Assembly: GCA_943333125.1 (NCBI GenBank)
Contig: CALQSB010000001.1
Span: forward strand, 94,381 to 158,380
Source of the DNA: Chitinophaga pinensis
GTDB taxonomy: Bacteria; Bacteroidota; Bacteroidia; Chitinophagales; Chitinophagaceae
Direction of reading: 5' to 3'
Length of the DNA: 64,000 bases
In this document: piece by piece, positions 1 through 64,000 of the stretch
Layout: every line of letters begins with the position of its first letter
How positions within the stretch are numbered: position 1 is the stretch's first letter
The notes under the pieces: generated by a model
Database searches by the model: none
What the model was told of the DNA's origin: nothing
What the model saw: only the letters and a program-made list of their open reading frames with translations
Position numbers and translations under genes: made by a program

Positions 1-31
1 TAATGAGTTGAGTTATTTAATTACTCATAAA

Positions 32-2854
32 TTAAAACTTCACAATTTTTTCTGATTTAATTCTTACTTCAGAAGCATCAATTAGATCGAGATAATAAAT
101 ACCTGCAGGTAATTTAGAGATATCTAAATGAGCATTTAAAGTAACACCATCAGAAACAAATTCATTGTTGTAAACTCTTGAGCCTTTAGCATCAAAAATA
201 ATCACTTTGAATTTTGTTGAAATGCCACGTACTTTATCAGAATAATAGATTTCAAAAGATCCTTTGTTTGGATTAGGACTTACGAAAGCTGAAGCCAATG
301 AACGAATGGTTAAATTTAAGGTAACAGTAGAATCGCAGTTTAAATAATTTTGTCCAACCCAAGTGTAAGTACCAGTGGAAGTATAAGTAGCACCGTTCCA
401 AGTAAAGCTACCGGTTGTATCAATGGTAACCGTACTGCTTGATGTAGGTAATATTTCAACAGTGATTGTAGCACCCGTTCCACATTGTCCGTTATCTGGA
501 ACAAAAGTATATGTGGTAGTATTGGTGTTATTAACATCAGGAGTCCAGCTTCCTTGAATACCTTCTAATGAGGTAGTTGGAAGGCTAAATGTACTGCCGC
601 TGCAAACTGGTGCAAGTGGTGTGAATGTAGTAGTAAGAATAGGGTTCACAGTAACGGTCATAGTTGTAATAGTTGCGCATTGACCGGCATCTGGAGTAAA
701 TGTATAAGCTGTTGTATTCATGTTATCAATTACAGGAGTCCATTGTCCAGTAATATTCTCATTTGAAGTAGTTGGCAATGTGAAACTACCACCTTCGCAA
801 ATCGGATTTACTTGTGTGAAAGTTGGAGTCTGGATTTGGGTAACAGTAACAGTCATGCTTGCTGTAGTATAACAAGCAGCAGTATTAGTAGGAGTAAATG
901 TGTAAGGGGTTGTTGCCGCAGTATTAATAACAGGAGTCCATAAACCATCAATTCCGTTGTTTGAAGTTGTAGGTAAAGTAAATGAACCACCAGCACAAAT
1001 ACCCGCAACCTGATCAAAAGTAGGAGTGATGTTTGGATTAATAGTTAAATGTAAAGTGTCTGCGCTGCAGGCTCCATTTGTATGAATGTAAGTGCCACTT
1101 GTAGTATAAGTAGTTCCATTCCATAAAAATGATCCGCATGCAGTTTCAGTTGTTGCGTTGTTGACTGTAGGGAATACAGTAACAGTCATGGTTGCCGTAT
1201 TTGCACAAAAGCCTAATCCTGGAGTAAATGTATAAGTTGTTGTATTTAAGTTATCAATTGCAGGATACCATGTTCCACCGATAGAATTATCAGATGTAGT
1301 AGGCAGTGTAAATGAACCGCCTGCGCAAATTGGAGGAACCTGCGTAAATGATGGTGTAACAGGATTTTCGCAACCAGAAAATACATTGATATCATCCAAT
1401 CCAAATGCAGTGCCATATTTACTAACACCTTCAAATCCAAGTTGAACTAACTGTCCTGCATAAGCGGTTAAATCAATACTATCTTTTTTCCAGGCATATA
1501 ATGTCAAACTTGCATCGGGTCTTTGGAATCCGCCTAGTCTTGTCCAGGTTAAACCTTTATCTGTAGATACAGAAACGTATAAACTATCTGCAAAAAGATT
1601 TGCACCACTTGAATAAGCACTGTCATGACTCATCCAGAAACTTACTTTAGCTGGGAAACCGGTTACCAACTGAACACATTTGCTGTACAATCTGCTTTCT
1701 GTACCATCTAATGCATTCCAGCTGTCAAATAAATAATATTTAGTACCCGGAGCTCTTGGGGTTAATGAATCTGTTGTAGGGTGAGAAGCATTTCCATATT
1801 TTCCTGTTTTTAACAACCATGATTGATCCAGGTTTATCATTTTAGCGTAAGGAAATACTGCTAAAGGAGTTGCTTCAGCATTTTCAATTAAAGGAAAAGC
1901 AGAAAGCACTTCAGAAGTATTTGTAGTAGCTTTCAAGGTATCATTGTTGGAATTTTCATCATTTGCCAATGTTACTTTAGCTGTATCATTATTTATACCC
2001 GCATTGTTTAAATTGATATTAGTAAATGAAATAGTTTCAGAAGCTCCTGGTAAAATTTCAGCAGCATTAGATAATGTACCATTGAACGTATTTGCACCGC
2101 TGATTTTTAAATTTACAGATGCAGCACCAGCAGCAATATTAGAAGTTCCAGAGTTAGTTACCACAATTCCTATATTTTGAGAAACACTGTAACAAGATAC
2201 AGCAGGATTTTCAATAGCTGTTAATGCAGCGTCAACTGCATAAAAATGCGTTAAATCAATTGCTGGTCTGTAAGCTGTAGTGGCTAATGCGGCAGACAAA
2301 GTTGTTCCATTGTATCTTCTAGATGAAGCTACGGTTGGAACAGGAGTCGCTGCTTGATTGTTTGCAGTGTTGAATACGAAACCTGCATATAAACTGTTAT
2401 CATTTCTTTCAATCAAAATCTGTAAGTTACTTCCTGCAGTTCTGGTAAATGAAGTAGTCAGGCTAATTGGATTAGCCCCAACTATAGATGGCGAAAAAGT
2501 ACCATCATAAACTAAAGTATAGCCAGTGGTTGTATAATTACCAGCAGTAAAAGTAGTTGTTGCGGCTGGTACATTTTGCATCCATATTTTAAATGAAGTT
2601 ATAGGCGTAGGACCTCCTATTGCAGATGCGTAGTAGCTGATTGAATTGATTGCGGTTCCCGCAGTTATGAAATTACCGGCACCGATTTCTGCATCGGTGT
2701 ATATGGATTCATCAACATGATAATTACTTCCACCAATAACAACGTTACCACTTGTGCCATTTCCAGTAGTTCCGTTAAAAATAGTTACCGATTGGGCAAT
2801 AGCACCAAAGGAACAAATAAAACTCATGAACAATAAAAAGTAAATTTTCTTCAT
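32..2854 (-). CDS. Secreted T9SS-sorted protein with repeated Ig-like/adhesin modules
   Basis: Signal peptide (MKKIYFLLFMSFICSFGAIAQ); four repeats of PxFTQVxPICxGGSFTLPTTS...WTPxIxN..TTxYTFTP; C-terminal SPNPNKGSFEIYY...LPAGIYYLDL type A sorting domain. Confidence 0.85.
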   Translation of the reverse strand: MKKIYFLLFMSFICSFGAIAQSVTIFNGTTGNGTSGNVVIGGSNYHVDESIYTDAEIGAGNFITAGTAINSISYYASAIGGPTPITSFKIWMQNVPAATTTFTAGNYTTTGYTLVYDGTFSPSIVGANPISLTTSFTRTAGSNLQILIERNDNSLYAGFVFNTANNQAATPVPTVASSRRYNGTTLSAALATTAYRPAIDLTHFYAVDAALTAIENPAVSCYSVSQNIGIVVTNSGTSNIAAGAASVNLKISGANTFNGTLSNAAEILPGASETISFTNINLNNAGINNDTAKVTLANDENSNNDTLKATTNTSEVLSAFPLIENAEATPLAVFPYAKMINLDQSWLLKTGKYGNASHPTTDSLTPRAPGTKYYLFDSWNALDGTESRLYSKCVQLVTGFPAKVSFWMSHDSAYSSGANLFADSLYVSVSTDKGLTWTRLGGFQRPDASLTLYAWKKDSIDLTAYAGQLVQLGFEGVSKYGTAFGLDDINVFSGCENPVTPSFTQVPPICAGGSFTLPTTSDNSIGGTWYPAIDNLNTTTYTFTPGLGFCANTATMTVTVFPTVNNATTETACGSFLWNGTTYTTSGTYIHTNGACSADTLHLTINPNITPTFDQVAGICAGGSFTLPTTSNNGIDGLWTPVINTAATTPYTFTPTNTAACYTTASMTVTVTQIQTPTFTQVNPICEGGSFTLPTTSNENITGQWTPVIDNMNTTAYTFTPDAGQCATITTMTVTVNPILTTTFTPLAPVCSGSTFSLPTTSLEGIQGSWTPDVNNTNTTTYTFVPDNGQCGTGATITVEILPTSSSTVTIDTTGSFTWNGATYTSTGTYTWVGQNYLNCDSTVTLNLTIRSLASAFVSPNPNKGSFEIYYSDKVRGISTKFKVIIFDAKGSRVYNNEFVSDGVTLNAHLDISKLPAGIYYLDLIDASEVRIKSEKIVKF

Positions 2855-2911
2855 AATAATTGTTTAAAGGTAAATTGATATTATATTATACTATTTTTAA
2901 AAATCAAGTGT

Positions 2912-2943
2912 AAAATTATTGTATTTATGAATACAATAATTTT
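2912..2943. terminator. Stem-loop between the first two minus-strand genes
   Basis: AAAATTATTGTATT-TATG-AATACAATAATTTT, perfect 14-bp arms followed by T-run on + strand. Confidence 0.4.
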
Positions 2944-2964
2944 TTTAAATTAATTTTCATTGGA

Positions 2965-4782
2965 TTATTGAGTCCTTCTGACTCTGAATGAGCCGGAAAT
3001 AACATAAGGGGTGTTAGTGGGAGCCCCTCCGAAAATAGTACCGCTGTAATTACCTGAAATGTATTCACCAACGATTCCGTATTCGGTTATGTTAACTGGA
3101 ATAGGTGAGGTAATAATGGTAGAGTCTGAAATATCACTTGTATAATATCCCACCAAATTTTGAGTACTACCGCTAGCAATGCCGGATTGAGTGAAATAGA
3201 AAGAAATGTTTCTGTATGAGTTAGGATTACCGGGAACTATGGCATTCCCATGTACCTCGATTCTAGATTGGATTGTTTGAAGATTGACAAAACTAAATAT
3301 GCTGTCAGTAGGTGCTGTGATGCTATAACTGACGCCATTGATAGTGTAGTTGATAAACTGTTGCGTGGAAACACCACATGCCTGCAAATTACCTACTGCA
3401 TTGATTCCATTGTTGAGAGTATAAATCAAAGGGCTGCTTTGTTGCATGCTATTTCTGTCCTCACCAATAAAGGTTACTGATTCAGATCCGTTACAAATGA
3501 TGGTAGAGAAATCGAAAGCACCTGCATTGTCCAATGCATAACGGTAATAAGAACTGTTTTTCAACATCATCACATATCCATTATTTACCGGTGCATTGCT
3601 GCAATCAGTGACGGTGCCAGTAACATTGGCAAGGTTGATTGAAGAGATGGGGATGGTGATAGTGCCCAATGAAATGTTGGTATTGGTTGTGCTGAATGTT
3701 TGAGTGTAAACAGGCGTTCCGCAAGAGAAATCGGTGAATACTTCAAGTTTAAGTGAGGTGTTGTTAGGAACAGCGCCGTGCACATAACCAGAAGAATCAG
3801 TCAACCCATATCCGGCATTGTAAGGATTGCTCACTTCCGAAATTTTCACCCATGCAAAGGCAACAGGAGCGCCATCGCCATCAACAACCGTGCAGTTGAA
3901 TTGAACGTAATTGCTAGGTACATCGCAATTCCAGAAAGAGAAATGGCTTACACTTCCTACATAAGTATTGCCGGTTTTGGTAGCCGATCCTTCTTGTTTC
4001 CACAATCCCAGGTTTTCATCGAAATACCAAAGTGGGATAGTAGCCGGAGCGGTTCCGGCGATGGAGGCTGGTAATGGAAAGGTTATGGTTGCGCTTTGGC
4101 CAGTAGTGATGTTCAATACCTGACCTGCATCACCGGTCAATTCCACAGCAGCCATACCATATGTTTGCAACACTTTCAAAGCTCCGTCGCTGTCGATACC
4201 TCTCAAATCACCGGGCATGATTTGAGCCAGGTTGGGAGCGGTAGGGTTGAGCCAGTGTACAGAAACATTAACAGTGCCTGAATACGGTGTACTGTTGGAT
4301 GAAGTGAAGTCGCTGATAGCATTGGAAGGGAAGTTGATAGACATTCCATTAGGTAAACTGACTACACCGCCTGAAGTCGCGTTAAATGAACCTGCCGTTG
4401 TTTTGGGAAGCAGCTGTATTCTAAAAAAAGCCGATTTTCCTTCTTCGGCTATAAAAGTTTTAATGCCTTTGAAGTAGCCGGGATAGGTCACAGAAACCAT
4501 GGCGGCGTTTTTAATCACATTGTTCAGGCTGAAACTGAAGTAACCATATTCGTCGGTCATGATGGTAGCATTACCAAATTTAACGGTAGCGCCGCTGACT
4601 GCTTGGTTGTTTTCATCTGTAACAAAACCGGATACAGAGGCATTTACTTTTGTGGTAAGATCAGGAATCTGATCGGAAGGATTATTGATGCTTCCATCAA
4701 CATTTTTCTGACAAGACCATAAAGAAAACAATGAAAAAAGAAGAACAATTAATTTCGATTTTTTAAGTAAAAATGCATTCAT
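2965..4782 (-). CDS. Lipoprotein with carboxypeptidase regulatory-like domain
   Basis: Lipobox-like LFSLWSCQKN; VSGFVTDENNQAVSGATVKFGNATIMTDEYGYFSF motif; start placed at internal Met (MNAFLLKKSKL) rather than ORF start 4842. Confidence 0.7.
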   Translation of the reverse strand: MNAFLLKKSKLIVLLFSLFSLWSCQKNVDGSINNPSDQIPDLTTKVNASVSGFVTDENNQAVSGATVKFGNATIMTDEYGYFSFSLNNVIKNAAMVSVTYPGYFKGIKTFIAEEGKSAFFRIQLLPKTTAGSFNATSGGVVSLPNGMSINFPSNAISDFTSSNSTPYSGTVNVSVHWLNPTAPNLAQIMPGDLRGIDSDGALKVLQTYGMAAVELTGDAGQVLNITTGQSATITFPLPASIAGTAPATIPLWYFDENLGLWKQEGSATKTGNTYVGSVSHFSFWNCDVPSNYVQFNCTVVDGDGAPVAFAWVKISEVSNPYNAGYGLTDSSGYVHGAVPNNTSLKLEVFTDFSCGTPVYTQTFSTTNTNISLGTITIPISSINLANVTGTVTDCSNAPVNNGYVMMLKNSSYYRYALDNAGAFDFSTIICNGSESVTFIGEDRNSMQQSSPLIYTLNNGINAVGNLQACGVSTQQFINYTINGVSYSITAPTDSIFSFVNLQTIQSRIEVHGNAIVPGNPNSYRNISFYFTQSGIASGSTQNLVGYYTSDISDSTIITSPIPVNITEYGIVGEYISGNYSGTIFGGAPTNTPYVISGSFRVRRTQ

Positions 4783-4891
4783 GTTGAAAATGGTTATTAA
4801 TAATAAATAAAAATAGGGGGATAGATTCGATTGTTTAATCAAATGCCCTGCGAATATAGTTGTTTTAGGGAATTCAAAACATTGCTTTTTA

Positions 4892-5356
4892 CTATTTTAT
4901 ACTTCCGTTCAACCAGCTTCCATCTAAGCTTACACCTTCAAATTTTTTGTAGAAGTTGATTGCAGGTTCGTTCCAGTCAAGTACCTGCCAGGTCATTCCT
5001 TTGAAATTCAATTCTTTACACACTTCAATCAATTGGTCGAACAGCATTTTTCCGATGCCTTTACCCCTCATTGGTTCCGTAACGATAATATCTTCGAGGT
5101 ACATTCTTTGCCCTTTCCAGGTACTGTATCTGATATAATAAAGGGCGAATCCGACAATAGTTTTTGATTGATTTTCATGTGTAAGTTCGGCTACATAAGC
5201 CCACCAAACAGGATTGGGTCCAAATCCGCTGGATACAAAATGATCAAATGAAACGGTAACTTCTTCAGGAGCCTTTTCATACAAAGCCAGTTCTTTAATC
5301 AGTTCCATCATTTGGCTGCAATCTGCTTGCTCAGCTTTTCTTATGTTGATGTTCAT
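4892..5356 (-). CDS. GNAT family N-acetyltransferase
   Basis: IRKAEQADCSQMMELIKELALYEKAPEEV...LEDIIVTEPMRGKGIGKMLFDQL; spermidine/diamine acetyltransferase-like. Confidence 0.85.
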   Translation of the reverse strand: MNINIRKAEQADCSQMMELIKELALYEKAPEEVTVSFDHFVSSGFGPNPVWWAYVAELTHENQSKTIVGFALYYIRYSTWKGQRMYLEDIIVTEPMRGKGIGKMLFDQLIEVCKELNFKGMTWQVLDWNEPAINFYKKFEGVSLDGSWLNGSIK

Positions 5357-5368
5357 TGAAAAATTTAA

Positions 5369-6124
5369 TTAGTTATGATCAATCATCGTGTAAGTTACTC
5401 CGTAAGAGCCATCAGCGAAATAGCCTCCATTATTTGGCTGATATTCGCTGTGAAAAAACTTCCGATATACCATGCCAATGCCTTTTGAATATTTTTCTTG
5501 GCTGAAATTGACTTCGCTGTAGCTGCCGGGATCATCTGGAATTCCGATAATTTCGTCGCGCTGATTTACGGTAAGCGTATTATCGAGATTGAAACTGCCA
5601 ACCACATCCGCTCCACCCACATTGCTGTATACATAATTCCAGTTATCGAGATATCTTAATAATGAATTTGCAGAGTACGTATCAATATATGAATTGCCTT
5701 TCCAGGTAACGCCATCTTTAATGGGCATCTGTAATTTTATATAACGGAGATTGTTTTCAATGAATTCTAAGTTATTACCGGTATTAACGGACATGAATGT
5801 AGCATCGGGAGCCCATGAATAATTTTCATCTTTTCTGATGAATCTGAAAATGCGATAGGCTGGCCTTCCCAGATTATCTGTAATCAAAGAATCGGTGAGG
5901 TATTTTACCTGATAAGATACTGTAGTATCGCGGGTTCCAAAAGAAAGATAAATTAATGAATCTAACTTGTAGGTAATGTATTTTCCTGTCTGTGAAGGAT
6001 TATAATCAGCAATGGAAGCAGAAGAATAAGTTTCGGTCTTTTTGCAGGAGGATAAGTAAAAATTTAAAAGTAAAAAGTAAAAAACAAAAAGCCATTTGTT
6101 GATATTGAAATTATGTTTTTTCAT
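5369..6124 (-). CDS. Hypothetical lipoprotein
   Basis: Signal peptide with lipobox (LNFYLSSCKK); no family recognised. Confidence 0.6.
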   Translation of the reverse strand: MKKHNFNINKWLFVFYFLLLNFYLSSCKKTETYSSASIADYNPSQTGKYITYKLDSLIYLSFGTRDTTVSYQVKYLTDSLITDNLGRPAYRIFRFIRKDENYSWAPDATFMSVNTGNNLEFIENNLRYIKLQMPIKDGVTWKGNSYIDTYSANSLLRYLDNWNYVYSNVGGADVVGSFNLDNTLTVNQRDEIIGIPDDPGSYSEVNFSQEKYSKGIGMVYRKFFHSEYQPNNGGYFADGSYGVTYTMIDHN

Positions 6125-6169
6125 TTTGTACTAGTTTAAAACAAACTTATGAAATCGAATTTTATTTTA

Positions 6170-6205
6170 CAACGCAACGTCCCCTTCGGGAGACAATGCT
6201 GAGAA
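6170..6205. repeat. 36-bp direct repeat, copy 1
   Basis: CAACGCAACGTCCCCTTCGGGAGACAATGCTGAGAA. Confidence 0.85.
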
Positions 6206-6244
6206 TAAAAAAAGCTTTTACAATTTAATTCAAAAATCAGCAAC

Positions 6245-6280
6245 CAACGCAACGTCCCCTTCGGGAGACATTGCTGAGAA
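6245..6280. repeat. 36-bp direct repeat, copy 2
   Basis: CAACGCAACGTCCCCTTCGGGAGACATTGCTGAGAA; one mismatch to copy 1, period 75 bp. Confidence 0.85.
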
Positions 6281-6296
6281 ACACCAAACGCCAAAC

Positions 6297-6326
6297 AACT
6301 TCCCCCTTTAGGGGATTGAGGGGGCT
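6297..6326 (+). repeat. CCCCCTT-GGGG dispersed element, copy 1
   Basis: AACTTCCCCCTTTAGGGGATTGAGGGGGCT; overlaps the mnmA stop codon. Confidence 0.85.
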
Positions 6327-7425
6327 ATCCTCGTTGAATAATTCCTCCACCAATCACATCATCGCCTTCATAAAAAACGGCGCTTTGTCCGGGTGCCACA
6401 CCTTTAACATCATCGTAAAATATAACTTTTACTCCATTTTCGGTAAGGGTTAGCTGACTTAATGCACCTTTATCTTTATAACGAATTTTGGTTACCGCAT
6501 CCATACTTTCATCAGGGCCTTCATATTTAATCCAGTTGAGGTTTTTTACAAACATTTCTGTTTTGTTTAAATCTTCTTCTGCACCCAGAACTACAGTATT
6601 GGTTTCGGGGATTATTTCTGTAACGAAAGCTGGTGATCCTAAAGCAATATCGAGGCCTTTTCGTTGACCTACCGTATAGAAAGGATAACCTTTGTGTTTT
6701 CCTAAAATTTTCCCTGATTGATCAATAAAATTTCCGCCGTCTACTTTTTCTTCTAATCCTTCTACTCTTCGTTTTAAAAAACCTCTGTAATCATTATCGG
6801 GTACAAAGCAGATTTCGTAACTCTCATTTTTTTTCGCCAGCTCTGGATAACCGAAATCATGTGCCATTTGACGGATTTCTGTTTTATGATAAGTGCCCAA
6901 AGGCAAAAGCGTTCTTTTTAATAAATCCTGTTGCAATCCCCATAAAGCATAGCTCTGATCTTTAGTTTCATCTTTCCCTTTTCGTATAAAATACCTTCCA
7001 TTGGTATGCTGATGAATTTGAGCGTAATGTCCGGTAGCAATAAAATCGCAACCCAAAGCATCAGCTCTCTTTAGAAGCGCACGCCACTTGATATGCGTAT
7101 TGCACATTACACAAGGATTGGGCGTTCTTCCGGCAAGATATTCTTCAACAAAATTTTCGATTACAAAATCTCCGAATTCTTCTCTGATATCTAAAATAAA
7201 ATGAGGGAAGCCATGTTCTACAGCAGCCATACGGGCATCGTTGAAACTATCGAGATTGCAACAGCCAGTTTCTTTTTTATTGGTTACGCCTACACTAGTG
7301 GCATAGTCCCACGTTTTCATGGTAATACCCACCACTTCATAGCCTTCTTTATGAAGCATCAAAGCCGCCACGGTACTGTCGATACCGCCGCTCATGGCCA
7401 TTAATACTTTTCCTTTTTTACTCAT
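6325..7425 (-). CDS. mnmA: tRNA-specific 2-thiouridylase MnmA
   Basis: MAMSGGIDSTVAALMLHKEGYEVVGITMKTWD; NPCVMCNTHIKW; ATGHYAQ; TVGQRKGL. Confidence 0.96.
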   Translation of the reverse strand: MSKKGKVLMAMSGGIDSTVAALMLHKEGYEVVGITMKTWDYATSVGVTNKKETGCCNLDSFNDARMAAVEHGFPHFILDIREEFGDFVIENFVEEYLAGRTPNPCVMCNTHIKWRALLKRADALGCDFIATGHYAQIHQHTNGRYFIRKGKDETKDQSYALWGLQQDLLKRTLLPLGTYHKTEIRQMAHDFGYPELAKKNESYEICFVPDNDYRGFLKRRVEGLEEKVDGGNFIDQSGKILGKHKGYPFYTVGQRKGLDIALGSPAFVTEIIPETNTVVLGAEEDLNKTEMFVKNLNWIKYEGPDESMDAVTKIRYKDKGALSQLTLTENGVKVIFYDDVKGVAPGQSAVFYEGDDVIGGGIIQRG

Positions 7426-7441
7426 GATGATTTCTCTGGGG

Positions 7442-7449
7442 CAAAGATA
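7442..7449 (-). promoter_or_regulatory. Bacteroidota -7 box TATCTTTG upstream of mnmA
   Basis: Reverse complement of CAAAGATA, TAnnTTTG consensus. Confidence 0.6.
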
Positions 7450-7557
7450 CTAATAATGTTTATGGTTTGGGGTTTGGCGTTGTTTTGTTTATTATTGTTT
7501 TTATATATTTTTCAATAAATTTCAAAAAATTATTAAGTTGAATTATTTATTCCAATA

Positions 7558-7604
7558 AGCACAACACCAAACGCCAAACAAGCGCAGCGACCAAACGCCA
7601 AACA
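7558..7604. repeat. CACCAAACGCCAAACA word repeat
   Basis: Two close copies of CCAAACGCCAAACA; related tracts at 6281-6299 and 18421-18461, reverse complement near 7466-7482. Confidence 0.6.
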
Positions 7605-7652
7605 TTTTAATTTTTTCCTTTTTCCTTTTGATTTTTGATTTATTTTGCACCC

Positions 7653-8447
7653 ATGCAACAATACTTAGACTTATTAAAACACATCAAACAAAACGGGACT
7701 GATAAAAGCGATCGTACAGGCACTGGCACCAGAAGTTGTTTTGGTTATCAGATGAGATTTAATTTATCCGATGGTTTTCCAATGGTTACTACCAAAAAAA
7801 CACATTTAAAAAGTATCATTTACGAATTGCTTTGGTTTTTGAAAGGCGAAACCAATATTGCTTATCTGAAAGAAAATAATGTTTCCATCTGGAATGAATG
7901 GGCTGACGAAAATGGCGATTTAGGTCCGGTTTATGGCAAGCAATGGCGCAGCTGGGAAGGTGCGGATGGTGTGGTTGTAGATCAGGTAAAAGAATTAATC
8001 CATACCATAAAGACTAACCCCGATAGCCGTCGCATGATTATCTCCGCATGGAATGTGTCTGATTTGCCAAAGATGAAACTGATGCCTTGTCATTGTTTGT
8101 TTCAGTTTTATGTGGCTGATGGTAAATTGAGTTGTCAGTTATACCAGCGCAGTGCCGATGTATTCCTCGGTGTTCCTTTTAATATTGCTTCTTATGCATT
8201 ACTAACGATGATGATTGCCCAGGTTTGTGATTTACAATACGGAGATTTTGTTCATTCATTTGGCGATGTGCATTTATACAACAATCATTTCGAACAAGCT
8301 GATCTGCAATTAACACGTACTCCATTTCCATTACCGCAGATGAAAATCAATCCTGACGTAAAAGATATTTTTGGGTTTAAGTTTGAAGATTTTGAACTGG
8401 TGAATTATCAGAGCCATGCGGGGATTAAGGCGCCGGTTGCTGTATAG
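7653..8447 (+). CDS. thyA: Thymidylate synthase
   Basis: [36 protein letters not shown]...[12 protein letters not shown]...[20 protein letters not shown]; start at MQQYL. Confidence 0.97.
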
Positions 8448-8449
8448 AA

Positions 8450-8720
8450 ATGTAAAATGTAAAATATCCAATAGCCCGCCCCGAAACCTCGGGGTAAAAT
8501 GTAAAAGTGGGTTTTGGGAAATAAAAATGTCAGTGTGTCAAGTAAAATAAATCTAACGAATTTCTAAAACTGCCTTCGTGAAACTTAGTGCCTAAGTGTC
8601 TTTGTGGCTGAGAAAAATGTAAAATGTAAAATGACTTGTCCCGAAAACTCGGGATCCAATGTAAAATAGCCTGCCCCGACACCTCGGGGTAAAAGTGGTA
8701 TATCGGAAATAAAATTGTCA
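8450..8720. repeat. Degenerate duplicated intergenic block with ATGTAAAATGTAAAAT words and CCCGA-N4-TCGGG hairpins
   Basis: TGTAAAATGTAAAAT... followed by hairpins at 8479-8494, 8639-8654, 8674-8689, and TGGGAAATAAAAATGTCA / TCGGAAATAAAATTGTCA ends. Confidence 0.65.
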
Positions 8721-8800
8721 ATATCTCTGCGAATAGCTCAACAGTTTAGGCAATAAAGCAGAATCCGAAACTGAAAGAATATTAACTATATAGAAATGTT

Positions 8801-9370
8801 ATGGCAAATGATTTTTTAGACAGCGCGAAGAAACAACTTGAGTATTACAAAATGCTAGGAGAAAAAACATTTTCGCAGCTAACTGACGAACAACTTTTCA
8901 GACAATTAAATGAAGAAAGTAATAGTATTGCGACCATTGTAAAACATTTGTGGGGAAATATGCGTTCACGATGGACAGATTTTTTGACAACAGACGGAGA
9001 AAAAGAATGGCGACAAAGAGATGCTGAATTTGATAATGATATTGCTGACAGAGCTGAACTTTTAGAAAAATGGAATGAAGGTTGGACTTGTTTATTTAAC
9101 GCAATAAATTCATTGACAGAAAACGATTTGACAAAGGAAATATTTATACGTAATCAAGGACACACAATAACAGAAGCTATAAACCGTCAACTTGCTCATT
9201 ATCCCTATCACATTGGACAAATTGTGTTTATCGGAAAATTATTATGTAACGAAAATTGGACTTCACTTTCAATTCCAAAAGGAAACTCAAAAGAATATAA
9301 CGCTGACAAGTTTGCTAAACCAAAACACAAACAACATTTTACTGACGAGTATAAAAATGAAAAAAAATAA
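8801..9370 (+). CDS. DUF1572/DinB-like family protein
   Basis: LEYYKMLGEKTFSQLTDEQLFRQLNEESNSIATIVKHLWGNMRSRWTDFLTTDGEKEWRQRDAEF; LAHYPYHIGQIVFIGK. Confidence 0.8.
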   Translation: MANDFLDSAKKQLEYYKMLGEKTFSQLTDEQLFRQLNEESNSIATIVKHLWGNMRSRWTDFLTTDGEKEWRQRDAEFDNDIADRAELLEKWNEGWTCLFNAINSLTENDLTKEIFIRNQGHTITEAINRQLAHYPYHIGQIVFIGKLLCNENWTSLSIPKGNSKEYNADKFAKPKHKQHFTDEYKNEKK

Positions 9371-9377
9371 CTTACAA

Positions 9378-9761
9378 CTATTTTAATTTAAATTGATTCT
9401 TTTTCGCCGTAGAAATGCTTGATGAGAATATGGCAATAAGTTGATTTACTTCCAAGAGTACGTTTTGTAATTTTTCATTTGTTATTATCGGCTTCTCTTT
9501 AATAATACGCAGGTTTATTCTTGTTTCTCTCAATTCTTTTAATGCAATTTTCATTTTATGAATAAAGTCAGCACGGCTTTCCGCTGCTTGAGCTTCGCCA
9601 TATAATAGGGCAGGAGCGGTGCCACTTTTTGATAACTGATATTCAAGATTATTGGCTGAACGAGAATTCGGTAGTAAATCACAAATCTCCAAACATGAAC
9701 AAGCCAATTTAACCAGCCTATCTTCAAGATTATATTTTAGAATAGTTTTTTCCATAAACAA
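9378..9761 (-). CDS. Four helix bundle protein (23S rRNA intervening-sequence protein family)
   Basis: LEDRLVKLACSCLEICDLLPNSRSANNLEYQLSKSGTAPALLYGEAQAAESRADFIHKMKIALKELRE. Confidence 0.85.
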   Translation of the reverse strand: MFMEKTILKYNLEDRLVKLACSCLEICDLLPNSRSANNLEYQLSKSGTAPALLYGEAQAAESRADFIHKMKIALKELRETRINLRIIKEKPIITNEKLQNVLLEVNQLIAIFSSSISTAKKNQFKLK

Positions 9762-9908
9762 AGAAATTACTGTTTTAAAATTCTACAAAGGATTAAATAC
9801 TAATTTTCATTAAGAATAAAACGACTATTCGATGAGAAAAATCCCTCGGTTTTACATTGGATATTTTACATTTTACATTTTACATTTAATATTTAATCCA
9901 TTACTCTC

Positions 9909-9916
9909 TAAATTTG
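9909..9916 (+). promoter_or_regulatory. -7 box TAAATTTG, 3 nt upstream of folA ATG
   Basis: TAAATTTG-CTC-ATG. Confidence 0.5.
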
Positions 9917-9919
9917 CTC

Positions 9920-10408
9920 ATGATTTCACTCGTCGTCGCCGCCTCCACCAACAACGCCATTGGTAAAAACAACCAACTGCTCTGGCATTTGCCTAATGAT
10001 TTGAAGTTTTTTAAAAATACTACCTGGGGTGGTGTAGTGATCATGGGCAGAAAAACTTTTGAGTCTGTAAATAAACCATTGCCCGGAAGATTGAATATCG
10101 TGATTACATCAAATAAAGATTGGGCTGCAGAAAATGTGATAACTGCAAATAGTTTGGAAGATGCGCTGGAAAAAGCCACGGCCGCCCATTACAAAGAAAT
10201 ATTTATCATCGGTGGCGGAGAGATTTACAGACAAAGTCTTGCGATAGCTAATAGAATTTATTTAACCAGAGTTCATACCCAAATAGACGGTGATACTTTT
10301 TTTCCAGAATTAAATTCAGCGGAATGGAAACTGGAATCCGCCAATGAATGTAAATCAGATGAGAAAAATGCTTTTGATCATACGATTGAGGTGTGGGACA
10401 AAATTTGA
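9920..10408 (+). CDS. folA: Dihydrofolate reductase
   Basis: MISLVVAASTNNAIGKNNQLLWHLPNDLKFFKNTTWGGVVIMGRKTFESVNKPLPGRLNIVIT. Confidence 0.95.
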   Translation: MISLVVAASTNNAIGKNNQLLWHLPNDLKFFKNTTWGGVVIMGRKTFESVNKPLPGRLNIVITSNKDWAAENVITANSLEDALEKATAAHYKEIFIIGGGEIYRQSLAIANRIYLTRVHTQIDGDTFFPELNSAEWKLESANECKSDEKNAFDHTIEVWDKI

Positions 10409-10465
10409 CAATTAGATGCCGACGAAGGTCTTTGACCGAGTCTTTAAAAGTAAATGGTTTTAAAG

Positions 10466-10543
10466 GTTTAATTAGTTCAAAAGGTTCAACATGTCCCGAT
10501 CACCAACCTATTGAACTAATTAAACATTTTGAACCTTTTGAAC
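10466..10543. repeat. Imperfect inverted repeat of GTTCAA words
   Basis: GTTTAATTAGTTCAA (10466-10480) / TTGAACTAATTAAAC (10511-10525) perfect 15-bp arms, plus TTTGAACCTTTTGAAC. Confidence 0.7.
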
Positions 10544-10572
10544 AAAAAAACACAAATAATATAACGCCATTG

Positions 10573-10604
10573 CCTTCCCCCCTTCGGGGGAAATGAAGGG
10601 GGCT
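10573..10604 (+). repeat. CCCCCTTCGGGGG dispersed element, copy 2
   Basis: CCTTCCCCCCTTCGGGGGAAATGAAGGGGGCT; contains ATG of the following ORF. Confidence 0.75.
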
Positions 10605-11417
10605 GCCAAACAAAATTTATTGTATTCCAAATTCACCATAGCTAAAAAGTATCTCCAATACCTGCTGACTTCTTCTAATGGAAAAGGCCACGGCATGCAT
10701 TCGCCTTTTGTTTTTGATTTTATTGTAAATGTGTTGAATGATAAAACAGCACATTCAGAATATAAAAAAATCGAACACATCCGTAAGGAGTTATTGAAAA
10801 ACAAAAACACAATTGAAGTAGAAGATTTCGGAGCGGGCTCGGGTATAATCAAAACCAATATTCGGCGAATTGATAAAATTGCAGCTTCATCTTTGAAGTC
10901 AAAAAAATATGCACAGCTTTTATATCGGGTAGTAAAATATTACCAACCCAAACAAATCGTTGAGATAGGAACTTCATTTGGAATTACCACTTCTTATCTG
11001 GCAACAGCCAATCTTGATTCAACTGTTTTTACACATGAAGGGGCGCCACAAATCGCTGATATTGCTACAGAAACATTCAGGAAATTATCTTTATCTAATG
11101 TCCAATTAAAAAAAGGTGATTTCGCCATAAGTTTACCGGCTACAATTTCGGCAATGAACACTATTGATTTTGCATTTATAGATGGCAATCATCGAAAAAA
11201 ACCGACATGGGAATATTTTGAATTATTATTGACTAAATCAAATGAAAATTCAATATTTATATTTGATGATATTCACTGGAGTATAGAAATGGAGCAGGTT
11301 TGGAAGGAAATCACCCTACATCCTGCTGTAACTTTAAGTATTGATTTGTTTTTCATTGGAATTGTTTTTTTCAAAAAAGACTTCAAAGTAACACAGCATT
11401 TTAGCGTACAATTTTAA
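10593..11417 (+). CDS. Class I SAM-dependent methyltransferase
   Basis: KQIVEIGTSFGITTSYLATA; IDFAFIDGNHRKKPTWEYFELL; annotated start lies inside a repeat, alternative TTG start at 10620. Confidence 0.8.
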   Translation: MKGAAKQNLLYSKFTIAKKYLQYLLTSSNGKGHGMHSPFVFDFIVNVLNDKTAHSEYKKIEHIRKELLKNKNTIEVEDFGAGSGIIKTNIRRIDKIAASSLKSKKYAQLLYRVVKYYQPKQIVEIGTSFGITTSYLATANLDSTVFTHEGAPQIADIATETFRKLSLSNVQLKKGDFAISLPATISAMNTIDFAFIDGNHRKKPTWEYFELLLTKSNENSIFIFDDIHWSIEMEQVWKEITLHPAVTLSIDLFFIGIVFFKKDFKVTQHFSVQF

Positions 11418-11449
11418 TTTTTCATAACTTCGGCGCAATTTATAATACT

Positions 11450-12568
11450 ATGATCATTGGTCTACTCAAAGAACCTGCTTTCGAAACTCGTACATCATTG
11501 CTTCCCGAACATGCTATCTTATTAAAAAAGATGAATGTTGAATTGATTATTGAATCCGGAGCCGGAGAAAAAGCATTTGCATCAGATGAAAAATATAAGG
11601 CAGAAGGAGCTACTGTGGGCAACAGGCAAGAAGTCTTAGAAAAAGCAACTGTTATTTTATCTATAAATACACTCTCTGAATCTGATGTACAATCTGCAAA
11701 AGGTAAAGTTTTGATTGGTTTCTTTCAATCTTTAGTGAATGCAAAATTGATTTCAAGCTGGGCTCAACAAAATTGCGTGGTGTTCAGTATGGATATGTTG
11801 CCTCGTACAACACGTGCACAAAGTATGGATGTGTTAAGCAGTCAGGCTAATATAGCCGGGTATAAGGCGGTGTTACTGGCAGCAAATTTATATCCCAAAT
11901 ATTTTCCAATGTTTATGACAGCGGCAGGAAGTATTCCTCCGGCTAAAATTCTAATATTAGGAGCAGGTGTTGCCGGACTTCAGGCTATTGCCACTTCAAA
12001 AAGATTGGGTGCTGTAATTGAGGTTTTTGATACCCGGCCTGCAGTAAAAGAAGAGGTAATGAGTTTGGGTGCGAAATTCATAGAAGTGGAAGGTGCTGCA
12101 GATGCGTCTAAAGCTGGGGGTTATGCTGTTGAACAATCAGAAGAATTTCAGCAAAGACAAAAAGCAAAAATTGCAGAAAGTGTGGCTAAGGCTGATATCA
12201 TCATTACAACTGCACAAATTCCCGGTAGAAAAGCACCGATATTGATTACAAAAGATATGATTGATAAAATGAAAAGCGGTTCTGTAATTATTGATCTGGC
12301 TGCTGTAACAGGCGGTAATACTGAATATACAAAAGATGACGAAACCGTTTTTGTAAATGGAGTGATGATTGTTGGTAATTCTAAATTACCAGGATCAATG
12401 CCCAGCGATGCAAGTAAATTGTACGGGAAAAATATCCTCAACTTTCTTCAGTTGATTGTAAGTAAAGATGGTCAGCTGAATTTGAATTTTGAAGATGATC
12501 TGGTGCTTGGAACTTGTGTAGCGAAAGAAGGAACTGTGAGTAATGAGAGAGTGAAAAGTATAATTTGA
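11450..12568 (+). CDS. pntAA: NAD(P) transhydrogenase subunit alpha, NAD-binding part
   Basis: MIIGLLKEPAFETRTSLLPE...ILILGAGVAGLQAIATSKRLGAVIEVFDTRPAVKEEVMSLGAKFIEVE. Confidence 0.95.
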   Translation: MIIGLLKEPAFETRTSLLPEHAILLKKMNVELIIESGAGEKAFASDEKYKAEGATVGNRQEVLEKATVILSINTLSESDVQSAKGKVLIGFFQSLVNAKLISSWAQQNCVVFSMDMLPRTTRAQSMDVLSSQANIAGYKAVLLAANLYPKYFPMFMTAAGSIPPAKILILGAGVAGLQAIATSKRLGAVIEVFDTRPAVKEEVMSLGAKFIEVEGAADASKAGGYAVEQSEEFQQRQKAKIAESVAKADIIITTAQIPGRKAPILITKDMIDKMKSGSVIIDLAAVTGGNTEYTKDDETVFVNGVMIVGNSKLPGSMPSDASKLYGKNILNFLQLIVSKDGQLNLNFEDDLVLGTCVAKEGTVSNERVKSII

Positions 12569-12610
12569 TAAAGCTGGATAAGCTGGATACTGAATACTAG
12601 ATACTGGATA
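12569..12610. repeat. GCTGGATA/ACTAGATACTGGATA word repeat
   Basis: AAGCTGGATAAGCTGGATACTGAATACTAGATACTGGATA; related tracts at 18373-18410, 24571-24612, 45489-45578. Confidence 0.6.
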
Positions 12611-12619
12611 ACACCAAAC

Positions 12620-12648
12620 AACTTCCCCCTTGGGGGATTGAGGGGGCT
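12620..12648 (+). repeat. CCCCCTTGGGGG dispersed element, copy 3
   Basis: AACTTCCCCCTTGGGGGATTGAGGGGGCT. Confidence 0.85.
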
Positions 12649-12674
12649 TTAAAACAATAAACACTAAACATATT

Positions 12675-12992
12675 ATGAACCAAATTTTAAACTTCATTAC
12701 AGTAAACCAGGAAATCATATACATCGTTGTGCTGATGATATTTGTAGGAATTGAAGTGATTGGAAGAGTGCCGAGTGTTTTACATACGCCATTGATGAGT
12801 GGAGCCAACGCTATTCATGGTGTGGTTATTATTGGTGCTATCATTGTTATGGGGAAAGCAGAAGCCGATAATCACCTTGCCTTGATTTTAGGTTTTCTTG
12901 CCGTTGTATTGGGTATGATAAATGTGATGGGTGGATTTGTAGTCACCGACAGAATGTTAGAAATGTTCAAAAAGAAAAAATCAAATCATTAG
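12675..12992 (+). CDS. pntAB: NAD(P) transhydrogenase subunit alpha, membrane part
   Basis: VFVGIEVIGRVPSVLHTPLMSGANAIHGVVIIGAI; follows pntAA. Confidence 0.93.
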   Translation: MNQILNFITVNQEIIYIVVLMIFVGIEVIGRVPSVLHTPLMSGANAIHGVVIIGAIIVMGKAEADNHLALILGFLAVVLGMINVMGGFVVTDRMLEMFKKKKSNH

Positions 12993-13062
12993 AGTTTATT
13001 TAATTCAAGCGCTTTGAAATAGATTTGTTATTAATAAATAATCATTAGAAAGAAACCAATAC

Positions 13063-14490
13063 ATGAGCCAAAACATACTTACCCTTTGTTACTTAATTGG
13101 GTCTATTACATTCATACTCGGACTCAAGATGTTGTCCAATCCTGCCAGTGCAAGAAAAGGAAATTTACTTGCCGGAGCAGGGATGGCCATTGCTATTTTG
13201 GGCACTATTTTTTTATATAAAGATGTAGAGACCGGCGAATATCTTCACAATTATGAATGGATATTTGGAGCCTTGTTGATTGGTGGAATTGTGGGAACAT
13301 TAGCGGCAAAGAAAGTTAAAATGACTTCCATGCCAGAAATGGTGAGTTTGTTTAATGGAATGGGAGGCGCTTGTGCGGCACTAATTTCTATTGAAGAATT
13401 CAATCATTTAAGTAAAGAAATTCAGACTAATCCTAATCCTGATTATATTCATTTCATACAACCCACAGTTTTAATAATTGTGGTTGGATTAATTATTGGG
13501 TCGGTTTCATTTGCCGGAAGTATGATTGCCTGGGGTAAATTAAATGGTAAAGTAAAAGATTTCAGTTTTACCGGACAGAATATATTGAATCTTCTGGTGT
13601 TGGCTTCAGCGATCGGATTAGCCGGGTATTTAGTCATGCATCCTGCGCACAGCATGATGTTATATATCATCTTAGGTTTATCCTTGATTTATGGCATTTT
13701 CTTTGTGATGCCTATTGGCGGTGCGGATATGCCTGTAGTGATTTCTTTGCTGAATTCATTTACGGGTGTGGCTGCAGCTTGTGGCGGTTTTCTTTATAAT
13801 AATGAAGTAATGCTTACCGGTGGAATACTTGTAGGCGCGGCAGGAACACTCCTCACTATTCTCATGTGTAAAGCCATGAATCGCTCACTTAAAAATGTTT
13901 TAATTGGATCGTTTGGAGGTAATGCCGCTAAAGTGTCTGGCGAATCTTCAGACTTTGGACATTACAAAGAAATAAGTTTGAGTGATACGGCAATGATTAT
14001 GAGTTATGCAAATAAAGTGATGATTGTTCCCGGCTATGGCTTAGCGGTAGCTCAGGCTCAGCATATTTGTCATGAGCTCGAAAAAATACTCACCGAAAAA
14101 GGAGTCGAGGTTAAATATGCCATTCATCCTGTTGCAGGTCGCATGCCAGGACATATGAATGTCTTACTCGCAGAAGCCGATGTTAGTTATGATCATCTGC
14201 TGGAAATGGAAGATGCCAATGAAGAATTCCCAACTACTGATGTTGTATTGGTATTAGGGGCTAATGACGTAGTGAATCCTGCTGCAAAAACAGATCCTGC
14301 TTCACCAATTTATGGAATGCCGATTCTTGATGTTGAGCTGGCAAAAAATATAGTGGTAAATAAAAGAAGTATGAAGCCTGGTTATGCAGGAATTGAAAAT
14401 GAACTTTTCTTTAAACCAAAAACGTCTATGCTTTTTGGGGATGCTAAAAAAGTTTTACAGGATCTTTGTGCCGAAATAAAAAATATTTAA
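13063..14490 (+). CDS. pntB: NAD(P) transhydrogenase subunit beta
   Basis: MTSMPEMVSLFNGMGGACAALIS; VMIVPGYGLAVAQAQH; HPVAGRMPGHMNVLLAEADV; VLGANDVVNPAA. Confidence 0.96.
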   Translation: MSQNILTLCYLIGSITFILGLKMLSNPASARKGNLLAGAGMAIAILGTIFLYKDVETGEYLHNYEWIFGALLIGGIVGTLAAKKVKMTSMPEMVSLFNGMGGACAALISIEEFNHLSKEIQTNPNPDYIHFIQPTVLIIVVGLIIGSVSFAGSMIAWGKLNGKVKDFSFTGQNILNLLVLASAIGLAGYLVMHPAHSMMLYIILGLSLIYGIFFVMPIGGADMPVVISLLNSFTGVAAACGGFLYNNEVMLTGGILVGAAGTLLTILMCKAMNRSLKNVLIGSFGGNAAKVSGESSDFGHYKEISLSDTAMIMSYANKVMIVPGYGLAVAQAQHICHELEKILTEKGVEVKYAIHPVAGRMPGHMNVLLAEADVSYDHLLEMEDANEEFPTTDVVLVLGANDVVNPAAKTDPASPIYGMPILDVELAKNIVVNKRSMKPGYAGIENELFFKPKTSMLFGDAKKVLQDLCAEIKNI

Positions 14491-14552
14491 ATGAGTGGCG
14501 TTATTTAAATCTGATTGCACCTTCATTATTTTTAATAACGGGTAAATAATTT

Positions 14553-15926
14553 ATGGAACATCAGTTGCCACATTCTTTTCTCAGTTCCCTCGAAAAAAAT
14601 TCGGACTTTGATATGGATGCTTTTGTAGAGGCCCATGAAAAATATATTCCGGTAACTTCTGTTCGGTTTAATCCTCAAAAAAAAACATATCATACAATTG
14701 CGCTGAATATAGCCGAACAAATACCCTGGAGCTCAGCAGGTTTTTATTTAACGGAACGCCCTTCTTTTACTCTTGATCCCTTAATTCATGCAGGAGCTTA
14801 TTATGTTCAGGAAGCCAGCAGTATGTTTCTGGAAGAAGTGTTAAATCAAACGGTAGATTTAAATGTGTCATTAAAAGTTCTTGATTTATGTGCAGCTCCT
14901 GGAGGAAAATCTACATTAATACAATCTCTGATTTCCCGCAACAGTTTGCTGGTAAGTAATGAAGTGATTAAGACGAGAGTAAATATTCTTTCAGAAAATA
15001 TTACAAAATGGGGCGCTTCAAATGTGGTGGTTACCAATAATGACCCTTCCGATTTTAAAAAATTACCGGAATATTTTGATTTGATTGTTGTTGATGCGCC
15101 TTGCAGTGGCAGTGGGCTTTTCAGAAAAGATCCTGATGCTATTGACCACTGGAGTATCGATAATGTAAATCTATGCAGTCAGCGACAACAGCGCATTCTG
15201 GCCGATATCATTGATTCACTGAAGCCCGGAGGGACTTTGATTTACTCAACCTGTTCCTATTCGATCGAAGAAGATGAACAGATTTCAAACTGGCTAATAA
15301 AAACTGCAGATTTTATTTCTTTGAAAATTAATACCGATCCTCATTGGAACATCGTGGAATCAAAAATTGGGAATAGTTATGGTTACCGCTTCTATCCTGA
15401 TAAAATAAAAGGAGAAGGTTTTTTTATTTCAGCCTTCAGAAAATCCGGAGATTCCTCATCAGTAAAAAATGAGTTTTCAAAAATAAAAAATAAAAAATCA
15501 AATCTTCAACTTCTCAAATCATCAGCCTTCACTAAATGGATAATTGAAAATAATGAAATGGCTTTTTTGCAATGGAAAGATGATGTAATTGTTGTACCCG
15601 AAAGTATTCAATATGAACTGCCTGTATTACAATCAGTACTCTATATTAAGAAAGCAGGAGTAAATATTGGAAGTATGATCAGAGAGGAATTAATCCCATC
15701 GCATGAACTGGCAATGAGTACCTTAATCAGTAACAGTGTTCCATCCATAGAAGTAGATCTCGAAACGGCACTGAATTATTTAAGACATGAATCAATGAAC
15801 AAATCCTTTTCTCAATCTGGCTGGCTGTTATTGAAATATGGAGGGTTGCCACTTGGGTTTATAAAAGCAATGTCCAACAGGATAAACAATTATTATCCAC
15901 GCGAATGGCGCATTCTTAACAAGTAA
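14553..15926 (+). CDS. NOL1/NOP2/sun-family RNA (cytosine-5) methyltransferase (RsmF-like)
   Basis: YYVQEASSMFLEEVL; VLDLCAAPGGKSTLIQSLI; VVDAPCSGSGLFRKDP; LIYSTCSYSIEEDE. Confidence 0.93.
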   Translation: MEHQLPHSFLSSLEKNSDFDMDAFVEAHEKYIPVTSVRFNPQKKTYHTIALNIAEQIPWSSAGFYLTERPSFTLDPLIHAGAYYVQEASSMFLEEVLNQTVDLNVSLKVLDLCAAPGGKSTLIQSLISRNSLLVSNEVIKTRVNILSENITKWGASNVVVTNNDPSDFKKLPEYFDLIVVDAPCSGSGLFRKDPDAIDHWSIDNVNLCSQRQQRILADIIDSLKPGGTLIYSTCSYSIEEDEQISNWLIKTADFISLKINTDPHWNIVESKIGNSYGYRFYPDKIKGEGFFISAFRKSGDSSSVKNEFSKIKNKKSNLQLLKSSAFTKWIIENNEMAFLQWKDDVIVVPESIQYELPVLQSVLYIKKAGVNIGSMIREELIPSHELAMSTLISNSVPSIEVDLETALNYLRHESMNKSFSQSGWLLLKYGGLPLGFIKAMSNRINNYYPREWRILNK

Positions 15927-16042
15927 TAAATAATTTAACCAACTTATTTTCCCATATTTGCAATGGTATTTTTATCAGTGTATTATGATAATCGATTGTT
16001 TTAAAACAACAATTATTTTAATGACTTTAAAGTAAACAACAA

Positions 16043-17179
16043 ATGAAAAAACTTTTCTTTATCCTTTTGCTAACGCCTTTGCTTTCTTTTGCACAAAAAA
16101 CTTATACGGTTGGTCCAAAGGAAACGTTGTTTTCTATAGGAAGAGCTTTGAAAATTCATCCCCGCGAATTAGCCGAATACAATAATATTCCTTTTGAAGA
16201 TGGAGTGAAGGTGGGACAGGTATTAAAAATTCCGGCAGTAAAAAAAATGGCGCCATTGCCAGATGTGGCACCTGCAACTACCCCTGTTACTCTTAAAGAC
16301 CCCGTTGCCAAACCAGTATCAACCCCTGTCACAATAGCTCCTAAGCCTACAGCAGTACCTGTTACAGCAACAACTTCTAAGCCAATACCAGTAGCTGTTA
16401 CTAAGCCAACACCAACACCAACAACAGTTACGACAACTGCTGTCAAACCTGCTCCAGCAACCTCATCCGTTACTACAGTTCCCGTTAAACCAGCATCAGT
16501 AGTTAAGCCAACCGAAAAATCAGTTACTCCTGCAGGAATGCAACCCATCTATCATAAAGTACAAAAAAAAGAAACTCTTTTTCAAATTTCTCAAACAGAA
16601 AAAGTCAGCATCGACGATATAAAAAAATGGAATAAGTTAACTGTTGATGGAGTTAATGAAGGCGTTAATCTTATTGTGGGATATAAAAATCACACTACAG
16701 ATCCAATCGCCAAAAAAGAGACACCCATTAAACCTGCACCTCCTGTAGTTGCTGCTCCTACTGAAATTAAGCAGACTCCTGTAGTAACTTCAGTTGTAGT
16801 GGTAACGGAAAATGAAGCTAAGCCACAGCATTCTGGTTCTGTAATCATCAGAGATTTTCAGGGAGGTTATTTTAATACAGCCTATTCAAGTCAGAATTCC
16901 GGTAAATCATCATTGAAATCCGAAAACGGCACTGCTGCAGTCTTTAAAAGCACAAGCGGCTGGAATGATGGGAAATACTATTGCTTATATAATGCAGCTC
17001 CATCTGGAACAATTTTAAAAATCACCAACAAGGCCAATCAAAAAAGTATTTTTGCAAAAGTGCTGGATGTTATTCCTGATTTAAAACAAAATGATGGGCT
17101 GCTGATTAGATTAAGCAATGCTGCTGCAGATGAACTTGGAGCTAGTGCAGAAACCTTTGACGTTATTTTAAGTTATTAA
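16043..17179 (+). CDS. LysM peptidoglycan-binding protein with Pro/Thr-rich linker
   Basis: YTVGPKETLFSIGRALKIHPRELAEYNNIP..VGQVLKIP; second LysM YHKVQKKETLFQISQTEKVSIDDIKKWNKL. Confidence 0.88.
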   Translation: MKKLFFILLLTPLLSFAQKTYTVGPKETLFSIGRALKIHPRELAEYNNIPFEDGVKVGQVLKIPAVKKMAPLPDVAPATTPVTLKDPVAKPVSTPVTIAPKPTAVPVTATTSKPIPVAVTKPTPTPTTVTTTAVKPAPATSSVTTVPVKPASVVKPTEKSVTPAGMQPIYHKVQKKETLFQISQTEKVSIDDIKKWNKLTVDGVNEGVNLIVGYKNHTTDPIAKKETPIKPAPPVVAAPTEIKQTPVVTSVVVVTENEAKPQHSGSVIIRDFQGGYFNTAYSSQNSGKSSLKSENGTAAVFKSTSGWNDGKYYCLYNAAPSGTILKITNKANQKSIFAKVLDVIPDLKQNDGLLIRLSNAAADELGASAETFDVILSY

Positions 17180-17187
17180 TCAGTATT

Positions 17188-18360
17188 ATGAAAAAAATAT
17201 GCCTTGTCTTTTTTGTATTTTATCATCTCTCCAGTGTTATAGCGCAAGATGATGTTAATCTGGATATTTCTCCAGACGCATCCGGAGTGAAAGCTATTTC
17301 AGGAAATTTATTTGTTGCAGGAAAAAAAAATAACGCAACCAAAATTAAAAATCAACAAAGAACGAATACCTGCTGGTCATTTTCTGCAACTTCATTAATA
17401 GAAAGTCAGACCATTAAAAATAATCTTGGCCCTTATGATTTGAGTGAAATGTTTACGGTCAGAAATTTGTATATCGAAAAAGCCCAAAATTATATTCTCC
17501 GTCAGGGACATGCTCAGTTTAGTGAAGGCGGGCTTGGGCATGACGTAATCAGATCTTATGCAACTTATGGAGCCGTTCCGGAAAGCGCATACAGTGGCAA
17601 TGTTAAAGGAGAAAAATTAAACAATCATCTTATTTTAATAAAACAATTAAAGACCTATCTCGATAGTACATTAAAAACACAAGGTGCTCCATTGTCATCA
17701 AACTGGCTTCCCGGATTTAATCAGATACTTGACAGGCAAATGGGCGAATTGCCTCAGACGTTTATCTACAATAATAAAAAGTTCACTCCACAAACTTTTG
17801 CAAAGAATGCATTGAAGTTTAATGCGGATGATTATATCAACATCACGTCTTTCACTCATCATCCATTTTATGCACCTTTTATAATTGAAGTGCCCGATAA
17901 TTTCAGCAATGGGTCTTATTATAATCTGCCTTTAAATGAAATGATTGATTTGGTAAAATCTGCTATTGAAAATGGATACAGTGTTTCATGGGATGCAGAT
18001 TTAAGTAACAACGGGTTCAATTCGAAAACAGGTGTTGCGTTAAATATCAAAGACAATGACAGCATAATGCGGAGAGTTACTGATCCGGATAGCAAAGAAG
18101 AAAAATGGGATCAAAATATCAGACAGCAACTTTTTGAAAATCTGACTACTCAGGATGATCATCTCATGCATATTGTGGGTATTGAAAAATCAAAAGGCGG
18201 CAAAACATTTTTCATTGTAAAAAATTCATGGGGAGAATCAGGTCCTTATAAAGGATATATGCATGTATCTGAATCTTATTTTGCGATAAATACAATTAGT
18301 CTGGTGGTGCCGAAAGCTGCCGTGGGATTGGGGTTGAGGGAGAAGGTGAATGGGAAATGA
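17188..18360 (+). CDS. C1 (papain) family cysteine peptidase, secreted
   Basis: QQRTNTCWSFSATSLIESQT (Cys active site); LMHIVGIEKSKGGKTFFIVKNSWGESGPYKGYMHVS (His/Asn). Confidence 0.88.
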   Translation: MKKICLVFFVFYHLSSVIAQDDVNLDISPDASGVKAISGNLFVAGKKNNATKIKNQQRTNTCWSFSATSLIESQTIKNNLGPYDLSEMFTVRNLYIEKAQNYILRQGHAQFSEGGLGHDVIRSYATYGAVPESAYSGNVKGEKLNNHLILIKQLKTYLDSTLKTQGAPLSSNWLPGFNQILDRQMGELPQTFIYNNKKFTPQTFAKNALKFNADDYINITSFTHHPFYAPFIIEVPDNFSNGSYYNLPLNEMIDLVKSAIENGYSVSWDADLSNNGFNSKTGVALNIKDNDSIMRRVTDPDSKEEKWDQNIRQQLFENLTTQDDHLMHIVGIEKSKGGKTFFIVKNSWGESGPYKGYMHVSESYFAINTISLVVPKAAVGLGLREKVNGK

Positions 18361-18544
18361 TATGTGTAATTAAGATGGATCAGGATAAAGCTAGATAGGC
18401 TGGATAAACATGCACAACATCAAACGCTAAACACTAAACGCCAAAAATCAAACGCCAAAAATTTATTGCAGCGAACTATCAGAATTTTTATTTTTACATT
18501 TTACATTTTGAAAATTCCATTCTACATTTAACGAAAATTCCATC

Positions 18545-19105
18545 ATGATTGAATTTCTTTCTAAGCCATGGCCCTGGTATGTGGCAGGCATTTTATTTGG
18601 TATCGCTGTGCCTGCATTGTTATTAATTGGCAATAAAACATTTGGAGTTTCTTCTTCATTAAGACATATCTGTGCTGCTTGTTTACCAGAGCGGTTTACC
18701 TATTTTTCTTATAACTGGAAAAAAGAAACCTGGAATTTATTTTTTATAACGGGAATTATTTTGGGTGGTTTTATTGCAGGTTATTTTCTAAAAAATCTGG
18801 CACCACCCGAAATCGCAGCTCATACCAAACAAGTGCTTGCTCAACAAGGCATATCAGATTTCAACCACCTCTTTCCGGTTGAATTATTTAATTTCAAATC
18901 GCTGTTTACCTTCAAGGGTTTTATTTTGATGATTGTTGGTGGGTTTATGGTTGGGTTTGGTACGCGTTATGCAGGTGGTTGTACAAGTGGACATTCAATA
19001 ATGGGATTGTCTAATTTGCAATGGCCATCACTGGTAGCTACAATCTGTTTTATGGTTGGTGGGTTTGTGGCTACTTGGTTTATTTTACCTTATTTACTTA
19101 ATTAA
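18545..19105 (+). CDS. YeeE/YedE thiosulfate/sulfur transporter family protein
   Basis: GFMVGFGTRYAGGCTSGHSIMGLSNLQWPSLVATICFMVGGFVATW. Confidence 0.9.
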   Translation: MIEFLSKPWPWYVAGILFGIAVPALLLIGNKTFGVSSSLRHICAACLPERFTYFSYNWKKETWNLFFITGIILGGFIAGYFLKNLAPPEIAAHTKQVLAQQGISDFNHLFPVELFNFKSLFTFKGFILMIVGGFMVGFGTRYAGGCTSGHSIMGLSNLQWPSLVATICFMVGGFVATWFILPYLLN

Positions 19106-19138
19106 ATTTAAAGTTGTTCTTTTAAAATCAATTCAAAA

Positions 19139-19615
19139 ATGAATAATCAAATTACATCAGACGAATTCAATCCTGATTATAAAGTTTCATCAGATTTCTC
19201 AATCATTAAAAATATTCCTTTTCTTCTTGTAGGTGTTGTTTTTGGAATTACACTGGTTAAAGCCGAAGTTGTAAGCTGGTTTAGAATTCAAGAGATGTTT
19301 CGTTTTGATTCATTTCACATGTATGGTGTAATAGGCACTGCTGTTGTTGTGGGAATGATTTCCGTTGCCATCATTAAACGTTTTAAAATGAAAACTATAC
19401 AAGGCGAAGAAATTAAAATCGAGCCAAAGAAATTCAGTATCAGTCAAATCTTTGGTGGTTTGATTTTTGGTATTGGCTGGGCATTTACTGGCGCTTGTCC
19501 GGGGCCGCTATTTGCATTGGTTGGAAGCGGTTTTGCAATTCTTTTTGTTTCTTTGCTGAGCGCTATCATAGGAACGTTGGTATATGGAATATTTAAAGAT
19601 AAGTTGCCACATTAA
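19139..19615 (+). CDS. YeeE/YedE-related (DUF6691-like) membrane protein, second half of pair
   Basis: IFGGLIFGIGWAFTGACPGPLFALVGSGF; partner of preceding gene. Confidence 0.88.
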   Translation: MNNQITSDEFNPDYKVSSDFSIIKNIPFLLVGVVFGITLVKAEVVSWFRIQEMFRFDSFHMYGVIGTAVVVGMISVAIIKRFKMKTIQGEEIKIEPKKFSISQIFGGLIFGIGWAFTGACPGPLFALVGSGFAILFVSLLSAIIGTLVYGIFKDKLPH

Positions 19616-19876
19616 GATGAGGGAGGTTGTGTGATGGATAGAGCTGAATATTGTCTATTTCCGAATGCTGAATTCAGCAACAAAAAAATCATTCCTTAAT
19701 AATAAAATCCAGCAAATAATACAAATCCTGTTCATTATTTTGGACAAGATTTATTTGACGCTATTTCAGACGAGACACAATAAACTTCTCCTATGGGGCT
19801 TGATTCGTGTCTTTGCTCCCTTGCGAGCTTTTCGTGAAATCCATTCCTGAATTCGTGGCAACCCCGGTAAACACAA

Positions 19877-22399
19877 TCAACTTCCCCCTTGGGGGATTGA
19901 GGGGGCTAGGGCGGCCATCACCATTCTAATCTCTCCATATCCCAGATGCTCCGGTAGATTTTCTTTCAATTTTTTAGCGCTGGTATTCCCATGGATTTCT
20001 ATAGCTGATCTGATTAGATTTATTTTTTCCGAAGTTATCAATGCATTTAATTCAATTTCTCCTGTCGCTATGAAATGACTTAAATGCTGTTCAACTGTAC
20101 CGTTAGTGATGTTTCTTTCTAGGGAAATTTCATCAATAGTTTTTCCTTTTTTGAATAAGTCAAAACTTATTGACTTGGTATCTGGTTTAATTGAAGTTTT
20201 TGTTACAGCTGAAGGTTCAGATCTTTTCCTGGAAACTTTCGCTTTTGGTATTTTTGTTTCTATGCTAGATTCCATGTCGTTTACTTCGCAGTACTCGCAA
20301 ATAATATCTAGGAATTCTTTTCCATATTGCCTGCTTTTTACCGGACCAAAACCTGAAATTAAATTCAACTGGGTAATAGTCTGAGGTAGATACAAGGCCA
20401 TTTCTTCCAGTGTAGAAGATTTGGCAATTAAATAAACAGGCTGGTTTTTTTCTTTACAGATTTCATCTCTTTTTTTCTTTAGCATATTGTAAAGCTCGGG
20501 ATGAGCGATATCTGTTTTGACTACTGTTGAATGGCCCGAGTAAATACTTATCTGAAGTGCTGTTTTTTTAAATGCTTTTTTAATTTGGAGATGTTCGTCA
20601 ATTGCAAATCCATTTAAGTTTCCCTTTAGTATAATGCATTTGAAATTCATCTCATCATACAGTCGTTGTAAAATTTTGTATAAATCGTTTGCCAATGTTT
20701 TACTGTCTGTTTCTATGGCAAGATTTTCTATTCTGTTTTTTATTTTTCCAGCTTCAACCATAAAATGTTGTGCAGCAGCCTTAACTCTGGATTGCAGCAT
20801 TTCATTTTTTTCAGGAAATATTTCAGCGCTAAGTAAATTATTTAATTGCAATTCAAATTTTTCTGCAGTTTGGTTGGTGTTGATCATTAATTGTTGAATG
20901 CCTTCAAATGCCGTAATGGCTTGAGTATTAAATGACTCTTTTTCTTTTAAAATAAAAGTATAAACATCTTTAGTATTATTGCATATTGAAACAAAATCAA
21001 AAAGCTCTTTTATCTGCTCAGATTGGTATTTTATTTTAGCATTTTTTAATAACTGTAATTGTAGGTCAACTGGCTTTTTTGAATTAGAAAAATCTACAAT
21101 TCTTTGATCGCTTTTCAGACTTTGATTTGTGATTCGACTGCGTAAAACCATTCCTTCCAGATTGGTGCATCTGCTCAACGCAACATACACTTGCCCGGCA
21201 GTAAATGCATCAACCGCATCTATTACAGCTCTTTCAAATGTAAGCCCTTGGCTTTTATGAATCGTTATCGCCCAGGCCAGTCGCAATGGATATTGAGTGA
21301 AAGAACCGATTTCATTTTCTTCTACAAGATTGGTAGTCTTGTCAACTGAATATTTAATATTCTTCCATTTTTCTTTGGAAACTTCAATAAATAAATCATC
21401 GCCTTTACAACTGACCGTTATCTTATCTTCTTCTATTTTTTCAACGATGCCAATTTTTCCATTGAAATAACGTCTAATTTTTTCAGTGTCATTTTTGATA
21501 AACATAACTTGAGCACCAACTTTCAATTTTAGCGATAGATCTGCAGGAAATGATTTTTCATAAAACTCGCCTTCTATTGCTGCAGTAAATACATTTTCTT
21601 TTGAAGAAATTTCTTGCAGTGCTTTTGTATTGATGGCATCTGCTTTATGATTATGTGTAGTTAATGTGATGTAATTATCTGATTTCAAGGGCTCAAAATC
21701 AGGAATGTAGCGACGATGTAACAGTTCGTAACCTTCTTGATCCATTTCATTATTGCGAACCTGATTCAGCACATTAATAAAGGCAGGGTCGTTTTGTCGG
21801 TATATTTTCTCCAGTGTTACAAACATAGCTGGTTCGGATTCCATAACTTGGCTATTGAAAAAATACTGACTTTTATAATAGGGTGTCAGCAATTGCCATT
21901 CCTCATCTTTTACAACAGGAGGCAGCTGGTACATATCTCCAATAAATAACACCTGTACGCCTCCAAATGCTTTTGAATATTGATTTCTAACATGTCTTAA
22001 TACGGTGTCTATCGCATCCAGTAAATCACATCTTACCATACTGATTTCATCGATAATCAGCAATTCAAGATTTCTCATCACTTCTCTTCTTTCAGAATTC
22101 AACTTCAACTTGCTTAATAAGCTGTTTTTGTCATTTACACTTTCATCTCCATTAAACATACGAGATGCCGGAATGAAAGGATTAAATGGCAATTGAAAAA
22201 AAGAGTGTATGGTTGTGCCACCTGCATTCATCGCCGCAACACCGGTAGGAGCAACAACAGCCGTGTTTTTTTTGATGTTTTCTTTGCAATATTTCAGAAA
22301 AGTAGTTTTTCCGGTACCAGCCTTTCCAGTAAGAAAAATATTGGTGTTGGTATATTGAACAAAATCGGAAGCGAGTTGAAAAGAATCGGAGTAATCCAT
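19877..22399 (-). CDS. Pif1/RecD2-like helicase with HRDC and C-terminal HTH domain
   Basis: FLTGKAGTGKTTFLKYC; LLIDEISMVRCDLLDAID; LAWAITIHKSQGLTFERAVIDA...YVALSRC; C-terminal ISLERNITNGTVEQHLSHFIATGEI; start chosen at MDYSDSF. Confidence 0.9.
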   Translation of the reverse strand: MDYSDSFQLASDFVQYTNTNIFLTGKAGTGKTTFLKYCKENIKKNTAVVAPTGVAAMNAGGTTIHSFFQLPFNPFIPASRMFNGDESVNDKNSLLSKLKLNSERREVMRNLELLIIDEISMVRCDLLDAIDTVLRHVRNQYSKAFGGVQVLFIGDMYQLPPVVKDEEWQLLTPYYKSQYFFNSQVMESEPAMFVTLEKIYRQNDPAFINVLNQVRNNEMDQEGYELLHRRYIPDFEPLKSDNYITLTTHNHKADAINTKALQEISSKENVFTAAIEGEFYEKSFPADLSLKLKVGAQVMFIKNDTEKIRRYFNGKIGIVEKIEEDKITVSCKGDDLFIEVSKEKWKNIKYSVDKTTNLVEENEIGSFTQYPLRLAWAITIHKSQGLTFERAVIDAVDAFTAGQVYVALSRCTNLEGMVLRSRITNQSLKSDQRIVDFSNSKKPVDLQLQLLKNAKIKYQSEQIKELFDFVSICNNTKDVYTFILKEKESFNTQAITAFEGIQQLMINTNQTAEKFELQLNNLLSAEIFPEKNEMLQSRVKAAAQHFMVEAGKIKNRIENLAIETDSKTLANDLYKILQRLYDEMNFKCIILKGNLNGFAIDEHLQIKKAFKKTALQISIYSGHSTVVKTDIAHPELYNMLKKKRDEICKEKNQPVYLIAKSSTLEEMALYLPQTITQLNLISGFGPVKSRQYGKEFLDIICEYCEVNDMESSIETKIPKAKVSRKRSEPSAVTKTSIKPDTKSISFDLFKKGKTIDEISLERNITNGTVEQHLSHFIATGEIELNALITSEKINLIRSAIEIHGNTSAKKLKENLPEHLGYGEIRMVMAALAPSIPQGGS
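19879..19907 (+). repeat. CCCCCTTGGGGG dispersed element, copy 4
   Basis: AACTTCCCCCTTGGGGGATTGAGGGGGCT; identical to copy 3; inside the 3' end of the helicase ORF. Confidence 0.9.
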
Positions 22400-22589
22400 G
22401 TGTTTGTATAAATCGATTGTTTCAAAATTACGAAAATGGGAAACCAAACAGTATGTTTTTTTAACGTTGCTAAAAGGTTGTTTTTCTGATAAAAGATTCA
22501 AGGGGTTCAAATGTTCTTTTTCAAAAGATATAGTCTTATCAAACATGTTGAACCTTTGTAACGGGTTGACTTTTTTGAACAATATCCAT

Positions 22590-22620
22590 AAAAAAATCCT
22601 CCAACTTTCGTTGAAGGATT
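22590..22620 (-). terminator. Rho-independent terminator of the RNA-binding protein gene
   Basis: Minus strand AATCCTTCAACGAAAGTTGGAGGATTTTTTT. Confidence 0.75.
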
Positions 22621-22648
22621 GAATATGGTTTAGATATAAAAATCGAAA

Positions 22649-23074
22649 TTAAAAATCTCTGTTATATCCGCCGCCGCCACCGCTACGGTTTCCACCGCCG
22701 CCGTAACCACCGCCGCCGCCACGACTTCCGCCGCCACCGCCGTAACCACCACCGCCACGACTTCCGCCGCCACCGCCACGACTTCCGCCGTAACCACCGC
22801 CGCCACTTGGACGCTTCTTATATTCGCCTTCCTGACGTGGTTGTGATTCGTTTACGATTAATTTACGACCTTGAACTTCTGTTTCGTTAAGGTTTGCGAT
22901 TGCAGTACGAGCTGCTTCATCGTCTTCCATTTCAACAAAACCAAAGCCTTTACTGCGGCCGTTCATTTTGTCTTTTAAGATTTTGCCACTAGTTACGGTA
23001 CCGTACTGTGTAAATAGATTTGTTAAATCTTCGTCCGTCATAGACCAACTAAGATTTCCAACATAAATGTTCAT
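22649..23074 (-). CDS. RRM RNA-binding protein with glycine-rich tail
   Basis: MNIYVGNLSWSMTDEDLTNLFTQYGTV...GRSKGFGFVEM; tail GGGGYGGSRGGGGG. Confidence 0.95.
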   Translation of the reverse strand: MNIYVGNLSWSMTDEDLTNLFTQYGTVTSGKILKDKMNGRSKGFGFVEMEDDEAARTAIANLNETEVQGRKLIVNESQPRQEGEYKKRPSGGGGYGGSRGGGGGSRGGGGYGGGGGSRGGGGGYGGGGNRSGGGGGYNRDF

Positions 23075-23257
23075 TGTAAAAAACTGTTTAAAAAAATTAA
23101 AAAAAATTGAATGATATAAGTTATTACAACAAACTGAAAAAAACTTTTGAAGAGATTTCAGCCAATGAAAAAAACCTTAAACCATTTCTTCGATATAAAG
23201 ATAAAGTAAACCTTTTGAAATATCAAGAAATTTGTTAAATTAAATTAACAACAAAAA

Positions 23258-23280
23258 AAAACCACCTAAAAGGTGGTTTT
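23258..23280. terminator. Intrinsic terminator of the rpsF-rpsR-rplI operon
   Basis: AAAACCACC-TAAAA-GGTGGTTTT with A-run to the left. Confidence 0.8.
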
Positions 23281-23302
23281 GATAAAATGGTAAGATGTAA
23301 TA

Positions 23303-23749
23303 TTATTCTGATACTACTTCAAATTCAACCTCAGTTTCGTTTCCGTTGCCGAAGTCTATTTTTGCTTTGTATGTACCTAATTCTTTTACTTCATCAAGTA
23401 TTGAAATACGGCGGCGATCTATTTCGTATCCTTTTTGCTCTTTAATTGCACGTGCAATCTGAACTGAAGTTACACTACCGAATATTTTTCCACTTGTACC
23501 GGTTTTAGCACCAATTTTTAAAGCGCCATCTCTCAAAACTGCAATAACACTGTTGATTTCGGCCAATAATTTGGCTTCTTTCTTAGTTTGTTGCTTCAGT
23601 TTTTCGGTCAATTGCTTCAAATTGCTGGGGCTTGCTTCTACGGCCAATTTACTTGGAATAAGAAAGTTGCGACCATATCCGTTTTTTACGGTTACCAGTT
23701 CATTGGCTCCGCCAAGATTATTCACATCCTGAATTAAAATTACCTGCAT
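23303..23749 (-). CDS. rplI: 50S ribosomal protein L9
   Basis: MQVILIQDVNNLGGANELVTVKNGYGRNFLIPSKLAVEA. Confidence 0.97.
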   Translation of the reverse strand: MQVILIQDVNNLGGANELVTVKNGYGRNFLIPSKLAVEASPSNLKQLTEKLKQQTKKEAKLLAEINSVIAVLRDGALKIGAKTGTSGKIFGSVTSVQIARAIKEQKGYEIDRRRISILDEVKELGTYKAKIDFGNGNETEVEFEVVSE

Positions 23750-23822
23750 TTTTTTGCATTTTTACCCAATCCTTTGTATCAGACTTTCTCCCGAATGCTC
23801 GGGATTAGGGTGGTGAAAAATA

Positions 23823-24089
23823 TTATTTCAAAAGATCAGTTACATAAGGAAGTATCGCCATCTGACGAGCTTTCTTTACGGCTTCACTTACTTTACGCTG
23901 AAACTTTAAAGAGTTTCCGGTAAGACGACGAGGTAACAATTTGCCTTGTTCATTTAAAAACTTTTTCAAAAAATCGGCATCCTTATAATCAATATAACGG
24001 ATTCCCATCTTCTTAAAGCGGCAATATTTCTTCGGACGCTTTTCGGCTTTAATTGCCGTTAAGTACTTAATTTCATTAGCTTTTGCCAT
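23823..24089 (-). CDS. rpsR: 30S ribosomal protein S18
   Basis: [64 protein letters not shown]. Confidence 0.97.
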
Positions 24090-24091
24090 GA

Positions 24092-24448
24092 TTATGCCCC
24101 CGCTTTTTCGTTAGTAAAATGTTGTACACCACTTCTCTTTCTATCATTGTATCCGACGGCGTATTTATCGAGTACAGTAAACATGTGACGCATTGCGCTC
24201 TCGTCACGTAAAAGTTGAATTTTCAACTTTTCATTGAAGCTGGTTGGCGCGCTGTATTCCATAATCCAATAAAGACCGGTAGTCTTTTTGGCAATTGGAT
24301 ACGCCAGTGATTTTAGTCCCCAGGGATTCGTGTGCGTTACGCTGCCTCCGTTGTCTTTAACGAGTGCCTCGTATTTTTTCTGAGCGGCTTTAAAATCCTC
24401 TTCAGAAAGCACAGGGGTAAAAATCACCATCAATTCGTAGTTGCTCAT
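24092..24448 (-). CDS. rpsF: 30S ribosomal protein S6
   Basis: [33 protein letters not shown]...[31 protein letters not shown]. Confidence 0.97.
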
Positions 24449-24484
24449 TTTCCCTGATTTAAATTTTTAAAAAAATTGGTTAAT

Positions 24485-24513
24485 CCCGATTTTATTTCGG
24501 GGGTGCGAAGTTA
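24485..24513 (-). promoter_or_regulatory. rpsF promoter box TAACTTCG plus leader hairpin CCCGA...TCGGG
   Basis: Minus strand CTAACTTCGCACCCCCGAAATAAAATCGGGATTAACC. Confidence 0.55.
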
Positions 24514-24623
24514 GGAAGTTTTGTTGGTAATTAAATGTTTTAAGGTTTGTTTTTTTGAGATATGAAGAGTAGGAGATAAGGCTAGATAGGCTGGATAAAG
24601 CTGGATAAATCTATAAACACACA

Positions 24624-26348
24624 TTATTCAACCCTAAAAACAGGGTATCTCAGATGTGTTTTTTCGTAATAAACAGAATTTTTATAGATAAAATCAAGGA
24701 TTTTGTGAGCATCTATTGCGAAATCCGGGTCGCTTTGTTTTTTGGCTTCAAGCGCAACTTTCAGGGAACTGTCTTTTTTTAATACCTCTGCAGCCAGATC
24801 CTCCCAGCGATAATCACTATACCCTTCTTTCTGTTGCAATATTCCATCAAAAAAATTCCAGGCAAAAAAACTGTCGTCGCCTGTAGGTTCCAGCATTTCT
24901 ATTAAATATCTGTTGCCCGGCTGATTTAAGGGGATGTAATAATCTCCTTTATTAAACTTCATATCCGTTTGAGCAGCGCTGACATTAACTTCAAAATTTT
25001 TATGATGTTTTTCGTAGGCCTTAGGTAAAGATTGATAGGATTCAATCCGGTACACTGTAACCTTTATTGACGTGTCTTTTTTAATTGACTCCATTTGTAC
25101 GTTATTTATTTTCAATCGCTCAATAACGTCCGGCCATCCTTGAGGAATAACATATCCTCTTGGCTTTAAAATGTTTTCAGTATCTGTAAAATGATTGTAA
25201 TACGCTATGTTTTTAGTAAACGGCTTTGAATGGTTATAAAAATATTTCTTCTGACCCGTAGCTTCACTTATTGCAGAGTCTTTCTCATAGCCTTTAAAAA
25301 TAATGCTGGAAGAACCGTCTTTTTTTAAGTTCCACTTCAATGCAAATTTTCTTCTGGTCAAGTCGCTTTCGTTGGCATTTTTTCTTTTCATGATAATTTC
25401 ACGGGCATGCTGATGCGCTTCTTCAATAAAGGTCATCATAAGATCATAAGTAGATTTTACCCTCTCAGCATAGGGTTTCAGCATATGCGTTTCAGGTACA
25501 AATGAAAGGGTATTAAACAATGCCGTGTAACCAGATGAATATCTTGGAGGATCATAAAAAGCATCCATTCCCTCGTTCATATTTGAAGATTCGAAATCAA
25601 CGTAAGGCACCAAATCCCAGCCTTTCTCACCCATGTTTTTATAAATAGCAGGCTCGAAAGTTTCATTTAACCATAAGCCTAGCTGTCCGCCAAGTTTGTC
25701 AAACTGCGTAGTGAGTAAAGTCATAGTATGCTGATAATCCGCGCCGTCACTTACATGGTTATCAATAAAAATATCCGGATTCAAATAATGGAATATCGTA
25801 GCAAAAGTTTTGGCTTCCCTGCTATCGCATTTTGTGAAATCTCTGTTTAAATCAAGGTTCTGAGAATTACCTCTGAAGCCATATTCTAAAGGACCATTTT
25901 GATTTACCCTGGTTGTGCTGTTTCTGTTCAGGCAACCACCAATATTATAAACAGGAATTATAGCCAGCACGATGTTGTTAGGAAGAAGATTTTTTTTTGC
26001 AATAATGTCCCTGGCTAGCATCATACAAGCATCGATGCCATCTGGTTCGCCTGCATGGATGCCATTGTTGATGAGGATAACGATTTTGTTTTGCTGATGC
26101 CAGCTTTCAGGATTAAATGTATGATCTCCACTAATTAAAACTAAATGCAATGGTTTTCCTGCGTCAGACATTCCCATTTCAACAAGTTTTAATGCTGTTG
26201 ATTTTTTGTCAAGGTGCTGATACCATTTTATAATCTGTTCATAATTTGCAGATACGTTTTTATCTCCTGTTTCAAAAGGAGTTAACTGCGCTTTTATTTC
26301 AAAGCAAAAAAACAAGCCCGAAAAAATGATTAAGACAAATGCTCTCAT
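24624..26348 (-). CDS. M14 family zinc carboxypeptidase
   Basis: GKPLHLVLISGDHTF; ILINNGIHAGEPDGIDACMMLARDI; DNHVSDGADYQ; signal peptide. Confidence 0.85.
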   Translation of the reverse strand: MRAFVLIIFSGLFFCFEIKAQLTPFETGDKNVSANYEQIIKWYQHLDKKSTALKLVEMGMSDAGKPLHLVLISGDHTFNPESWHQQNKIVILINNGIHAGEPDGIDACMMLARDIIAKKNLLPNNIVLAIIPVYNIGGCLNRNSTTRVNQNGPLEYGFRGNSQNLDLNRDFTKCDSREAKTFATIFHYLNPDIFIDNHVSDGADYQHTMTLLTTQFDKLGGQLGLWLNETFEPAIYKNMGEKGWDLVPYVDFESSNMNEGMDAFYDPPRYSSGYTALFNTLSFVPETHMLKPYAERVKSTYDLMMTFIEEAHQHAREIIMKRKNANESDLTRRKFALKWNLKKDGSSSIIFKGYEKDSAISEATGQKKYFYNHSKPFTKNIAYYNHFTDTENILKPRGYVIPQGWPDVIERLKINNVQMESIKKDTSIKVTVYRIESYQSLPKAYEKHHKNFEVNVSAAQTDMKFNKGDYYIPLNQPGNRYLIEMLEPTGDDSFFAWNFFDGILQQKEGYSDYRWEDLAAEVLKKDSSLKVALEAKKQSDPDFAIDAHKILDFIYKNSVYYEKTHLRYPVFRVE

Positions 26349-26411
26349 AATGAGTACTAAATTTAAGGATCATTTTTCTTTATTTGGATACCTGATGTTA
26401 GCACAAAAAAA

Positions 26412-26431
26412 AACCTGCCGTTAAGCAGGTT
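26412..26431 (-). terminator. Terminator of rpsT
   Basis: AACCTGC-CGTTAA-GCAGGTT with A-run to the left (U-run on minus transcript). Confidence 0.8.
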
Positions 26432-26455
26432 CGGAATATTTTGAATCGAGTTCAA

Positions 26456-26713
26456 TTATTTTTTCAGTGCGTTCACTTTCAAAGCTAATTTTCTTTTCAG
26501 ATTAGAAGCTTTATTCTTGTGAATCGTACCACGCTTAGCCAGTTTGTCAATCATTGATGCCACTTTAGGTAACTGATCAGAAGCTGCTTTTGAGTTATCT
26601 ATAGCTCTGATATCACGAATCGCATTACGGGTTGTTTTACCATAATAACGATTACGCTCATTACGTTTTGCGCTTTGACGGACGTCTTTCTTAGTTGCTG
26701 AGTGATTTGCCAT
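26456..26713 (-). CDS. rpsT: 30S ribosomal protein S20
   Basis: MANHSATKKDVRQSAKRNERNRYYGKTTRNAIRDIRA...MIDKLAKRGTIHKNKASNLKRKLALKVNAL. Confidence 0.97.
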   Translation of the reverse strand: MANHSATKKDVRQSAKRNERNRYYGKTTRNAIRDIRAIDNSKAASDQLPKVASMIDKLAKRGTIHKNKASNLKRKLALKVNALKK

Positions 26714-26732
26714 TTATTCTTTTTTAGGGACG

Positions 26733-26740
26733 CAAAGATA
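26733..26740 (-). promoter_or_regulatory. -7 box TATCTTTG upstream of rpsT
   Basis: Reverse complement of CAAAGATA. Confidence 0.6.
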
Positions 26741-26916
26741 ATGAATAGCTTTTACAATCTTAACTTTTTTTGAATTATTTTCTTATTTCCGGGAACGATT
26801 GAGTTTGAAATTGTCCGATTTTTTTAAAATCAATGGCTTTATTTCTTAAGTTTTAGGCCGATATTTGCATCCAAATTATAGCTCACACCACTCAAATTCA
26901 ATTATTGATACTCAAA

Positions 26917-29658
26917 ATGAAGGATTTTCAATATATCACCAACGCCACACCTAATCACATTGAAAGTTTATATCAGGACTTTTTAAAAAACCCTGAAAGT
27001 ATTGATGTTGATTTGCGTAAATTTTTTGAAGGATTTGATTTTGCAATGGCAACAATGCCCCAGCCTGTTAGTAATGGAAAGCCTATAGCTGGATTAAATA
27101 ATAGTCAGCTGGAAAAAGAATTTTCTGTTTTTCAACTGATTCAGGCCTATAAAAGAAAAGCGCATCTTATCGCTAAAACAAATCCCATCAGAGAGCGAAG
27201 AAACAGAAACGCGAATCTTGAATTGTCTTATTTCGGATTAAGTGACGCTGATCTTACTATAGAATTTGAGTCTGGTAAATTTATTGGGTTAGGCAGAACC
27301 ACACTGAGTAAAATACTGGAGCAATTACAAAAATCATATACGCATCACATTGGGCTTGAGTTTTCCTATATTAATGATACAGAAAAAATAGAATGGCTTA
27401 CCCATGCACTGGAAAATACAGTTCACGAGCCTGTATCACTTACTCAGAAAAAAAGAATACTGCAGAAATTGAATGAGGGCGTCATGTTTGAAAAGTTCCT
27501 TCATACAAAATATATCGGGCAAAAAAGATTCAGCTTAGAGGGCGGCGAAACTACAATTGCAGCATTAGATGCAATCATCAATATTTCTGCTGAAAATAAA
27601 GTTCAGGAAGTAGTCATCGGTATGGCACACAGAGGCAGGCTCAATGTGTTGGCTAATGTTCTTGGAAAAACTTATGAAGAAATATTTAATGAATTTGAAG
27701 GGAACGCAACTCCCGATACTACTATGGGTAGCGGCGATGTAAAATATCACCTTGGATTCAGCAGCGATGTGAATACTCCTTCAGGAAATAAAATTCACCT
27801 TAAACTTTGTCCCAACCCTTCACATCTTGAAGCGGTTAATCCTGTTGTAATTGGCTATTCAAGAAGCAAGGCAGACGTCATGCATGATAGCAACTACGAC
27901 AGTATTTTGCCAATTCTTATTCATGGTGATGCATCTGTTGCCGGCCAGGGAATTGTGTATGAAGTTTTGCAAATGAGTAATCTGAAAGGATACAATACTG
28001 GCGGTACCATACATTATGTCATTAATAATCAGATAGGCTTTACCACCGACTTTGACGACGCCAGAAGTTCAAATTATGCCACTTCAATAGCGGCATTAGT
28101 TCAGGCTCCTGTATTTCATGTAAATGGAGATGATCCGGAAGCGGTAGTTAAAGTTTCGGAGATAGCCACACGTTATCGCCAGAAATTTAATGCAGATATT
28201 TTTATCGATATGGTTTGTTACCGCAGACACGGCCATAACGAAGGCGATGAGCCGAAGTTTACACAACCGCAGCTTTATGCGTTGATTGATAAACATCTTA
28301 ATCCAAGAGAAGTATATACTCAATTCTTAATTGAGAACGGAGAGCCGGACGCAAAGTCTTTGGCTAAAGAAATGGAGCAGCAGTTTCTGAAAGAATTACA
28401 GGAAAGGTTAGACGAAGTAAAACAAAATCCATTACCATACCAATATCAGAAGCCAGAACTTTGGTGGCAGAAACTTAGAAAAGCAACTTCGGAAGATTTT
28501 TTAAAATCACCGGATACGGCAATTAAAATGGAATCGCTTAATTCGATGTTTGATAGTCTTATGAAATGGCCGGCAGATTTTAAGCCATTAAAAAAAATAG
28601 AAAAATTACTTCAGGATAAAATAAAATTATTTCAGGATCAAAATAAAATAGACTGGGCTACCGCTGAACTTCTAGCTTATGCAAGCCTAGTAAATGATGG
28701 AAAAGATGTAAGAATGAGTGGCCAGGATGTGAAACGCGGCACATTCAGTCACCGCCATGCTATTTTATTTGATGAAAAAACCAATTCGGAATACAGCCGG
28801 TTACAGTCCTTCTCAAAAGAAACTTCGAAATTCAGGATTTATAATTCTTTATTGAGTGAATATGCAGTTTTGGGATTTGAATATGGGTACGCACTGGCTA
28901 ACCCAAATACGTTGGTTTTATGGGAAGCTCAATTCGGAGACTTTTGCAACGGCGCTCAAATTATTATTGATCAGTTTATTTCTTCCGCAGAAACAAAATG
29001 GCAAATCATGAATGGTTTGGTAATGTTGCTTCCTCATGGATACGAAGGTCAGGGCCCCGAACACAGTAGTGCAAGACTAGAAAGATTTTTACAGCAATGT
29101 GCTGAATTAAATATGGTAGTTACCAATATTACTACTGCAGCCAATTTGTTTCACGCTTTACGCAGACAATTAACCTGGGAATTCAGAAAACCACTCATTA
29201 ATTTTTCGCCTAAAGCCAATTTAAGACATCCTGGAAGCTATTCCGATTTGACTGATTTTACAACGGGGGGCTTTAAGGAGGTTATTGATGACAAATCAAT
29301 CAGCGATGCTTCATTAGTGAAAAAAGTGTTGATGTGCAGTGGTAAAATATATTTTGACCTGGAAGAAAAACGTCAAAAAGAAAACAGAACCGATATCGCA
29401 ATCGTCAGGATAGAACAATTTTATCCATTACCACAAAATCAATTGGATGCACTGTACAAAAAATATTCAAAAGCCATCTGGTACTGGATACAGGAGGAAC
29501 CCTTAAATATGGGTGCAGCCACATATCTTAGAATGAATCTCAAAAATATTAATTTCTATATTTTCAGCAGAATGGCCAGTGCTGCTACAGCAACCGGTTA
29601 TGCAAAAATCCATGCAAAAGAACAAGCCGAAATTTTAAATGCAGCATTCAATAAATAA
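26917..29658 (+). CDS. sucA: 2-oxoglutarate dehydrogenase E1 component
   Basis: MAHRGRLNVLANVLGKTYEEIFNEFEG; GQGIVYEVLQMSNLKGYNTGGTIHYVINNQIGFTT; YRRHGHNEGDEPKFTQP; PHGYEGQGPEHSSARLERFLQ. Confidence 0.97.
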   Translation: MKDFQYITNATPNHIESLYQDFLKNPESIDVDLRKFFEGFDFAMATMPQPVSNGKPIAGLNNSQLEKEFSVFQLIQAYKRKAHLIAKTNPIRERRNRNANLELSYFGLSDADLTIEFESGKFIGLGRTTLSKILEQLQKSYTHHIGLEFSYINDTEKIEWLTHALENTVHEPVSLTQKKRILQKLNEGVMFEKFLHTKYIGQKRFSLEGGETTIAALDAIINISAENKVQEVVIGMAHRGRLNVLANVLGKTYEEIFNEFEGNATPDTTMGSGDVKYHLGFSSDVNTPSGNKIHLKLCPNPSHLEAVNPVVIGYSRSKADVMHDSNYDSILPILIHGDASVAGQGIVYEVLQMSNLKGYNTGGTIHYVINNQIGFTTDFDDARSSNYATSIAALVQAPVFHVNGDDPEAVVKVSEIATRYRQKFNADIFIDMVCYRRHGHNEGDEPKFTQPQLYALIDKHLNPREVYTQFLIENGEPDAKSLAKEMEQQFLKELQERLDEVKQNPLPYQYQKPELWWQKLRKATSEDFLKSPDTAIKMESLNSMFDSLMKWPADFKPLKKIEKLLQDKIKLFQDQNKIDWATAELLAYASLVNDGKDVRMSGQDVKRGTFSHRHAILFDEKTNSEYSRLQSFSKETSKFRIYNSLLSEYAVLGFEYGYALANPNTLVLWEAQFGDFCNGAQIIIDQFISSAETKWQIMNGLVMLLPHGYEGQGPEHSSARLERFLQQCAELNMVVTNITTAANLFHALRRQLTWEFRKPLINFSPKANLRHPGSYSDLTDFTTGGFKEVIDDKSISDASLVKKVLMCSGKIYFDLEEKRQKENRTDIAIVRIEQFYPLPQNQLDALYKKYSKAIWYWIQEEPLNMGAATYLRMNLKNINFYIFSRMASAATATGYAKIHAKEQAEILNAAFNK

Positions 29659-29697
29659 AAATTTTCAAAGTCGGCAATATACAAAATAGCGTTTTAT

Positions 29698-31029
29698 ATG
29701 TTTCAAAATTTAAGTGAGAAGTTAGAAAGTGCTTTCAAAAATATTAAAGGTCAGGGGAGAATCACTGATCTGAATATAGCCAATACGTTAAAGGATATTC
29801 GACGTGCACTGGTAGATGCGGATGTGAATTACAAAATTGCCAAAGAGTTTACTGAAAAAGTAAAAGAAACGGCTTTAGGCACAAAAGTTTTGCTTGCTGT
29901 AAATCCCGGGCAGCAGATGGTGAAGATTGTTCAGGATGAACTTACTGATTTAATGGGTGGTGTTGCCTCTGATTTTAATACTTCAGGTAATCCGGCGATT
30001 ATTTTAATTGCAGGGTTGCAGGGAAGCGGTAAAACTACTTTTAGTGGCAAGCTGGCTAATTATCTAAAAACCAAAAAAGGCAAATCTCCATTACTGGTTG
30101 CTGCGGATATTTATCGTCCGGCGGCGATTGATCAATTGGAAGTTTTAGGTGGACAAATTGGTGTTGATGTTTATTGTGAAAGAGAAAATAAAGATGCCGT
30201 TTCAATTGTTCAGAATGCCATTAAAGAAGCGAAATCAAAAAATAAAAATGTCATCATTATTGATACGGCCGGTCGTTTGGCAGTTGATGAAGTGATGATG
30301 ACAGAGGTAGCTAACATTAAAGCGTCAGTTAATCCACAGGAAATATTGTTTGTGGTAGATAGCATGACTGGGCAGGATGCGGTGAACACAGCTGCAGCAT
30401 TTAATGAAAGGCTGGATTTCAGTGGAGTTGTATTGACCAAATTGGATGGTGATACCAGAGGTGGTGCTGCTTTATCTATTAAATACACGGTTAACAAACC
30501 TATTAAGTTCAGTAGCAGTGGAGAGAAAATGGATACGCTGGACGTGTTTTATCCCGAAAGGATGGCTCAGCGAATCCTGGGAATGGGTGATATTGTAAGT
30601 CTGGTTGAAAAAGCTCAGGAACAATTTGATGAAGCGGAAGCCGCAAAGCTTGAAAAGAAAATCAGAAAAAATCAATTTGATTTCGAAGATTTTAAAACCC
30701 AGTTGCAGCAAATAAAGAAAATGGGTAATCTGAAAGATTTAATGGGAATGATTCCTGGAGTAGGCAAGCAAATAAAAGACCTTGATATTAATGACGATGC
30801 CTTTAAAGGAATAGAAGCGATGATTAACTCAATGACAATGCAGGAGCGTAGAAATCCTGATATTATCAATCCTAGCAGAAAGCAAAGAATTGCCAAAGGA
30901 AGCGGCAAGGATTTAAATGAACTTAATCAGTTTATCAAGCAATTTGATCAGATGAAAGATATGATGAAAATGATGAACAAGATGCCGATGGGCAGGATGC
31001 CTGGTATGGGGGGAATGGGGAAGAGGTAG
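29698..31029 (+). CDS. ffh: Signal recognition particle protein Ffh
   Basis: ILIAGLQGSGKTTFSGKLANYLK; LLVAADIYRPAAIDQL; VVLTKLDGDTRGGAALS; Met-rich M domain. Confidence 0.97.
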   Translation: MFQNLSEKLESAFKNIKGQGRITDLNIANTLKDIRRALVDADVNYKIAKEFTEKVKETALGTKVLLAVNPGQQMVKIVQDELTDLMGGVASDFNTSGNPAIILIAGLQGSGKTTFSGKLANYLKTKKGKSPLLVAADIYRPAAIDQLEVLGGQIGVDVYCERENKDAVSIVQNAIKEAKSKNKNVIIIDTAGRLAVDEVMMTEVANIKASVNPQEILFVVDSMTGQDAVNTAAAFNERLDFSGVVLTKLDGDTRGGAALSIKYTVNKPIKFSSSGEKMDTLDVFYPERMAQRILGMGDIVSLVEKAQEQFDEAEAAKLEKKIRKNQFDFEDFKTQLQQIKKMGNLKDLMGMIPGVGKQIKDLDINDDAFKGIEAMINSMTMQERRNPDIINPSRKQRIAKGSGKDLNELNQFIKQFDQMKDMMKMMNKMPMGRMPGMGGMGKR

Positions 31030-31035
31030 GAGGGT

Positions 31036-31070
31036 GGCCCCCTCAATGCCCCGAAGGGGGAAGTTGATTG
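31036..31070 (-). repeat. CCCCCTTCGGGG dispersed element, copy 5 (reverse orientation)
   Basis: GGCCCCCTCAATGCCCCGAAGGGGGAAGTTGATTG, begins 6-7 nt after the ffh stop. Confidence 0.8.
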
Positions 31071-31137
31071 TGTTTTGAGAATTAGGAATTCATTTTTGTT
31101 TTAAGCTCACCATTTTTACTCTAAAAAACAGAAGGAA

Positions 31138-32136
31138 ATGAAAAAAAACATTTTTATATTTTTTCTGTTAACTGTTTCTAAAGTGTTTGGACAAACCGAG
31201 ACCGCACAAGACTTTGGGTTTAGACATCTTGTTTTCAAATACAAATCAGACAGTATTGATGTCTTAATAAAATCAAAAAAAGGCGAAGAAAATATGCCCA
31301 AACCTATTTTCTTTTTTTGCCAAGGAAGTTTGCCGATTCCATTGATTATATACGAAGGAAAAGACGTTTATGGCACTTTCCCGTTTAACCCAGACAGCCT
31401 ATCCAACTATTATCATTTGGTCATTATCAGTAAACCGTACATACCACTTATTGCTGACGTTCGAATCCTGAAATCAGACTTTACATATGTTGACAGTACT
31501 GGAAAATTTCCTAAAGAATACATCGAAAGGAATTTATTAAGTTATTATGTTCCAAGAAATATTGCCATCATAAAATATTTACAACAACAATCGTGGGTTT
31601 CTAAAAATCGGCTTGTTGTTGCAGGTCATTCAGAAGGCAGTACAATTGGTGCAAAAATAGCAATCGAGTTGAAAAGCGTTACACATCTGATTTATTCAGG
31701 AGGTAATCCTATGGGTAGAATATTGTCTATCATTGAGCAAAGCAGGGCGAATGAAACTGATACAGATAGCACGAAATATGGAGAAAACGACATGGGCTAT
31801 TGGACTGATGTTGTCGCAAACAGAAATGACATGAATGATTCACATGGAGACACTTACAAAGCAACATATGAATTTTCTGAACCAATGCTTACAAACCTAG
31901 AAAAACTCAAAATTCCTGTTTTGGTTTCTTATGGAACAAAGGATTGGAGTTCACCTTACAACGATTTTTTGCGAGTAGACATTATTCGTAAAAACAAAAA
32001 CAATTTTAGGTTTAAAGCATATGTTGGGAAAGAACACAACTTTTTTCCAATGACAGAAGATAACAAACCCAATTACAATATCTTTAATTGGGACAAAGTA
32101 GCAAAAGACTGGTTGCAATGGCTAAACGAAGAATAA
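31138..32136 (+). CDS. Secreted alpha/beta hydrolase-like protein
   Basis: Signal peptide; VVAGHSEGSTIGAKIA nucleophile elbow; PVLVSYGTKDWSSP; GKEHNFFP. Confidence 0.75.
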   Translation: MKKNIFIFFLLTVSKVFGQTETAQDFGFRHLVFKYKSDSIDVLIKSKKGEENMPKPIFFFCQGSLPIPLIIYEGKDVYGTFPFNPDSLSNYYHLVIISKPYIPLIADVRILKSDFTYVDSTGKFPKEYIERNLLSYYVPRNIAIIKYLQQQSWVSKNRLVVAGHSEGSTIGAKIAIELKSVTHLIYSGGNPMGRILSIIEQSRANETDTDSTKYGENDMGYWTDVVANRNDMNDSHGDTYKATYEFSEPMLTNLEKLKIPVLVSYGTKDWSSPYNDFLRVDIIRKNKNNFRFKAYVGKEHNFFPMTEDNKPNYNIFNWDKVAKDWLQWLNEE

Positions 32137-32216
32137 ATAAGAATCCTTAATATAGGCATTAGATCAGGCTATAAAGAAAAATCCTCATAAACTCCTTTTT
32201 TTTCAAAAAATCCCCT

Positions 32217-32250
32217 TATCTTCGCCTCCCCGTTTTAATACGGGATTAAA
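32217..32250 (+). promoter_or_regulatory. rpsP promoter box TATCTTCG plus leader hairpin CCCGT...ACGGG
   Basis: TTATCTTCGCCTCCCCGTTTTAATACGGGATTAAACC. Confidence 0.55.
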
Positions 32251-32286
32251 CCCTATTGTTCACAACCGAAAAAATTTCTATTTTTT

Positions 32287-32775
32287 ATGGCTGTAAAAAT
32301 GAGATTGCAAAGACATGGTTCTAAGAAAAGACCATTCTATTTCATTGTAGTTGCTGACGGACGCAGTCCTCGCGACGGTAAATTCATTCAAAAATTAGGT
32401 ACGTACAATCCTTTGACGGTTCCTGCTACAGTGCAGGTAGATCGCCAGAAAGCATTGGATTGGCTTCAGAAAGGTGCTCAACCCACCGACACTGTTCGCC
32501 GTATTCTTTCTTTCAAAGGAGTATTGTTCTTAAAGCATTTACTTCGCGGAGTAAGCTTAGGCTTATTTGATGAGGCTACTGCGATGGAAAAATTTACAAA
32601 ATGGAGCGTTGAACACGATGCCCATGTTGCAAATCGTCAAAGTGCTCATAAAAAAGCACGTATGGATCGTCGCAATGTACCTGTTGTAAGGAAAGTAGAA
32701 TCTAAACCAGAAGAAACTCCTTCAGCAGAAGTAACACAAGAAGAAACACAAGAAGAAACCAAAGCAGAAGAATAA
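32287..32775 (+). CDS. rpsP: 30S ribosomal protein S16
   Basis: [43 protein letters not shown]. Confidence 0.97.
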
Positions 32776-32800
32776 TTATCTCTGTGCCGTAAATTCTTTC

Positions 32801-32829
32801 AAGTCCCGTTTAATGCGGGACTTTTTTAA
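32801..32829 (+). terminator. Terminator/attenuator after rpsP
   Basis: AAGTCCCG-TTTAATG-CGGGACTTTTTT. Confidence 0.8.
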
Positions 32830-32863
32830 TTTTTCCTTTTATATTTATTATTAATTCGGAACA

Positions 32864-33379
32864 ATGTCACAGTATTTTAAAATTGGAAAATTTGCAGCCA
32901 GCTTCGGCTTGGCAGGAGATTTAGTTTTACACCATAATCTTGGCAAGAAAACAACCTTGAAAGGACTTGAGGCTGTTTTTATTGAAGAAGGGGAAGATAA
33001 TTTTATGCCTTATTTCATCGAAAAAACAGCTATTAAAAATGACGCCGAAACTTATATTAAACTGGAAGGGATAGATAATAAAGAAGTAGCCAGAAAACTT
33101 ACCCCAAAAGAAGTATGGATGCTGGAGGCTGATTTTAAAAAATACTCAGAAAAATCATCACCTATTGCTTTATTGGGGTTTCATATTATTGAAGGAGAAA
33201 ATGATCTTGGGACTATTATAGAAGTTATAGAACAACCACATCAGATTCTTTGTGCAATCATATACAATGGGAAAGAAGCGTTAATTCCTATACATGAAGG
33301 AAGCCTGATAAAAATCGACAAGAGAAATAAAAAAATTTTTGTTGACTTACCGGAAGGATTACTCGAAATCTATAGTTAA
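32864..33379 (+). CDS. rimM: Ribosome maturation factor RimM
   Basis: YFKIGKFAASFGLAGDLVLHHNLG; downstream of rpsP; PRC-barrel tail ALIPIHEGSLIKIDKRNKKIFVDLPEGLLEIYS. Confidence 0.93.
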   Translation: MSQYFKIGKFAASFGLAGDLVLHHNLGKKTTLKGLEAVFIEEGEDNFMPYFIEKTAIKNDAETYIKLEGIDNKEVARKLTPKEVWMLEADFKKYSEKSSPIALLGFHIIEGENDLGTIIEVIEQPHQILCAIIYNGKEALIPIHEGSLIKIDKRNKKIFVDLPEGLLEIYS

Positions 33380-33411
33380 GGCATATTCAATTTTAACACC
33401 CAATTAAACGG

Positions 33412-34131
33412 TCAGCTATTTTTACTTAATTGCTGCATCAAAGCCCTGAATTCTTTTGGCATTTCAGCAGTAATTTCATGTCTGGTGTTTTTCTCATCGG
33501 TAAAAGTTAGCTTGTAAGAATGAAGCGCCAGTCTACTGATAATCGGCCTTTCTTCTTCATCGTGCTGACTTAATTTAAATTTCTTTTTAAAAGAAGACAG
33601 TAAGACAGGTTTGCCATCTCCGTATATGGGGTCACAGGCTAAAGGAATTCCAATGTTTTTTGAATGCACCCTGATTTGGTGTGTCCTTCCTGTATGTAAT
33701 TGAAAAGAAACCAAAGAATATTGTTTGTAAGTTTCAAGTACTTCGTATCCTGTAGTTGAAGGTTTTCCATTTCGGTGAATCACCATGGTCCCTTTTTGTA
33801 GAAGATGTTCCGAAATTGGCGCATCGATTAAACCGGTTTTTTCCGGAGGAGTTCCAACGACGACTCCCAGATAATATTTTTCAATTTTTCTTTCTTCAAA
33901 AAGCCTCGAGAAAAACTTATGTGAGACTTCTGTTTTTGCAAATAATATCAAACCGCTGGTGTCTTTATCTAGTCGGTGAACAGTAAAAATATTGCCGTAT
34001 TTCTCAATCAGAATTTCTTTCAGTGACTTTTCGGTTTGTCCTCTATCGGGAATACTAAGCATACCAGTTGGTTTGCTTACAGCAACAAATTCATCATTCT
34101 CAAAAACTATTTGTAATTGATTTTTGGCCAC
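33412..34131 (-). CDS. RluA family pseudouridine synthase
   Basis: TVHRLDKDTSGLILFAKTEVSHKFFSRLFEERKIEKYYLGVV; LHTGRTHQIRVHSKNIGIPLACDPIYG. Confidence 0.94.
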   Translation of the reverse strand: MAKNQLQIVFENDEFVAVSKPTGMLSIPDRGQTEKSLKEILIEKYGNIFTVHRLDKDTSGLILFAKTEVSHKFFSRLFEERKIEKYYLGVVVGTPPEKTGLIDAPISEHLLQKGTMVIHRNGKPSTTGYEVLETYKQYSLVSFQLHTGRTHQIRVHSKNIGIPLACDPIYGDGKPVLLSSFKKKFKLSQHDEEERPIISRLALHSYKLTFTDEKNTRHEITAEMPKEFRALMQQLSKNS

Positions 34132-34145
34132 AGGATTTTAACTGT

Positions 34146-35135
34146 TTAGATTTTCTTTTTGGAAGCGTTTAGATATTTCAATAAACGTATTTCTTTTTCA
34201 CTCAGGATTCTCCATTTTCCACGCTCAACATTTTTCTTGGTAAGTCCTGCATACATAACCCGATCAAGCCCTTTGACATCGTATTTCAGGTGCTCAAAAA
34301 TACGTCTTACAATTCTGTTTCTTCCGCTGTGAATTTCGATACCAATAATAGATTTGTCTTTGGAATCGGCATAAGCCAGACTATCAACATTCACCGGTCC
34401 GTCTTCCAGAATCAAGCCTTTTAAGATTTTTTCAAAATCGCCTTTAGTTAATATTTTGTCCAGTTTAACTTCATAGATTTTTTTTATTTCAAAACTGGGA
34501 TGTGATAATTTTTGAGTAAGATCTCCGTCATTAGTCAGTAATAATACTCCTGAAGTATTTCTATCTAATCGGCCAATAGGATAAACTCTTTCAGTTGTTG
34601 CATTTTTAATAAGTTGCAAAACTGTTTTTCTACCTTGAGGGTCATCAGTTGTAGTAATGTAATCCTTAGGTTTATTCAAAAGAATGTATTGTAGATTTTT
34701 GGTTACGAAAAGCTTTTTATTGTTGTAAAAAACCACATCCGTTGGTTCCACTTTATAACCGGGTTCAGTCAAAACTTTATCATTAACTTTTACTTTGCCT
34801 TCTGTAATCAGCATCACCGCATCTCTTCTTGAACAAACACCACAATGGGCCATGTATTTATTCAAAGGCATTGCCGATTGGTCGGATTTATTTTCTGTTT
34901 TTTTTGAAGGAGTAGTTGTTGTAGTTTTTGATTTGACCGAAGCAGGCTTTGCGGCAGGAGCTACATTATTTTCAATGTTTCTTTTTGCAATCCTGGCTTG
35001 ATATTTTTCTTCTTTTACTTTGTCGAAATAAGCAGCTCTTTCTTTTTTAACCTTTTTCTTTTCCTGGCGATGGGATTCCTTTACCGCGCTGTTTTTCTTT
35101 TTGACTACAAATTTCTGGAATGAAGACTGACTCAT
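34146..35135 (-). CDS. RluB/RsuA-family pseudouridine synthase with S4 domain
   Basis: MPLNKYMAHCGVCSRRDAVMLITEGKVKVND; VYPIGRLDRNTSGVLLLTNDGDLTQKLSHP; IHSGRNRIVRRIFEHLKYDV; start at MSQSSFQKF. Confidence 0.92.
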   Translation of the reverse strand: MSQSSFQKFVVKKKNSAVKESHRQEKKKVKKERAAYFDKVKEEKYQARIAKRNIENNVAPAAKPASVKSKTTTTTPSKKTENKSDQSAMPLNKYMAHCGVCSRRDAVMLITEGKVKVNDKVLTEPGYKVEPTDVVFYNNKKLFVTKNLQYILLNKPKDYITTTDDPQGRKTVLQLIKNATTERVYPIGRLDRNTSGVLLLTNDGDLTQKLSHPSFEIKKIYEVKLDKILTKGDFEKILKGLILEDGPVNVDSLAYADSKDKSIIGIEIHSGRNRIVRRIFEHLKYDVKGLDRVMYAGLTKKNVERGKWRILSEKEIRLLKYLNASKKKI

Positions 35136-35419
35136 GATTTTTAATTTTATGCTGTTTTTCAACAGTAATGAAGCTCAAATGTACAATTTAAAAGCGACGA
35201 TTTTTAGTTTAAATGATTATAAAGCCAATCCCCGTTGATATGATTGAGTAAAAAAAAGCGTTTTATAAAATCACGCTTGCATTTAATTTGCAGATTAAAT
35301 ACTACTGTTCAATTGCTGATTTGTCTTTATAGTGGTTTATTCCAGTCATTTGCTTTTTACCACTTTCAAGTAATTCTTTATTGAAGCGTTACAAATTTCA
35401 AAAAAGAAATTATTTCCAA

Positions 35420-36472
35420 TTACGAAACAACTTTGTCTTTATTTGCCAGCTGTCCACAAGCGGCATCGATATCTTTTCCCCGGCTTCTTCTTACCCTCAC
35501 ATTCACACGATGTTGAGCAAGATGATCAGTAAATGCCTGTGTTTTTTCTTCCTCAGGCTTAATAAAGGTGGCGCCGAAAATAGGATTGTATTCAATAACA
35601 TTTATCAGGTGAGTAGGAACTTTTCTGTATATTTTGATAAGGTTGTCAGCATCTTCGATACTGTCATTTTTATCTTTGAATAAAATGTATTCTAATGTAA
35701 TATCGTTTTTTGTTTTGTCGTAGAAGTAATTTAATGCCTCGATGAGCAAATCAATTGTATTGCTTTCATTGATGGGCATAATTTCATCCCTCTTCTTATC
35801 TGTTGGAGCATGTAAAGAAAGAGCAAGATTAAATCGAACCTGATCATCTCCCAGCTGTTTGATCATTTTTGCCACACCTGCAGTTGAAACCGTAATTCTT
35901 TTTGGACTGATATTCATACTGTCTGAGGCGGTAATACGATCTATGGATTTTAAAACATTTTTATAATTTAAAAGGGGTTCACCCATTCCCATATAAACGA
36001 TGTTGCTGAGTTTTTTCTGATACGTTTTTTCGCTCTGCTCATTTAATAAAGCAACCTGATCATAGATTTCTTCAAAATGAAGATTCCTTTTACGGTCCAT
36101 TTTTCCTGTGGCACAAAATTTACAGGTCAGGCTGCATCCAATTTGGGAAGAAACACAAGCGGTATTTCTTTTTTCTGTAGGTATGAGTACTCCTTCAATC
36201 AGGTGATTGTCAAATGTCCTGAATCTGGATTTTAGTGTCCCGTCATCGCTGATCTGAGTTACATCAACTTTGATTGCATTTAATGAAAAATCTGCGGTGA
36301 GTTTATTTCTAAGCTCTAGAGAAAGATTGCTCATCTCGTTGAAATCTCGTGCATTTTTTTTCCAAAGCCATTCGTAAGCCTGAATAGCACGGAATTTCTT
36401 ATCACCAATTGATTCGAAGTACTCCTTCAAATCAGGCAAGGTTAACTCTCTGATATTTCTGCTGGTTGCCAT
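35420..36472 (-). CDS. rlmN: 23S rRNA (adenine2503-C2) methyltransferase RlmN
   Basis: ACVSSQIGCSLTCKFCATGKMDRKRNL; YMGMGEPLLNYKNV; RVNVRVRRSRGKDIDAACGQLA. Confidence 0.97.
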   Translation of the reverse strand: MATSRNIRELTLPDLKEYFESIGDKKFRAIQAYEWLWKKNARDFNEMSNLSLELRNKLTADFSLNAIKVDVTQISDDGTLKSRFRTFDNHLIEGVLIPTEKRNTACVSSQIGCSLTCKFCATGKMDRKRNLHFEEIYDQVALLNEQSEKTYQKKLSNIVYMGMGEPLLNYKNVLKSIDRITASDSMNISPKRITVSTAGVAKMIKQLGDDQVRFNLALSLHAPTDKKRDEIMPINESNTIDLLIEALNYFYDKTKNDITLEYILFKDKNDSIEDADNLIKIYRKVPTHLINVIEYNPIFGATFIKPEEEKTQAFTDHLAQHRVNVRVRRSRGKDIDAACGQLANKDKVVS

Positions 36473-36476
36473 GACG

Positions 36477-36484
36477 CAAAGATA
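36477..36484 (-). promoter_or_regulatory. -7 box TATCTTTG 4 nt upstream of rlmN start
   Basis: Minus strand TATCTTTG-CGTC-ATG. Confidence 0.6.
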
Positions 36485-36601
36485 AACAACCTAAATTTGA
36501 TAAAGAGGTATTCAAATACTAACTTCACGAAAGCTTTTAAATTTGTATAATAAAAGCATTGAAATTTATCAGAATTTCTTTTTTTTATAAAAAAAATAGT
36601 C

Positions 36602-37795
36602 ATGGAAACAGTTTATGTTGTTGATTCAGTGAGAACTCCGATTGGTAAATACGGAGGGGCGCTCTCTGGCATCAGGCCCGATGATTTATTGGCAATTGTA
36701 ATCAAGGCGCTGATTGGCAGAAATAAGAATATAGACATTAATGCAATTGAAGATGTAATTGCAGGGGCCGCAAATCAAAGCGGAGAGGACAATAGAAATG
36801 TTGCCAGAATGGCTGCTTTATTGGCCGGGTTGCCAACTACGGTTGCAGGAAATACGGTCAATAGGCTTTGTGCAAGTGGTTTACAGGCAATTATGGACAG
36901 CGCAAGAACCATTGCTTGTGGCGATGCACAATTAATGATAGCGTGTGGGGTTGAAAATATGAGCAGAGCACCATTTGTTATGCCCAAAGCAACAAGTGCC
37001 TTCGATAGAAATACACAGATTTTTGATACTACAATGGGATGGCGTTTTATAAATAAGAAACTGTCAGAACTTTATTTTCCTTATTCAATGGGGGAGACCG
37101 CTGAAAATATTGCTAAACAATGGAATATTAGTCGACATGCTCAGGATGAATTTGCAATGTCAAGTCAGCAAAAATTTGCACTTGCACAAAAAGCCGAAAA
37201 ATTCAAAGATGAAATTATTCCGGTTCAGATTCAAATTGGAAAAGATAGTTTTGATTTTGAACAAGATGAGCATCCCCGATTGACATCATTAGATAAACTG
37301 GCTCAATTGAAGCCCGCCTTTATTAAAGATGGAACGGTAACCGCAGGAAACAGCAGCGGCATTAATGATGGCGCTGCTGCAATGTTACTCGCAAGTGAGG
37401 CCGCAGTTAGAAAATTTGCATTAAAGCCCATAGCCAAAATTAAAAGTATGGCAGTAGCTGGAGTTGAACCAGCTGTTATGGGAATCGGGCCTTTGCCCGC
37501 AACTCAAAAGGCACTCAAGAGAGCCGGTATTTCTGTTTCCGATTTAGATCTGATTGAATTAAATGAAGCATTTGCTTCTCAGAGTATTGCCTGTATTCAT
37601 GATTTAGGTCTCGATCTTGAAAAGGTAAATGTAAATGGAGGCGCTATTGCCCTGGGGCATCCATTGGGTTGCAGCGGTGTTAGAATTTCTACAACGCTTT
37701 TGCATGAAATGGCAAGAAGAAAAAGTAAATATGGATTGGCGACAATGTGCGTTGGTGTAGGGCAGGGAGCAGCAATTATTTTCGAGGGAGTCTGA
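36602..37795 (+). CDS. Acetyl-CoA C-acyltransferase (thiolase)
   Basis: [72 protein letters not shown]. Confidence 0.96.
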
Positions 37796-37933
37796 TTTAA
37801 TTATGTGGAATTTTAAGTGTGGAATGTGGAATGAAATAAATAATAAGTTCAATAGCCTAGCCTCCTCCCCAACCCCTTTCCAAAGGAGATAGGAGCAATT
37901 AAAATAGTCTACCAAAAACAAATACAGCCAAAC

Positions 37934-37963
37934 AACTTCCCCCTTCGGGGGATCGAGGGGGCT
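37934..37963 (+). repeat. CCCCCTTCGGGGG dispersed element, copy 6
   Basis: AACTTCCCCCTTCGGGGGATCGAGGGGGCT; 1 bp from hisS stop. Confidence 0.85.
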
Positions 37964-37964
37964 C

Positions 37965-39323
37965 TTACTTCAAGTATTCCACCAATTCTCCAAAACCAAT
38001 ATTTTCCTGAGCCCCGGTCTTTAAATTCTTTACAACTGCATTTTTTTCTTCGATTTCTTTGCTTCCAATGATTATCGCAAAATTGATATTTTTCTTATCG
38101 GCATATTTGAACTGCTTTTCCATTTTTGTAAACTCATGAAACATTTCACAGGAAATACCGTTGTCGCGTACCTGCTGCATGATTTTATAGGCAAACAGGC
38201 TTTCTTTTTCTCCCATATTAAAAAATATGGCCTGAATTCCAGACTGAAGATTTTCCGGAAATAATTTTAATTCTTCCATCACATCATAAATCCTGTCAAC
38301 ACCAAAGCTGATGCCAACACCAGGTACATTTGGAACCCCAAATAATTCCGTAAGATTATCATATCTGCCACCGCCACCTATACTTCCCATTTGTACATTT
38401 AATGGAGCCTTTACTTCAAAAATAATCCCCGTATAGTAATTCAATCCTCGGGCTAAAGTAAAGTCGATGTCAATATTATATTTTTCGCAGTGATTTAAAA
38501 CAAAAGCAAGTTCTGATTTCCCTTCTGATGCACTGGTATTGTCAAGTAGTTCAGTTATTTTATTCAGCTTTTCGGTATTGCTGCCACTGATGTTGAGATA
38601 ATTTTCGATGAGTCCAATTTGTGTGCTGTTCAGCCCTCGTTGCTCCAGTTCCGCTTTTACTTTTTCTATGCCAATCTTATCTAGTTTATCAATAGCAATG
38701 GTAATATCTGTCAATAATTCACTACTGCCACACATTTCTGCAAGCGATGAAAGTATTTTTCTGCTGTTGATTTTAAGTATATAATTCCCGAGTCCAAGCT
38801 TTGCGAAAACAGAATGATATACACCCGCCAGTTCCACTTCATTAATCAAATTACTGCTTCCAACCACATCGGCATCGCATTGAGTAAACTCTCTGTACCT
38901 TCCTTTCTGAGGACGGTCGGCACGCCATACTTGCTGAATCTGATATCGTTTGTAAGGGAACGTTAGTTGTCCGTAATTCATGGCTACAAATCGGGCAAAT
39001 GGAATTGTAAGATCGTATTTAAGCGCCCTTTCAGTAAGTAATGAACTGCTTTTGCCTTGTGTTGCCTTCTCGAATCCATCCTTGGCTTTTTCTGCATTTT
39101 TGGGATCATTTAAGCCGTTATTGAGTACTTTAAAAATCAATCGGTCACCTTCTTCTCCATACTTCCCCATCAATGTGTCCAGGTTTTCCATTGCAGGAGT
39201 TTCCAGTGGCTCAAAACCATAGTTCTCAAAAACATTTTTAATAGTGTTGAAAATGTGATTTCTTTTTCTGATGGTCTCTGCAGAAAAATCTCTCATTCCC
39301 TGTGGTAAACTTGGTTTTGTCAT
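37965..39323 (-). CDS. hisS: Histidyl-tRNA synthetase
   Basis: PSLPQGMRDFSAETIRKRNHI; RADRPQKGRYREFTQCDADVVG; LARGLNYYTGIIFEV; GGGGRYDNLTELFG. Confidence 0.96.
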   Translation of the reverse strand: MTKPSLPQGMRDFSAETIRKRNHIFNTIKNVFENYGFEPLETPAMENLDTLMGKYGEEGDRLIFKVLNNGLNDPKNAEKAKDGFEKATQGKSSSLLTERALKYDLTIPFARFVAMNYGQLTFPYKRYQIQQVWRADRPQKGRYREFTQCDADVVGSSNLINEVELAGVYHSVFAKLGLGNYILKINSRKILSSLAEMCGSSELLTDITIAIDKLDKIGIEKVKAELEQRGLNSTQIGLIENYLNISGSNTEKLNKITELLDNTSASEGKSELAFVLNHCEKYNIDIDFTLARGLNYYTGIIFEVKAPLNVQMGSIGGGGRYDNLTELFGVPNVPGVGISFGVDRIYDVMEELKLFPENLQSGIQAIFFNMGEKESLFAYKIMQQVRDNGISCEMFHEFTKMEKQFKYADKKNINFAIIIGSKEIEEKNAVVKNLKTGAQENIGFGELVEYLK

Positions 39324-39331
39324 TATAACGT

Positions 39332-39805
39332 TTATGTTTGCTTGTGTTTATTTAAATAATTTTCGATAATTAAATCGCAAGTGGTGTCGATTAAATCATA
39401 CACTTCAATAAATCCGTCTTCACCACTATACCATGGATCCGGAACATCCAATGAACCTTCTGGTTGCATTATTTCCAGAAACAAAGATGTCTTATTTTTA
39501 TCGAATTCTGTTCCTGCAATCCTCTTCATATCATCGAGCACATCCTCAGCCATAGCGTAAATAAAATCAAATTCTCTGAAATCGTCTTTTGTTATTTTTC
39601 TGGATTGTTGATTACTGATGTCAATGCCATTAGATAAAGCTAGTTTTTGACAGATATGGTGAGGTCTTTCATCATTGTGATATCCATTTGTGCCGGCACT
39701 ATCTATTTTCCAGTTCAGTCCTGCTTTGGTTGCCTTATGTTGTAAAAGGCCTTCTGCCAGAGGGCTTCTGCAAATATTTCCCAAACATACCATAAGAATT
39801 TTCAT
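39332..39805 (-). CDS. Low molecular weight protein-tyrosine-phosphatase
   Basis: MKILMVCLGNICRSPLAEGLLQHK (CX5R); DVPDPWYSGEDGF. Confidence 0.95.
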   Translation of the reverse strand: MKILMVCLGNICRSPLAEGLLQHKATKAGLNWKIDSAGTNGYHNDERPHHICQKLALSNGIDISNQQSRKITKDDFREFDFIYAMAEDVLDDMKRIAGTEFDKNKTSLFLEIMQPEGSLDVPDPWYSGEDGFIEVYDLIDTTCDLIIENYLNKHKQT

Positions 39806-39809
39806 GACG

Positions 39810-39817
39810 CAAAGATA
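39810..39817 (-). promoter_or_regulatory. -7 box TATCTTTG 4 nt upstream of phosphatase start
   Basis: Minus strand TATCTTTG-CGTC-ATG, same as rlmN. Confidence 0.6.
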
Positions 39818-39904
39818 ATTATAAGCACATTCATTATGGAATATTTAGCAGGCCATCATCTAAAATTTCAGGAACACTATTTTTTCATTTTTAAATCAAT
39901 CATC

Positions 39905-40723
39905 ATGGAAGCAGAAAAAATTCTACAAGCTGATTTGCTTGATATTCTTTTTGAAAACAGAAACAAAACTTATGGTGCCTATACACTCCGCCGCGATTAT
40001 TCTAATAGATTATACAAGGCATTGGGTTTAATTTTTTCAGGAATTCTGTTGCTTTCCTTATTAATTGCCTCTACAGAAAAGAAAAAGAAATTCTTGACAG
40101 TCCCATCAATAGAAACGGTACTTTATAAATTAACTACTCCACCAAAAGAATCACCTAAGCCAGAAATGCCAAAACAATCAAAGCCAGAAATAAAAAAATC
40201 AAATTCTCAGCTTTTCGTTTCCAAATTGAAAATTATAGACAGCAATGAAGTCTCAACAAGGCTGAGTAAAAATCTCGACAGCAGCCTAATATCTAATGTC
40301 AATCAAATAGGAATAATAGGCGTAACGCCATTGATTAAATGCCCGACATGCAACGTTGACAGCAATTTTGTTAACCCAAAAGATATAACCGCTCCAGACA
40401 AAAAAATGCCAAGACTTACGGCAGAAGTGATGCCTGCTTTTCCAGGTGGCATGGATGCTTTAAGAAAATTTTTGGAAAGAAACCTAAACAATCCTGCTGA
40501 ACTTAATCCTGGAGAAATTGTAGTTGTAAAAGTTCAGTTTATTGTTGGATTTGATGGTAAATTAAAAGGCTTTACTGTAACAGAAGATGGCGGAGAGGTT
40601 TTTAATGAAGAGGTTATCCGGGTTTTGAAAAAAATGCCTCAATGGATTCCTGGAAAATCTCAGGGTGAAAATGTGTCGGTTTATTACTCAATACCCGTAA
40701 AATTTATCGCTCAGGAACAATAG
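39905..40723 (+). CDS. Energy transducer TonB (paralogue A)
   Basis: DLLDILFENRNKTYGAYTLRRDYSNRLYKALG N-terminus; C-terminal TonB domain VQFIVGFDGKLKGFTVTEDGGEVFNEEVIRVLKKMPQWIPGK; start at MEAEKIL. Confidence 0.9.
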   Translation: MEAEKILQADLLDILFENRNKTYGAYTLRRDYSNRLYKALGLIFSGILLLSLLIASTEKKKKFLTVPSIETVLYKLTTPPKESPKPEMPKQSKPEIKKSNSQLFVSKLKIIDSNEVSTRLSKNLDSSLISNVNQIGIIGVTPLIKCPTCNVDSNFVNPKDITAPDKKMPRLTAEVMPAFPGGMDALRKFLERNLNNPAELNPGEIVVVKVQFIVGFDGKLKGFTVTEDGGEVFNEEVIRVLKKMPQWIPGKSQGENVSVYYSIPVKFIAQEQ

Positions 40724-40756
40724 CCGTATTTCTTTATTAAATTGCATCCGTAACAA

Positions 40757-41032
40757 ATGCATCAGCAAGAAATGCCACAAGAAGAAACAGAAGAGGAAAA
40801 ATTAACTACCCGTGAAAAGGGAATAATCAGAATGAGGTCTATCATGGACTATGGAATGGGCTTGTTGTGGACTTCCATGGGTTTCTTTATGATATTTATT
40901 AAACATTTCAATACTGATCTTGCCATACGTTATGATGAATCAACATTGAAAACTTTTGGATCAGTTTGCGTTATTTATGGAATTTTCAGAATTTATCGCG
41001 GCTACAAAAAAAATTACCTAAAAGAAAGATGA
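40757..41032 (+). CDS. Small membrane protein of TonB/PstS cluster
   Basis: Two hydrophobic segments (YGMGLLWTSMGFFMIFIK; FGSVCVIYGIFRIYRG); ATGA overlap with next gene. Confidence 0.7.
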   Translation: MHQQEMPQEETEEEKLTTREKGIIRMRSIMDYGMGLLWTSMGFFMIFIKHFNTDLAIRYDESTLKTFGSVCVIYGIFRIYRGYKKNYLKER

Positions 41033-41970
41033 TCCGTTTGAAACTAAACTCCTTTTTTTTATTTTTTATCCTTTTACTTTTTGCAGGCTGCAAAGATTCT
41101 GCGATGAAAAAAGGAGCAACAGATACACCGCAATCAGGTACTATATATATCAGTGTAGATGAATCTTTCAGACCTGTTATGGAAGACCAGATAAAAATGT
41201 ACGAAGCTTCTTATCCCAATACACATATAATAGCAACTTATAAATCTGAAGCTGATTGTTTCAGAGATTTTTTTAAAGACTCATTAAATCGTCTGGTCAT
41301 AGTTGGAAGAGGCCTAACCAGAAAGGAAGAAAAGTTTATGATTGACTCCTTAGGTTACAATCCCGGGTGTAATGCAGTAGCATCCGATGCCGTTGCAATT
41401 ATTGTAAATTCAAAAAATACAGATACACTTTTTACACTATCCTCATTAAATCAAAATCTTTCGGGGAGAGGAGATAGAAAACTTACCATGGTTTTTGATG
41501 GATTAAACGCTACTAGTACAGTGCGATTTATTAAGGATTCCATTTTAAAAGGGCAGCCTTATGACAGTTCAGTAGTAAGAGCAACAAAAAATAGTAGTGA
41601 AGTAATGAATTATGTAGCTACCCATGAAAATGCAATCGGATTGGTTGGCATCAGCTGGATTGGGAATCCGGAAGATAGTGCTCAGGTTAAATTATTGAAA
41701 ACAGTCAAAATTGCGTACATAAGATGCGATATTTGTGAAAACGCTCCCTTTGTAAAACCATTGCAAGAGTCTATGATTACAAGAAGATATCCTTTGGTAA
41801 GAAGTCTTTATTACATCAATAAAGAAAATTATGAAGGGCTAGGAACGGGATTTACTTCTTTTTTGAAGTTTGAAAGGGGACAGTTGATTTTTAAAAGAGC
41901 TTATTTAGGACCTGTTATGGATTTTGAAGTAAGAAATGTGCAGATAAATAAGTCTTTACCAAAAAATTAA
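41029..41970 (+). CDS. PstS-like substrate-binding lipoprotein
   Basis: Lipobox LLLFAGCKDS; GTIYISVDESFRPVMEDQIKMYEASYPNTHI; start at MIRLKLN. Confidence 0.82.
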   Translation: MIRLKLNSFFLFFILLLFAGCKDSAMKKGATDTPQSGTIYISVDESFRPVMEDQIKMYEASYPNTHIIATYKSEADCFRDFFKDSLNRLVIVGRGLTRKEEKFMIDSLGYNPGCNAVASDAVAIIVNSKNTDTLFTLSSLNQNLSGRGDRKLTMVFDGLNATSTVRFIKDSILKGQPYDSSVVRATKNSSEVMNYVATHENAIGLVGISWIGNPEDSAQVKLLKTVKIAYIRCDICENAPFVKPLQESMITRRYPLVRSLYYINKENYEGLGTGFTSFLKFERGQLIFKRAYLGPVMDFEVRNVQINKSLPKN

Positions 41971-42031
41971 GCAAACCATTAACGGTTTCTTAATTATTTT
42001 TATATAGTTTAATAGTCTTAAAATTAAAAAT

Positions 42032-43708
42032 TTGAAAATGAATATGTCTAAAATGGGAGCTGTTTTGCTGGCCTTACTATTGGTTAATAATCTTTTTGCT
42101 CAAACGTTGGATGAAGGAAAGAAATTTTTATACTATGAGCGTTTTAATAGTGCAAAAGATGTTTTTCAGAAAATCTTAAAAGTTGAGCCTAACAATGAAG
42201 AAGTTATTTATTATCTAGGTCAGTCTATGATTTTGCCAGACGACGTCTCGCCTAAAGATATTGCAGAGGTTAAGGCTATGTATCAATCAAAACTCTCTAT
42301 TTCAAACAGTCAGCTTTTAATGGCGGGAATTGGTCACATAGAATTACTTGAAGGGAAAATTCAGGATGCTAGAAATCATTTTGAAGCAGCTATTTCATTA
42401 AGCCAGGGAAAAAATATTGCCGTACTCAATGCCATAGGATTTGCGAATGGTAATCCTGATTCAAAAAATGGAGATGCCAATTATGCAATAGATAAGTTGA
42501 AGCAGGCAACGCTAATAAAGAAATTCAATGATCCTGAAGTTTTGGTTAATCTTGGCGATGCTTACCGAAAAAATGATGATGGTGGAAATGCAATACAGTC
42601 TTATCAGGCAGCATTGGCCTTGAATCCCAAATATGCCAGAGCTAATTACAGAATTGGAAAATTGTATCAGTCACAGGGAAAAGGTCAGGAACCTATTTTT
42701 ATGGAGCACTTCAATAACGCCATTGCAAACGACCCAATATATGCTCCGGTTTACTCCAATTTATTTAATTATTATTACGAAACAAATGTGGTAAAAGCGG
42801 CTGATTATTTTGAAAAATGGCTGGCTAATTCTGATGAGGATTACAAATCATGTTATTACAAAGCCGCACTTAAATATTCTCAAGGTTATTTTCTTGAAGC
42901 TATTTCGAAATCTGATGAGTGTATTGCTGCAGAAGGAAGCAATCCTTATCCTAACCTTTTCGGTTTGAAGGCCAATGCATACAACAGATTAAAAGATTCG
43001 GTTAAGGCCATAGAAAATTATACTGAATATTTTAAACGTCAAACTCCAGAAAAAATAACTTCAGGAGATTATGTTGAGTATGCAAAAAATCTTTTAAAAA
43101 TCCCTGGAAATGAAGCTCAGGCTGGATTATTCATTCAAAAGGCAGTTGACATGGATTCGGTAGAAGTAAATAAAGTGCTATATATCAAAAGTATCGCGCA
43201 GGTTTATGAGGCATCAAAAAATTACGCAAGTGCTGCAGAGTGGTATAAAAAAATCCTGTCCATCAAAAAAAATCCGGGTAAAGTAGATTTGTACAATACA
43301 GGTTATAACTATTACAAAGGAGCCGCTTATGATTCTGCTCTAGTCTTCTTTAATGCCTACTCTCAAAAATTTCCTGAAGATATTTTCGGATTTTACATGA
43401 CAGGCAAAACAAGCTGGATAATTGATAGTACTTTACAACTCGGTTTGGCAAACGCTTCTTTTGAAAAGACAATACAGATAGGGCTGACAGATACCATAAA
43501 AAACAAGTCTCAACTTATTTATAGTTACAAATACCTCGCAGCTTATCAAGCCAATATCAAAAAAGACAAAGCTCTAGCGATTTCATATTACGACAAGATA
43601 TTATCACTTGATCCCAACGATGCGGAAGCGGCATCCAATAAAACAATTTTATTAACACCTTCTAAAGCCGCCCCTCAAAAACCAAAAGAAGTTCCCAAAA
43701 AACCATAG
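42032..43708 (+). CDS. Tetratricopeptide repeat protein
   Basis: Multiple TPR signatures (PEVLVNLGDAYRKNDDGGNAIQSYQAALALNPKYARANYRIGKLYQSQGK); signal peptide. Confidence 0.9.
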   Translation: MKMNMSKMGAVLLALLLVNNLFAQTLDEGKKFLYYERFNSAKDVFQKILKVEPNNEEVIYYLGQSMILPDDVSPKDIAEVKAMYQSKLSISNSQLLMAGIGHIELLEGKIQDARNHFEAAISLSQGKNIAVLNAIGFANGNPDSKNGDANYAIDKLKQATLIKKFNDPEVLVNLGDAYRKNDDGGNAIQSYQAALALNPKYARANYRIGKLYQSQGKGQEPIFMEHFNNAIANDPIYAPVYSNLFNYYYETNVVKAADYFEKWLANSDEDYKSCYYKAALKYSQGYFLEAISKSDECIAAEGSNPYPNLFGLKANAYNRLKDSVKAIENYTEYFKRQTPEKITSGDYVEYAKNLLKIPGNEAQAGLFIQKAVDMDSVEVNKVLYIKSIAQVYEASKNYASAAEWYKKILSIKKNPGKVDLYNTGYNYYKGAAYDSALVFFNAYSQKFPEDIFGFYMTGKTSWIIDSTLQLGLANASFEKTIQIGLTDTIKNKSQLIYSYKYLAAYQANIKKDKALAISYYDKILSLDPNDAEAASNKTILLTPSKAAPQKPKEVPKKP

Positions 43709-43752
43709 TTATCTCTTAATTCAACAATATTTGAATAAAAAATTATCAATTA

Positions 43753-43785
43753 AAGCCCGATATTAAAAAATGTCGGGTTTTTATT
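43753..43785 (+). terminator. Terminator upstream of nuo cluster
   Basis: AAGCCCGATATTAAAAAATGTCGGGTTTTTATTTTTTTT. Confidence 0.75.
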
Positions 43786-43851
43786 TTTTTTCGGCATTGG
43801 AAATTAGTGCAGCTATCTTATTTTTGCATACCAAATTTCAAGCAATAGAAT

Positions 43852-44244
43852 ATGCCCTTTACTTTACTTCAGGCAGAAATCAATACCGCAGCCGACTACT
43901 TGCCCATAGTTATTCAGGTGATTTTTGCTTTAGGGCTGGTTTTTACAATTATCTGGGGATCCGATTTACTTGGACCTAAAAGAAAGACTTCTGATAAATT
44001 ACAGAATTTTGAAAGTGGAATCGAAATAAAAGAAAACGCCCGTCAGCCTATGGCTATCAAGTATTTTCTGGTTGCCATTTTATTTGTATTATTTGATGTG
44101 GAAGTTATTTTTTTCTATCCTTATGCTGTTAATTTCCGTGCTTTGGGATGGGATGGATTTATCGCAGTTGTTCTATTTGTAGCCTCATTTCTTACAGGCT
44201 TTATTTATATATTCAAGAAAGGTGCAATGAAATGGGAGGAATAA
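43852..44244 (+). CDS. nuoA: NADH-quinone oxidoreductase subunit A
   Basis: KLQNFESGIEIKENARQPMAIKYFLVAILFVLFDVEVIFFYPYAVNFRALG. Confidence 0.95.
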   Translation: MPFTLLQAEINTAADYLPIVIQVIFALGLVFTIIWGSDLLGPKRKTSDKLQNFESGIEIKENARQPMAIKYFLVAILFVLFDVEVIFFYPYAVNFRALGWDGFIAVVLFVASFLTGFIYIFKKGAMKWEE

Positions 44245-44316
44245 ATCATGTTCAATTTTCAAGCTTAGGACGTAATAACCTTAAACCTTGAACATTAAAC
44301 TTTTAAACTATTAAAC

Positions 44317-44880
44317 ATGGCTCGTCCAGTACAATTTAATAACACAATAAAATTTGAAGGCATTCCCGAAGGCTATATGGGCGAAGGCTATATGGCAACA
44401 AACTTTGAAAAAGTGGTGAGCCTTGCCCGGAAGAATTCTATCTGGCCCTTACCTTTTGCTACCAGTTGTTGTGGAATTGAATTTATGGCTACAATGGCCA
44501 GTCATTATGATTTAGCTCGTTTTGGTTCGGAAAGAGTAGGATTTTCTCCACGCCAATGTGATTTATTGATGGTGATGGGAACAATTGCAAAGAAAATGGG
44601 GCCTGTTCTGAAACAAGTTTATGTACAAATGGCAGAGCCTCGCTGGGTGATTGCTGTTGGTGCCTGTGCTAGCAGCGGTGGTATTTTCGACACTTATTCT
44701 GTGTTGCAGGGAATTGATCAGGTTATTCCAGTGGATGTTTATGTACCAGGTTGCCCTCCAAGACCAGAAGCTATTCTTGATGGGTTTATGAAAATTCAGG
44801 ATTTGGTAAATGCAGAAGGATTAAGAAGAAGACACAGTGATCAGTATAAAGATTTGATGGGGAGTTATGGGATACAATAG
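44317..44880 (+). CDS. nuoB: NADH-quinone oxidoreductase subunit B
   Basis: WPLPFATSCCGIEFMATMASHYDLARFGSERVGFSPRQCDLLMVMGTI. Confidence 0.97.
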   Translation: MARPVQFNNTIKFEGIPEGYMGEGYMATNFEKVVSLARKNSIWPLPFATSCCGIEFMATMASHYDLARFGSERVGFSPRQCDLLMVMGTIAKKMGPVLKQVYVQMAEPRWVIAVGACASSGGIFDTYSVLQGIDQVIPVDVYVPGCPPRPEAILDGFMKIQDLVNAEGLRRRHSDQYKDLMGSYGIQ

Positions 44881-44892
44881 TGATGTTTAAAA

Positions 44893-44928
44893 GGTTCAAT
44901 AGGTTTAATAGGTTCAATAGGTTCAATA
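44893..44928. repeat. Four tandem copies of 9-bp GGTTCAATA
   Basis: GGTTCAATA GGTTTAATA GGTTCAATA GGTTCAATA in the nuoB-nuoC spacer. Confidence 0.9.
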
Positions 44929-44980
44929 GGTTTTCGAAATAACATTTTGAACATTTCAAACCTCTGAAACAATAAAATTT

Positions 44981-45484
44981 ATGTTAACAAACGAAATCAT
45001 ACAACTAAAACTTACAGAAAAATTCTGTGATGTATTAACCGATTGGCAGGAGCCTTATGGTATGCTGACTTTTACTGCACCAAAAGAAATAAATCTCAAA
45101 GTATTACAGTTTTTGTTTGATGATGCGGAATTGAAATTTACTTTTTTAACTGACCTGCAGGCGGTTCATTATCCTGATCACAAAGGGGCGGAATTGGCTG
45201 TGGTATATCACTTACATAACTGGACCGATAATGTCCGTATCAGATTCAAAGTTTTTACAGATATCATTCAGCCGGATGTTTACAGTGCAACTGCATTGTA
45301 TCAATCAGCTAATTTTATGGAAAGAGAAACCTATGATTTCTACGGTGTAAATTTTGTCGGACATCCTAATCTGATCAGAATTTTGAACGTGGATGAGATG
45401 GATTATTTTCCAATGAGAAAAGAATATCCATTGGAAGATCAGACAAGAATTGATAAAGATGATGAGATGTTTGGAAGGGGGTAG
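44981..45484 (+). CDS. nuoC: NADH-quinone oxidoreductase subunit C
   Basis: FMERETYDFYGVNFVGHPNLIRILNVDEMDYFPMRKEYPLED. Confidence 0.95.
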   Translation: MLTNEIIQLKLTEKFCDVLTDWQEPYGMLTFTAPKEINLKVLQFLFDDAELKFTFLTDLQAVHYPDHKGAELAVVYHLHNWTDNVRIRFKVFTDIIQPDVYSATALYQSANFMERETYDFYGVNFVGHPNLIRILNVDEMDYFPMRKEYPLEDQTRIDKDDEMFGRG

Positions 45485-45607
45485 GAGAATACAGAATACT
45501 AGATTCTGGATACTAGATACTGGATGTAGGTCATAATCTAGAATCTAGGATCAAGAATCAAGATTCCAGCATCTGAAAATAAAATAACAATCGAATTAAT
45601 ACGCAGC

Positions 45608-46837
45608 ATGAGCGAACACATACTTTTACCGGAAGGAAGCATTGAAAAGCAGACCACAACACTAAACTTGGGGCCAACGCATCCTGCAACTCATGGTGTG
45701 TTTCAGAATATTTTGGAACTAGACGGGGAGCGTATCATGAAAGCAACTTCTACAGTTGGCTATATTCATCGTGCATTTGAAAAAATTGCAGAAAGAAGAC
45801 CATTATATCAGATTACACCGCTTACAGACAGATTGAATTATTGCTCATCTCCAATTAATAATATGGGATGGCATTTGACCTGTGAGAAACTATTGGCTGT
45901 TTCCACTCCAAAGCGTGTAGATTATCTGCGAATCATAATTATGGAACTTGCCCGGATTTCAGATCATCTGATTTGTAATTCTATTGTTGGTGTAGATAGT
46001 GGCGCTTATTCAGGCTTTCTATATGTTATGCAATTCAGAGAATTGATTTACGAAATTTATGAGGAAGTTTGCGGATCAAGACTAACGACTAACATTGGCC
46101 GAATTGGTGGTTTTGAAAGAAATTTCACTAATGCTGCATTTGAAAAACTTGAAAAATTTCTGGACGAAAAAACAGGTTATCCTGCTCAATTAAAAGAGTT
46201 TGAAAACCTATTCAGCAGAAACAGAATCTTTATGGATCGTACTATCGGGTGTGGTCCCATCACTGCCGAACGTGCCATGAATTATGGTTTTACAGGTCCG
46301 AACCTTCGTGCAGCCGGTGTTGATTACGATGTAAGAGTACATTCGCCTTATTCAAGTTATCAGGATTTTGATTTTACTGTTCCAGTTGGAAATACAGGAG
46401 ATTGTTATGATCGTTTTTTGGTGCGGAATGAAGAAATGTGGCAAAGTTTGAGCATCGTCAATCAGGCATATAAAAAAGTTCAGGAATTCAAAGGTGCTGA
46501 GGCAGATGTTTTTCATGCTGATGTTCCTGCTTATTATCTTCCAGAAAAGAAAGATGTGTATACAAAAATGGAAGCATTGATTTACCATTTTAAAATTGTA
46601 ATGGGGGAAACAGAAATGCCGGTTGGAGAAGTATATCATTCCGTTGAAGGGGCTAATGGCGAACTGGGATTTTATCTGATTAGCGATGGCGGACGTACAC
46701 CATACAGATTACATTTTCGTCGACCTTGCTTTATTTATTATCAGGCTTATCCTGAATTAATTAAAGGTGGAATGTTGAGTGATGCGGTGATAACGATGAG
46801 TAGTTTGAATTTGATTGCGGGGGAACTGGATGCTTAA
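45608..46837 (+). CDS. nuoD: NADH-quinone oxidoreductase subunit D
   Basis: TLNLGPTHPATHGVFQNILELDGERI; GYIHRAFEKIAERRPLYQ; IGGFERNFTNAAF. Confidence 0.97.
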   Translation: MSEHILLPEGSIEKQTTTLNLGPTHPATHGVFQNILELDGERIMKATSTVGYIHRAFEKIAERRPLYQITPLTDRLNYCSSPINNMGWHLTCEKLLAVSTPKRVDYLRIIIMELARISDHLICNSIVGVDSGAYSGFLYVMQFRELIYEIYEEVCGSRLTTNIGRIGGFERNFTNAAFEKLEKFLDEKTGYPAQLKEFENLFSRNRIFMDRTIGCGPITAERAMNYGFTGPNLRAAGVDYDVRVHSPYSSYQDFDFTVPVGNTGDCYDRFLVRNEEMWQSLSIVNQAYKKVQEFKGAEADVFHADVPAYYLPEKKDVYTKMEALIYHFKIVMGETEMPVGEVYHSVEGANGELGFYLISDGGRTPYRLHFRRPCFIYYQAYPELIKGGMLSDAVITMSSLNLIAGELDA

Positions 46838-46908
46838 TAGTATTAAAAATTAAAAATTCAAAAATCAAAATTTGACTATTGAGTTTTAACTTTTGAATTA
46901 AAAGAATA

Positions 46909-47400
46909 ATGATACAGTTTAAAGAAACAAGCCTTAAAAAAGTAGCAGAGATTATCGCTCGTTATCCGGAGGGTAAACAAAAGAGTGCGCTCTTGCCTGT
47001 TTTGCATTTGGCTCAGGTGGAGTTTGGTGGCTGGTTGGATGTTCCTGTAATGGACTATGTGGCCACTTTGTTGAAAATTGAACCTATTGAAGTTTATGAA
47101 GTAGCCAGCTTTTACAGCATGTACAATTTAAAACCTGTTGGGAAATTTTTATTTGAAGTTTGTCAAACAGGCCCCTGCATGTTAAATGGCAGCGATAATA
47201 TTATTGATTACATCAAACAGAAATTAAATATCGGTGTTGGTGAAACTACAACTGATGGGATGTTTACATTGAAAACTGTAGAATGTTTGGGTGCATGTGG
47301 ATATGCACCTATGATGCAGTTTGGTAAAACATACCGCGAACATTTAACCAAAGAAAAAGTTGACGCAATTATAGAAGAGTGCAGAGCAAAAGCTAATTAA
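46909..47400 (+). CDS. nuoE: NADH-quinone oxidoreductase subunit E
   Basis: VYEVASFYSMYNLKPVGKFLFEVCQTGPCMLNG; VECLGACGYAPMMQ. Confidence 0.96.
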   Translation: MIQFKETSLKKVAEIIARYPEGKQKSALLPVLHLAQVEFGGWLDVPVMDYVATLLKIEPIEVYEVASFYSMYNLKPVGKFLFEVCQTGPCMLNGSDNIIDYIKQKLNIGVGETTTDGMFTLKTVECLGACGYAPMMQFGKTYREHLTKEKVDAIIEECRAKAN

Positions 47401-47405
47401 TTACA

Positions 47406-48758
47406 ATGGCAAGAAAATTATTACTTGAAAAAGCGCATGTAGAAGGCATCAGGCATTATGATGTATATCGTCGTGAAGGCGGTTATCGCAGTGTAGAAAA
47501 AGCTTTGAAAATGCAACCTGCCGATATCGTTGAAGAAGTAAAGAAAAGCGGATTGAGAGGCAGGGGTGGCGCAGGATTTCCCACCGGAATGAAGTGGAGT
47601 TTTCTTGCAAAACCTGATGGCATTCCCCGCTATCTGGTATGTAACGCTGATGAAAGCGAGCCCGGTACATTTAAAGACAGATATTTAATGGAATTCATTC
47701 CTCATATTTTAATTGAAGGAATGATCGTTTCATCTTACGCGTTAGGAAGTAATAGCAGTTATATTTATATCAGAGGTGAATACGATTGGATTACAGATAT
47801 TCTTGAAGCCGCCATTACAGAAGCCAAACAAAACGGATGGTTAGGTAAAAATATACAAGGCTCTGGTTTTGATATGGAACTTTATGTTCAAAGAGGAGCA
47901 GGTGCTTATATATGCGGAGAAGAAACGGCATTGCTTGAATCATTGGAAGGGAAAAGAGGCAATCCAAGAATTAAACCACCATTTCCTGCAATAAAAGGTT
48001 TGTGGGGTTGTCCAACAGTAGTCAATAATGTAGAAACATTGGCAGCTGTTGTTCCTATAATTAACGAAGGGGGTGATGAGTATGCTAAAATTGGTGTAGG
48101 CCGTTCAACCGGAACTAAATTAATTTCTGCCTGCGGAAATATCAATAAACCTGGTATTTATGAAATTGATATGACTATCTCTGTAGAAGAATTTATTTAC
48201 AGTGATGAATATTGTGGAGGTATTCCAAACGGAAAAAAAATAAAAGCTTGTATTCCAGGCGGTTCTTCTGTGCCCATTCTTCCGGCTAATTTATTACTGA
48301 CAACTGCAAAAGGTGAAAAGCGTTTAATGAACTACGAGAGTTTGAGTGATGGTGGTTTTGCAACAGGAAGTATGATGGGTTCTGGAGGATTTATAGTATT
48401 GGATGAAGATCAGTGTGTTGTTCGTCATACCTATTCTTTGGCGAGATTTTATCGTCATGAAAGTTGCGGTCAGTGTAGCCCTTGTCGTGAGGGTACAGGC
48501 TGGATGGAGAAGATTTTATTGAATATAGAAAAAGGCAAAGGGAAAATGAGTGATATTGATTTGCTTTGGGATATTCAGAGTAAGATAGAAGGAAACACGA
48601 TATGTCCGTTAGGAGATGCTGCAGCATGGCCGGTAGCAGCAGCTATCAGACATTTCCGTGATGAATTTGAATGGCATGTGAACAATCCGGAGAAATGTCT
48701 TACAGAGAATTTTGGACTGAGACATTATGCGGATCCAATACATGTGCCTACAAATTAA
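47406..48758 (+). CDS. nuoF: NADH-quinone oxidoreductase subunit F
   Basis: GLRGRGGAGFPTGMKWSF; NADESEPGTFKDRYLME; YICGEETALLESLEGKRGNPR; ESCGQCSPCREGTGWM. Confidence 0.97.
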   Translation: MARKLLLEKAHVEGIRHYDVYRREGGYRSVEKALKMQPADIVEEVKKSGLRGRGGAGFPTGMKWSFLAKPDGIPRYLVCNADESEPGTFKDRYLMEFIPHILIEGMIVSSYALGSNSSYIYIRGEYDWITDILEAAITEAKQNGWLGKNIQGSGFDMELYVQRGAGAYICGEETALLESLEGKRGNPRIKPPFPAIKGLWGCPTVVNNVETLAAVVPIINEGGDEYAKIGVGRSTGTKLISACGNINKPGIYEIDMTISVEEFIYSDEYCGGIPNGKKIKACIPGGSSVPILPANLLLTTAKGEKRLMNYESLSDGGFATGSMMGSGGFIVLDEDQCVVRHTYSLARFYRHESCGQCSPCREGTGWMEKILLNIEKGKGKMSDIDLLWDIQSKIEGNTICPLGDAAAWPVAAAIRHFRDEFEWHVNNPEKCLTENFGLRHYADPIHVPTN

Positions 48759-48982
48759 AAATTAAAAAGTAAAAATTAAAAAACGTGGAGTAGGATTGGA
48801 TTGAGGAGAATTTGATAGAAGAAGGGTACAAACCTAATAATATCAAACATAGTGTTTTTGCTTTTCAAAAAGGAAGAAATAAATAAATTGATTATTGAAG
48901 CAGCAGAAATTTCGAGTATGACCGCTTCAATTATCTTAAAATCAAAATAAGTGAATTGATTTTTGACTTTTGACTTTTTAAT

Positions 48983-50089
48983 ATGTCCGACGAAATAAAA
49001 AATATAAAAGTAACCATTGACAACATCACCATTGATGTGGCTCCAGGTACAACCATCTTAAATGCTGCGAGGCAGATAGGAGGTGATGTAACTCCGCCTG
49101 CGATGTGTTATTACAGCAAATTGGAAGGCAGTGGCGGTAAATGCCGTACCTGTCTGGTTGAAGTAGCTGCAGGATCTGCAGCTGATCCAAGACCTATGCC
49201 TAAGCTGGTAGCAAGTTGCAGAACAACTGTCATGGATGGAATGGTCGTTAAAAATATGACCAGTGAAAAAGTGCCTGATGCCAGAGCCGGTGTTGTAGAA
49301 TTTTTATTACTCAATCATCCTTTGGATTGTCCGATTTGTGATCAGGCTGGAGAATGTCATTTACAGGATCTGGGTTATGATCACGGCAAAGAAGGAACCC
49401 GCTACCAGTTTGCCCGTCGTACTTTCAAAAAAGAAGATATTGGTCCGTATATACAATTACACATGACAAGATGTATTCTTTGTTATCGTTGTACTTATGT
49501 AGCAGATCAGCTTACCAACAAGCGTGTACACGGTATCGTTGACAGAGGTGATCATGCAGCGATTTCTACCTATATTTCAAAAGCTATCGAAAATGATTTC
49601 TCCGGAAATATGATTGATGTTTGTCCTGTTGGTGCTTTAACTGATAAAACTTTCCGTTTCAAAAACAGAGTTTGGTTTACCAAGCCCGTTGATGCACATA
49701 GAAATTGTACTACACCTGGATGTTGCGGAAAAGCTACATTGTGGTTAAGAGGCGATGAAGTATTCAGAGTTACTGCCCGTAAAGACGAATGGGGTGAAGT
49801 GCAGAGTTATGATGGTAAACCTGGGTGGATTTGCAACACCTGCAGATTTGAAACCAAGAAAACAGAAAGCTGGAAGATTGAAGGAGTTACTACCATCAGT
49901 CGCCATTCTGTAATTGGTGCTAATAAATACAAAACACTCGAAATGCCGAATGAAACAGTGAAAAGGGTAATGAAAGGAGTCGAGCCAAAATTATTAATGG
50001 ATATTCATAGTATAAGCAATGTAAACAATCCTGATATTCATTTGAGTGATATAAAAGGACCAGCTCATTCAGGTGATTTTAAAAAATAA
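48983..50089 (+). CDS. nuoG: NADH-quinone oxidoreductase subunit G, short form
   Basis: PAMCYYSKLEGSGGKCRTCLVEV; LNHPLDCPICDQAGECHLQDLGYDHG; TRCILCYRCTYVADQ; only 368 aa. Confidence 0.92.
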   Translation: MSDEIKNIKVTIDNITIDVAPGTTILNAARQIGGDVTPPAMCYYSKLEGSGGKCRTCLVEVAAGSAADPRPMPKLVASCRTTVMDGMVVKNMTSEKVPDARAGVVEFLLLNHPLDCPICDQAGECHLQDLGYDHGKEGTRYQFARRTFKKEDIGPYIQLHMTRCILCYRCTYVADQLTNKRVHGIVDRGDHAAISTYISKAIENDFSGNMIDVCPVGALTDKTFRFKNRVWFTKPVDAHRNCTTPGCCGKATLWLRGDEVFRVTARKDEWGEVQSYDGKPGWICNTCRFETKKTESWKIEGVTTISRHSVIGANKYKTLEMPNETVKRVMKGVEPKLLMDIHSISNVNNPDIHLSDIKGPAHSGDFKK

Positions 50090-51134
50090 AATGATGTTAT
50101 TATCAATTGACCTTGGATTGGTTATAGAAAAATTAGTTTTAATTGTAGTGGTAATCTCCGCTTCATTAGTGATTGCGATGTACACCACATTCGCTGAAAG
50201 AAAAGTAGCCGCCATTTTGCAAGACAGAAGAGGACCTAATCGTGCCGGACCTTTTGGTTTATTACAACCATTGGCAGATGGTTTGAAATTGTTTTTTAAA
50301 GAAGAAATTATTCCTGCCTTTTCATCAAAGTTTTTATTTATAATGGGTCCTGCTTTGGCTATGCTTACAGCAATGATGACCAGTGCGGTAATACCCTGGG
50401 GCGACAAAGTGGAATTATTTGGCAGACACATCAGCCTTCAGATTACCGATGTAAATGTTGGCGTGCTTTATGTATTTGGTGTGGTGAGTCTGGGCGTTTA
50501 TGGTATCATGATAGGTTCTTGGGCAAGCAATAATAAATTTTCTTTATTGGGTGGATTAAGAGCAGCCTCGCAAATTATAAGTTATGAACTAGCCATGGGA
50601 ATTTCAATGATTGCATTGCTGATGGTTACTGGCACACTTAGCTTAAAAGAAATGGTGGTACAACAACAAGTCGGCCATTGGAATATTATTAATCAACCAT
50701 TGGGATTTTTGATATTTTTAGTTTGTGCTTTTGCAGAATGTAACAGAACCCCTTTTGATTTGCCAGAAGCAGAAAATGAATTAATCGGAGGTTATCATAC
50801 AGAATATTCTTCGATGAAACTGGGTTTTTATCTTTTTGCTGAGTATATCAATATGTTTATCAGTAGTGTAATTATGGCTACCTTATTCTTTGGTGGCTAC
50901 GACATGCCATTTGTAAATGAATCATTACTTTCACCAAATGTTGCGGCATTAATTGGCGTTGCTGCACTTATGGCAAAAGTGAGTTGTTTTATATTTCTAT
51001 TTATGTGGGTGAGATGGACAATCCCAAGATTCAGATATGATCAACTGATGCATTTGGGCTGGAGAATTTTAATACCATTGGCATTATTTAATATGTTGCT
51101 GACTGGTGGCGTTATTTTATATTTTCATAAATAA
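50073..51134 (+). CDS. nuoH: NADH-quinone oxidoreductase subunit H
   Basis: YTTFAERKVAAILQDRRGPNRAGPFGLLQPLADGLKLFFKE; AECNRTPFDLPEAENELIGGYHTEYS; likely start at 50091. Confidence 0.96.
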   Translation: MILKNKMMLLSIDLGLVIEKLVLIVVVISASLVIAMYTTFAERKVAAILQDRRGPNRAGPFGLLQPLADGLKLFFKEEIIPAFSSKFLFIMGPALAMLTAMMTSAVIPWGDKVELFGRHISLQITDVNVGVLYVFGVVSLGVYGIMIGSWASNNKFSLLGGLRAASQIISYELAMGISMIALLMVTGTLSLKEMVVQQQVGHWNIINQPLGFLIFLVCAFAECNRTPFDLPEAENELIGGYHTEYSSMKLGFYLFAEYINMFISSVIMATLFFGGYDMPFVNESLLSPNVAALIGVAALMAKVSCFIFLFMWVRWTIPRFRYDQLMHLGWRILIPLALFNMLLTGGVILYFHK

Positions 51135-51155
51135 GTTTTTAATTTTTAACTATAA

Positions 51156-51710
51156 ATGCAAGCATTAACAAACAAAGCAAAACAAGTTTCCAGAAAGCCA
51201 ATGAGTTTTATGGAGAAAATGTATCTGCCTGCAATATTTAAAGGGATGATGATTACTTTCATGCATATCTTTAAAAAGAAACCTACCATCAATTACCCGG
51301 AGAAAAAAAGGCCATTCAGTCCTGTTTTCAGAGGAATGCAAATTCTGAATCGTGATGAAGAAGGTCGTGAAAATTGCACCGCTTGTGGATTGTGTGCTGT
51401 GGCTTGTCCGGCTGAAGCTATTACAATGGAAGCAGCGGAAAGACAAACTGGAGAAGAGAATTTATATAAGGAGGAAAAATATGCAGCTAAATACGAGATT
51501 AATATGCTTCGTTGTATTTTCTGTGGTTTATGTGAAGAGGCTTGTCCAAAGGATGCTATTTATCTGAGTGAAACATTCACGCCTGCAGATTACCAGCGTA
51601 AGCAGTTTATCTATGGAAAAAATGACTTATTAATTCCGCACCCAAAAGAAAATCCTGAAGCATACAAAAAAGCTTTGGGCAACAGAGCAAATAAAGAAAT
51701 GGTTAATTAA
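51156..51710 (+). CDS. nuoI: NADH-quinone oxidoreductase subunit I
   Basis: Two 4Fe-4S motifs CTACGLCAVACPAEAI and CIFCGLCEEACPKDAI. Confidence 0.96.
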   Translation: MQALTNKAKQVSRKPMSFMEKMYLPAIFKGMMITFMHIFKKKPTINYPEKKRPFSPVFRGMQILNRDEEGRENCTACGLCAVACPAEAITMEAAERQTGEENLYKEEKYAAKYEINMLRCIFCGLCEEACPKDAIYLSETFTPADYQRKQFIYGKNDLLIPHPKENPEAYKKALGNRANKEMVN

Positions 51711-51716
51711 ATTATA

Positions 51717-52241
51717 ATGAATATTACAACCTTGGTTTTTATTTTGTTATCGGTGATGTCAGTAGGCAGTGCCATAATGATGATATCCAGCAAAAGCCCC
51801 GTGCATAGTGTACTTTGGCTTATTGTTGTTTTTTTTGCGATATCCGGCCATTATATTTTACTGAACGCGCAATTCCTGGCTATAGTAAATATTATCGTTT
51901 ATGCAGGTGCAATAATGGTGTTGTTTTTATTTGTCGTGATGCTTATGAATTTGAATGCAGAAACAGAACCTATTAAAAACTATCGATTACAGTTAGTCGG
52001 AATAATATCCGGAGGAGCACTTTTATTAGTTATTGTTTCGGCAGTTATGAAAATTGATACAGAGCAATTAGTGGAAATGAAAGTTGGAGATGCAGGTTTG
52101 ATAAAAGTGCTCGGAATGAATTTATTTAAAAATTACATTTTGCCTTTCGAAATAAGCAGTGTGCTATTTTTAAGCGCAATGATTGGTGCTGTAGTAATTG
52201 GCAAAAAAGATGATGAAGTAGTCAATAAACCTGAAAATTAA
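51717..52241 (+). CDS. nuoJ: NADH-quinone oxidoreductase subunit J
   Basis: NIIVYAGAIMVLFLFVVMLMNLN. Confidence 0.94.
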   Translation: MNITTLVFILLSVMSVGSAIMMISSKSPVHSVLWLIVVFFAISGHYILLNAQFLAIVNIIVYAGAIMVLFLFVVMLMNLNAETEPIKNYRLQLVGIISGGALLLVIVSAVMKIDTEQLVEMKVGDAGLIKVLGMNLFKNYILPFEISSVLFLSAMIGAVVIGKKDDEVVNKPEN

Positions 52242-52244
52242 ATT

Positions 52245-52577
52245 ATGGACATTAAAGCATACATTATTTTATCGCTGGTTTTGTTTACCATTGGCATCAT
52301 TGGCGTTTTGGTGCGCCGAAATGCTATAATTATTTTTATGTGTGTAGAGTTGATGTTGAATGCCGTGAACCTTCTTTTGGTTGCATTTTCAAAAATGCAT
52401 GCGTTGTCCAGCGCAGTGAAAGCATCCCCGGGTTATGCGAGCGATGCCCAGATTTTTGTTTTCTTTATTATGGTGGTAGCTGCAGCTGAAGTTAGCGTGG
52501 GATTGGCAATAATTGTAATGATGTATAGAAATGTACATACTGTTGATGTGAATTTTTTGAACAGGTTAAAAAACTAA
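52245..52577 (+). CDS. nuoK: NADH-quinone oxidoreductase subunit K
   Basis: [46 protein letters not shown]. Confidence 0.96.
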
Positions 52578-52619
52578 AATTAATAATTGAAATAAGTTTT
52601 AGGATTTATTTCTTTTTCA

Positions 52620-54509
52620 TTGCTTATGAATAATATAATAAAATTAGTTTGGCTTATTCCAGTATTGCCTTTAATTGGTTTTCTGATTAATGGACTTGGA
52701 CGCAAAGCTTTATCTAAGACATTGTCTGGATACATTGGAAGTGCAGTTGTACTGGGTTCGTTTGTACTGAGTTTTCTGGTTTTTTTACAGGTTAAAAACG
52801 GAGCATCAGCCACTGTGCATTTTTTTAATTTCATAGACCTGAGTACTTTTAAAATTGCTTTTGATTTTAAAATAGATCAACTTTCTACTTTATTTCTATT
52901 AATAATAACTGGTGTTGGATTTCTGATTCATGTGTATTCAACGGCTTATATGCATGATGAAGAAGGAATGAATTTCGCAAAGTATTTTGCCTATTTGAAT
53001 CTTTTTGTTTTCTCAATGTTGTTGTTGGTAATGGGCGGAAATTTCGTAATCATGTTTATTGGATGGGAGGGTGTTGGGCTTTGTTCATATTTATTAATTG
53101 GATATTGGTATAGAAATACCAATTATACGGATGCTGCTAACAAGGCATTTATCATGAACAGGATTGGAGATCTTGGATTTCTATTGGCGTTGTTCTGGTT
53201 GATATCTAAATTGGGTACAGTTCAATACGATGATATCTTTACAACAGCAAGTCTGGCAAAACTTTCGGCTAAGGATATCACAGGAATTACTTTATTGCTT
53301 TTTGTTGGAGCCACCGGAAAGAGTGCTCAAATTCCTTTATTTACCTGGTTGCCTGATGCGATGGCGGGACCTACACCCGTAAGTGCATTGATACATGCGG
53401 CAACAATGGTAACTGCAGGTATTTACATGATCGCGAGAAGTAACGCATTATTCTCATTGGCGCATCAAACTCAAACGATTATTAGTATAGTAGGTTTGGC
53501 TACTGCTCTATTGGCGGCTTCCATTGCTATTAAACAAAATGATATTAAAAAAGTGCTGGCATACTCAACCGTTAGCCAGCTTGGATTTATGTTTGTGGCA
53601 TTAGGTACTGGAAATTATGTTGCCGCCGTATTTCACGTGTTAACACATGCTTTTTTCAAAGCATTAATGTTTCTTGGAAGTGGTTCTGTCATTCATGCAA
53701 TGGGAGGAGAACAAGATATCAGAAAAATGGGAGGCCTGCATAAGCACATGAAAATTACCAGTATTACTTTTCTAATTGGGTGCCTCGCAATTTCTGGAAT
53801 TCCAGGATTTTCAGGCTTTTTCTCAAAAGATGAGATTCTTGCCGGAGCTTATGGTCACAGTACTTTATTGTATTCTATTACGTTGTTTGCAGCTCTGCTT
53901 ACTGCATTTTATATGTTCAGGTTGTATATTATCACATTTACTGGAAAATTTCGGGGCACTCACGATCAGGAACATCACTTGCACGAAAGTCCAAAAGCAA
54001 TGACTATACCATTGATTATACTCGGCATTTTAAGTGTGATTGGTGGTTATGTTGGAGTCCCCGAAGTATTGGGAGGGCATCATGAACTGGCCGCTTATCT
54101 CTCACCGGTAGTGAAGTCAGCGGAGCATCATTTGTCTCATAATACAGAGTTTATGCTCATGGGCTTGTCAACAATACTGGTGGTAATATCTATTTCATTC
54201 GCATGGGCAAGGTTTAGAAATTATTCAATTGAAGGAGAAGCAAAGGGATTGGGAAGTCTGCTGGAAAACAAATGGTATGTTGATGAAATTTATCAGAAGA
54301 TTATCCTGAATCCACTAAAATCAATTTCGGCATTTTTTAATAATATTATTGAATCCAAATTAATCGACGGAGCTGTAAATGGAGTTGGAAAAATGATTAA
54401 TTATGGAAGCCGTCAGCTGCGCTGGTTACAGAGCGGGCAGGTAGGAGGGTATGTGCTGCTTATGGTTATTGGAATGCTGATATTATTTTTCATACAATTA
54501 TTTTTATAA
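52620..54509 (+). CDS. nuoL: NADH-quinone oxidoreductase subunit L
   Basis: MFIGWEGVGLCSYLLIGYWY; PLFTWLPDAMAGPTPVSALIHAATMVTAGIYMIARS. Confidence 0.96.
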   Translation: MLMNNIIKLVWLIPVLPLIGFLINGLGRKALSKTLSGYIGSAVVLGSFVLSFLVFLQVKNGASATVHFFNFIDLSTFKIAFDFKIDQLSTLFLLIITGVGFLIHVYSTAYMHDEEGMNFAKYFAYLNLFVFSMLLLVMGGNFVIMFIGWEGVGLCSYLLIGYWYRNTNYTDAANKAFIMNRIGDLGFLLALFWLISKLGTVQYDDIFTTASLAKLSAKDITGITLLLFVGATGKSAQIPLFTWLPDAMAGPTPVSALIHAATMVTAGIYMIARSNALFSLAHQTQTIISIVGLATALLAASIAIKQNDIKKVLAYSTVSQLGFMFVALGTGNYVAAVFHVLTHAFFKALMFLGSGSVIHAMGGEQDIRKMGGLHKHMKITSITFLIGCLAISGIPGFSGFFSKDEILAGAYGHSTLLYSITLFAALLTAFYMFRLYIITFTGKFRGTHDQEHHLHESPKAMTIPLIILGILSVIGGYVGVPEVLGGHHELAAYLSPVVKSAEHHLSHNTEFMLMGLSTILVVISISFAWARFRNYSIEGEAKGLGSLLENKWYVDEIYQKIILNPLKSISAFFNNIIESKLIDGAVNGVGKMINYGSRQLRWLQSGQVGGYVLLMVIGMLILFFIQLFL

Positions 54510-54524
54510 AAAAATTAAACCACT

Positions 54525-56018
54525 TTGGGTAATTACATTACGTTTCCTGACTTATTAACCTGGCTGCCAATGCTTGCAGGGTTGTTCTGTTTTTTTGTTG
54601 TAAACCAAAAAAAGGCAAAGTCTACTGCGATTATTTTTTCATTGCTTATCATGGGAGTTTCCATTGCAACATTGTTTTTTACAAATGATGCAAAATATCT
54701 TTCATACAACAATGTGAATTATTTCTGGTTGAAATACCTGGGAGCTAATTATTTTATTGGTATTGATGGCATGGGAAGAATGCTGACACTGCTTACGGCG
54801 ATAGGATTTCCTTTGATTCTCTTGTCAACTGTAAATCAGGAACAACAAAACCCCAAAGCTTTTTATGGGTTGATGATGTTTACGCAAGCCGGGCTTATGG
54901 GCGTTTTTATGGCTTTTGATGCCTTGACTTTTTATTTCTACTGGGAACTGGCTTTGGTTCCTGTATATTTTCTTTGCAGTAAATGGGGCGGAGAAAGAAG
55001 AATTCAGGCGACTTTTAAATTTTTCGTGTACACCTTCGCGGGATCTTTGTTGATGCTCATTGCTATCATATATGTATACATGCATACTAGTTCAAGAGCT
55101 ATTGAAGAAGGGGTTATGATTCCTCATTCTTTTTCTCTTACTGCTTTTTATAATGCGCAATTATCTGTTACAGAACAAAACTGGCTTTTTGTATTGTTTT
55201 TCATAGCCTTTGCAATCAAGATGCCGATTTTTCCATTTCATACATGGCAGCCTGATGCATACGATCAATCACCAACATCAGTAACGATGGTACTTAGTGG
55301 CCTTATGGTTAAGATGGGTTTGTTTGGGGTACTCAGATGGTTGATTCCGGTTTTTCCTGCAGCTTCTGTACATTATAAAAACATTATTATTATTTTATCA
55401 GTAATTGGAATTGTATACGCTAGTTGCATTGCTATGATGCAGGACAATATAAAAAGACTGGTTGCTTATTCTTCTATAGCCCATATCGGTTTAATGTGCG
55501 CTGCTATTTTCTCTATGAATGTAATCAGCATCCAAGGTGTTTTATTGCAGATGTTCGACCATGGTATAAATATTATTGGCATGTGGGTGGTCGTACAAAT
55601 TATCGAGCGCAAAACAGGTGTAAAAAAGATTTCTCAGTTAAGCGGACTCGCAGCTTCAGCACCAGTGCTAACTATTTTATTTATCATTATTGCTTTGGCA
55701 AATATTGCATTGCCTTTAACGAATTCCTTTACCGGAGAATTATTAATGTTTACTGGCTTGTTTCAAACTAGTATATGGTTTGCAGCAATCGCAGGAATTG
55801 GAATAATTTTATCGGCGGTGTACACACTCAATATGATTCAGAAAGTATTTTACGGCAGTGTTAACAAGATTACTACAGAAGTAAAAGATATCTCATTGCA
55901 AGAAAAACTGATTCTTTTTTTTATTGTGGGGATTATATTTTTTATCGGAATTTATCCGCAACCATTAATTGACTTAACTAAAGAATCTGTAACTAATATT
56001 TTGTTCAGATTAAAATAG
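54525..56018 (+). CDS. nuoM: NADH-quinone oxidoreductase subunit M (TTG start)
   Basis: YFYWELALVPVYFLCSKWGG; MPIFPFHTWQPDAYDQSPTSVTMVLSGLMVKMGLFGVLRW. Confidence 0.95.
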   Translation: MGNYITFPDLLTWLPMLAGLFCFFVVNQKKAKSTAIIFSLLIMGVSIATLFFTNDAKYLSYNNVNYFWLKYLGANYFIGIDGMGRMLTLLTAIGFPLILLSTVNQEQQNPKAFYGLMMFTQAGLMGVFMAFDALTFYFYWELALVPVYFLCSKWGGERRIQATFKFFVYTFAGSLLMLIAIIYVYMHTSSRAIEEGVMIPHSFSLTAFYNAQLSVTEQNWLFVLFFIAFAIKMPIFPFHTWQPDAYDQSPTSVTMVLSGLMVKMGLFGVLRWLIPVFPAASVHYKNIIIILSVIGIVYASCIAMMQDNIKRLVAYSSIAHIGLMCAAIFSMNVISIQGVLLQMFDHGINIIGMWVVVQIIERKTGVKKISQLSGLAASAPVLTILFIIIALANIALPLTNSFTGELLMFTGLFQTSIWFAAIAGIGIILSAVYTLNMIQKVFYGSVNKITTEVKDISLQEKLILFFIVGIIFFIGIYPQPLIDLTKESVTNILFRLK

Positions 56019-56045
56019 AACTTTAGAAATTATTAGAATAAAATT

Positions 56046-57437
56046 ATGAATGCATTAATATTATCAGCAATCTGGGGTTTAGTTATGATGTTTTGCGGTG
56101 TGTTTGTAAAGAGCAAATCCATCCCCAAATACATAGCTGTTTTAGGCCTGTCAATTGTTTTAATTTCCAGCATGATTGAACTGCTGACCAAAAAATCTTT
56201 TTTCCATTTTGGTTACAACAATATGCTTAATACAGAAGGGTTTAACCTCAGTTTTATTGTTATAATTTTATTTTGTACACTAATTTATTTTTTACTTACC
56301 GGATCTGAGATTGAAAAAGTAGGCGCTCATGTTGGAGAATATTTCGCCTTAATATTTTTTGTGCTTTGTGGCATTTCAATCGTTGCCACATTCAATACAT
56401 TATTGATGTTGTTTATTGGAATTGAAATTATTTCTATTCCACTTTACATTCTTACTGGTAGCGACAAACGAAATCTCAAAAGTAACGAAGCCGCACTTAA
56501 ATATTTTTTAATGGGAGCTTTTTCCACTGGAATAATGCTGATGGGAATTGCTTTTATTTATGGGGGTAATCCCAATGCGTCATTTTATATTGATAAAATT
56601 GAAATGGGTATAGGGCACATGCCGGTGTTGATTGCAGTAGGATTGTTGTTCGTTTTGGTATCCATGTCTTTTAAAGTTTCGGCTGCCCCATTTCATTTCT
56701 GGACACCTGATGTGTATGATGGAGCCCCTACAGTTTTTACTTCTTTCATGAGTTCCGTTGTAAAAGTAGCCGGCTTTTTTGCGTTTTTAAGATTATTCGA
56801 ACATGCATTTGGAATAGTACAAGATCAATGGCAGGTATTGATTGTATTTATCACAGTGGCTACACTTTTAATTGGTAATGTAACTGCAGTTTTTCAGCAA
56901 AGTGTAAAACGCATGCTGGCATACTCTAGTATTGCCCAGGCCGGATTTATGTTATTGGCAATATTTGCCCTAAATGATAAAGCAAAAGAAGGAATTCTTT
57001 TATATGCTGCGGCTTACAGTCTGGCTTCAATAGGATTGTTTGGTGTACTTACAAAAATGGAAGATTATACTATCGATGGATTTAACGGCCTTGCAAAAGA
57101 ACAGCCTGTTCTTGGGTTGGCAGCTACCATATTTTTGTTGTCGCTTACTGGTATTCCTTTAACAGCAGGGTTTCAAAGCAAATTTTTTATGTTAATGGCG
57201 GCTATTCAAAATGGACATCATTTCTGGATTGTAATTGTTGCTGTACTTTTCGCAGCAATAAGTGCATATTATTATTTCAGAGTAATACAGGCAATCTATT
57301 TTAAGGAAGCCACCAAAACTATTATTTTGCCCCATTCAATAAATATTCCTTTTAAGATCATGTTAATAGTGATTGCTGCACTGATATTAATCATTGGAGT
57401 TTATCCTGAGCTTGTAATCGGCTGGATGTATCGTTAA
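56046..57437 (+). CDS. nuoN: NADH-quinone oxidoreductase subunit N
   Basis: IEIISIPLYILTGSDKRNLKSNEAALKYFLMGAFSTGIMLMGIAFIYG; FHFWTPDVYDGAPTVFTSFMSSVVKVAGFFAFLR. Confidence 0.95.
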   Translation: MNALILSAIWGLVMMFCGVFVKSKSIPKYIAVLGLSIVLISSMIELLTKKSFFHFGYNNMLNTEGFNLSFIVIILFCTLIYFLLTGSEIEKVGAHVGEYFALIFFVLCGISIVATFNTLLMLFIGIEIISIPLYILTGSDKRNLKSNEAALKYFLMGAFSTGIMLMGIAFIYGGNPNASFYIDKIEMGIGHMPVLIAVGLLFVLVSMSFKVSAAPFHFWTPDVYDGAPTVFTSFMSSVVKVAGFFAFLRLFEHAFGIVQDQWQVLIVFITVATLLIGNVTAVFQQSVKRMLAYSSIAQAGFMLLAIFALNDKAKEGILLYAAAYSLASIGLFGVLTKMEDYTIDGFNGLAKEQPVLGLAATIFLLSLTGIPLTAGFQSKFFMLMAAIQNGHHFWIVIVAVLFAAISAYYYFRVIQAIYFKEATKTIILPHSINIPFKIMLIVIAALILIIGVYPELVIGWMYR

Positions 57438-57509
57438 TTTAATTTCTATTCCGCGGATAAAAAAATAATAAGTATTCTCTTTGATTAACTTTGATGTAAT
57501 TTTAAAGAT

Positions 57510-58793
57510 ATGACTTACGCAGATTCATTAGCACTTTCATGGAAGAATATAAAAGGCAATAAATTACGTACAGCTATCACTGTAATCATCATTGCACTGG
57601 GTATTTTTGCACTTATATTGATTATCACTGCTATTCAGGCTGCCAGCAATAGTTTAACAACTAGCTTCTCTACAATGGGGTCAAATGCATTCAGCATCAG
57701 ATACCGCGAACGTAACTTCAGCTTTGGCCACCGGGGAAGGGCAGACGCTACTAAGACAAATAAAAAAAAGCTGAACGAAAGAAAATCATCTATGGGTATT
57801 CCAATCAGTTTAGATGAAGCAAAATTATTCAGAGACCGTTTTTTATTTCCAGGATCAAAAGTTAGTGTAGCATTAAGGGGGCCAGCAAATGTCGTTGTAA
57901 ATACAAACAGATATAAAACAAACCCTGATGTAAACGTTTTTGGCGGAGATGAAAACTATCTTGATTTGAATGGCTACAAAATTGCTTACGGAAGAAATTT
58001 TACAAAGCCAGAAATCGAATCAGGTATAAACCTATGCATGATAGGGAGTGGTGTTGTTTCTAAATTATTCGCCGAAAACAACGCAAAGGCAATAGATGCA
58101 TTGATTAGTGTTGATCATATTCCTTATCGGGTGATAGCCGTTTTGGAAGATAAGGGATCGAGTGCTTTTTTTAATACCAGCAAGGTTGTTATTACCCCAT
58201 ATAATAATGTGAGAAGAACTTTTGCATCTCAAAACAGTAATTATAATATTGCGGTCATGGTTGATGACTTAAAAAAAATGGATTTCGCCATTGGAGAGGC
58301 CACTGCTGTTTTTCGACCTGTTCGGAAGCTTTCGGTTAAAGATGCTGATAATTTTTATATTGATAAAAGTGACAGCATAGCGGAATCTTTGTTAACCAAT
58401 CTTGGTTTTCTGGAAAAAGGAACCATTGGGATTGCCTTTATTACGCTCATTGGTGCAGCCATTGGACTAATGAACATAATGTTGGTTGCTGTAAATGAAA
58501 GAACCAAAGAAATCGGGTTGTCTAAAGCACTTGGGGCAACTAAGGCTTCTATCAGAAGTCAGTTCCTTTTTGAATCAGTATTAATCAGCTTGATGGGGGC
58601 AATTGCAGGTATCGTTTCTGGCGTTTTGCTTGGCAATCTAGTCGCCGTTTTATTACACACCGGTTTTGTAATTCCATGGGGCTGGGTTATTGCAGGAGTT
58701 GTAGTTTGTTTCGCTGTAGGTCTTCTGGCCGGCTTATATCCTGCTTATAAAGCGTCCAAGCTTGACCCTATAGTAGCACTACGTTACGAATAA
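57510..58793 (+). CDS. MacB/FtsX-family ABC transporter permease
   Basis: SWKNIKGNKLRTAITVIIIALGIFALI; VNERTKEIGLSKALGATKASIRSQFLFESVLIS; AGLYPAYKASKLDPIVALRYE. Confidence 0.93.
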   Translation: MTYADSLALSWKNIKGNKLRTAITVIIIALGIFALILIITAIQAASNSLTTSFSTMGSNAFSIRYRERNFSFGHRGRADATKTNKKKLNERKSSMGIPISLDEAKLFRDRFLFPGSKVSVALRGPANVVVNTNRYKTNPDVNVFGGDENYLDLNGYKIAYGRNFTKPEIESGINLCMIGSGVVSKLFAENNAKAIDALISVDHIPYRVIAVLEDKGSSAFFNTSKVVITPYNNVRRTFASQNSNYNIAVMVDDLKKMDFAIGEATAVFRPVRKLSVKDADNFYIDKSDSIAESLLTNLGFLEKGTIGIAFITLIGAAIGLMNIMLVAVNERTKEIGLSKALGATKASIRSQFLFESVLISLMGAIAGIVSGVLLGNLVAVLLHTGFVIPWGWVIAGVVVCFAVGLLAGLYPAYKASKLDPIVALRYE

Positions 58794-58835
58794 TAATCCA
58801 TAAAAAAAATAGGGTATTAAAATTAAATAATTGAA

Positions 58836-58867
58836 AAATTAATGACTTCTTGTTGTGTCATTAATTT
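58836..58867. other. Stem-loop between permease and exbB
   Basis: AAATTAATGAC-TTCTTGTTGT-GTCATTAATTT, perfect 11-bp arms. Confidence 0.6.
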
Positions 58868-58988
58868 ATTTTACTAACTTGTCGCCTCATTAGTTTAATG
58901 CATGATTTTTATCATGGCTTTTTTGTAATAAAAAGTTATCAGAGCAACTATTTAAAAATTTAATCAAAAAACTTAAAACCAGATTGTT

Positions 58989-59828
58989 ATGGCAGAAACA
59001 AAATCAACTGCAAATTCGGCACAGAAATCCAACAACATGATTTCATTATTAGCACCTGTGGCGTGCTTGTTGGCAGGCTACATTATTTGGAGATTTGTAA
59101 TTGGAAGCGGCTCCAACTTTAATGGAGGATCCGAGAACGGCGGTTTCTGGCCCGATAGAGAAGGACCAAAAACAGCGTTAAGTAAAATGTACCTCGGAGG
59201 TATTATTGTACCTATTCTTATTGGCACTTTTTTGACAATGATAACATTTGTTGTGGAAAGATTCATGACTATATCAAAAGCTTCAGGAACTGGAAATAAT
59301 AATGATTTTGTTCGTAAAGTTCAATACCATCTTGCAAATAAAAATATCGATGCAGCAATGGCAGAGTGCGATAAACAAAAAGGCTCTGTTGGTAATGTCA
59401 TGAAATCTGGATTACATCGTTACAAAGAAATGGTAAATAATTCTCAGTTGAGTACAGATCAAAAGGTATTAGCTATTCAAAAAGAAGTTGAAGAAGCTAC
59501 CTCACTTGAGTTACCTATGCTGGAGAAAAATCTGGTATTTTTATCAACGATTGCATCTATCGCAACACTTATGGGATTGTTAGGAACAGTATTAGGTATG
59601 ATACGTTCTTTCTCTGCACTAGGAGAAGACAGTGGCGGAGGAGCGGCAGCAAGTAAACTTTCCGTAGGTATTTCTGAGGCTCTTTATAATACTGCTTTAG
59701 GAATTGGTACATCTGCATTTGCTATTATTTTCTATAATATTTTCACTACAAAGATTGACGCAATTACTTATGGTATTGATGAATCTGGATTTACTTTAAC
59801 TCAATCATTTGCTTCACTCTACAAATAA
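58989..59828 (+). CDS. exbB: MotA/TolQ/ExbB proton channel family protein
   Basis: LPMLEKNLVFLSTIASIATLMGLLGTVLGMIRSFSALG; SEALYNTALGIGTSAFAIIFYNIF. Confidence 0.93.
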   Translation: MAETKSTANSAQKSNNMISLLAPVACLLAGYIIWRFVIGSGSNFNGGSENGGFWPDREGPKTALSKMYLGGIIVPILIGTFLTMITFVVERFMTISKASGTGNNNDFVRKVQYHLANKNIDAAMAECDKQKGSVGNVMKSGLHRYKEMVNNSQLSTDQKVLAIQKEVEEATSLELPMLEKNLVFLSTIASIATLMGLLGTVLGMIRSFSALGEDSGGGAAASKLSVGISEALYNTALGIGTSAFAIIFYNIFTTKIDAITYGIDESGFTLTQSFASLYK

Positions 59829-59882
59829 ATTGTGGAAGAAGTTAATCAATGCATCTAAAAGCAAATTCAAAAATAATCAAGA

Positions 59883-60533
59883 ATGCCTAAAGTTAAAATA
59901 CCACGAAAAAGCACGATAATCGATATGACGGCAATGTGCGATGTGGCCTTTTTGTTATTGTCTTTCTTTATTTTGGCAACCAAACAAAAGCCACCTGAGG
60001 CACTTTCGGTTTCACCACCTAATTCAGTATCTGCTAAAGCGGCTCCAGATAAATCGATCCTTATAACCTTAACAAAAGATGGCAGAGCATTTTTAATGTT
60101 GGGTGATGATACCAAGAAGACTGATATTTTAAACAATATTAATCTAACAAAAGGACTTAACCTGTCTCCCGCAGAATTAAAGAAATGGACTAAGTCTGCA
60201 TTTATTGGGCTTCCATTTAATCAAATAAAATCATCATTAACAGCAGCAGAAGAAATGCCAGCCGATAAAATGTCTGGAATTCCAATTGATAGTACAAATA
60301 ATGAATTAGTAGATTGGCTGCGAAGTGTTAACAATGTATACGCAGGAACAGATCAGCGGAAACTTCAGGAGATGCTTTTAGTGAAAGGAGATAATGCCGC
60401 TCTTTATCCTGGTTTCAAAAATGTAAAAGAAGCGTTTAAGAAAAACGAAATTTATAAATTCAGAATTGTTACTAACGGAGAAGCCGTTCCAGTTGGGTCT
60501 GAACTATATTTAAATCCACCTAAATCAAATTAA
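59883..60533 (+). CDS. exbD: ExbD/TolR family protein
   Basis: MPKVKIPRKSTIIDMTAMCDVAFLLLSFFILATKQK. Confidence 0.92.
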   Translation: MPKVKIPRKSTIIDMTAMCDVAFLLLSFFILATKQKPPEALSVSPPNSVSAKAAPDKSILITLTKDGRAFLMLGDDTKKTDILNNINLTKGLNLSPAELKKWTKSAFIGLPFNQIKSSLTAAEEMPADKMSGIPIDSTNNELVDWLRSVNNVYAGTDQRKLQEMLLVKGDNAALYPGFKNVKEAFKKNEIYKFRIVTNGEAVPVGSELYLNPPKSN

Positions 60534-60555
60534 TTAACTAAATAAACATACCGAT

Positions 60556-61107
60556 ATGGCGGAAATGGATACCTCGTCGGGTGGCGGACATCATAAAAAA
60601 GGCCCCGGCGTCAAAAAAGGAAAAAAATTATCAACCAGAGTGGATTTAACTCCAATGGTTGACTTGGGATTTCTGCTCATTACGTTTTTCGTTTTTACTA
60701 CAACTATGAGCCAGTCTACAGCCATGAATATGAATGAGCCTAAGGACGATTCAACACAAATATTAAAAGTCAAAAACTCAGGAGCCATGACCATCCTGTT
60801 GGGTAAAGGAGAACAGGTTTATTATTATTACGGCCAATTGGAAGCGGATAAATTAAGTGAACAATTTAAGAGTACTAATTTTAAAGAAATCAGAAATTTG
60901 ATTGTTGCAAAAAAGAAAGCTACTAAAATAGATGATTTAATGTATATCATTAAATCTGATAAAAATTCTACTTTTAAAAATGCCATCGATATTCTGGACG
61001 AGATGAGTATATGTGCCGTACCTCCAGGTCACTATGCAGAAGTAGACATGACAGCAACAGAAGAGCTTCTTATTAGTAAAACAGAAGAGGCAAACGGAAT
61101 AAAATAA
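60556..61107 (+). CDS. exbD: ExbD/TolR family protein (second copy)
   Basis: STRVDLTPMVDLGFLLITFFVFTTTMSQ. Confidence 0.92.
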   Translation: MAEMDTSSGGGHHKKGPGVKKGKKLSTRVDLTPMVDLGFLLITFFVFTTTMSQSTAMNMNEPKDDSTQILKVKNSGAMTILLGKGEQVYYYYGQLEADKLSEQFKSTNFKEIRNLIVAKKKATKIDDLMYIIKSDKNSTFKNAIDILDEMSICAVPPGHYAEVDMTATEELLISKTEEANGIK

Positions 61108-61163
61108 TTTCAGTTTTATTGAATGAAATATTTCAATAAGGCTAAAAAAGCAAAAAGAATTTT

Positions 61164-61973
61164 ATGGACATAAATAAAATTTTAAGTTCTGATGTACTCG
61201 ATATCATTTTCGAAGACAGAAATAAAGCATACGGTGCTTATGAATTAAGAAAAACCTACAACACAAGGTTGAAAAAAGCATTAATGTTTACAGGTTCTTT
61301 ACTGTTGTTAATTTTTGTAAGTACTGTTTTAGCTAATGTATTAGATAAGTATAAGAGCAAAAGCACTATTGATGTTATCGATACAGAGATGGCTCAGGTG
61401 AAAGATGAACCACCACCGCCACCACCGCCACCGCCAACTCCACCACCACCGCCTGAGGTTAATCAGGTGAAATTTACACCACCCAAGATTGTAAAGGATG
61501 AAGAGGTGGCTCCTGAAGAAAAAATTGAAGAAATCAAAGAAGACCAGGTAATCAGTACAAAAACGGTTGAGAGCGATAATAAAGATCAGATTGTTCCCGT
61601 TGAAGACAATTCTAAAGCAGTGGAGATGCCAAAAGAAGATGATGAGAACAAAGTATTCACCAAAGTAGAAGTAGATGCATCTTATGTTGGTGGCGAATCA
61701 GCATGGAGAAGATATCTTTCCAATAATTTAGATGCTGGTGTACCCGGAGAAAATGGAGCGCCTCCCGGAACTTACACAGTAATTGTAAGATTTATTGTAG
61801 CAAAAGATGGCAGTGTAAGTGATGTTCAAGCTGAAACTTCTCATGGTTTTGGTATGGAACAGGAGTCAGTTCGTGCTATTAAAAAATCTGGTAAATGGAC
61901 ACCCGCTATTCAAAATGGTCGTAACGTAACAGCTTATAAGCGCCAGCCGATTACATGGGTGGTGCAGGAATAA
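61164..61973 (+). CDS. tonB: Energy transducer TonB (paralogue B)
   Basis: DVLDIIFEDRNKAYGAYELRKTYNTRLKKAL; PPPPPPPPPTPPPPPEV; C-terminal VRFIVAKDGSVSDVQAETSHGFGMEQESVRAIKKSGKWTPAIQNGRNV. Confidence 0.94.
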   Translation: MDINKILSSDVLDIIFEDRNKAYGAYELRKTYNTRLKKALMFTGSLLLLIFVSTVLANVLDKYKSKSTIDVIDTEMAQVKDEPPPPPPPPPTPPPPPEVNQVKFTPPKIVKDEEVAPEEKIEEIKEDQVISTKTVESDNKDQIVPVEDNSKAVEMPKEDDENKVFTKVEVDASYVGGESAWRRYLSNNLDAGVPGENGAPPGTYTVIVRFIVAKDGSVSDVQAETSHGFGMEQESVRAIKKSGKWTPAIQNGRNVTAYKRQPITWVVQE

Positions 61974-61993
61974 ATTTCAAATATTTTTGAAGA

Positions 61994-62022
61994 AACCTCT
62001 CGTCAAAACGGGAGGTTTTTTT
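61994..62022 (+). terminator. Intrinsic terminator of exb-tonB operon
   Basis: AACCTCTCGT-CAAA-ACGGGAGGTTTTTTT. Confidence 0.85.
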
Positions 62023-62031
62023 ATGTGTTTG

Positions 62032-62089
62032 ATTTCCATATAATCCCTAGCCATGGCCTTAAGGCCATGGCTAGGGATTATATGGAAAT
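62032..62089. repeat. Perfect 58-bp palindrome
   Basis: ATTTCCATATAATCCCTAGCCATGGCCTT|AAGGCCATGGCTAGGGATTATATGGAAAT, 29-bp arms, no loop, no mismatch. Confidence 0.98.
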
Positions 62090-62104
62090 TCCATTTGGAT
62101 TTTG

Positions 62105-62131
62105 AATGATTCATTTAATACTTGAATCATT
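62105..62131. promoter_or_regulatory. Operator-like dyad in mnmE promoter
   Basis: AATGATTCA-N9-TGAATCATT, just upstream of -7 box. Confidence 0.45.
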
Positions 62132-62133
62132 AA

Positions 62134-62141
62134 TATCTTTG
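62134..62141 (+). promoter_or_regulatory. -7 box TATCTTTG 4 nt upstream of mnmE ATG
   Basis: TATCTTTG-TTTT-ATG. Confidence 0.6.
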
Positions 62142-62145
62142 TTTT

Positions 62146-63522
62146 ATGAATAACAAACTATCGGGTTGGGATGATACTATTGTGGCGTTGGCTACTGCAC
62201 CGGGTGTTGCGGCTATCGGCGTTATCAGAATAAGTGGGTTTAATACATTCTCAATCGTTTCGAAATTATTTCCTTCCAAAAATTTATCAGTACAACCATC
62301 TCATACTATTCATGTTGGATTGTTGAAAGATGGCAATGAAGTGATTGATGAAGTTGTATTGTCATTGTTCAAAGGGCCCAAAAGTTACACAGGAGAAGAT
62401 ACGATAGAAATCAGCGGCCATGGTAGTCCGTTTGTACAAGAACAAATCATCAATGTTTGTATAAAATACGGCGCTAGAATAGCAAAGCCAGGAGAATTTA
62501 CACAACGTGCATTTTTGAATGGCAAATTGGATTTAACACAAGCAGAGTCCGTTGCTGATTTGATTGCAGCTAATACAAAGGCTTCGCAAAAAACAGCATT
62601 AAATAATATCAGGGGAGGGTTTTCAAACGAACTGCAACAAATGCGAGAGCAACTCATTCAATTTGCGTCATTGATAGAATTAGAATTGGATTTTGCTACA
62701 GAAGATGTGGAATTTGCAGACCGAAATAAATTCTATAGTTTAATAGAGCAGATAAGAAAAACTACTGATAAATTAATATTGTCATTTCGGTTGGGGAATG
62801 TAATAAAGAATGGAGTTAGTGTAGCTATTATTGGAAAACCCAATGCAGGTAAATCTACTTTATTAAACTGTTTATTGAATGAAGACCGGGCTATAGTAAG
62901 TGAAATAGCCGGCACCACAAGAGATACTATCGAAGAAACAATTAATATTAATGGAATAATTTTCAGGCTGATAGACACTGCAGGTATCCGAAGCCGTGGG
63001 AAAGACATTATTGAAAATATTGGGATAGAAAAAAGTTTGGAAAAAATGCATTCCGCAGATCTGGTGCTATATATATATGATGCAAATACGATGCTTAAAG
63101 ATGAATTATTGCAACAGGAAAAAATATTCAAGGATGCAGGAATTAAATATTTTTTAATAGCTAACAAGTCTGATTTAATTGAACTGAAAGCTGTTGAATT
63201 TTCTAATGCATCTATTCTGCAGATTTCCGCAAAACAACATTTGGGAATAGATCTCCTCAAAGAAAAATTATATCAAAACACTGTAGATAATTCTGTAAAT
63301 ACAGATCACACTATTGTTACTAATGCAAGACATCTGGAAGCGCTTCTGCAGATAAAGATTTCATTAGACTCAATTAAAGTGGGATTAGACAGCAAGCTCT
63401 CTGGGGATTTATTGGCAATAGAAATTCGTACATGCTTGTTTCATCTTGGAGAAATAACAGGGGAGATTACAAATGAAGACAAGCTGGATTATATATTTAG
63501 TAAGTTTTGTATCGGAAAATAG
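62146..63522 (+). CDS. mnmE: tRNA modification GTPase MnmE
   Basis: TIVALATAPGVAAIGVIRISG; GKPNAGKSTLLNCLLNEDRAIVSEIAGTTRDTIEE; DKLDYIFSKFCIGK C-terminus. Confidence 0.97.
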   Translation: MNNKLSGWDDTIVALATAPGVAAIGVIRISGFNTFSIVSKLFPSKNLSVQPSHTIHVGLLKDGNEVIDEVVLSLFKGPKSYTGEDTIEISGHGSPFVQEQIINVCIKYGARIAKPGEFTQRAFLNGKLDLTQAESVADLIAANTKASQKTALNNIRGGFSNELQQMREQLIQFASLIELELDFATEDVEFADRNKFYSLIEQIRKTTDKLILSFRLGNVIKNGVSVAIIGKPNAGKSTLLNCLLNEDRAIVSEIAGTTRDTIEETININGIIFRLIDTAGIRSRGKDIIENIGIEKSLEKMHSADLVLYIYDANTMLKDELLQQEKIFKDAGIKYFLIANKSDLIELKAVEFSNASILQISAKQHLGIDLLKEKLYQNTVDNSVNTDHTIVTNARHLEALLQIKISLDSIKVGLDSKLSGDLLAIEIRTCLFHLGEITGEITNEDKLDYIFSKFCIGK

Positions 63523-63628
63523 TGTAACTAATAGACTGTCAATTAATTATATCGTTATTTTGCTCCAAATTTCCCCGATTTTTAAAGCATATTTTTATTC
63601 TGAAATTGTTTTTTCCTTAAATAAAAAA

Positions 63629-63656
63629 GTCAAGTTAAATGTATAAAAAACTTGAC
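63629..63656. promoter_or_regulatory. Inverted repeat upstream of antitoxin-like gene
   Basis: GTCAAGTT-N12-AACTTGAC. Confidence 0.55.
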
Positions 63657-63674
63657 AAAAAAATTAATAACTCC

Positions 63675-63682
63675 TATCTTTG
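63675..63682 (+). promoter_or_regulatory. -7 box TATCTTTG upstream of antitoxin-like gene
   Basis: TATCTTTG-TGAAA-ATG with TTGAC about 20 bp upstream. Confidence 0.6.
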
Positions 63683-63687
63683 TGAAA

Positions 63688-64000
63688 ATGAAGATTTCAG
63701 AAAATATATCACTTCAGCTGGAAAAGATTCCTGATGATCGGGTATTTGGGTATGCCGATTTAAAGATTAGTGAAAATCAATTTCTATCTGCCGCAAAAGC
63801 AATTGAGCGTTTACAAAAGAAAGGTATAATTCAAAAGCTTTCCAAGGGTAAATTTTATAAGCCTAAAAAAACTGTCTTTGGTATTTTAAAACCTAACCAA
63901 GAGGAATTGCTTAAATCATATCTCTTTGATGGTAAAAAACGAATCGCTTATATTACTGGAAACTATTTATTCAATCAATTAGGGTTAACTACTCAGGTGG
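63688..64000 (+). CDS. AbiEi/DUF6088-type antitoxin, 3'-truncated by window end
   Basis: My translation: MKISENISLQLEKIPDDRVFGYADLKISENQFLSAAKAIERLQKKGIIQKLSKGKFYKPKKTVFGILKPNQEELLKSYLFDGKKRIAYITGNYLFNQLGLTTQV. Confidence 0.7.
   Translation, partial: MKISENISLQLEKIPDDRVFGYADLKISENQFLSAAKAIERLQKKGIIQKLSKGKFYKPKKTVFGILKPNQEELLKSYLFDGKKRIAYITGNYLFNQLGLTTQV

Follow-up and report, generated by a model that had tools for sequence, protein, structure and literature searches.

Short, dispersed intergenic hairpins with compensated stems are characteristic of REP elements with TnpA_REP/RAYT genes (REPtrons, BIMEs, REPINs), and in REPtrons similar hairpins flank Y1 transposase genes. 'Double-foot' REPs have been described for TnpAY1 subclass 2.4 (PMC6006769, PMC3733652, PMC3116915), and subclass 1.2 has been reported to have neither REPs nor the properties of insertion sequences (PMC6006769). 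Two further systems bear on the element discussed here: the IS200/IS605 insertion sequences, and template-switch (quasipalindrome) mutations, in which fold-back synthesis – a documented process – makes inverted copies of local sequence and yields perfect stems (PMC8794818).

The element analysed here lies between a tonB-like gene and mnmE in Chitinophaga pinensis and, in our reading, is probably a young, non-autonomous mobile palindrome of REP type, mobilised in trans by a Y1 enzyme and extended by outer arms of fold-back origin. The kind as such is already known; relative to the REP and Y1 literature compared, the novelty lies in double-foot palindromes without a loop, in their private arms and in a link to the motifs of subclass 1.2. 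Unlike REP elements, the family has no GTAG or GTGG foot (the mark of the classical GTAG superfamily), has a loopless CTTAAG centre, reaches perfect arms of up to 32 bp with private outer arms beyond the core, and is associated with a Y1 clade bearing the motifs of subclass 1.2 rather than those of class 2. Unlike IS200/IS605 elements, the palindrome has neither a gene nor a left/right pair of ends. Compared with ordinary template-switch mutations, here a dispersed repeat core would have been extended, copy by copy.

A perfect palindrome between tonB and mnmE

The features of the locus, in coordinates of the window (the whole 64-kb stretch of DNA analysed), are:

61164..61973, plus strand: tonB-like gene, the upstream neighbour (TonB C-terminal model, under its cut-off)
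61988..62023, plus strand: separate intrinsic terminator 3' of tonB, persisting in congeners that lack the palindrome
62032..62089, no strand assigned: whole element copy, a perfect 58-bp loopless palindrome (equal to its own reverse complement; single-stranded DNA fold)
62032..62044, no strand assigned: private left outer arm ATTTCCATATAAT, pairing only with the right arm of this copy and absent from other copies
62045..62076, no strand assigned: family core CCCTAGCCATGGCCTTAAGGCCATGGCTAGGG (foot, hairpin, foot), recurring with covarying arms in contig C13 of the same genome, in G134 and G136, and in other genomes
62077..62089, no strand assigned: private right outer arm ATTATATGGAAAT, the complement of this copy's left arm and absent from other copies
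62134..62141, plus strand: TATCTTTG, possible Bacteroidota-type -7 promoter element of mnmE, read in the sequence and kept in congeners
62146..63522, plus strand: mnmE, the downstream neighbour (MnmE equivalog models exceed their cut-off)

As the original prediction had stated, the stretch is identical to its own reverse complement at 58/58 bases, and loopless arms of 29 bp have a chance expectation of about 2e-12 (64 kb, 36% GC). No other loopless palindrome in the window exceeds 18 bp; across 1.17 Mb more of this genome (about 1.23 Mb including the window), loopless arms reach 19 bp at most, and hairpin arms of whatever kind 21 bp, in a terminator-like structure. This genome is a draft assembly in 85 contigs, about 43% of which was surveyed by stretches, in addition to pattern and model searches of the whole. 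As single-stranded DNA, the palindrome folds at -30.8 kcal/mol (z -12.15). Its symmetry ends at 62032 and 62089, outside which the flanks differ from each other. Elsewhere, contig C10 (L123:15616-15735) carries two AT-rich loopless palindromes with arms of 16 and 19 bp, at most 120 bp apart.

A length of 58 bp is well under that of palindromes known to be lethal or strongly SbcCD-limited in Escherichia coli, and a perfect family palindrome of 64 bp stands in a congener (L269); the earlier remark that such palindromes are usually unstable in bacteria was therefore overstated.

A strong intergenic hairpin invites comparison with an intrinsic terminator, but the palindrome has no loop and no adjoining T-tract on either strand, and the terminator search found only the separate structure upstream; the terminator reading was thus rejected, in line with what had been said of the element at the outset. 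Rfam gave 0 matches over the whole window at the gathering threshold, and the spacer matched phage and plasmid collections at chance level only. Lying downstream of the tonB terminator and ahead of the promoter region of mnmE, the palindrome is probably neutral, with little effect on either gene.

A dispersed family with covarying arms

The central part of the palindrome, CCTAGC-NNN-GGCCTTAAGGCC-NNN-GCTAGG, recurs at two other sites of the same genome and in sister species. The pattern CCTAGCNNNGGCCTTAAGGCCNNNGCTAGG was matched in contigs C1 and C13 of this genome and in G134 and G136, and its reversed control gave no match; the pattern GCCATGGCCTTAAGGCCATGGC, with mismatches allowed, led to palindromes at other places in G006, G040 and G134 whose arms show compensated changes. 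A 42-bp relative whose arms measure 19 bp lies in contig C4, and the genome as a whole has only about three family copies. The genome search proposed earlier thus had a divided outcome: the core does recur, but the exact 58-mer is single-copy, and a 27-base half-site searched with up to 3 mismatches matches this genome only at the two arms described here. For the same reason, the refutation envisaged at the time – a single-copy palindrome absent from relatives – holds for the exact 58-mer and fails for the core, which belongs to a family.

In an alignment of 14 members, 96% of cells are paired and 35 are doubly changed, against 10.6 after shuffling, so that the arm co-variation asked for by the original prediction is borne out; some core positions are fixed by the search pattern, while the pairs that vary most were left free, and the signal disappears when the partner is shifted by a single column. 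A covariance model detects the family in 22 of 93 congeners. As in classical REPs, the copies are several, scattered between genes and compensated in their stems; G006 has the most, about 24, and many of these form composites with GGGCTAAAGCCC hairpins that lie some tens of bases off. The copies sit at unrelated genes. The foot reads CCTAGC / GCTAGG in the window copy and GAATTGCC in congeners. With related palindromes and compensated arms at other loci of the same genome and in congeners, the non-autonomous palindromic element proposed among the earlier candidates has gained substance.

A scan of public genomes found the core three times in the LacPavin Bacteroidetes metagenome-assembled genome (MAG), twice in the SulCav MAG and singly elsewhere; the LacPavin and SulCav copies are bracketed by hairpins of GGGCTAAAGCCC and GGACTTTAGTCC type. 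The 32-bp core had no match in viral contigs, and five matches there to a loose 16-base core, which lacked symmetric flanks, were taken as chance.

Other repeats were encountered alongside. In contig C4 (L083:1-310), a tandem duplication of about 147 bp, carrying hairpins of the CCCACCGTT type seen at the Y1 gene of contig C3, adjoins a CTAGCC-family palindrome. A second dispersed inverted-repeat family, GGTTCAATAAGTTCAAAAGGTTC with TTGAACCTTTTAAACC, occurs at 10452-10546 of the window, at L094, at many places in G134, G136, G138, G051 and G056, and also in the tonB–mnmE spacer of G134 and G136; it makes up most of the 55 to 66 matches per genome that the C13 neighbourhood returned in several congeners. 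The sequence CALPIT020000152.1 (L137), titled Streptomyces griseus, is identical to congener G134 over the stretch compared, and its label looks wrong.

Y1 transposases and their flanking hairpins

Genes with the Y1_Tnp domain are present in 82 of the 93 congeners, and the density of GC-rich hairpins next to Y1 genes is about 48 times that of the background (0.99 versus 0.02 per kb), which was taken from one genome, the one studied here. One clade of nine Y1 genes, clade B (support 100/100), is of particular relevance: eight of the nine have flanking hairpins with a one-sided foot, GAATTG or CAATTC, and several of the genomes concerned also carry dispersed palindromes with similar feet on both sides and similar arms. 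The family palindrome was detected in 6 of 8 clade-B congeners, compared with 22 of 93 overall (p about 0.002, or 0.02 when the two training genomes of the model are left out); the covariance model found no copy in the clade-B genomes G015 and G119. In G037, a perfect 34-bp double-foot palindrome, ATCAATAGCCCCGGAAATTTCCGGGGCTATTGAT, lies about 130 bp from a Y1 gene. Related hairpins flank Y1 genes in clade-B congeners and in G037, an arrangement like that of a REPtron which the CTAGCC subfamily does not show in the genome studied here. Perfect loopless palindromes, 30 to 40 bp long and of another sequence family (CATAGCCCACGGTTTAAACCGTGGGCTATG type), flank the Y1 genes at four further loci (L051, L056, L064 and L069, in G122, G031, G050 and G025).

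Clade-B proteins carry HuH (DH[VI]H or close variants), WQ and YIKNQExH(H) motifs – the set (DH[IV]H, WQ, YIKNQ..HH) of TnpAY1 subclass 1.2, an assignment by motif scan only, in which some members show variants such as EHVH or DHCH. They share with that subclass a low copy number and an occurrence in Bacteroidota, but differ from its published description as free of REPs (PMC6006769) in the hairpins found at nearly all of their genes.

The genome studied here has three placed Y1 genes (two further weak Y1 matches are unplaced), none of them in clade B. As direct partners of the palindrome they were rejected: their flanking hairpins – CCCACCGTTNNAACGGTGGG in C3, GTTCCNNNGGAAC in C6 and CGACCCC..GGGGTCG in C44 – are of other families, and the CTAGCC subfamily flanks none of these three genes. 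The C3 and C6 proteins score above the cut-off of the NCBIfam IS200/IS605 transposase model – the likeness to those insertion sequences – and under that of the REP-associated model. The core does not flank the Y1 genes of LacPavin, SulCav or other MAGs either. Since the placed Y1 genes lie outside clade B and keep company with other hairpins, the mobiliser of the CTAGCC subfamily has to be inferred; we assume a lost, divergent or foreign enzyme.

Private outer arms

Beyond the core, the window copy has 13-bp arms that are perfectly complementary to each other and common to no other copy. Among 45 copies aligned on the core, 11 have private arms of at least 6 bp, and in 8 the flanks pair for at least 8 bp (17, 14, 13, 12, 11, 9, 9 and 9). 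Pairing the left flank of one copy with the right flank of another gives at least 8 bp in 21 of 1980 combinations, all within a single genome; the probable cause is the composite copies of G006, whose shared flanks run in opposite orientation. Arm extensions are missing from most copies of G006. The longest family palindrome, perfect over its 64 bp, is that of G127 at L269; the window copy ranks second.

One outer arm looks like an inverted copy of the local flank, for which the simplest source would be fold-back (template-switch) synthesis primed at the core hairpin (cf. PMC8794818). Two copies, L272 and L277, have a left arm that runs into the stop codon of the gene upstream, which is weakly consistent with the left arm being native. 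A common ATTTCC end of the outer arms, seen in three copies only, was not upheld in the larger set.

Presence in relatives and age

The palindrome is absent from the orthologous tonB–mnmE spacer of all congeners read (about 20), including the nearest at this locus, G134 and G136 (80% nucleotide identity). These spacers keep the terminator and have otherwise diverged, so the comparison of empty sites suggested earlier confirms absence without allowing a clean empty site to be drawn. At a csp-associated site, two sister species, G136 and G005, share a mismatch-bearing copy, where the genome studied here has no copy but one arm only, between TCCTA repeats. A clean insertion had been read from G136 and this genome, and was withdrawn once G005 proved to have the element too; loss between the TCCTA repeats in the present lineage is as likely as insertion, or likelier.

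Family copies thus decay and can be lost, and the perfection of the tonB–mnmE copy is therefore best read as youth, not maintenance. Of the explanations offered at first, recent formation is supported by the absence of the palindrome from the spacers of congeners, whereas the older, sister-shared copy elsewhere carries mismatches; with older copies decaying, there is no need to invoke selection or active maintenance. Separately, identity to this genome varies strongly by locus (for G005, 74% at tonB but about 91% at the sites in C4 and C13); for G005, G134 and G136 this suggests recombination or mixed bins.

Origin of the palindrome

The core – CTAGCC foot, GGCCTTAAGGCC hairpin, GGCTAG foot – belongs to a dispersed double-foot family, which an IS200-like Y1 (HuH) transposase would mobilise in trans by working on hairpins of single-stranded DNA; beside the clade-B transposase genes of congeners lie hairpins of this kind in single-foot form. 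During insertion, or in a replication slip afterwards, the core hairpin may have folded back at its 3' end and copied some 13 nt of adjacent flank, generating the private outer arms and with them the perfect 58-bp palindrome. Against this stand the three placed Y1 genes of the genome itself, which are not clade B and have flanking hairpins of other families, the two clade-B genomes without a model-detected copy, the LacPavin and SulCav Y1 genes without a flanking core, the diverged spacers that yield no clean empty site, and the missing canonical GTAG foot.

Template switching during replication could also have acted alone, extending a chance or decayed hairpin and correcting it to a perfect palindrome with no transposase involved. 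A single such event yields both a perfect stem and compensatory changes (PMC8794818), and the private arms call for this kind of copying in any case; however, the common foot and CTTAAG core at unrelated loci and in unrelated genomes, as well as the similar hairpins beside Y1 genes, would go unexplained, and we consider it unlikely. Private complementary arms would equally result had the element landed in the middle of a pre-existing inverted repeat, the outer arms being an older palindrome of the site. Some Y1 enzymes do choose structured single strands, which speaks for such a history; yet it needs many prior loopless arms of 9–17 bp, and such palindromes are rare in this genome, where the coreless csp-associated site – possibly a deletion product – has one arm only. 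This makes it an improbable origin.

A conserved regulatory site or dimeric-protein target kept perfect by selection would suit an intergenic position directly upstream of mnmE, but the same spacer lacks the palindrome in all congeners read, family copies sit at unrelated genes and an older copy decays. We regard this as very improbable, and found no support for the dimeric-protein target or the resolution site put forward earlier. An assembly fold-back, also among those candidates, might be suspected in a draft of 85 contigs; it is opposed by homologous cores in independent assemblies, by a length of 58 bp that falls below ordinary read length, and by symmetry that stops at 62032 and 62089 between unlike flanks, and can hardly be credited.

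Implications

More tentatively, the mobile-palindrome reading may extend to the enzymes: orphan IS200-like Y1 proteins of subclass 1.2 might have REP-like substrates of their own in Bacteroidota, loopless and double-footed, with insertion leaving an inverted copy of the flank instead of a direct target duplication and so giving rise to perfect palindromes of up to 64 bp. What had appeared to be an isolated curiosity becomes part of a family with a testable enzyme partner, and a transposase subclass described as having no substrate acquires a candidate one. The copies also form a natural series that separates the hairpin core from flank copying, and thereby bear on how long perfect palindromes arise in, and are lost from, bacterial chromosomes.
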